This document shows, in pieces, positions 1-35,256 of a stretch of DNA of 35,256 bases. Source of the stretch: an uncultured Gammaproteobacteria bacterium (lineage in GTDB: Bacteria; Pseudomonadota; Gammaproteobacteria; Steroidobacterales; Rariloculaceae); NCBI GenBank assembly GCA_913041665.1, contig CAJWKT010000011.1, positions 1 to 35,256 on the forward strand. Reading direction: 5' to 3'. The notes beneath the pieces are model-generated. The model made no database searches and was not told the DNA's origin. It worked only from the letters and a program-made list of their open reading frames with translations. Position numbers and translations under genes: made by a program. Position 1 is the first letter of the stretch. Each line of letters begins with the position of its first letter.

Positions 1-598
1 GAGGGCCATCTACACGGTCGATATCAAAAATCACTCGGCCTAAGTATTCAAGATTTACCTGATGGACAATCCCGGTATTTGGCGGAACAACTTGAAAATT
101 ATCAAAAGCATTCTGGCCCCAACGGAGAAAAGCGTAGCGCTCTTTATTCCGTTCAAATTCAATGGCATTGTTCATTGTGAGGGCGTTTTCTGTACCGAAA
201 GTATCTACTTGGATCGAATGATCAATCACAAGTTCCGCAGGACAAAGTGGATTTATGCTCGAGGCCTTTCCTCCAAGCTTAAGGACCGCATCGCGCATTG
301 CAGCGAGATCAACTATTGCCGGTACACCGGTGAAGTCTTGAAGGATTACCCTTGCGGGAGTAAAGGCAATTTCCTGGTTAGATATTGCCTGCGGCTCCCA
401 TTCGTAGAGCGCCTGTATGTCATCAGCAGTTATATCTTCGCCATCCTCGTGGCGTAACAGGTTTTCTAAAAGGATCTTTAAGGTATAGGGTAATTTTTCG
501 GCTTTTGGACCGAGCGCATCCAGCCGAAAAATCTGATATTCGTTTTTGGGATTTTTGCCTACCGTAATTTTTTGTTGGACGCCAAAACTATTTTTCAC
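1..598 (-). CDS. acnA: Aconitate hydratase AcnA, N-terminal part (gene continues past window start)
   Basis: Reverse strand reads [30 protein letters not shown]...[14 protein letters not shown]...[112 protein letters not shown], typical of AcnA. GTG start at 598 with AGAGG about 8 nt upstream. Not in the supplied ORF track because it runs off the edge. Confidence 0.93.
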
Positions 599-644
599 TG
601 AGTTGACCTCTGGAGTTAAGGTGCGCGGATTATATCAGGGGCAG

Positions 645-1766
645 CTAGACAGAAAATGCTAAAAACTCTTCTTTCATTTTAGCTGACCGAATTTTTGCCC
701 CCCCAAGACAATGCTCATCTTGATAAAAAACTACATATTGGCCAGGCGCAATAGAGCGCTGTGGATTTTGAAAGAAAACCTCTAGGTCTTTGTTCGTTCT
801 AGGCGTGACCATACAAGGCTGATCGGGTTGTCCATAGCGTATTTTTGCTGCACAACGAAAGGTCTTGCCTTGGTTTAGTTCTTTTGGACTTCCATTAATC
901 CAGTGGGTAGTGTCAGCCTGAAGCCAGTTCTGGAATAGAAGGGGATGGCTTTTCCCCTGCACCACGACTAATGCATTATTTTCAATATCTTTTTGAGCTA
1001 CGTACCAAGGCCCCGGTGGATGCCCAGAAAGTCCGCCAATCCCTAGTCCTTGGCGCTGCCCGATGGTGTAATAGGGAAGTCCATGATGTTTCCCAATCAT
1101 TCGCCCTTGCTCATTTTTGATTGGGCCGGGTTGTGATGATAAGTATTTTCTAAGAAAGGGTTGAAATGGCCGTTCTCCGATGAAACAGATACCGGTACTA
1201 CTTTTTTTTTCAGAAACGGGTAGGCCTGCCCGCCTCGCTATTGTTCGTACTTGAGATTTACTCAGCTGGCCAAGTGGAAAGAGTACGTCGTTAAGATATT
1301 GCCTTTTGACAGAATGAAGGAAATAGCTTTGGTCTTTGTCTGCATCCAATCCCTTAAGCAGGCGGGTTTTCCCAAATGAGTAATCAAGCCGGGCGTAGTG
1401 TCCTGTGGCTAGCTTTGCTCCGCCAAGTCGGCGTGCATAATTAAACAAAACGTCGAATTTGATTTCCCGATTGCAAAGTACATCTGGATTAGGTGTATGC
1501 CCCAGCTCATGTTCCTGTAGGAAGCGCTCAAAGACACGTCTTTTATATTCCTTTGAAAAATTTATCCTGTGGAGTGGCATTTGTAGCTGGACACATATTT
1601 TTCGCGCATCTTGAAAATCAGCAGCGGCCTCGCAGTACTTGTCTTCCTCCCAATTGGTCATATGCAGGCAGTGGACTTCGTGACCGGACTCTTTGAGCTG
1701 CAATGCAGCGACAGCTGAATCAACACCACCCGACAACGCAACCAGATGTAGGCCCCTTTCACTCAT
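645..1766 (-). CDS. mnmA: tRNA-specific 2-thiouridylase MnmA
   Basis: 373 aa; PP-loop SGGVDSAVAALQLKESGHEV, TPNPDVLCNREIKFD, GHYAR, DQSYFLH, STGICFIGERPF, YYTIGQRQGLGIGG. Confidence 0.96.
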   Translation of the reverse strand: MSERGLHLVALSGGVDSAVAALQLKESGHEVHCLHMTNWEEDKYCEAAADFQDARKICVQLQMPLHRINFSKEYKRRVFERFLQEHELGHTPNPDVLCNREIKFDVLFNYARRLGGAKLATGHYARLDYSFGKTRLLKGLDADKDQSYFLHSVKRQYLNDVLFPLGQLSKSQVRTIARRAGLPVSEKKSSTGICFIGERPFQPFLRKYLSSQPGPIKNEQGRMIGKHHGLPYYTIGQRQGLGIGGLSGHPPGPWYVAQKDIENNALVVVQGKSHPLLFQNWLQADTTHWINGSPKELNQGKTFRCAAKIRYGQPDQPCMVTPRTNKDLEVFFQNPQRSIAPGQYVVFYQDEHCLGGAKIRSAKMKEEFLAFSV

Positions 1767-1805
1767 GACTATGCGTAGGCGTTATTTTTTAGATTGACCG
1801 AGGAA

Positions 1806-3158
1806 CTAGACATCTTTTGCGAGCTTCGCTGCCATACCAAGATAGTCCTCTGGCTTCATTTTCAGCAGCCGATTTTTTTCTTTCTTGGGCAAGGCCGAGG
1901 AGCGTATAAATTGATGCAACGCCTTTTGGTCGATGCCTCGGCCTCGTGTTAGTTCCTTGAGTTGTTCATACGCATCTGTCATTCCATGACGGCGCATTAC
2001 TGTCTGAACTGCCTCAGCTAGAATCTCCCAGTTTTCTTTTAAATCAGCACTAATTCTTCCCGCATCCACCTCAAGTTTATTTAGCCCTTTCTGACACGAC
2101 TCGTAGGCGATTACGCTGTGACCAAGCGCTACTCCAGCATTGCGCAAAACCGTAGAATCAGTTAGATCCCGTTGCCATCTGGATTTGGTTAGTTTTCGGG
2201 CTAGGAATTCTAATATGGCGTTTGCCATTCCTAAGTTACCTTCTGCATTCTCAAATTCAATGGGATTAACTTTGTGGGGCATGGTAGAGGAACCCACTTC
2301 GGCTTCTGAAGTGACACGGCGGAAGTATCCCAAGCTGATATAACCCCAAAAGTCGCGCGTTAGGTCTATCAACACATTATTGAATCGGATTAGTGCTTGC
2401 CCATACTCGGCAAGCCAGTCATGGGGCTCAATCTGTGTGGTATAGACATTTGGTTGAAGTCCTAGCGAGGTAACGAAACGTTCGCTAATTCCCTTCCAAT
2501 TAGCGGATGGGTAGGCTGCTATGTGTGCGTTAAAGTTTCCAACAGCACCGTTGCACTTTCCGTAGACCACTAGCTCATCAAATATTTGGCGCTGCCGCCT
2601 GAGTCGAGCAACGAAATTTGCTATCTCTTTTCCGAGAGTGGTAGGGGTGGCAGGCTGGCCGTGGGTGCGAGAGATCATCGGAAGATCTGAAAATTGATGT
2701 GCCAGCTCCCGGAGATCAGTGATTAAAGCATCCATTAATGGAATTAACACTTTGTTCCGTGCGTCACGCAACATAAGGGCATAAGCAAGATTATTAATGT
2801 CTTCTGAAGTGCAGCCAAAGTGGAAGAAGGTCGAAAGAGGAGGTCCAAATTTTTCCCTAAGAAAATATTCCACGGCTTTTACATCATGATTGGTTTTAGC
2901 CTCAATATTTTTTACCTCAATAGCATCCTTAAGGTCAAAATCTTGCAGAAGGGCTGTTAGCTCTCCCTCTGTCTGACTGTTGAGGGGTTTGAGGTCTTTG
3001 ATTTTTGATTCATTCGCCAGATGTCTCGCCCAACTAACCTCTATTAATACCCGATAACGAATAAGGGCGTACTCGGACAGGTACTCTCGGAGCGAAGCCG
3101 TTTTGCTACTATAGCGGCCATCTAATGGAGATAGGGCTTTAAGATTGGCGGAATCCAA
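1806..3158 (-). CDS. purB: Adenylosuccinate lyase
   Basis: LKALSPLDGRYSSKT..., signature GSSTMPHKVNPIEFENAEGN. The ORF is open to 3185, but a TTG start at 3158 (after GGGGGA) fits homologue length better. Confidence 0.94.
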   Translation of the reverse strand: MDSANLKALSPLDGRYSSKTASLREYLSEYALIRYRVLIEVSWARHLANESKIKDLKPLNSQTEGELTALLQDFDLKDAIEVKNIEAKTNHDVKAVEYFLREKFGPPLSTFFHFGCTSEDINNLAYALMLRDARNKVLIPLMDALITDLRELAHQFSDLPMISRTHGQPATPTTLGKEIANFVARLRRQRQIFDELVVYGKCNGAVGNFNAHIAAYPSANWKGISERFVTSLGLQPNVYTTQIEPHDWLAEYGQALIRFNNVLIDLTRDFWGYISLGYFRRVTSEAEVGSSTMPHKVNPIEFENAEGNLGMANAILEFLARKLTKSRWQRDLTDSTVLRNAGVALGHSVIAYESCQKGLNKLEVDAGRISADLKENWEILAEAVQTVMRRHGMTDAYEQLKELTRGRGIDQKALHQFIRSSALPKKEKNRLLKMKPEDYLGMAAKLAKDV

Positions 3159-3239
3159 GGCGTGTCCCCCAGCCTCCCTATACAAGCGATCACGGAGTGC
3201 GCATCATACACTATCCTCACATTTATTCTGGAGGGTCTG

Positions 3240-4625
3240 GTGGCCGCAAAATTTAGAATAGAGAAAGACAGCATGGGCGAGCTTGAAGTTCCAGCAGATG
3301 CCTTGTGGGGCGCCCAGACTCAGCGGGCCGTCAATAATTTTTCTATAAGTGGTCAGCGGATGCCCAAGCGGTTTATTGGGGCTCTAGGCCTAATTAAATG
3401 GGCAGCCGCTGAAGTCAACCAGGACCTAAAGCTTGTAGCGCCAGCAATTGCGAAGGCTATCCAGACTGCAGCCCTAGAAGTAGCAGCCGGGAAACATGAC
3501 AAACATTTTCCCATCGATGTCTACCAAACAGGCTCAGGAACGAGCTCAAATATGAACGCCAACGAGGTTATTGCGCGGCTAGCCAGTCAGTCTCTAGGCA
3601 AGGAAATTCATCCTAATGATCATGTAAATTATGGCCAGAGTAGCAATGACGTCATTCCTTCTGCGATTCATATAAGTGCAGCCATAGCTGTTACGGAGGA
3701 ACTAATCCCTTCCTTGGATCACCTCGTCTCCGTTTTAGAGAAAAAGATCGAACAAATTGGAAAGATTATAAAAACTGGGCGAACCCATTTAATGGACGCT
3801 ATGCCGCTTCGTATGGACCAAGAGCTAGGCGCGTGGGCTACGCAGATCCGCAATGATATTCAGCGCATCTCAGGAGTGCTCAATAATCTTGGTGCGTTAG
3901 CGCAGGGCGGCACAGCAGTGGGGACGGGGATTAATGCACATTCCGAGTTTGGTGCCCGAGTTGCATCGAAGCTTACTGATCACACAGGAATTTCATTTCG
4001 CTCAGCCGATAGTTACTTTGAAGCCATTTCATGCCAAGACACTGCAGTAGAGTTATCGGGCCAGATTAAGACAACTGCTGTGAGTCTAATGAAGATCTCT
4101 AACGATCTGCGGTGGATGAACAGCGGCCCGTTATCAGGACTTGCAGAGATCACCCTTAAGCCCGTCCAGCCCGGAAGTAGCATTATGCCTGGAAAGGTGA
4201 ACCCGGTAATACCAGAGGCAGTGACTATGGTAGCAGCTCGTGTGATCGGCAATGACAGCACGATCACTATCGCTGGACAATCTGGCAATTTTCAACTTAA
4301 TGTCATGTTGCCAGTGGTCGCCTATGGACTTCTGGAGAGTATCGAACTTTTAGCGCGCTCCAGTAGGGTACTTGCTGATAGCGCGATAGCGGGAATGACA
4401 GTTAATGAGCAACGACTGAAAGAAACACTTGAGAGGAACCCCATTTTAGTAACAGCACTTAACCATGTAATAGGCTACGAGAAAGGAGCAAGTATCGCTA
4501 AAAAAGCCTACGAACAGGGCCTTTCGATTCTCGAGATAGCTTCTAGGGAGACCGATCTTAGTCAGGAAGAACTCAAGTCGTTACTGGACCCCGCTGAGCT
4601 GACTAAAGGCGGAATAAGGGGCTGA
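3240..4625 (+). CDS. fumC: Class II fumarate hydratase
   Basis: KFRIEKDSMGELEVPADALWGAQTQRAVNNF..., GSSIMPGKVNPVIPEA signature. GTG start at 3240 preceded by GGAGG; the ORF track start at 3162 is probably too early. Confidence 0.94.
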   Translation: MAAKFRIEKDSMGELEVPADALWGAQTQRAVNNFSISGQRMPKRFIGALGLIKWAAAEVNQDLKLVAPAIAKAIQTAALEVAAGKHDKHFPIDVYQTGSGTSSNMNANEVIARLASQSLGKEIHPNDHVNYGQSSNDVIPSAIHISAAIAVTEELIPSLDHLVSVLEKKIEQIGKIIKTGRTHLMDAMPLRMDQELGAWATQIRNDIQRISGVLNNLGALAQGGTAVGTGINAHSEFGARVASKLTDHTGISFRSADSYFEAISCQDTAVELSGQIKTTAVSLMKISNDLRWMNSGPLSGLAEITLKPVQPGSSIMPGKVNPVIPEAVTMVAARVIGNDSTITIAGQSGNFQLNVMLPVVAYGLLESIELLARSSRVLADSAIAGMTVNEQRLKETLERNPILVTALNHVIGYEKGASIAKKAYEQGLSILEIASRETDLSQEELKSLLDPAELTKGGIRG

Positions 4626-4637
4626 AGAGGGAGGGGG

Positions 4638-5273
4638 ATGCGTTCGCTGATTGAAGCTCGGCTTGCAGATAGACCGCCGCCCATGGATCCAAGGGCCGAG
4701 CTATTGGAGTCAGTCTATGGCTCAGTGCCTAGCGAACTACTTGAAATGCTCGATCACCCAGCTCGGCCGGCAGCTGTTTTATTGGGCCTCGTGGAGCGTC
4801 GCGGTGGCTTGAGTATTATTCTTACTGAGCGTGCTGCTAGCCTTAAGGATCATCCAGGCCAGGTTAGTTTTCCTGGTGGTCATATTGAAAGGGGCGACAC
4901 AAGTCCTATGGCCGCAGCACTGCGTGAAGCTGAAGAAGAAATTGGCCTTAAAGCGGAAAAAGTGGTTGTGGCGGGGTGCTTAGATCCCTATCTAACGGTG
5001 ACTGGTTTTCTTATAACCCCAGTAGTCGGATTTGTGGACAAAAATTTCATAGCTAGGCCAGACCCGATTGAGGTGAATGAGGTTTTTGAACTTCCGCTCA
5101 AAAAAGTTCTCGAGGGGGGGAGCATTGAGAGGGGATATCGGACTCGGCCGGATTTTGATGTAACTTTTCGAATCTATGAACTTTCATTTGAGGGTCATCA
5201 CATTTGGGGCGCCACCGCAGCCATATTATTAAAATTTATAGATTTAATTTCTAATGAAAAAACAACACTATAA
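4638..5273 (+). CDS. NUDIX hydrolase, CoA pyrophosphatase (NudL)-like
   Basis: LTERAASLKDHPGQVSFPGGHIERGDTSPMAAALREAEEEIGL: Nudix box preceded by the UPF0035-type motif. Confidence 0.88.
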   Translation: MRSLIEARLADRPPPMDPRAELLESVYGSVPSELLEMLDHPARPAAVLLGLVERRGGLSIILTERAASLKDHPGQVSFPGGHIERGDTSPMAAALREAEEEIGLKAEKVVVAGCLDPYLTVTGFLITPVVGFVDKNFIARPDPIEVNEVFELPLKKVLEGGSIERGYRTRPDFDVTFRIYELSFEGHHIWGATAAILLKFIDLISNEKTTL

Positions 5274-6054
5274 AAGATATTTAGATAAATTACTTGATTT
5301 AATGAAACATCTTCGAGACCCAATCGAGGGAAATCCATGGGATCAAAATCAGACCCTGGAGAGCATCGCTCCCTATGCGCTGGAGGAGGCATATGAGGTC
5401 GTCGACGCCATAGAAAGAAAGGATTTCCATGAACTCACAGAGGAATTGGGGGATCTTTTGTACCAGGTAATTTATCAGTCTCAGATTGCCGAAGAGATGA
5501 GTTTCTTTGATTTCGGTGATGTTGCCGAGGCAATTTGCAAAAAATTAGTCCGCCGTCATCCAAATTTGTTTGATGACTTAGAAAAAAATACAATAGAATC
5601 AAATATTAATAAATATAAATTTACAAAGGATAGTAAGCGATCTCAGGAATCTAGTAGGTTACTTTCGTCGATTCCCCGTGACTTGCCTGGATTAACGCGC
5701 GGTCTCAAATTGGGTCGTCGCGCAGCGGAGGTCGGTTTTGATTGGGCTAATGTGGCCGAGGTCAGGCAAAAAGTAGGCGAGGAGATTACCGAGCTAGATG
5801 AGGCAATCGGTATTGGTAGTGATGAATCCATTGCCGCCGAGATGGGGGATCTTTTATTATCGCTAGCAAATTTATCCCGTCATTTAGGCTTGGACCCCGA
5901 GAGCTGCATACGTGGCGCTAACAATCGCTTTGAGTACCGCTTTCAACGAATTGAAGATAGGGTCGATGAGGAGGTTGGAGGGTGGGAGGCACAGGATACC
6001 GCTACCCTTGAGCGGTTTTGGCAGCAGGCGAAGGCTGAAGAAACCCACATGTAA
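5254..6054 (+). CDS. mazG: Nucleoside triphosphate pyrophosphohydrolase MazG
   Basis: LMKHLRDPIEGNPWDQNQTLESIAPYALEEAYEVVDAIE...ELGDLLYQVIYQSQIAEE; second half EEITELDEAI...EMGDLLLSLANLSRHLGLDPE. Confidence 0.93.
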   Translation: MKKQHYKRYLDKLLDLMKHLRDPIEGNPWDQNQTLESIAPYALEEAYEVVDAIERKDFHELTEELGDLLYQVIYQSQIAEEMSFFDFGDVAEAICKKLVRRHPNLFDDLEKNTIESNINKYKFTKDSKRSQESSRLLSSIPRDLPGLTRGLKLGRRAAEVGFDWANVAEVRQKVGEEITELDEAIGIGSDESIAAEMGDLLLSLANLSRHLGLDPESCIRGANNRFEYRFQRIEDRVDEEVGGWEAQDTATLERFWQQAKAEETHM

Positions 6055-6085
6055 ATATAACAGGGGGGGGTGAGCGTCTTCCGTT

Positions 6086-6847
6086 TTATTCCTCTTTCTT
6101 ACTAAACATCGGCTTCAGCATATCCAGCGGCAATGGAAAAACTATTGTGCTGGTATTGCGCTCACTAGAAATTTCCGTAAGGGTTTGAAGGTATCGGAGC
6201 TGTAATGCCTGAGGTTGTTCCGCTAGGACACCGGCCGCTTCAGCAAGCTTCTTGGATGCCTGAAACTCTCCCTCCGCGTGTATGATTTTTGCCCGCCTAG
6301 CCCTTTCCGCTTCTGCTTGGGCAGCTATTGCGCGAATCATGCTTTCATCTAGGTCTACATGCTTGATTTCCACATTGCTGACCTTGATCCCCCAGGTTTC
6401 AGTTGCTTGGTCTAGAATACCTTGAATATCAGCATTGAGGGTTTCGCGCTCAGATAGCATTGAGTCTAATTCATGTTGGCCCAATACAGAGCGAAGGGTA
6501 GTTTGCGCTAACTGGCTAGTAGCTTCCACGCGATTTTCTACCTGAATAACTGCCTTCTCTGGGTCTACTACACGAAAATAAATTACCGCACTGACTTTGA
6601 CCGACACATTATCTCTGGAGATTACGTCCTGGGTGGGGACATCTAAAACAATTGTTCTCAGGTCGAGCCGAACCATCTTTTGAATGCCGGGGATGACAAT
6701 GATCAAGCCTGGTCCTTTGACCTTCCAGAACCGGCCAAGCAGGAAGATGACGCCGCGCTGGTATTCTTTGAGAATTTTGATAGCACTGAATACAAAGAGA
6801 GCAATTATTGCGAGCAGAAACAGTGGTCCGTCAAATAATCCAAACAT
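6086..6847 (-). CDS. Slipin / stomatin-like SPFH-domain membrane protein
   Basis: N-terminal TM then [73 protein letters not shown]; adjacent to NfeD gene. Confidence 0.92.
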
Positions 6848-6856
6848 AGCGACTCC

Positions 6857-8317
6857 TTAATTAGTAACGTCAGAGGGCTCTACATACAGCAGTAGTCCTT
6901 CAACCTTTATTACACGTAGATTCTGATCCCTTGCAATTGGTTCGGATGCCCGTGCCAGCCAGCGTTCTCCATGCACCCAGATTTGACCTTCCCGATCGAA
7001 ACTCTCCAGCGCTCGTCCGGACGTGCCAGCCATTTCCTCAATCCCACTGACAACAGATCTGGCCCTAGATTTCATGGCAAACCAAATAATCCCCATGAGC
7101 GCTAATGCGGCCGTAAATGAAATAGCAAAAATTAGTGGCACTGAAACGCCAAATCCTAGCACATCTGTGTCAACCAATATCACCGAACCAAACACGAAAG
7201 CAGCAACTCCACCGATCCCAAGAGCACCGAAGCTGGGTACTATAAATTCTCCAATCATGAGGATTATTCCTAGGATGATCAAGGCCAGCCCGGCATAGTT
7301 GATCGGCAGGACCTGAAACGCAAAAAGTGCCAGTACAAGTGAGATTGCACCGACAACACCCGGAACGATGGCGCCGGGGTTGTAGCCCTCGAAGATCAGA
7401 CCATAGATCCCGATGAGCATAAGAAGATAAGCTAGCGTTGGGTTACTGATTACCTCAAGCACGCGGGTGCGCCAGTCCGGCTCGAAACGCTCGATTAGAA
7501 GCCCAGCGGTGGTGATGGAGGTAGTTGTTCCGTTGAGATCCACTTCCCAGCCGTCCAACTGCCGGAGAAGATCGGCCAGATCGTTAGCGATCAAATCGAT
7601 GACGTTATTCTCGAATGCGGCCTGGGCGCTGAGGCTCTCGGCTGAACGCACAGCCGCCTCAGCCCAATCAGCGTTGCGTCCGCGTTGCTCAGCGAGACTG
7701 CGAATGTAGGCTACTGCATCGTTAATGGCCTTGCGCTCTAGCGTGGTAGCTGGGTCTGGGAGATCGGCCGGGGGCATTTCCGAGGCTTCTTCTTGTTCTC
7801 CTCCAGGCGGGGGTTCTCCTGTCTCATCGGGCGGGTCGGTCGGTGTCGCTGGTGTTGGTCCGCCAATCGCCACTGGCGTTGCCGCCCCCAGGTTTGTGGC
7901 GGGCGCCATGGCGGCGATATGACTCGCGTACAATATGTACGTTCCGGCACTGGCAGCGCGGGCGCCTTGGGGTGAGACGAATGTCGCAACCGGGATCGGG
8001 GAGCCGAGAATCGATTGGATGATGTCTCGCATCGAGGTATCGAGCCCGCCCGGCGTATCCATCTCCAGCACTATGAGAGCTGCACTGATTTCCGCGGCCC
8101 GCTCAATGCTACGGCTGATGAAATCGCTTGTAGCAGGTCCGATAGGGCCGTCTATGGCGAGCAAGACCACGCCGCCCTGGTCTACAGTGGCACTGGCCTG
8201 AGACTCTCCAACAGGCTCCTCCTGGGCGGCTAGCCAAAGAGTCCAGCCCATGGTTAGCGCGGCCACGCTGATCGCGCATCGAAGGCTAGTAGACACCTCA
8301 AATATGGCCTTTGTCAT
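6857..8317 (-). CDS. NfeD / membrane-bound ClpP-class serine protease
   Basis: ALIVLEMDTPGGLDTSMRDIIQSILGSPIPVATFVSPQGARAASAGTYILYASHIAAMAPATNLGAATPV, multi-TM region and C-terminal NfeD OB-like domain. ATG at 8317 preferred over the ORF-track start 8368. Confidence 0.9.
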   Translation of the reverse strand: MTKAIFEVSTSLRCAISVAALTMGWTLWLAAQEEPVGESQASATVDQGGVVLLAIDGPIGPATSDFISRSIERAAEISAALIVLEMDTPGGLDTSMRDIIQSILGSPIPVATFVSPQGARAASAGTYILYASHIAAMAPATNLGAATPVAIGGPTPATPTDPPDETGEPPPGGEQEEASEMPPADLPDPATTLERKAINDAVAYIRSLAEQRGRNADWAEAAVRSAESLSAQAAFENNVIDLIANDLADLLRQLDGWEVDLNGTTTSITTAGLLIERFEPDWRTRVLEVISNPTLAYLLMLIGIYGLIFEGYNPGAIVPGVVGAISLVLALFAFQVLPINYAGLALIILGIILMIGEFIVPSFGALGIGGVAAFVFGSVILVDTDVLGFGVSVPLIFAISFTAALALMGIIWFAMKSRARSVVSGIEEMAGTSGRALESFDREGQIWVHGERWLARASEPIARDQNLRVIKVEGLLLYVEPSDVTN

Positions 8318-8342
8318 AATAGTATCTGTATAGTCGCCTTCT

Positions 8343-9698
8343 ATGAAACACGCAAGTATTCCGAACAACTGGAGTCCAACTAGCTGGCAGTCTTTTGAGG
8401 CTTCCCAGCAGCCGACCTATAAGAATAGCGAAGCGCTAGAGTCCGTTTTAGCTGAGCTTGGTCAACTGCCGCCTATTGTTACTAGTTGGGAAGTGGAGTC
8501 ACTAAAAAAAGAGCTAGCAAGAGCCCAAAATGGTGATGCTTTTGTCCTACAGGGTGGCGATTGTTCGGAAAATTTTGAGGAATGTAGATCTGAAATCATT
8601 GTCCAAAAACTCAAAATTTTGTTGCAGATGTCCCTCATTATGATAATGGGCATGGAGAAACCTATTGTTCGTATTGGACGTATGGCAGGCCAGTACGCAA
8701 AACCGAGAAGTGAAAACATGGAGAGCCGCGGAGGGGTGTCCTTGCCTAGTTATCGGGGAGATTTAATTAATCGACCGCCGTTCAAGGCTGAAGATCGGGA
8801 GCCAGATGCAAAATTGATGTTGAGGGGCTATGAGCGGGCGGCGTTGACCTTAAATTTCGTGCGGTCGCTCATTGATGGTGGTTTTGCCGATCTTCATCAT
8901 CCTGAAAATTGGGACCTTAAGTTTGCTAGTAAATCACCGATGGCTTCCGAGTACCACAAACTTGTCGATTCGGTGACCACCTCACTGGGCTTCTTCGAGT
9001 CTGTAACAGGAAAGTCCATCTATGCGCAAAGAATAGAATTTTACGTTTCGCACGAAGGTCTTCATCTACCGTACGAGCAGGCCCAGACAAGGTTTTTATC
9101 ACACCGAGATGGTTGGTATAACCTATCGACTCACTTTCCTTGGATAGGTATGCGTACCGCCGATGTGCGTGGCGCACATATTGAATATTTTCGCGGTCTG
9201 GCTAATCCGATCGGGGTAAAGATAGGGTGTGATTTCTCAGAAAAAAAGATACAAGCCTTGATTAAGGCACTTAACCCGGACAGTGAGCCCGGTCGGCTTA
9301 CCTTTATTACGCGCTTTGGATCAGAGCAGATCGAGGAGCATCTTCCGAGAGTAATTAAGGCCGTTAAAAAGATTGATGCCGACGTACTCTGGATCTGCGA
9401 TCCAATGCATGGCAATACAGAAATGACGGCAAAAGGCTACAAGACTCGCCACTTTGACCGAATTCTTTCAGAGCTACGATCGGCATTTAGGATCCATAGG
9501 GACTCTGGTAGTTACCTTGGTGGCGTCCACCTAGAACTTACTGGAGAAAATGTCACAGAATGCATTGGTGGAGCGCGAGGATTGAAGGAAGCGGACCTTG
9601 CGCGTGCCTACAAATCACAAGTGGATCCTAGGTTAAACTACGAGCAAGCGATAGAAATCGCCATGCTCATTGCAAGGCGTTTGCGCGCCCAAGATTGA
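8343..9698 (+). CDS. 3-deoxy-7-phosphoheptulonate synthase, class II
   Basis: WSPTSWQSFEASQQPTY..., FVLQGGDCSENFEEC, RIGRMAGQYAKPRS, LPSYRGDLINRPPF, WICDPMHGNTEM, GGVHLELTGENVTECIGG. Confidence 0.95.
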   Translation: MKHASIPNNWSPTSWQSFEASQQPTYKNSEALESVLAELGQLPPIVTSWEVESLKKELARAQNGDAFVLQGGDCSENFEECRSEIIVQKLKILLQMSLIMIMGMEKPIVRIGRMAGQYAKPRSENMESRGGVSLPSYRGDLINRPPFKAEDREPDAKLMLRGYERAALTLNFVRSLIDGGFADLHHPENWDLKFASKSPMASEYHKLVDSVTTSLGFFESVTGKSIYAQRIEFYVSHEGLHLPYEQAQTRFLSHRDGWYNLSTHFPWIGMRTADVRGAHIEYFRGLANPIGVKIGCDFSEKKIQALIKALNPDSEPGRLTFITRFGSEQIEEHLPRVIKAVKKIDADVLWICDPMHGNTEMTAKGYKTRHFDRILSELRSAFRIHRDSGSYLGGVHLELTGENVTECIGGARGLKEADLARAYKSQVDPRLNYEQAIEIAMLIARRLRAQD

Positions 9699-9701
9699 TA
9701 G

Positions 9702-10340
9702 TTGGCATCCGTCTGCTTTGATTCAACCTGCGTTAGTTGCAAGCGTCTTGCGCAGCATCTTGCGGACCTGAGGGTCAGTAATCCTAGCTATCATAATCGA
9801 CCAGTATCAGCTTTTGGAGACCCTAAGGCGCGCTTGCTGATTGTCGGCCTTGCACCTGGAATGCACGGCGCAAATGCATCCGGGCGGCCTTTTACCGGGG
9901 ATTTTGCGGGGATTTTGCTGTATAGGTGTCTATTTGAGGCTGGCCTGTCGTCCGCGCCAAAATCAATACGTTCGAATGATGGGCTTCACCTACTGGGTTG
10001 CCGAATTACAAACGCTGTAAAATGTCTTCCACCAAAAAATAAGCCAACAATAAAGGAAATTATTAGGTGCAATACCTACTTGACGGAAGAGCTTGCATTG
10101 GTGCCAAAGGGTGGTGTTGTACTAGGACTTGGATTCATTGCGCACCAGGCCGTGCTTCGAGCATTTTCCTTGAAGTTGAGCAGCTTCCGTTTTAGCCACG
10201 GTGCGATGTTTCAACTGCCGGGTAATCGCTGGCTTTTAGATTCCTACCATTGCAGTCGTTACAACACACAAACCAAACGCTTAACTGAAGAAATGTTCCA
10301 AAGAGTACTAATAAGAGCTAAAAATTTAGCATTCGCGTGA
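9702..10340 (+). CDS. Uracil-DNA glycosylase, family 5 (UDGb)-like
   Basis: Cys-rich N-terminus (CFDSTCVSCKRLA), LLIVGLAPGMHGANASGRPFTGDFAGILLYRCLFEAG, C-terminal DSYHCSRYNTQTKRLTEEM. TTG start at 9702. Confidence 0.85.
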   Translation: MASVCFDSTCVSCKRLAQHLADLRVSNPSYHNRPVSAFGDPKARLLIVGLAPGMHGANASGRPFTGDFAGILLYRCLFEAGLSSAPKSIRSNDGLHLLGCRITNAVKCLPPKNKPTIKEIIRCNTYLTEELALVPKGGVVLGLGFIAHQAVLRAFSLKLSSFRFSHGAMFQLPGNRWLLDSYHCSRYNTQTKRLTEEMFQRVLIRAKNLAFA

Positions 10341-12187
10341 ATAGACCCATAGAAAAAAAACAAAAAGAGGCCACCACCGCATTTGACCCAGAGTCTTTTC
10401 TTAGGCACCTGACTCACCGTCCGGGTACCTACGAAATGATCGACAAAAAAGACAAGGTCATCTATGTCGGCAAGGCACGAGATCTAAAGCGTCGTGTTGG
10501 TAGCTATTTTTCGGGCCGCGCCAAAGACGCGAAGACAATAGCACTGATTAAATTAGTAGTCGATATCCAAGTTACTGTCACTCAGACGGAGACGGAAGCA
10601 TTAATTTTAGAAAACAATTTAATCAAAGAGCGCAAACCACGTTTTAACGTTCTTTTGAAGGACGATAAAAGCTATCCCTACATCCACGTGACGACTGATC
10701 ACGATTTTCCTCGGCTTACATCTTATCGTGGGTCTAACAAAAAAACGGGTCAACTATTTGGACCATACCCTAGTGCAAGTTCAGTTCGTGAGGGATTAAA
10801 TCAACTTCAAAAATTATTTCGAATACGTCAGTGCGATGATAGTTATTTTTCCAATCGCACCCGTCCCTGTCTTCAGTACCAAATTCAGCGCTGCACCGCT
10901 CCCTGCGTTGGGTTGATAGCTAAAGAGGAATATCAGCGCGATGTGGCGCACGCTATGCTCTTTCTTCGTGGGCGAAATCAAGCTGTTACGGACATTTTGG
11001 TAAAACGAATGGAACAAGCCTCTCAGGGGCAGGCATTTGAGAGGGCCGCTCAATACAGGGACCAACTAGCAGAGTTAAAACGGATAGAAGAGTATCAATT
11101 AGCATCTCGGGCTAGGGGAGATTTCGATGTAGTTGGACTAGTTGATTACGAAGGCGTCCGCTGCTTGTCGGTTATGTTTTTTCGTGCTGGACGATTGCTT
11201 GGAAATCGTAATCATTTTCCGAGAGTATCTGGGGGTGCGGACGAGGAAGAGGTGATGCGGGCTTTCTTAATGCAATATTACGCCACCCAAAAGCCTCCCA
11301 AAGAAATATTAATTAGCCATTCAGTCTCAGATGCCGAAGTAATTCAGGGGATACTCAGCGATCGCACGAGCTATCGAATTCTAATAAAGCACCACGTAAG
11401 AGGAGATCGTGCACGATGGGTCCGCATGGCAGTTACAAATGCAAAAAATGGTGCGGTTGTGCAGCGCAGATCTAGTACTACTTTTACGCAGCAGTTGGAA
11501 GCGCTTGGTAGCAAGTTAGGTTTGAGTCTCGCACCCAGCCGACTTGAATGTTTTGATGTGAGTCACACTGGAGGTACTTCAACGGTGGCTTCTTGTGTTG
11601 TCTTTGGGCCTGAAGGACCCATAAAGTCCGATTATCGCCGTTTCAATATTTCGGGTGTAGTACCGGGTGATGATTACGGCGCATTACGCCAGGCGTTAGA
11701 GCGAAGGTATCGTAGGATTAAGAGCGGGGAAATGGTGATTCCAGATATACTATTCATAGATGGTGGGCGAGGACAACTTTCTTCGGCAGTGACAGTTTTG
11801 GATGAATTACAAATAGCTAGCGTTTGTTTGGTAGGAATTGCCAAGGGCCCTGAACGTAGGCCGGGGCACGAACGCCTGTATCTTGTCGGGCAACAAGCGC
11901 CGACATATTTAGCCCAGAACTCATCTGCGTTACATCTTATTCAGCAAATCAGAGATGAGGCCCACCGTTTTGCTGTCGGGGGTCATCGGATGCGCAGAGG
12001 GAAGAATCAAATAATGTCTGCACTTGAAGAGATTCCAGGGCTAGGACCAAAGAGGCGCAGGGTTTTACTTCAGCAGTTCGGTGGGTTACAAGCCGTGAGG
12101 CGGGCCGGTGTTGACGATCTTAGTCGAGTTAAAGGTATTTCTCCAAGGTTAGCAGAGAATATCTATGAGTATTTTCACTCGGAATAA
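10337..12187 (+). CDS. uvrC: Excinuclease ABC subunit C
   Basis: FLRHLTHRPGTYEMIDKKDKVIYVGKARDLKRRVGSYF (GIY-YIG), LECFDVSHTGGTSTVASCVVF, ILFIDGGRGQLSSA, C-terminal HhH domain. Confidence 0.97.
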   Translation: MNRPIEKKQKEATTAFDPESFLRHLTHRPGTYEMIDKKDKVIYVGKARDLKRRVGSYFSGRAKDAKTIALIKLVVDIQVTVTQTETEALILENNLIKERKPRFNVLLKDDKSYPYIHVTTDHDFPRLTSYRGSNKKTGQLFGPYPSASSVREGLNQLQKLFRIRQCDDSYFSNRTRPCLQYQIQRCTAPCVGLIAKEEYQRDVAHAMLFLRGRNQAVTDILVKRMEQASQGQAFERAAQYRDQLAELKRIEEYQLASRARGDFDVVGLVDYEGVRCLSVMFFRAGRLLGNRNHFPRVSGGADEEEVMRAFLMQYYATQKPPKEILISHSVSDAEVIQGILSDRTSYRILIKHHVRGDRARWVRMAVTNAKNGAVVQRRSSTTFTQQLEALGSKLGLSLAPSRLECFDVSHTGGTSTVASCVVFGPEGPIKSDYRRFNISGVVPGDDYGALRQALERRYRRIKSGEMVIPDILFIDGGRGQLSSAVTVLDELQIASVCLVGIAKGPERRPGHERLYLVGQQAPTYLAQNSSALHLIQQIRDEAHRFAVGGHRMRRGKNQIMSALEEIPGLGPKRRRVLLQQFGGLQAVRRAGVDDLSRVKGISPRLAENIYEYFHSE

Positions 12188-12189
12188 TT

Positions 12190-12750
12190 GTGCAGCTTAA
12201 TATTCCAAACGCCCTGACTATTTTTCGTATTGTTGCAATACCTCTTATCATATTGGTATTTTTCTTGCCCGTGAGTTGGGCTCGCCCGGCATCAGGTTGT
12301 CTTTTTGTTTTGGCTGGTGTCACCGATTGGCTGGATGGGTATTTGGCTAGACGATTGGGTCAGACCTCAAAATTTGGTGCTTTTCTGGATCCTGTAGCTG
12401 ATAAATTAATTATTTCTACTGCGTTAGTGTTGTTGGTTCAATCAGACCCACGGGTTATTTTTTCAATGATTGCGGTAATAATCATAGGACGTGAAATCGC
12501 CGTATCTGCACTCCGAGAATGGATGGCGGAACTTGGTGAGCGCGGACAAGTGGCTGTTACTTTTTTTGGAAAGTGGAAAACAACTGTACAAATAATTGGA
12601 ATAAGCCTGATGCTTTATCAGGATGATCTTTTAGGGCTGCCCATTTACGGAATTGGCATTGCGTTCATGTTGGTGGCGGCAGGACTCACGCTTTGGTCTA
12701 TGATTGACTACCTAAGAACAGCATGGCCCATGATGATTGGACGAGATTAA
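12190..12750 (+). CDS. pgsA: CDP-diacylglycerol--glycerol-3-phosphate 3-phosphatidyltransferase
   Basis: NIPNALTIFRIVAIPLIILVFF..., CDP-alcohol phosphatidyltransferase motif DWLDGYLARRLGQTSKFGAFLDPVADK; directly after uvrC. Confidence 0.95.
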   Translation: MQLNIPNALTIFRIVAIPLIILVFFLPVSWARPASGCLFVLAGVTDWLDGYLARRLGQTSKFGAFLDPVADKLIISTALVLLVQSDPRVIFSMIAVIIIGREIAVSALREWMAELGERGQVAVTFFGKWKTTVQIIGISLMLYQDDLLGLPIYGIGIAFMLVAAGLTLWSMIDYLRTAWPMMIGRD

Positions 12751-12832
12751 CACTTTGTAATAATGGTGACTGACAACAACGCCCTTTAGTTCAAGTTTGA
12801 TAAATTGAAAACTTCGCAACAACTATAATTTT

Positions 12833-13300
12833 TTATATTCCCATCCAAGAAAGAGGCACTTTTACTGCTTCTACCTCTCCCTGCACGAATAATCTGTCAT
12901 TCGTAGTTAGATCGCAGGTGATCACAAGGCGTTCCTTGGTTGCGCTCTTAACAAGAGCTTCCATTTTTAGCCTTGTGTTAATAGAAATAGGACGGCGATA
13001 GTGGACACTCAATTTACCGGTAACAAAACAAAGAAGGGGACTAGAACCTATTTTTCTGTTTTCATTAAAATAGGCAGCAGCCGTTGCCGTGCAAATACAA
13101 TGGCAATCAATAATGGTTGAAATTATCCCGCCATTAACGAAATGCTTTGGTCCAGCGCAGTGCCATGGCTTGGGGAGAAAAATAGCTTGGCTTGGCCCAA
13201 CTCCAGACCAGTAACTTTTGAGTTGAAGGCCAGATTTATTTTGAGGGCCACATCCAAAACAGTTGTTATGCGGTATCAATTCTTGAAGAGAACTTTCCAA
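12833..13300 (-). CDS. PaaI-like hotdog-fold thioesterase
   Basis: NNCFGCGPQNKSGLQLKSYW...HFVNGGIISTIIDCHCICTATAA...LSVHYRRPISINTRLKMEALV. Confidence 0.8.
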   Translation of the reverse strand: MESSLQELIPHNNCFGCGPQNKSGLQLKSYWSGVGPSQAIFLPKPWHCAGPKHFVNGGIISTIIDCHCICTATAAAYFNENRKIGSSPLLCFVTGKLSVHYRRPISINTRLKMEALVKSATKERLVITCDLTTNDRLFVQGEVEAVKVPLSWMGI

Positions 13301-13359
13301 CTATAGAGCTCCTCTATGTAGCAGCCCCTCCCACTTATACTAGGGCGCAGAGTATCCGT

Positions 13360-13388
13360 GGCCACCAAGGTGGCCTGCGTACTAGTAC
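13360..13388. repeat. Two adjacent palindromes: GGCCACC-AA-GGTGGCC (13360-13375) and GTACTAGTAC (13379-13388)
   Basis: Exact inverted complementarity read in sequence, located between the RRM gene 3' end and the thioesterase start. Confidence 0.7.
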
Positions 13389-13442
13389 AAAGGGAGATCT
13401 ATCTAGGGGAAAATAAAGGAGGTGAACTTCAGCCCTAAATAT

Positions 13443-13775
13443 TTACCAGCGATTGCCTCCATTGCCACCACCGTAGCCACCACCACCGCCGCCGCCGCCG
13501 CCGCCATATCCGCCAGATCTTTTGTTTTCCCGTGGTCTAGCTTCATTGACCTTCATTGGCCTACCTTCATAATCGGCCCCATTGAGACCCTCAATTGCGG
13601 CTTGAGCTTCCGCATCACTTGCCATTTCGACGAAACCAAAGCCTTTACTTCGGCCAGTGCCTCGATCTGAAATAATATTAGCCGATTCAACAGTTCCAAA
13701 TTCTCCAAATTTGTCATTCAGGTCCTGCTCACTTGCGGTATAAGGCAAATTTCCAACATACAACTTCCTACCCAC
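13443..13775 (-). CDS. RRM-domain, glycine-rich RNA-binding protein
   Basis: RNP2 KLYVGNLPY, RNP1 RSKGFGFVEM, Gly-rich C-terminus GGYGGGGGGGGGGYGGGNGGNRW. Confidence 0.93.
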   Translation of the reverse strand: MGRKLYVGNLPYTASEQDLNDKFGEFGTVESANIISDRGTGRSKGFGFVEMASDAEAQAAIEGLNGADYEGRPMKVNEARPRENKRSGGYGGGGGGGGGGYGGGNGGNRW

Positions 13776-14125
13776 GATATCTCCTTAATGATAATTGGGC
13801 CACACTAAACGCATATACAAAAAAATTATTATTAGACTATGCGGCGGCCAAGAATGGTTAACGCCCCATTATATATTGAAAAAGATCAACTTAGCACGCA
13901 TATATATAAAAAAAATAGAAAGTTATTCTTGATTTAAGGAAGGATTAGGTATTTTAATTAAAACTGAAAGAATCACTTAGATCAGCTAGGATTAGCGGCC
14001 TAGAAGGGTAAATAGACATTAGAATACCCCGAAACTTGCAAGGGAAATTTAATATAGTGGTTGCCCGGCTTTATACCTCAGAAATGTTGTAAGTCATGTG
14101 TGTAGCGGATTGATTGAAATATAAT

Positions 14126-14201
14126 GCGGGAATAGCTCAGCTGGTAGAGCACAACCTTGCCAAGGTTGGGGTCGCGGGTTCGAGTCCCGTTTCCCGCTCC
14201 A
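14126..14201 (+). tRNA. tRNA-Gly (anticodon GCC), CCA encoded
   Basis: GCGGGAA...TTCCCGC acceptor stem, anticodon arm aaCCTTGCCAAGGtt, T-loop GGGTTCGAGTCCC, terminal TCCA. Confidence 0.97.
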
Positions 14202-14307
14202 ATTTATAAATGCTCCATTAGCGTATTGGAGATGATTTAATCTTTTGACTAATATTTTTTGGCAAAAATTTATTTTCAGAAAGATCTAGCCAGGTAAAAA
14301 GAAAAGT

Positions 14308-15027
14308 ATGGCTGTAAGCATCAACTGCGATATGGGAGAAAGTTTTGGTCTTTATCGCTTGGGAGATGACAAAGCTGTCATGCCATTTATTACCGAGGCT
14401 AATGTGGCATGCGGTTTTCACGGGTCAGACCCCAATCACATGCGAAATACCGTAGAGCTAGCAAAGGGCAATCACGTCAGGGTAGGAGCTCATTTCTCGT
14501 TACCTGATCTTGCAGGGTTTGGCCGGCGAGAAATGAAAATCAACCGTAAGGAAATGGCGAACATTATTACTTATCAAGTAGGAGCGCTTAAAGGTTTTTT
14601 AGATATGGCCGATATGGAGCTAAGTCATTTGAAGCCGCATGGAGCGCTTTATGAAATGGCGGCAAAGCAGGAACATATTGCGCATGCAGTTGCGGATGTC
14701 GGTACATATTTTAAAGTTCCTGTGTTTGGATTAGCTGGTACCTTGCATGAGAAAATTTATACAGACCGCGGGCTCGAGTTTGTAGCGGAGTTTTATGCGG
14801 ATCTTTTTTACGATAATGATGGGAGCTTAATGATTACCCGGGAACACAATGCAGTTGACCCTACAGATGCAGCATCACGATGCTTGCGTGCCATAAAAGA
14901 CGGGTTGACTCAAACTATTGGGGGTATAGATATATCAGTACGAGCCGAAACCATTTGTATTCACTCCGATACCCCAAATGTTGTTGAGGTTGCCCGAGCC
15001 GTCCATGAGGAATTGAAGAATCAGTGA
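14308..15027 (+). CDS. pxpA: LamB/YcsF family protein (5-oxoprolinase subunit A-like)
   Basis: INCDMGESFGLYRLGDDKAVMPFITEANVACGFHGSDPNHM, VGAHFSLPDLAGFGRREM, HLKPHGALYEM. Confidence 0.9.
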   Translation: MAVSINCDMGESFGLYRLGDDKAVMPFITEANVACGFHGSDPNHMRNTVELAKGNHVRVGAHFSLPDLAGFGRREMKINRKEMANIITYQVGALKGFLDMADMELSHLKPHGALYEMAAKQEHIAHAVADVGTYFKVPVFGLAGTLHEKIYTDRGLEFVAEFYADLFYDNDGSLMITREHNAVDPTDAASRCLRAIKDGLTQTIGGIDISVRAETICIHSDTPNVVEVARAVHEELKNQ

Positions 15028-15082
15028 TAATTTGGATTTTTTTAATGCTTGCCCGATAAATTAAAGGTGAGCACGGAGAAGG

Positions 15083-15808
15083 ATGTCTATGAAAAAATCA
15101 AATAGCCGAAATTATGTACTAGTTCATGGTGCGTGGCATGGGGGTTGGGTGTGGCGTCAAGTTGCAGATGCCCTTCGTGCGATGGGCCATACTGTAACGA
15201 CCCCAACTCTGACTGGACTCGGAGAGAGGAAACACCTTGCCTCTCAACGACCTGATTTACTTATGCATGTAGAGGATGTAGTCGCAAATATATACTTGGA
15301 AGGACTGAGCAATATCGTTCTCGTTGGTTGGAGCTATGGCGGTATGGTCATTTCTGGTGTACTCGAACAGATCCAAGAGGATGTCGCTTCTATGGTTTAC
15401 CTCGACGCATTTGTCCCAAAAAGGGGGCAAGCAGTGATCGATTGTGTTGAGTCGGCTGCTGCCAGCGCCTTCCAGGGTTTTATAGATGCGGAGAAGGATA
15501 TTTCCCCGATTATCCCACTAGAAGTTTTTGGTGTAGAAGATGCGGCAATATGTGAATTTGTAAATCCGAGGTTGGTCCCTCAACCCTTTAAAACATTTGC
15601 GCAGCCATCAGAGGCATTATTGGAACTTCCTTCAGGTATTCCGCATACATATATACGTTGCTCAGGATTTCCGGAACCGTCACTAGATGCCTATCTGGCA
15701 TCTGCAGAAAGGGACCCTAATTTTGATGCGCATGTAATGAGTACTAGTCACTTGGCGATGCTCACAGACCCACAAGGGCTTGTCGAGATACTCGATAATG
15801 CGTCATAG
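15083..15808 (+). CDS. Alpha/beta hydrolase
   Basis: NYVLVHGAWHGGWVWRQVADALRAMGHTVTTPTLTGLGERKHL, nucleophile elbow GWSYGG, C-terminal TSHLAMLTDP. Confidence 0.88.
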   Translation: MSMKKSNSRNYVLVHGAWHGGWVWRQVADALRAMGHTVTTPTLTGLGERKHLASQRPDLLMHVEDVVANIYLEGLSNIVLVGWSYGGMVISGVLEQIQEDVASMVYLDAFVPKRGQAVIDCVESAAASAFQGFIDAEKDISPIIPLEVFGVEDAAICEFVNPRLVPQPFKTFAQPSEALLELPSGIPHTYIRCSGFPEPSLDAYLASAERDPNFDAHVMSTSHLAMLTDPQGLVEILDNAS

Positions 15809-15883
15809 CTGAGCAAGTAGAGCCAGTTTTCTGGGACTTTTCAGTGAAAATCTTAGTGTGCCTTATTCTATACTGGGCTGATT

Positions 15884-16215
15884 TTACTGCCAGTTGTTCT
15901 CTAACTTAGTTGTGAGTTCATCGATAAGGCGGGGAAATTCGGTAGCCAGGTCGCTGTGTTCACCGGGATCCAGGGCAATGTTGTAGAGTTGCCAAGAACC
16001 GACATTTGTCCCCGTCCCCATGCTTAGGTGCATTTCGTTAGCAATTTTATAGTTGTTCCTGTGCAAGGCTGCTGCACTTGTCTAAAGATGGCTACTATAT
16101 CTGTCGGTTCATGGGCCGTTTCCGCCAATCTGATTACGTACGGCCAGAAAGAGCGGCCCACAATATCATTGATCTGCCTATCCTTATAATCTCCAGCCCC
16201 GGGATGCCGGTGCTA
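15884..16215 (-). pseudogene. Degraded C-terminal remnant of an arylsulfatase
   Basis: Reverse strand encodes HPGAGDYKDRQINDIVGRSFWPY, then after a frame change ALHRNNYKIANEMH...GSWQLYNIALDPGEHSDLATEFPRLIDELTTKLENNWQ. This aligns with the C-terminus of the sulfatase at 31851-33455 (HPGPGDYKGRKIEGIVGRSAWPY...LIRGNYKITNERL...VSWQLYDIMSDPGETQDLALQYPELVSELLVEWETNWR). Confidence 0.85.
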
Positions 16216-16361
16216 ATAAGCCAAAAGAAAACTATATTTACTGGCTGAAATATTGCGAATACGGATGAACAGTGCAATATTCATCAATACTTTGTGTGGG
16301 TTGGACGCACGAATAAATTCAATAATTTATCGACTAACTGGAAATGCAGGGAGTATTCAAT

Positions 16362-17495
16362 ATGCTGCGAAGAGCACCGTACAGGGCTGATCACGTAGGT
16401 AGTTTGCTGAGGCCGCCGGCCATTCATGAGGCAAGGAAACATTGCTTCTCGGGTTCTGTCGGTTCCGACAGGTTTGGTACTTCGGATCAATTACGCGAGG
16501 CAGAAGACATAGCGATTGCTGAAGTAGTTAAAATGCAGGAGAGCATTGGTCTGCTGGCAACCACGGATGGAGAGTATCGACGGTGGTTTTGGCACTTTGA
16601 CTTCATGGGTGCATTGTCAGGTATAGAGCTAGTTGAGCGTAATGAAGGTGTTCAGTTTCATGGAATCCAGATTCCCCCAATACATCCCACTATTACGGGA
16701 CGCATCAATTTTCCGGACAATCACCCCATGCTGGATCATTTCCGCTATCTAGCATCAGTTACCAATGTCCAGCCGAAAATGTCGATTCCAGGTCCAAGTT
16801 GTTGTCATTTTAGAATAGCAAAAGCAGACATTGCTCCACCAGAGTATGCGGACGTGGAGGTATTGTTCTCAGATCTGACAAAGACCTACTCAAAAGCCGT
16901 CAGGGAATTCTATAAAGCAGGTTGTCGCTACCTGCAAATGGACGACATTTTCTTTGCGTATCTTTGCGATCCAAATCAACGGGAACAAAAAAAAGCTGAA
17001 GGACTTGATCCCGACTGGCTTATCACCCAATACGCCAAAATGATGCATGATGCTATCGAGGATCGGCCCGAAGATATGGTAATCGCTATGCATCTTTGTC
17101 GGGGAAACTTTCGGTCAACTTGGGCAGTAGAAGGTGCATATGATCCGGCGGCTGACGCAGTCTTTAATCAAACAGGTGTTGACGTGTATTTCATGGAGTA
17201 TGACAGTGAGCGTGCCGGGAGCCTACATCCATTGAGGTTGCTGCCGAAGGGGAGTAAGCGTGTTATGCCGGGCTTTATTACGACGAAAGATGGAAGGCTT
17301 GAGTCAATCGATACCATTGAATCTCGCATCGAAGAAGCTTCGAAATTTGTAGATATTGATCAGCTTGGTATCGCTCCACAGTGTGGGTTTGCCTCGACAG
17401 AAGAGGGTAACTCTCTTTCAGAAGATCAGCAGAAACGTAAACTTGAATTAATAGTTTCGATTGCAGAGAAAGTTTGGGGCGGAATTGATGCATAG
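16362..17495 (+). CDS. Cobalamin-independent methionine synthase (MetE) C-terminal-like family protein
   Basis: RAPYRADHVGSLLRPPAIHEAR, ATTDGEYRRWFWHFDF, CRYLQMDDIFFAYLCD, MVIAMHLCRGNFRSTW, VMPGFITTKDGRLES, LGIAPQCGFAST. Confidence 0.87.
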   Translation: MLRRAPYRADHVGSLLRPPAIHEARKHCFSGSVGSDRFGTSDQLREAEDIAIAEVVKMQESIGLLATTDGEYRRWFWHFDFMGALSGIELVERNEGVQFHGIQIPPIHPTITGRINFPDNHPMLDHFRYLASVTNVQPKMSIPGPSCCHFRIAKADIAPPEYADVEVLFSDLTKTYSKAVREFYKAGCRYLQMDDIFFAYLCDPNQREQKKAEGLDPDWLITQYAKMMHDAIEDRPEDMVIAMHLCRGNFRSTWAVEGAYDPAADAVFNQTGVDVYFMEYDSERAGSLHPLRLLPKGSKRVMPGFITTKDGRLESIDTIESRIEEASKFVDIDQLGIAPQCGFASTEEGNSLSEDQQKRKLELIVSIAEKVWGGIDA

Positions 17496-17624
17496 ATTCG
17501 TACTTATTACGGGAAACCTTGGAAACTTTCTTGTCATGAGTACTTTTTTTTATTTTACACATGTGTCAGCCCATCATTCATTCGCAACTCATTACATTAC
17601 TAATGAGTTATTTGAGATATTCTT

Positions 17625-19148
17625 TTAGTAATCCATGGATCTTCCTGTGAATGGATTAACTCCCCCATGGAAGCCACCTTGGTCACGCACCACTCGTGCA
17701 ACACCGTCCTCGTTGTAGTGCACCCAAACTAAACCATGCGGGTCACCCCATTTGGGCATGTCGATCACATGTGTCTGTTGTCGGGTTTGGGTATCAAAAA
17801 CGAAAATCTGCCCATCACCATTCGCAGTAGCCCATATTTCTTTGCCATTGGGTGCTAGCAGGATGTGATCAACTACGTAGCCGGAGAACAGGGTTTCAAG
17901 ATGCCTCCCGTCATCAGTATCGAAGACTGTGACGGTTCGGCCAAAAAACTCATTGGCCTCACCCTTATCAGCAACCCATATTTCCGACTGGTCCGCATTG
18001 AATGTTGCACCGTAGGGACCAATTCCCGTAGCTCTGTGCCATTCAATGGCACCAGTTTCCAGGTTGATTTTCGTCAGGCTCGATGAACCAGCGGCTGGGA
18101 CATAGATATTTTCACTGGCATTGTCTATCAAGATCCAGTCGCCGCGATATCCGGGGTAAGGATATTCGTTTACGACTTCCCAGGTATTCGGGTCAATCTG
18201 CGCTACCCAGTACGGTCGCAGGGTTGTCAGTACGCCACGACTAAGATTGACTGCGCCAATAAAACCGGAAAGCGCCATTGGGCCGTACCCGACGGGCTCC
18301 ATGAGGATGTAGATATATTCGTTATCCGTGAACGAGGTATAAGTGTTACCGCCTAAATCCTCTCCCCGAACGCCACCAATGATTTCATCGGTTTCCGGGT
18401 CAAAGAGAAATACGTCTAGGCCTGCCTCTTCACGGGCGAAAGTATCAATTAACAAATAGCGGTCTTGGAATATCTGTCCGTGGTGCATCCGACCCCCGAC
18501 TGTCATTTGTTTGACAGGCTGAAGGGTCAGGGCATCAATTTTGATGAGTGAGGCTACTGCATTAAGCCCGGCGCTGTTCGCGTCATCGCTTGAAAAAGCG
18601 CCAACGATATAAACAAATTTTCCATCGGGAGAGACAACCGTGGTGTGAACGCTGGATCGTAGTTCGGGTGAAAGTTCGTAGGCCGCGATCATTTCCTTTG
18701 TTTCAGCGTCCCCAACCGACACTTGGCTTGATTCGGCCCCTACGGTCCTTCGGCCGGCAGAATAAAAGTTAGTAGTGGTTCCCAGATTTTCGTAAAAATA
18801 GGTTTTTCCGGGTTGCGGCTCAAATTTCGGCTCTCCAGGTTCGAATACGGCGATTTCCTGCACTTCATAGTTGTGCATGACACTGCCGGTTTTGGCGCGA
18901 CGTTGCCAATTTTCCAGTAGGTCATCAAAAGATTCGATGCTACCGACGAGTTGGTCGCGTTCGGTTGTTGGAAATTGCTCAAGAAACTCTGAGGTATTTG
19001 GCACGACTCCAGCCCCCTGCCTGAGCAATGAGCTATTTACTTCAGTGGAAAGCCGCTCTTCACGGGTAGGTGATGTTTGGGTACTAGCAATTTCGTAAAA
19101 TGCGAATAGTCCCACAGGAACAATAAGCAGTGATTTCCATTTTTTCAC
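17625..19148 (-). CDS. Secreted beta-propeller (YncE/YVTN-like) protein
   Basis: N-terminal signal-like hydrophobic segment; repeated VVSPDGKFVYIVGAFSS, TKINLETGAIEWHRATGIGPYGATFNADQSEIWVADKG, HILLAPNGKEIWATANGDGQIFVFDTQTRQ blades. Confidence 0.7.
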   Translation of the reverse strand: MKKWKSLLIVPVGLFAFYEIASTQTSPTREERLSTEVNSSLLRQGAGVVPNTSEFLEQFPTTERDQLVGSIESFDDLLENWQRRAKTGSVMHNYEVQEIAVFEPGEPKFEPQPGKTYFYENLGTTTNFYSAGRRTVGAESSQVSVGDAETKEMIAAYELSPELRSSVHTTVVSPDGKFVYIVGAFSSDDANSAGLNAVASLIKIDALTLQPVKQMTVGGRMHHGQIFQDRYLLIDTFAREEAGLDVFLFDPETDEIIGGVRGEDLGGNTYTSFTDNEYIYILMEPVGYGPMALSGFIGAVNLSRGVLTTLRPYWVAQIDPNTWEVVNEYPYPGYRGDWILIDNASENIYVPAAGSSSLTKINLETGAIEWHRATGIGPYGATFNADQSEIWVADKGEANEFFGRTVTVFDTDDGRHLETLFSGYVVDHILLAPNGKEIWATANGDGQIFVFDTQTRQQTHVIDMPKWGDPHGLVWVHYNEDGVARVVRDQGGFHGGVNPFTGRSMDY

Positions 19149-19264
19149 GATTTTTAACCTCTCTTAAGCGGACTAAGCCATGATAGCCTATCTCTATATT
19201 TATGGTTATAGTCTGCAGTGTGCTAGGCGGTAACATAACGTTTAAGAATGTTTAAGGATTTATT

Positions 19265-19903
19265 ATGACGGAGTCAGTACCTACAGAAATTAAGAATATC
19301 TCTCCTAGGCAATTGTGGCTTGGAGTCTTGGCATCTGTTGTCATTGCTCTTGTTTTGTTATTTGTAGTGGTATTGCCGGCAGAAAAAGGGATTGATCCGA
19401 CTGGCGCGGGAAGGCTATTGGGGCTTAATGCGCTCAGTAATCCGGTAAGGACAATTGAAATCGTGGATATTGTGGGTGGTAATGAGGAATATCGAAATGT
19501 AGAAATTCCCGATTTTGGAGACCCTGTACCGCTACCAAATCCGAACGTCTATCAGGGTGAAGCGGAAGTTTTCCAAAGTGAATCGAGACAAATTTTACTT
19601 GGTCCGTTCGAGGAGACAGAAATAAAAATGGTGCTTGCACAGGGAAAGATGATTCTTTACTCCTGGGAGGTTGATCGTGGCGATATATATGTTGATTTTC
19701 ATGGACATGAACCTGGCGTTAATGACTACTGGGTACGGTACCAGGAACAACAGGAAGGCGTTGGCGGTAACGGATCACTCGTTGCCCCCTTTGAGGGACA
19801 GCATGGCTGGTATTGGCTGAACTACAATGAGTTTCCGGTTGTCATTACACTTAACATTAGTGGTTATTATTCCGGCATTATTGACTTAAGTGCTAATTTT
19901 TAA
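19265..19903 (+). CDS. Single-TM anchored hypothetical protein
   Basis: 639-bp ORF with one strong TM segment (LWLGVLASVVIALVLLFVVVLP) and an acidic extracytoplasmic domain. Confidence 0.7.
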   Translation: MTESVPTEIKNISPRQLWLGVLASVVIALVLLFVVVLPAEKGIDPTGAGRLLGLNALSNPVRTIEIVDIVGGNEEYRNVEIPDFGDPVPLPNPNVYQGEAEVFQSESRQILLGPFEETEIKMVLAQGKMILYSWEVDRGDIYVDFHGHEPGVNDYWVRYQEQQEGVGGNGSLVAPFEGQHGWYWLNYNEFPVVITLNISGYYSGIIDLSANF

Positions 19904-19956
19904 ATGGTATTTTTTAATCAGTATCAACAGACTAAGTTTTCAGTGGTGCACACATT

Positions 19957-20388
19957 GTGAAAAAAAACATTACAAAAATATTTGGATTACTTTTTTTCCC
20001 TTTGCTTATCTCAGCCGATATAGATGAGGGTTTTATGCGGATTTCCCCGAGCGAGCTGGATTGGATCCAGCGAGAAAGCGGAACATCGTATGTGGTGCTG
20101 ACGGGTGATCCGCAGTCGGAGGGGCTATATATTCAACGGAATAAATTTCCTCCAGGCGCTTTTTCGCGACCACATCATCACGATCAGGACCGTTTTGTTA
20201 CGGTGATATCGGGCGTTTGGTATACCGGTACAGGCGATGACTTTAATCCGGACAATACCGTTCCGCTTGGACCGGGCAGCTATATGAAACACCCAGCGGG
20301 AGGAGTACATTTTGACGGCGCCAAGGAAGGTGAGGTTATTGTTGAAATTCGCGGAATGGGGCCCGTTCATACCACGTTTGTTGAGTAG
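19957..20388 (+). CDS. Cupin-domain protein with signal peptide
   Basis: FPPGAFSRPHHHDQDRFVTVISGVWYTGTGDDF...LGPGSYMKHPAGGVHFDGAKEGEVIVEIRGMGP; GTG start. Confidence 0.82.
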   Translation: MKKNITKIFGLLFFPLLISADIDEGFMRISPSELDWIQRESGTSYVVLTGDPQSEGLYIQRNKFPPGAFSRPHHHDQDRFVTVISGVWYTGTGDDFNPDNTVPLGPGSYMKHPAGGVHFDGAKEGEVIVEIRGMGPVHTTFVE

Positions 20389-20421
20389 TTCGTGAATTAG
20401 CTTGAGGCCCTAGCTCAGAAA

Positions 20422-21432
20422 ATGGGATATCTGAATAAATGGCAGGGTGCAGTTGTTGCGGCGCCCGTATTTTTTTTGGTGTCCCCGGTTCTTGCGCATC
20501 ATAGCGAAGCTGGATTTGACACAGACAAGGTAGTCGCCTTTGTCGGTACAGTGGTTGAGTATAGTTGGCGTAACCCCCACGTCTATATTGATATTGAGAA
20601 TCTTGATTCTCTGAATAGACGAACCATCTGGGAAATTGAAACTGGCGCAACCCCGATAATGAGAAGAAGTGGTTGGAGTCCTGATTCCTTGGTGGTCGGA
20701 GATGTTGTGTCCATCAGGGCGCATCCAGAAAGAGATACTAGAAGGAACTACGCTTTGCTTATTTCGTTAGAGAAAGAAAACGGGGATGCCCTCTCTCAAA
20801 CTTCGGGTAATCCTCAAGTTGTTGCGACAACTACTAGTCTTGAGGGGATTTGGAAAGGATTCGGTCCGAGTTTGGAACCTTTTCGCAGGGCCTTCAACCA
20901 GACCCCGTTGACTAAAATGGGACTTGAAGCAAAGGAAGCATACAACTTTTATGAAGACGCGCCGGCAGCAATGTGTGTAGCTCCGTCGTCCCCACACATC
21001 ATTTCCACTGGCCTTTATGTAACTCAGGTAGAGTTAATGGAGGACCGGGTAATTTTTCACAATGAATTTTTTGACGCTGAACGTATTGTATATATGGATG
21101 GACGTGGCCACCCGGCAGAACAGGAACGCAGTACGCAGGGCCACTCTATAGGCTGGTGGGAGGATAATGTTTTAGTAGTCGATACCACGAATTTTTCGGA
21201 TCACCGGATCGGGAATGGTACTGGGGTGCCCTCTGGGTCCCAGAAGCATTTGGTTGAGAAGTATCAGCTTAGTGAGGATGGGACGAAGTTAATGATTGAG
21301 GTTACGCTGACCGACCCTGAGTATTTGTCAGAACCTTTTACTGGGTCCTTGGAGTGGAGGTATACCCCTGAATTTGAATTATTTCGCTACAACTGTGATT
21401 TTGAGGTTTCTAGGCGCTTCAGGCTGGATTAG
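20422..21432 (+). CDS. DUF6152-like secreted protein (paralogue 1)
   Basis: Signal peptide ending at VLAHHS; AFVGTVVEYSWRNPHVYIDIE; GHSIGWWEDNVLVVDTTNF. Similar to 28071-29117. Confidence 0.72.
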   Translation: MGYLNKWQGAVVAAPVFFLVSPVLAHHSEAGFDTDKVVAFVGTVVEYSWRNPHVYIDIENLDSLNRRTIWEIETGATPIMRRSGWSPDSLVVGDVVSIRAHPERDTRRNYALLISLEKENGDALSQTSGNPQVVATTTSLEGIWKGFGPSLEPFRRAFNQTPLTKMGLEAKEAYNFYEDAPAAMCVAPSSPHIISTGLYVTQVELMEDRVIFHNEFFDAERIVYMDGRGHPAEQERSTQGHSIGWWEDNVLVVDTTNFSDHRIGNGTGVPSGSQKHLVEKYQLSEDGTKLMIEVTLTDPEYLSEPFTGSLEWRYTPEFELFRYNCDFEVSRRFRLD

Positions 21433-21440
21433 GTAACTAG

Positions 21441-22208
21441 TTAGTCCTCTAAGTACCCGTGTTGTTTGATAATGTTAGAGGCATCCCTGGAGCGCAGATA
21501 ATTATAAAAAGAGATGGCAGCAGGGTTTTTGGCTCCCCGTATTAACAAAATAGCGTCTTGTAGAATCGGGTCGTACAGCGCAGGAGGAATAACGATAAAA
21601 TTTCTGTGGGTTTTGTAGCCTAGAGCCTGAGAGAGAGCCACAAGACCAAGATCAGCGTTACCCGTCTGAGCCCAGACAAAAGCTTGGTTTGTATTTTCAG
21701 CTAATACAATACGTTCCTGTAGTTGGGGCCAAATCCCTAAGGCAGTTAGGGTTTGACGCGCAGCAAATCCGTAAGGTGCGATACGTGGATTTGCGATGGC
21801 CAAATAACGAAAATTACCTTCCTTGAGTTCCTTTAGCATCGCCGATGCTCTGATGTTCAGATTGTTCCCCCATAGCACCAGTTGCCCGCGCGCATAGGTA
21901 AACTGTGAGACAGGATCCGCGAAACCGGATTCAACTAATAATGTAGCTGTCTTTTGATCAGCCGACAAAAGAACATCAAATGGTGCTCCGTTGATGATTT
22001 GCGCATAGAGCTGGCCAGTCGATCCGGTAACTAAAACCACCTCATGGGAGCCGTTTAGCTCAAAGGAATCTTTCAGATCATAAAAAGCAATTAAGAAATT
22101 TGCAGATACGGCCACGGTGACTGACTCTGCATGACCAAAGCGACCTCCCAAGAGAAATAGGAGTACCAACCAAGCCATTGTTTTTCGGCATTGAGCCTTT
22201 AGCCTCAT
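21441..22208 (-). CDS. ModA-like periplasmic substrate-binding protein
   Basis: VTVAVSANFLIAFYDLKDSFE...VLVTGSTGQLYAQIINGAPFDVLLSADQKTATLLVESGFAD...YARGQLVLWG...ANPRIAPYGFAARQTLTALG. Confidence 0.87.
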   Translation of the reverse strand: MRLKAQCRKTMAWLVLLFLLGGRFGHAESVTVAVSANFLIAFYDLKDSFELNGSHEVVLVTGSTGQLYAQIINGAPFDVLLSADQKTATLLVESGFADPVSQFTYARGQLVLWGNNLNIRASAMLKELKEGNFRYLAIANPRIAPYGFAARQTLTALGIWPQLQERIVLAENTNQAFVWAQTGNADLGLVALSQALGYKTHRNFIVIPPALYDPILQDAILLIRGAKNPAAISFYNYLRSRDASNIIKQHGYLED

Positions 22209-22229
22209 AAAATTTTTGTGTAAACCTTA

Positions 22230-23546
22230 TTATCCACTAACACCCATGAGACGCTCGGGAAGCCAGGTTGCGATTTCAGGAAACACGCATAGCAATATAA
22301 TTGAAAGCAACATTAGTAAGACAAAGGGAATGGTCCCCCTAAGTATTTGCGGTAGCCCCACGTCGGGTACTATTCCCTTGATCACGTATAGGTTAAGTCC
22401 CACCGGTGGTGTAATGAGCCCGATCTCCATGTTAATTGTTAGTACTACTGCAAACCAATAGGGATCAAATCCAGCTTGAAGGATGATTGGGAGCAAGATG
22501 GGAGCAGTCATCAAGATAACTGCGACCGGGGGGAGAAAAAATCCGGCTACAAGAAGAAAGATATTAATGATAGCTAAGAGTAGCCAGCGATTTACCCCAA
22601 TTGTAGCAATCCATTCGGCAATGGATTGGGTAATGAAGAGGCTCGAAAGCGTATAGCTCAGCAATTCAGCTGCCCCGATGATCATCATGATCATGACGCT
22701 TTCCCGGGTGCTAGTACTGAGGATGTCCCAGATTTGTTTAGGTTTTCTAATTCCGTAAATAACTGCTATCAATACAAAGCAGAGCATCGCGCCAACGCCA
22801 GCAGCTTCAGAAGGTGTTGCGACACCGCCATATAGCGCGTAGAGGATTCCCGCTATGATTAATAAAAAGGGCAGCACGCGGGGTACTTGTTCAATTTTTT
22901 CTCTCAAACTAAAGTGACGCCGTGAGCCTTTAGCGAAGGTGCCGCTCCGTAGGGAGTAGTACATTGACCAACCAATGAAAAGTAGCGTGAGCATTAATCC
23001 AGGAAGAACGCCGGCAATAAATAACCGTCCGATTGAAGTACCGGTTGAAATTCCATAGATGATCATCGTGACACTGGGCGGAATTAAAATTCCTAAAGTA
23101 CCTCCGGCAGCTATTGAGCCGGTTGCGAGTTCTTCTGGATAGCCATGCTTTCGCATCTCTGGAATGCCCATTTTTCCAATTGCTGCACAGGTAGCTGGCG
23201 AGGAACCACTGAGAGCGGCAAAGATTGCGCAGGCTCCAATGTTCGAAATAGCAAGACCACCAGGCACTCGCGTAAGCCAACGATCTAATGCTCCATAAAG
23301 ATCGCTACCAGCTGGAGAAGAGGCCACAGCTGCGCCCATAGCAATAAACATAGGGATTGAAACCAGCGTAAAGTTTGAGAGCCCAGAGAAAAATAGCTCT
23401 CCAGTGAAAATGAGGCTGTCGGGGCCCTCAAAGATGGCTAAAAAAAATAGGGAGACCGCTGTAAGGCCGAATGCTACAGGGATACCGCTTCCAAGAACTA
23501 ACACAGTCACAAGCCCGATCAAAACACCGATTTCAATCGGACTCAT
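22230..23546 (-). CDS. TRAP transporter large permease (DctM)
   Basis: Multi-TM, 438 aa; SIPMFIAMGAAVASS, GSSPATCAAIGKMGIPEMRKHGYPEELATGSIAAGGTLGILIPPSVTMIIYG, NMEIGLITPPVGLNLYVIKGI. Confidence 0.95.
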   Translation of the reverse strand: MSPIEIGVLIGLVTVLVLGSGIPVAFGLTAVSLFFLAIFEGPDSLIFTGELFFSGLSNFTLVSIPMFIAMGAAVASSPAGSDLYGALDRWLTRVPGGLAISNIGACAIFAALSGSSPATCAAIGKMGIPEMRKHGYPEELATGSIAAGGTLGILIPPSVTMIIYGISTGTSIGRLFIAGVLPGLMLTLLFIGWSMYYSLRSGTFAKGSRRHFSLREKIEQVPRVLPFLLIIAGILYALYGGVATPSEAAGVGAMLCFVLIAVIYGIRKPKQIWDILSTSTRESVMIMMIIGAAELLSYTLSSLFITQSIAEWIATIGVNRWLLLAIINIFLLVAGFFLPPVAVILMTAPILLPIILQAGFDPYWFAVVLTINMEIGLITPPVGLNLYVIKGIVPDVGLPQILRGTIPFVLLMLLSIILLCVFPEIATWLPERLMGVSG

Positions 23547-24074
23547 TTATTTTCTCACTGTACTTTGAGTGTCAGTATCAAATTTCCTGTCCGCGGCAAA
23601 AGAAAGAATATTCACTAGGTATTGAAGGGTAAGCACAGAAAACCCGACTACCAGAGGAAGAAGTGGTATCCATAAGGGGGGTGCCCAAATAGATTCTGTT
23701 GTCCAATTTTTTGTCCAGGCCTCATGGAAGTACACCCAGCTGCTCCAAGCTAAGATACCGCAAGCAGCCAACGCAATTGTGGATGAGAAAATGGAAAGGA
23801 AGTGTTTTCCCCTTGGTGATAGGTAGTGTGGTATCAGATCAACATTTACATGCCCGCCCTTCAATAAGACATAAGGGCTTCCCATGACAGTAGTGGCTAC
23901 AATTGAAAAGGTAACAAATTCGGTTTGCCAGATAGTAGAGGCCCCGATCAGATAACGAATTAGAACCATTTCGCATACGACTGCACAGGCCGCCCCAAGG
24001 CAGAGTACGGCAAGCACACCACAGGCCCAGGAGAGCCAGTTGACACTTCGCAGGAGCAGGTTCATATGCCTCAA
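23547..24074 (-). CDS. TRAP transporter small permease (DctQ)
   Basis: 4 TM segments, WQTEFVTFSIVATTVMGSPYVLLKGGHVNVDLIPHYLSPRGKHFL; between DctM and DctP genes. Confidence 0.92.
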   Translation of the reverse strand: MRHMNLLLRSVNWLSWACGVLAVLCLGAACAVVCEMVLIRYLIGASTIWQTEFVTFSIVATTVMGSPYVLLKGGHVNVDLIPHYLSPRGKHFLSIFSSTIALAACGILAWSSWVYFHEAWTKNWTTESIWAPPLWIPLLPLVVGFSVLTLQYLVNILSFAADRKFDTDTQSTVRK

Positions 24075-25078
24075 TCTATTGCAAGAGCTTGATCGATTAA
24101 CTCAGCTCCACCAGGTACTTCTTCAGCAAACACTCGGTAAGAGCTTTCTGCAGCAATCTCTTTCCACGCTTGCGCTTGTTCAGCATTCATATGAACAACC
24201 CGGACGCCGGCATTTAGATAGACTTTTTCCATTTCGGCATCAAGCTTTTTGGCTTCCTGAAAAAAATAGTCCTCAGCCAGTTTTGACGCACGCCTCAATA
24301 TCGATTGCTGTTGGGATTGCAGTTTATTCCAGCTTCGCTGCGCCATGAGAACGGGCTGATACATAAACCACAATCCATGTTCTCCCGGTGCAGTTAGGCA
24401 TTGGGCATGTTCGTAAAGGCGGAATGTTATAAGACTTGCTGAGCTTGTATTGGCAGCATCTAGAACACCGGTTTGCATGGCGGTATAAATTTCAGAACTT
24501 GGCATCGAGGCAATCGAGGCTCCGGCGCCAGCTAGCATTCTTTCAAAGGCTGGGCCCGCCCCGCGAGTAACTAATCCCTGTATATCGCTTGGCCAAAGAA
24601 TACAGTTCTCTGTGCTCACAAAACCACCGGATAGCCAAGCATCCGCAAGTACAATTAAACCCTCACCTTCAATAATCTCTCTTATTGAGTCCATATAGGG
24701 TGAACTGTTTAGTCGTCGAGCATGGTCGTGATTCTTCACTAATCCTGGCATAAGAGTGGCATTGAATTGCGGGTGTCGCCCACTCGCATAATCCAATGGT
24801 AAGGCAGTAATATCCAATCGTCCCCTAATTAGCGCAGACCACTGGTCACCAGCCTTAAAGAGAGATTGCGCGGGGTAGATGCGGACGACGAGATCAACTT
24901 CAGCCACTTCAATTTCTCGGGCTATGATGCGAAACATTTCGTCGCGCACATCACCTGTTCCACCGGGCCACTGGTGTGAAATTCTAAGGATAGTTTGGGC
25001 AAAAGTATCACTCGATGCCCAACAAAAGAAAATGCCAGCTAAAAGAGAGGTGGATAGAAGCGCGTTCTTTTTTCTCAT
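24071..25078 (-). CDS. TRAP transporter substrate-binding protein (DctP)
   Basis: Signal peptide; YPAQSLFKAGDQWSALIRGRLDITALPLDYASGRHPQF, MPSSEIYTAMQTGVLDAANTS; 4-nt overlap with dctQ. Confidence 0.92.
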   Translation of the reverse strand: MRKKNALLSTSLLAGIFFCWASSDTFAQTILRISHQWPGGTGDVRDEMFRIIAREIEVAEVDLVVRIYPAQSLFKAGDQWSALIRGRLDITALPLDYASGRHPQFNATLMPGLVKNHDHARRLNSSPYMDSIREIIEGEGLIVLADAWLSGGFVSTENCILWPSDIQGLVTRGAGPAFERMLAGAGASIASMPSSEIYTAMQTGVLDAANTSSASLITFRLYEHAQCLTAPGEHGLWFMYQPVLMAQRSWNKLQSQQQSILRRASKLAEDYFFQEAKKLDAEMEKVYLNAGVRVVHMNAEQAQAWKEIAAESSYRVFAEEVPGGAELIDQALAID

Positions 25079-25201
25079 GACTTAATTGTGCTGCTTAAAC
25101 AGAGATGTCGCAAGGGACTTAAGCGGAGTGACAGTTGCAGGCAGCAAAAATAGTTAGTGTACAGGACTAATCAACGGCCCGAATACCAATCGTTACCTAC
25201 C

Positions 25202-27175
25202 TTAAGTTTTTTTGAGATCGCAGGCACGCTTGGTATCCCAAGTAACCTTTTGGATTGAGATGCAGTCAACAGGGCAAACTTTCTCACATCTGCCACAACG
25301 GGTGCACTCATCCTGATCAATGTAAAGCAGTTGGTAGCGGCCCCGTGTTGAATCTTTTGCCCTTGAGTATCCTGAAATAAGTCCGTCTTGGTCAGTATGC
25401 AACGCATCAATTGGTACGATGCAATTTTCATGCGGCTTTACGTCTAGGCATTTATCGCAGTAAATGCATGCGTCATTATCAATTTCGAATTTGTAGTGAC
25501 ATAAATAGCAACGCACAGCCTCAACATTAGCTTCAGGGCCATTGTATCCTAGCTCAACTTCTTCCCGACGCGTTCGGTTTTCAGCGGGAATTTCCCTGGT
25601 CGGTTGACGTTCGATCACATTCATAGATGGTGTTCTGCCAGTTTCGTAGACTGATGTAATATGAGCCACTTCCATTAAGCGTATTTCACCCATAAGGTGC
25701 TCGTCTAGCTTGCGGGCGCAGCTTTTCGCATGCCCTATAGCATCTATTAAGCTCGAGGCGCCAATTGAATAGTCTCCAGCTAAAAATAAACTTGGATGGG
25801 TAGTTCGTTGAGCTACCTCATTACTCGACTCAACACGTTCATTTAGGAGATGGTGCTTAAGAGCACTATCTATCCAGGTGGTATCTCTCCGTTCACCATT
25901 AGCCGCAACAACCGTATCTACTATCACTTCGATCTCTCTTTTGGGAGCGTCTTTGCAGTAGTCACTTTGATCCGTGTTAGGCTTTTCGCAAAAGTCAAAG
26001 GTAATATTTATCTTTGTGGCCCCATTTAAATTAATTTTTTGGTAACTGATGGGATACATAGACGTTTTAAGTTCTATTCCCTCATCCTTGAGTGCCTTGA
26101 GCTCATTATTCGATATGGATATTTGTTTACGAGTTCCCTGGTAGTAGACCGTGGGGATAGAACCCAATCGGACTGCGGCACGAGCACAATCCATTGCAGT
26201 AAAGCCTCCACCAATTACAGCAACATGACGCCCGAGGGTCATTTTTGGTTCGGACATGTTGAATTTATGAAGAAAAATCAGGCCATCCTGAATGCCTTCG
26301 ATTTTGTGATCCCAATTTTCAATTTGATTGAGTTCTGTGGTGCCTGCCGCAATAACTACGGCATCGTGATTATTTAGTAAGCTTTGAACCGAATGTTTGG
26401 CGCCAATGGATTGGTTGCATCGAATCTCTACCCCCAATTGCTTAATCTGCTCGATCTCTTTACGAAGAATCATGCGGGGGAGGCGAAACTCGGGAATCCC
26501 TTGATTCATGAAGCCCCCGGGTTCAGGGTGTTGCTCAAAGATAATTGCCTTGTGGCCAAAAAGCGCTAATTCTCGCGCCGTCGTGAGTCCGGCCGGTCCG
26601 GCCCCGATAATTGCTACTGTTTTTCCGGAAGAGCTAAATAGCGGCTTTAGTAGAACCGGTTGTCGTGACCCTAGATCACCCGCAGCGCGTTTCGACAGGC
26701 AAATAGCCACTGGTTGACCAAGGCCCTCACGGCCGTGTCGGCAGGCCGGCTCGCAGGGTCTGGAGCAAACTCGACCGAGAACTGACGGAAAAATATTGTC
26801 GACTAAATTAATGAGATATGCTTCATTATAATTACCGGCATAAATTTCCTTTAAGTAATTTGGTACGCGTGTTTTGGCTGGACAGGCAGCCTGGCACGGA
26901 ATGTTCTTTTTTAGCCAGTCAATATCTTTCGGCTGGTTAGCGTAGCCACTTTGACGAGAGAGGGCAGCGTAATCAGGCTGGCCCTTATCGGGTGGAAGAT
27001 GGTGATTGGTATCTGGGTCCTGAATCATACTCTTAAGGATTCTCTTAATTGGTGACCTTAGTTTATCTGATTGATTTGCTTCAGTCTTTGTTCCACGCAA
27101 GAAGGCTGAGCCCAAAAAAAATTCACCCATAGCAAATAGAAGATACAATGCATTTTTATGCATGCATGTAATCAA
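25202..27175 (-). CDS. GltD-like FAD-dependent oxidoreductase with C-terminal 4Fe-4S ferredoxin region
   Basis: CQAACPAKTRVPNYLKEIYAGNYNEAYLINLVDNIFPSVLGRVCSRPCEPACRHGREG, VAIIGAGPAGLTTARELALFGHKAIIFEQHPEPGGFMNQGIPEFRLPR, CYLCHYKFEIDNDACIYCDKCLDV, CTRCGRCEKVCPVDCISI. The start codon is uncertain. Confidence 0.85.
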   Translation of the reverse strand: MITCMHKNALYLLFAMGEFFLGSAFLRGTKTEANQSDKLRSPIKRILKSMIQDPDTNHHLPPDKGQPDYAALSRQSGYANQPKDIDWLKKNIPCQAACPAKTRVPNYLKEIYAGNYNEAYLINLVDNIFPSVLGRVCSRPCEPACRHGREGLGQPVAICLSKRAAGDLGSRQPVLLKPLFSSSGKTVAIIGAGPAGLTTARELALFGHKAIIFEQHPEPGGFMNQGIPEFRLPRMILRKEIEQIKQLGVEIRCNQSIGAKHSVQSLLNNHDAVVIAAGTTELNQIENWDHKIEGIQDGLIFLHKFNMSEPKMTLGRHVAVIGGGFTAMDCARAAVRLGSIPTVYYQGTRKQISISNNELKALKDEGIELKTSMYPISYQKINLNGATKINITFDFCEKPNTDQSDYCKDAPKREIEVIVDTVVAANGERRDTTWIDSALKHHLLNERVESSNEVAQRTTHPSLFLAGDYSIGASSLIDAIGHAKSCARKLDEHLMGEIRLMEVAHITSVYETGRTPSMNVIERQPTREIPAENRTRREEVELGYNGPEANVEAVRCYLCHYKFEIDNDACIYCDKCLDVKPHENCIVPIDALHTDQDGLISGYSRAKDSTRGRYQLLYIDQDECTRCGRCEKVCPVDCISIQKVTWDTKRACDLKKT

Positions 27176-27196
27176 TAAAATTCAATAGGTTTTACT

Positions 27197-27877
27197 ATGA
27201 AGCGAATCTTTATAGGTATCTTTGGTTTGTTCTCCGTAATGTTTTGTGTGTCTTTGTTTGCACACGGGATTACCGGTCCTGATCAGGCATTCCTTCTAAG
27301 TAATGTGGGCACCCAGATTGGCGTATTTATTTATTTGGGCGCGAAACATATGGTCACAGGATACGATCATCTTCTGTTTCTTGCGGGCGTTATTTTCTTT
27401 CTTTATCGACTGAAGGACGTTGCGGTTTACGTGACCCTATTTGCTATTGGGCACAGCATTACCCTGCTTTTAGGTGTGCTTGGTGGTTTACATGTCAATT
27501 CTTACATTGTTGATGCCATTATTGGCCTTTCCATAGTCTACAAAGCTTTTGAGAATGTTGGCGGCTTCAGTCAGATGGGACTTAGGATCAATACTAAGGC
27601 GGCAGTACTTATTTTTGGTTTTTTTCACGGATTTGGGTTGGCAACAAAACTTCAGGATCTTGCTATTTCGGAAGAAGGACTGCTGCCAAATATGCTTTCA
27701 TTCAATCTCGGCGTTGAAGTTGGTCAGCTGCTAGCACTCAGTGTAATTCTAGTCGCCTTTAACTTTTGGCGTCCAACTCAGAGTTTCATCAAGCATGCAT
27801 ACACAGTAAATATTGTGCTGATGGGTTCAGGCTTTATTTTAATAGGTTATCAGCTTACCGGTTATTTTCTGGCTTGA
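27197..27877 (+). CDS. HupE/UreJ-family membrane protein
   Basis: GAKHMVTGYDHLLFLAGVIFFLYRLKDVAVYVTLFAIGHSITLLLG, FFHGFGLATKLQDL. Confidence 0.85.
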   Translation: MKRIFIGIFGLFSVMFCVSLFAHGITGPDQAFLLSNVGTQIGVFIYLGAKHMVTGYDHLLFLAGVIFFLYRLKDVAVYVTLFAIGHSITLLLGVLGGLHVNSYIVDAIIGLSIVYKAFENVGGFSQMGLRINTKAAVLIFGFFHGFGLATKLQDLAISEEGLLPNMLSFNLGVEVGQLLALSVILVAFNFWRPTQSFIKHAYTVNIVLMGSGFILIGYQLTGYFLA

Positions 27878-27976
27878 ATGACGGTACCCTTGATTTTCTG
27901 CTCTTGATGATCTTCAGCGAATTTGGGGCATACCTGTGCTAAATTGTGGGCTAGATCGCCCTTAGTGGGAAATTTT

Positions 27977-28050
27977 GGCGCGGTGGCAGAGTGGTGATGC
28001 AGCGGCCTGCAAAGCCGCGTACACCGGTTCGATTCCGGTCCGCGCCTCCA
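27977..28050 (+). tRNA. tRNA-Cys (anticodon GCA), CCA encoded
   Basis: GGCGCGG/CCGCGCC acceptor stem, anticodon arm CGGCCTGCAAAGCCG, T-arm CCGGTTCGATTCCGG, terminal TCCA. Confidence 0.97.
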
Positions 28051-28070
28051 ATCAATTTAGGCTGAGGACT

Positions 28071-29117
28071 ATGCGAATAAAGACAGCATTGATAGCTTTA
28101 TCAACTGCATTTTTGATTAATGGCGCAAGCGCACACCATGGGTCAGTAACTAACGGATCGTTATACCGAGTGGAGGAACTAATCCAGCTCGAGGGCGAGA
28201 TTACTGAGGTGTTCTGGCATAACCCCCACGTGCGGGGAAAAATGAAGGTCGAAAATGGCAACGGGAATGCGGAGACCTGGGAAGTGGAATTTGCTGGAGG
28301 CCCTCGTAGTTGGGAAAGGCGGGGGATGGTTACTGATGATTTTTTAGGTTTAGTGAAAGTCGCTGGGCATGTTTCTCGGCGGAATCCTCGGGGCCTTGGT
28401 GTAGTCCACATGTTGTTTGCCAATGGCCAGGAGTTTGCGGCTAGAGGCAATAGCCCAATTTATTCGTCTGAACTCGTTCCTAGCAATCGGCGACGACCAA
28501 CAGTGGCCCAGATTGCAAGGGCAGAACAAACCGCAGACGGTATCTTTCGTGTGTGGGAGGGTAGCCACCCGGAGCCGGAGGAGGAGCTTCTTCGGGTGAG
28601 AGAATTTTTCACAGAACGTGGGCGCGAATTGGCCGCAAGCTATGATCCACTTGAAGACAATCTTGAGCTTGTCTGTCGGCAGGGTATGCCGGATGTCAAT
28701 TTTGAACCGGTGCCCATGGATATTACTGACCAGGGGAATCGAATTCGTATCCGTTCGGAGGAATACAATATGGAGAGATACATCTACATGGATTCCCTGC
28801 TAGCACAGCCCAAACCATCCCCCACCGGCCATTCTGTAGGTCGCTGGGACGGGGATACGCTAGTAGTAGAAACGACAGGTATTGATTGGCCCTTTTATTC
28901 CGAAATAGGGATACCTCAGTCGGACCAAGTACGCTATCTCGAGCATTTTTGGTTATCAGAAAATGGAAATTTTTTGAACTATTCAATAGAAGTTACTGAT
29001 CCAATTGTGCTTACTGAGTCTATTACTCTCATAGAAAGGAGTCGGGCCTGGACTCCAGGGGTTGAACTAGAGGGGCCGTACAACTGTATCTATGACTGGC
29101 AGGAATTTAGCAACTAG
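28071..29117 (+). CDS. DUF6152-like secreted protein (paralogue 2)
   Basis: MRIKTALIALSTAFLINGASAHHGS signal peptide; QLEGEITEVFWHNPHVRGKMKVENGNG; GHSVGRWDGDTLVVETTGIDWPF. True start at 28071, since the ORF-track start at 27975 lies inside tRNA-Cys. Confidence 0.75.
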   Translation: MRIKTALIALSTAFLINGASAHHGSVTNGSLYRVEELIQLEGEITEVFWHNPHVRGKMKVENGNGNAETWEVEFAGGPRSWERRGMVTDDFLGLVKVAGHVSRRNPRGLGVVHMLFANGQEFAARGNSPIYSSELVPSNRRRPTVAQIARAEQTADGIFRVWEGSHPEPEEELLRVREFFTERGRELAASYDPLEDNLELVCRQGMPDVNFEPVPMDITDQGNRIRIRSEEYNMERYIYMDSLLAQPKPSPTGHSVGRWDGDTLVVETTGIDWPFYSEIGIPQSDQVRYLEHFWLSENGNFLNYSIEVTDPIVLTESITLIERSRAWTPGVELEGPYNCIYDWQEFSN

Positions 29118-29246
29118 CATCTTCCTAAATTTGCCTAAAACAGGATATTTTTGCGGTAAAAATCCAGTTAAATCGTTTTAGAAAAACTGTGGTTCCGCTT
29201 TTTTTGTAGGGAGTCTCCTGACGCCCATATATGGTTTGCGGTCCTA

Positions 29247-29276
29247 AGGTGTATTTCTATACTTAATAATACACCT
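29247..29276. repeat. Inverted repeat AGGTGTATT...AATACACCT (9-bp arms)
   Basis: Exact 9-bp complementary arms, 12-nt spacer, in the AT-rich region upstream of tRNA-Leu. Confidence 0.6.
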
Positions 29277-29421
29277 ATCAAAAATCATATAATAACTTGA
29301 TATTATTTAATTTATATTCATTTCAGAGAGCCTTTTTCTTGGCTTGGTACTAATTTATTTGAAAGAGTCGTCATTATCGGCGCCGAACGACTCATTTCTG
29401 GCTAGAATAGATGCACCAGAG

Positions 29422-29746
29422 GCCCGGGTGGCGGAACTGGTAGACGCAAGGGACTTAAGACTTTTTTGGGCACCCAGGTTGGAAACACTTGGTGTGAATG
29501 GGGTCAAATTCGGGGAAACCTCAGCTCGTAGAGGAGGTGGCAATCCCGAGCTAATCCCTGGTTGAGGCCGGGGAAAGTGTAGAGACTTGACGGCCCCCGC
29601 CTAACCCGTAGTACGTACTGCGGTATGGTGAAGAGAAAGTCCAGACCACAAATGCACCTGCATTGCGGGTTGCAGCCGCGAAAGCCGTAGTGGTATGAAA
29701 ATCCCTCGAAGGTAACTTCGTGCCGGTTCGAGTCCGGCCCCGGGCA
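29422..29746 (+). tRNA. tRNA-Leu (anticodon UAA) interrupted by a group I intron; exons 29422-29456 and 29698-29746; no encoded CCA
   Basis: Joined exons GCCCGGGTGGCGGAACTGGTAGACGCAAGGGACTT+AAAATCCCTCGAAGGTAACTTCGTGCCGGTTCGAGTCCGGCCCCGGGCA fold as a class II tRNA: acceptor GCCCGGG/CCCGGGC, anticodon stem AGGGA/TCCCT, loop CTTAAAA, variable arm CGAAG-GTAA-CTTCG, T-stem GCCGG/CCGGC. Confidence 0.96.
29457..29697 (+). other. Group I self-splicing intron (tRNA-Leu(UAA) type, probable subgroup IC3), 241 nt, no ORF
   Basis: Follows U34 of the anticodon (U|AA) and ends in G. P/Q/R/S-like elements: AATTCGGGGAAACCT, GGCAATCCCGAGC, GTGTAGAGACTTGACGGC, AAGAGAAAGTCC. P3 GGGGTC/GGCCCC (29500-29505/29592-29597), P4 TTCGGG/CCCGAG (29509-29514/29545-29550), P7 AGACT/AGTCC (29583-29587/29638-29642). 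Confidence 0.94.
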
Positions 29747-29831
29747 TCTAATAGAAAAAAGTGCTGAACAGTATGCAATAATATAGTAGATATTGGCTGT
29801 TAACCTATTGATTTTATTAGCATGAGACAAC

Positions 29832-31052
29832 GTGAATAATCAGACAGGCCTAAAATCTCGGAAAACATCGCTTGGACGATGCCGGCAGCTGTCTGTCAAT
29901 ATCCAAGGCTTGAAGCATTATGTGTTAGCTATTTCCATACTTCTTGTGGCTGGATGTGGTGGTGGTGACTATCAAGACGGTCTTGATGCATATAACCGAG
30001 GAGATTATTCGGTCGCGTTAAGGGAATGGCGCCCCCTGGCGGGCCTTGGTGAGGCAAGAGCTCAAAATAACTTAGGAATTATGCACTTAGAAGGCCATGG
30101 GGTGCCGATCGACTATAATGAGGCGATCAAGTATTTCCGCTTGGCAGCTAATCAGGGTGAGGTGCGAGCACAAAATAATCTTGGGCTAATGTTCCTTGAA
30201 GGCAGAGGGATCCCTGTTGACTATACGGAAGCAATGCGCTTTTTTCTTAGCGCGGCTGATCAAGGGGAAACATTTGCCCAAAACAATCTGGGATTCATGT
30301 ATGAAAATGGCCTTGGGGTACCAATTGATACTGATGAGGCCATGCGGTGGTATCGCCGAGCGATCGAACAAGCGGGAGGGCAGAAGTTAGCCTATAACAA
30401 TCTCGGCATGATGTATTTAAACGGAAAGGGAGTGCCTACAGATTACAATGAGGCACTAAGACTATTCCGTCTAGCAGCCGAACAAGGAGAGGCCGTAGCC
30501 CAAAATAACTTAGGGTTTATGTATGGCGCAGGCTTTGGTGTCGAAGCAAACGATAACGAGGCGGTCAGATGGTATCGATTGGCCGCAGACCAGGGCGAGG
30601 CATCTGCCCAAAATAATTTGGGGATGGCATACTTAAATGGTACAGGCACTGCTCGCGACTATGCGGAAGCGTTAACATTATTTCGTCTGTCGGCTGACCA
30701 AGGTGAGGCAATGGCCCAACATAATCTCGGGTTCATGCACGAAAATGGGTTAAGTATTCCAAGTGACGATGTGCAAGCCGTAAATTGGTACAGACTTGCT
30801 GCGGGGGCAGGCTTAGTGGTCGCACAAAAAAATCTGGGCAGGATGTATTCTCAGGGAAGAGGCGTACCAGTCGATAATCTGCGTGCCTATGCTTGGCTTA
30901 ATCTCGCTGCGATAGGTGGTGATTTGGATGCCATGGAACAAAGAGCTGCGGTGGAGGAGTCCATGAATGCTACTCAGGTAGCGGAGGCTCAAATGCTTTC
31001 TACGGAGATATACGAAAGAATTCAAGCAGGTAATTTTGTTCAGGGTGAGTGA
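29832..31052 (+). CDS. Sel1-repeat (TPR-like) lipoprotein
   Basis: Tandem ~36-aa repeats AQNNLGxMYxxGxGVPxDYxEAxxxxRLAAxQGE; lipobox LLVAGC. A TTG start at 29910 would place the lipobox at a normal distance, so the N-terminus is uncertain. Confidence 0.9.
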   Translation: MNNQTGLKSRKTSLGRCRQLSVNIQGLKHYVLAISILLVAGCGGGDYQDGLDAYNRGDYSVALREWRPLAGLGEARAQNNLGIMHLEGHGVPIDYNEAIKYFRLAANQGEVRAQNNLGLMFLEGRGIPVDYTEAMRFFLSAADQGETFAQNNLGFMYENGLGVPIDTDEAMRWYRRAIEQAGGQKLAYNNLGMMYLNGKGVPTDYNEALRLFRLAAEQGEAVAQNNLGFMYGAGFGVEANDNEAVRWYRLAADQGEASAQNNLGMAYLNGTGTARDYAEALTLFRLSADQGEAMAQHNLGFMHENGLSIPSDDVQAVNWYRLAAGAGLVVAQKNLGRMYSQGRGVPVDNLRAYAWLNLAAIGGDLDAMEQRAAVEESMNATQVAEAQMLSTEIYERIQAGNFVQGE

Positions 31053-31199
31053 ATTGCCTTAGAGGGCAAACATGTCACGAGGTAACCTTCGGCACCTTTT
31101 GATACATTAATTTCACATGGATATTTCTTCTGGCCCCACAAGACATATTTAACCGGCATGAATGACTGTTAATTTAGCACGCAGGCATTAAGTTTAGAA

Positions 31200-31637
31200 C
31201 TATCTTATTGGAGAGAAGTTAGTCGGCTCAATAAACACTGACTCAATGTTACTAACAATACTCCCTGCCGCCTCCGACTCTATCATCACACGCGACCATT
31301 CGGCATCAGCACGAAAGCCAGTCCAGCTTTTCTGGGCCGCTTGCCGGCTACTGTGCTCCAAAAGGTAGATTAAGGTGTTTTCAGAATTAGGTGAATCTTG
31401 CGGTACCCAGTAACCAACATTGGTCATGCCGTGTTTCTCGAAGAGAGTCATCGTATGGTCACGGAATCTTGCCAGGAGGTTTGGCAATTTTCCTTCGGCC
31501 GCTGTGTACGTTCTTAACTCAAAAACCTTGTTGCTCTGGGCGTGTGCGTTGATAGTGAAATCAAAGTTTCGTCCAGACAAAAAACCTGAAATAAAAACAG
31601 CCATTGCCACAGCAGCAAGGCGAACAGTCATTTTCAC
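31200..31637 (-). CDS. NIPSNAP-family protein with signal peptide
   Basis: KVFELRTYTAAEGKLPNLLARFRDHTMTLFEKHGMTNVGYWVPQDSPNSENTLIYLLEHSSRQAAQKSW. Confidence 0.88.
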   Translation of the reverse strand: MKMTVRLAAVAMAVFISGFLSGRNFDFTINAHAQSNKVFELRTYTAAEGKLPNLLARFRDHTMTLFEKHGMTNVGYWVPQDSPNSENTLIYLLEHSSRQAAQKSWTGFRADAEWSRVMIESEAAGSIVSNIESVFIEPTNFSPIR

Positions 31638-31850
31638 GATGGATCTCCTTCTTTCTGTTATGGAGGAAAGTGCACAGAAGGACAGCAGTATATAACTTGA
31701 GATAGATTATTTCCGTAGAGTGTGCGCGAATGATTGCTATGCACAGGATGTATCTGCGACACGCTTCAGTAGTTTCCGGATTAAGCTGATAACATAAAGG
31801 TAATACATTTTTTTCCTTTTAAGTGAAGTTGTATTAGAGGAGGCCAAAAA

Positions 31851-33455
31851 ATGAAGGCTCGGGTAATTCTTTTGGGGGGAGTTCTTTTCGGGATATTGTT
31901 TGGCTGTTCGAGTGACATCCCAAGTAACCAGCAACCAAACATATTATTCATAGTGGCTGATGACCTGGGATTTACGGACCTGGGTGCTTTTGGAGGTGAA
32001 ATTTCAACACCTAATCTGGATGAACTCGCATTTGCAGGAGTCCGGTTAAATAATTTTCATACGGACCGGGCGTGCCAGCAAACTAGAGTCATGATGATGG
32101 CCAGTAGCGGAGTTTCCGGGGCACTGGAGTACTTCCCGCCAGCCGAAGGGAGTCGTGAGCGCAGGAACCGGCTGAGTTTAAATTGGGCCACTCTCCCAGA
32201 GTTACTTCAAGATGCTGGGTATCAAACCTTTATGGCCGGGAAATGGGATCTGGGTATAGAGGAGGGGTACACACCGGCAACTCGCGGATTTAACCATTCT
32301 TTCGTACAGTTAGGTGCTTCGGCCAGTCATTTCGCGGAGAACTTTTGGGATGACTATAGTTTGTATGAGTCAGATGGGGAGCCGGTTGAGTACCAGGACA
32401 TGCCCGATGATTTCTACTCAACCAACTACTACACACAAAAGATGCTGGAGTTCCTGGAGTCGGATGCTGATCAAAGGCCTTGGTTTGCCTATCTTCCGTA
32501 TACTACACCTCATTGGCCACTTCAGGTGCCAGAGGACGAGCTGGATCGTTACGCTGGCCAGTACGGTGAAGGTTATGATGCGCTCCGGTTGTCCAGGGTC
32601 AATAGCGCCAATCAACTCGGGGTTATACCGGGCGGGCTGAATCTGGAGGACTTTGAGCCAGTTGCTGCACCCTGGGAGGGGCTCTCTGCAGAGGAACAGG
32701 CAAAGTATTCCCGCGTCCAGGAAATTTATGCTGCCATGGTCTCAAACCTCGATACAAATGTGGGACGCCTGATCGCTCACTTAAAAGATAGTGGCCAGTT
32801 TGAGAACACGGTCATCATGTTCACATCCGATCATGGTGCTTCTTCCGGTGAGTACGGGCAAAGACCCACTACACCCGGTAGGGGGCCACAGATACCTGTC
32901 TTCATCGATAATTCTTTTGAGAACTGGGGTCGGCCGAATTCTTTCGTAGATCATGGGCAGGGCTTTGCTGAAGCTGCTACTGCACCTTTAAAGGGGTACA
33001 AAGGAAGGATCAGTGAAGGTGGACTCAGAGCAGCGGCATTTATCCACTTTCCTGATCTAGCCGTTAGTGGTTCGATCGACGGAAGCTTCATGACAATCAT
33101 GGATGTGTTGCCTACATTTCTCGATATCGCAGGCACTGTACATCCGGGCCCAGGAGACTACAAAGGAAGGAAAATTGAAGGCATTGTTGGGCGCTCCGCT
33201 TGGCCTTATCTTAATGGTGAGGCTGATGCTGTTCACTTACCGACGGACTCCGCCGGGTGGGTACAGGGAGAATTGGGCGCACTGATAAGAGGTAATTACA
33301 AGATTACCAATGAAAGGTTGCCCGGATCTGATGGGTCAGTATCATGGCAACTCTATGACATCATGTCCGACCCCGGAGAGACTCAGGATCTCGCATTACA
33401 ATACCCTGAGTTAGTATCTGAGCTTTTAGTTGAATGGGAAACTAATTGGCGTTGA
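31851..33455 (+). CDS. Sulfatase-family lipoprotein with atypical active-site motifs
   Basis: Lipobox LFGC; NILFIVADDLGFTDLGAFGGEISTPNLDELAFAGVRLNNFH; YLPYTTPHWPLQVPEDELDRYAGQYGEGYDALR; TSDHGASSGEYG; LKGYKGRISEGGLRAAAFIHFP. Motif I is CQQTR and motif II is GKWDLG. Confidence 0.9.
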   Translation: MKARVILLGGVLFGILFGCSSDIPSNQQPNILFIVADDLGFTDLGAFGGEISTPNLDELAFAGVRLNNFHTDRACQQTRVMMMASSGVSGALEYFPPAEGSRERRNRLSLNWATLPELLQDAGYQTFMAGKWDLGIEEGYTPATRGFNHSFVQLGASASHFAENFWDDYSLYESDGEPVEYQDMPDDFYSTNYYTQKMLEFLESDADQRPWFAYLPYTTPHWPLQVPEDELDRYAGQYGEGYDALRLSRVNSANQLGVIPGGLNLEDFEPVAAPWEGLSAEEQAKYSRVQEIYAAMVSNLDTNVGRLIAHLKDSGQFENTVIMFTSDHGASSGEYGQRPTTPGRGPQIPVFIDNSFENWGRPNSFVDHGQGFAEAATAPLKGYKGRISEGGLRAAAFIHFPDLAVSGSIDGSFMTIMDVLPTFLDIAGTVHPGPGDYKGRKIEGIVGRSAWPYLNGEADAVHLPTDSAGWVQGELGALIRGNYKITNERLPGSDGSVSWQLYDIMSDPGETQDLALQYPELVSELLVEWETNWR

Positions 33456-33509
33456 GCTCACCCTAAATCAACTAAAACAATTGGAGCCCAACTGAACTAT
33501 AAAAAAATC

Positions 33510-34934
33510 ATGAAAAAAACAACCATAGTTATTATTTATAGTGTTATTTTTTTATTGTCGACTGGCTTTACACTTTCCTCTCATGCTCAGACTTCCCAGA
33601 GCGAAGCAACCAAAAGATTGATCAGCCGCAATAAAATGTTTAGGCCCCGTATCGTAGAGGTTGCGACAAATGTGTATACGGCCATCGGCTACCAGGTATC
33701 AACCAATACCATGATAGTCGGCGAGGATGGTGTCATCATCATCGATCCCGGCCAGGCACCTCCCTTCGCAGAACCTGTAATCAACGAATTTCAAAAAATA
33801 ACTAATAAACCGGTTAAGGCGATCATTCTTACCCATGGGCATGGCGACCATGCCGGGGCTACTCCTGCATTCATGGACCTTGGGGACAATATTGAAATCT
33901 GGGCGCGAGCTAATCACGGATCAGAGATGCGGAGAACTTCAACGAATGGACTATCTGGCGGTGTTCGGCCATCAAACACGCAAGGATTCGATCTGCCCGC
34001 GGAGCAACGCCTCGGTGTAGGTATAGCGATTCCCCCGGCCCGTCCGGCTAGCGACATGATGCGTGACGGGGTCTCTTTTGACCAACAACAATCACCGCAA
34101 AGGAAAATGGAAATTATTAATAATTTGGTACTGCCAACGCACACATTTTCCGGGGAACGTCAGACTCTTTCTGTGGCAGGCGTGGAACTTGAATTAGTAG
34201 CAGCACCTGGTGAAACCGATGATCAGTTGTATGTGTGGTTGCCCAAAGAGAAGATCGTTTTTGCTGGTGATAATTTCTATCAGTCGTGGCCGAACGTCTA
34301 CCCGTTGCGTGGTACCGCACGGCGCTCTGTCCGTAACTGGATTGCGAGTTTGAATAAAATGATAGCCGAGACTCCGATCCACCTGGTTGGTGGCCACACA
34401 AGCCCGATACTCGACAATGCATTAGAGGTATTAACAAATTACCGGGATGCGCTGAAATGGGTGCATGACCGAACAATCGAAGGCGCAAAAAAATTCATGA
34501 CGCCAGATGAATTGGTTGTCTACGCTGCCTTGCCCCCAAGGCTAGCAGAGCTAGACTACCTTGCCGATTACTACGGAAGTGTTGAGGGCACAGTCCGTGA
34601 TATATATGCCCAAGATCTCGGTTGGTTTGATGGCGATGTGTTAAGTCTCCACCGTGAGACGCCGATCAAGGAGGCCGAACGAATGGTATCGCTGGCTGGT
34701 GGTGTCGAAGTATTGATGGAAAAAGCTAAAGTTGCAATGGAGAATGGGGATCCGCTGGGCGCAGCTAAGCTTGTGCGACATGTGATTCGCCTGAGGCCGG
34801 ATGACGGTGAGGCTAAATTGTTAATGGCGGACGCGCTCGCAATCATCGGTGAACAGACATTCAATGCACCTGTGCGCAATTACACATTATCCTCATCCAA
34901 TCAGTACCGCCTGGAGGCTACCGAAGCTAACTAG
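33510..34934 (+). CDS. MBL-fold hydrolase, alkyl sulfatase-like (SdsA1/BDS1-type) with dimerization-domain-like C-terminus
   Basis: ILTHGHGDHAGATPAF metal-binding motif; GETDDQLYVWLPKEKIVFAGDNFYQSWPNVYPLRGTARRSVRNWIASLNKM; C-terminal YLADYYGSVEGTVRDIYAQDLGWFDGD...AERMVSLAGG. Confidence 0.85.
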   Translation: MKKTTIVIIYSVIFLLSTGFTLSSHAQTSQSEATKRLISRNKMFRPRIVEVATNVYTAIGYQVSTNTMIVGEDGVIIIDPGQAPPFAEPVINEFQKITNKPVKAIILTHGHGDHAGATPAFMDLGDNIEIWARANHGSEMRRTSTNGLSGGVRPSNTQGFDLPAEQRLGVGIAIPPARPASDMMRDGVSFDQQQSPQRKMEIINNLVLPTHTFSGERQTLSVAGVELELVAAPGETDDQLYVWLPKEKIVFAGDNFYQSWPNVYPLRGTARRSVRNWIASLNKMIAETPIHLVGGHTSPILDNALEVLTNYRDALKWVHDRTIEGAKKFMTPDELVVYAALPPRLAELDYLADYYGSVEGTVRDIYAQDLGWFDGDVLSLHRETPIKEAERMVSLAGGVEVLMEKAKVAMENGDPLGAAKLVRHVIRLRPDDGEAKLLMADALAIIGEQTFNAPVRNYTLSSSNQYRLEATEAN

Positions 34935-35031
34935 GACTGCTGGGCCCCATCTAATTAAATTAAATATGAGGCCGGCAAAAATATGAAGCTTCCTAGTCCA
35001 GGAACACAACATTCTGTGGAGTAAGGCCAAG

Positions 35032-35256
35032 ATGACAGACTTAGCTTATAGTGCTGCTGCTGAGCGAAATAAGGACGCTATTTTGGAGGTACTCAGTAGC
35101 GTGTTACCGGCTAAGGGTGAAATTCTGGAAGTAGCTAGCGGGACCGGACAGCATATTGTTCATTTTGCACAAAAACTACCTAACTTAATCTGGCAACCAA
35201 GTGATCCTGATCCGTCTGCCTGCGAAGCAATTGAAAGTAGGATACTTCGGTCGGGC
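35032..35256 (+). CDS. DUF938 SAM-dependent methyltransferase, N-terminal part (runs off window)
   Basis: MTDLAYSAAAERNKDAILEVLSSVLPAKGEILEVASGTGQHIVHFAQKLPNLIWQPSDPDPSACEAIESRI; not in ORF track because it is truncated. Confidence 0.88.
   Translation, partial: MTDLAYSAAAERNKDAILEVLSSVLPAKGEILEVASGTGQHIVHFAQKLPNLIWQPSDPDPSACEAIESRILRSG

Follow-up and report, generated by a model that had tools for sequence, protein, structure and literature searches.

A group I intron in the tRNA-Leu(UAA) gene of an uncultured gammaproteobacterium, with an empty site in the same family

The tRNA-Leu(UAA) gene of cyanobacteria and plastids carries a group I intron with the same host tRNA, insertion site and architecture as the intron described here, which lies in a 35,256-nucleotide contig (the window) of an uncultured gammaproteobacterium. 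The likeness to the cyanobacterial form, as in Anabaena and Synechococcus, covers the tRNA, the insertion between U34 and A35, the P1-P9 plan, the terminal omega-G before AAAAUCC and the lack of an intron ORF. The window intron differs in its gammaproteobacterial host, in a shorter P6 and in its sequence, which groups with gammaproteobacterial introns. A second small tRNA intron, the Azoarcus-type intron of tRNA-Ile(CAU), has the same core and is found within the window's family, in different genera. However, it is inserted after the anticodon (exon ACUCAU, intron ending in G, exon AAUCCC) and falls mostly on a separate tree branch.

Interrupted tRNA-Leu-TAA and tRNA-Arg-TCT genes have already been noted in the gammaproteobacteria Ca. 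Maribeggiatoa (BOGUAY) and Ca. Thiomargarita nelsonii Bud S10 (PMC4853749). Their tRNA-Leu(UAA) genes, like that of the window, hold a putative group I intron; these Beggiatoaceae introns lack a structural classification in that report and are likened to ours by description. The window intron thus belongs to an already known type. A review from 2014 names only cyanobacteria and alpha- and betaproteobacteria as carriers of group I tRNA introns (PMC4033280), a range which is narrower than the distribution seen here and makes the correction worthwhile.

Gene structure and the intron-less homologue

With introns allowed, ARAGORN identifies positions 29422-29746 as a class II tRNA-Leu(UAA) gene with a 241-nt intron at the cyanobacterial-type site (Table 1). 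Without introns, it calls no tRNA at these positions and returns only tRNA-Gly (14126) and tRNA-Cys (27977) from the whole window. The 5' junction joins exon GGGACUU to intron AAGACU, and the 3' junction joins intron GGUAUG to exon AAAAUCCCU. The gene does not encode CCA, the 3' exon being followed by TCT. The ORF list holds no ORF of at least 80 aa within the 241-nt intron, and thus no candidate homing endonuclease gene; the single ORF overlapping the intron (29504-29830, minus strand) extends past the tRNA. Scans for promoters and terminators near the gene gave no hits.

An uninterrupted tRNA-Leu(UAA) gene is present in another genome of the same family, G005, and the window's joined exons are identical to it at 81 of 84 positions without a gap. 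The G005 gene, which does encode CCA, is preceded by tRNA-Cys and by a homologue of window ORF 27197-27877 with 64% identity, and the window is arranged alike. This empty site fixes the exon boundaries (29456/29698) independently of any intron model. Both ARAGORN and G005 agree with the sequence-only reading, which had placed 241 nt ending in G between U34 and A35.

Table 1. Features of the interrupted tRNA-Leu(UAA) gene (positions in the window)
Feature	Positions	Strand	Description	Basis
5' exon	29422-29456	+	Acceptor strand, D arm, 5' anticodon stem, C32 U33 U34	ARAGORN; agrees with intron-less G005 tRNA-Leu
Group I intron	29457-29697	+	241 nt, last base omega-G	Rfam RF00028, ARAGORN, covariation, ORF list
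P1	29454-29470	+	Intron GGG pairs with exon CUU, giving U.G at the splice site; AAG/UUU may extend the helix	
P3 5' strand	29500-29505	+	GGGGUC; partner 29592-29597	
P4 5' strand	29509-29514	+	UUCGGG; partner 29545-29550	
P4 3' strand	29545-29550	+	CCCGAG; partner 29509-29514	
P6 hairpin	29555-29574	+	UCCCUGG/CCGGGGA	78% paired, 146 double-sided changes
P7 5' strand	29584-29588	+	GACUU, guanosine-binding helix; partner 29637-29641	
P3 3' strand	29592-29597	+	GGCCCC; partner 29500-29505	
P8	29599-29629	+	GCC/GGU and CCGUAGU/ACUGCGG	98% and 81% paired; 31 and 192 double-sided changes
P7 3' strand	29637-29641	+	AAGUC; partner 29584-29588	
P9 domain	29645-29694	+	Includes GAAA-capped hairpin 29676-29687	
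3' exon	29698-29746	+	A35 A36 to discriminator base; long variable arm, T arm	ARAGORN

Group I identity and core helices

The Rfam model Intron_gpI (RF00028) matches positions 29446-29669 with an E value of 9.4e-11 and a score of 52.6 bits, barely above the gathering cut-off of 50. The only other Rfam matches in the window are the two tRNAs. The fold of the whole RNA is more stable than those of its dinucleotide shuffles (z = -3.8; 0 of 100).

We evaluated individual helices in an alignment of 86 bacterial tRNA-Leu(UAA) introns, using a slid 3' strand as the control. Because the helices were drawn on the window sequence, the paired percentages are biased somewhat towards it, and compensatory changes are the stronger evidence. 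P3, P4, P7 and P8a are paired in 98 to 100% of cells and P9b in 95%, compared with 1 to 72% for slid controls. P3 is 100% paired with 119 double-sided changes (slid controls, 34 to 70% paired), P4 is 98% paired with 25, and P7 is 100% paired, its last pair appearing as U-A, A-U or G-C. The P3-P7 pseudoknot core, with P4, P6 and P8, is thus conserved with compensatory changes in the 86 sequences; P2 and P5 are weakly defined in this alignment. The splice-site U.G is invariant (86/86 homologues), and the window intron terminates in G.

The Rfam score, the ARAGORN call and the covariation together confirm the earlier proposal of a group I intron in tRNA-Leu(UAA), and the pairings proposed with it fared unequally. 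P1 (CUU/GGG), P3 (GGGGTC/GGCCCC) and P4 (TTCGGG/CCCGAG) stand. The suggested P7, AGACT/AGTCC, is better replaced by GACTT/AAGTC, whose last pair covaries in relatives, and the suggested P8, CGC/GCG, by the two-part helix in Table 1. The probable subgroup is IC3, judging by the host tRNA, the small size of the intron and the plan of its core.

From this architecture, the 241-base intron RNA very probably cuts itself out. The precursor would fold as a P1-P9 ribozyme, in which an outside guanosine held in P7 would attack 3' of U34, at the U.G of P1. In the second step, the 3'-OH thereby released on U34 would attack after the omega-G (29697), which would ligate GGGACUU to AAAAUCCCU and re-form the anticodon stem-loop.

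The window copy has weak points of its own. Its P1 is weakened by a G.U middle pair found in only 2 of 86 sequences, the window and one other, and its P9 GAAA hairpin contains a C-C mismatch at a position paired in nearly all relatives. In the pseudoknot-free minimum-energy fold, the P1-loop sequence GACUUUUUU pairs with the 3' strand of P7, which in this model is a possible misfolding trap. These three traits could lower splicing efficiency with the core unbroken. A far-fetched extension is that weak P1 and the competition of GACUUUUUU for P7 tune splicing, so that conditional release of the sole UUA-reading tRNA would let the intron regulate UUA-rich genes in this lineage.

Distribution and descent

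Intron_gpI matches are present in 19 of the 22 family genomes. The interrupted gene is tRNA-Leu(UAA) in two genera, one of them the window's, and tRNA-Ile(CAU) in most of the rest. Across the order, 62 of 148 genomes contain some Intron_gpI match. ARAGORN labels many introns of the order as interrupting tRNA-Gln(CTG) or tRNA-Arg(CCG); we rejected these labels as shifted splice points, since the exons (ACTCAT, then AATCC after the intron's final G) show tRNA-Ile(CAU). A strict tRNA-Leu intron pattern was found in 17 of 387 gammaproteobacterial genomes, representing 17 genera, surely an underestimate. A scan of named genomes recovered at least 119 loci, most of them from metagenome-assembled genomes with host assignments that rest on binning. 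Among the matches listed, 83 are tRNA-Leu(UAA) genes with an intron and 31 more have a leucine 3' exon; they include Thiohalomonas, Thiohalophilus, Methylohalomonas, Peristeroidobacter, Uliginosibacterium, Phaeodactylibacter, Chloroflexota and Bacillota. Overall, introns like this one also turn up on viral contigs and in members of the Beta- and Alphaproteobacteria, Bacteroidota, Chloroflexota and Bacillota. The exceptional nature first attributed to the window intron was overstated, considering the Beggiatoaceae precedent (PMC4853749), the 17 gammaproteobacterial genomes and the several other phyla. The intron is real but fairly ordinary, and its type is widespread in bacteria beyond cyanobacteria.

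Related introns were also observed on mobile elements and in other tRNAs. At least 120 viral contigs from IMG/VR (L217-L336) match the tRNA-Leu intron pattern. Among the viral matches listed, 97 are tRNA(UAA) genes whose group I introns measure 196-318 nt; some of these genes belong to phage tRNA clusters, and 29 of the 97 have a short variable loop (class I body) although their anticodon is UAA and the intron site is unchanged (L219, L221, L225, L237, L239, L240, L242, L248 and others). According to a 2014 review, all phage introns known by then were in protein genes (PMC3984707). Three loci of the window's order (L037, L038 and L097) are tRNA-Lys(CUU) genes interrupted by a group I intron of 215-217 nt, which lies between exon GGACTCTT and, after its final G, exon AATCC; these genes adjoin other tRNAs (Pro, Arg, His and Leu). 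A tRNA-Arg(UCU) gene between tRNA-Pro and tRNA-His in a same-family genome (L346, G125) has a group I intron placeable at 34/35, as in tRNA-Leu(UAA). A conjugative Bradyrhizobium plasmid (L355, NZ_CP094524.1) carries an unannotated intron-bearing tRNA-Leu(UAA) gene, and a Tritonibacter replicon (L356, NZ_CP015231.1) holds a related intron within a tRNA gene with exons resembling tRNA-Thr(UGU).

In phylogenetic trees, the window intron and six same-family introns form one clade (support, 95/90) inside a mainly gammaproteobacterial set, and Chloroflexota, betaproteobacterial and most viral introns are placed elsewhere. Placing the window and L343 as a sister pair gives an AU P value of 0.45. The order also contains another, separate lineage of tRNA-Leu introns (L070-L072), which sits beside the Bradyrhizobium plasmid copy, so that the order probably acquired such introns more than once. 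In several gammaproteobacteria the intron-bearing gene stands at the ancestral site, following uvrC, pgsA, tRNA-Gly and tRNA-Cys, and the window keeps this order with insertions (uvrC, 10337; pgsA, 12190; tRNA-Gly, 14126; tRNA-Cys, 27977; then tRNA-Leu). The pgsA-tRNA-Gly-tRNA-Cys-tRNA-Leu cluster, compact in other gammaproteobacteria, is stretched over about 17 kb in the window (12190-29746), where a TRAP transporter, a methionine synthase-like gene and a molybdate-binding protein gene are inserted.

These data bear on whether the same intron arrived recently from a cyanobacterium or a phage, a question of its origin and not of its identity. Such a transfer would account for the empty site within the family and for kindred introns on viral contigs and the conjugative plasmid, and the title of a published Beggiatoa paper argues for exchange with cyanobacteria. 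We nonetheless consider it unlikely, as the closest relatives are the six same-family introns, most viral sequences lie elsewhere in the tree, and the intron occupies the ancestral cluster in several gammaproteobacteria. Of the two origins first proposed, an under-described gammaproteobacterial branch is favored by the same-family clade; recent cyanobacterial transfer finds no support in trees that sample cyanobacteria by one Anabaena sequence. The intron, with no ORF of note, would have been passed on within the family along with the tRNA locus.

Dependence on splicing

The window assembly (2.25 Mb, 86% complete) has 31 tRNA matches, and its remaining leucine tRNAs have the anticodons CAA, UAG and CAG. 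Neither tRNA searches nor a search for the spliced anticodon-loop pattern found a second, uninterrupted tRNA-Leu(UAA) gene in this assembly. Among the 22 family genomes, the intact pattern is present in nine others and in none of those bearing the intron. UUA occurs at 18.4 per 1,000 codons in 20 window ORFs. Frequent UUA codons and the failure to find an uninterrupted copy suggest that translation probably depends on intron splicing, so that the earlier claim of an essential tRNA relying on it is likely right.

The opposing view is that the gene is a decaying, splicing-deficient relic, its tRNA dead and tRNA-Leu(UAA) supplied by another gene. The weak P1 and P9 mismatch are peculiar to the window, its gene lacks an encoded CCA, its end branch (0.36) is the longest among same-family kin, and a second tRNA-Leu(UAA) gene could be absent from an assembly that is 86% complete. 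We regard a relic as very improbable, however, because all core helices are intact, UUA codons are frequent, and an uninterrupted UAA gene was found neither in the window genome nor in the relatives that carry the intron, four of them with a completeness of 92% or more. We favor, with a probability of about 94%, a self-splicing group I intron that splits, between U34 and A35, the one tRNA-Leu(UAA) gene recovered and is inherited in the family with its locus; the splicing chemistry and its cellular necessity we infer from sequence comparison.

What has been under-described is the breadth of the tRNA-Leu(UAA) intron distribution. To the little-described noncyanobacterial introns of this kind, the window adds one that is intact and for which another genome of the family offers a natural empty site. 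Annotation without intron detection, as with the ARAGORN run that disallowed introns, overlooks a tRNA-Leu(UAA) gene that is probably essential to its host.
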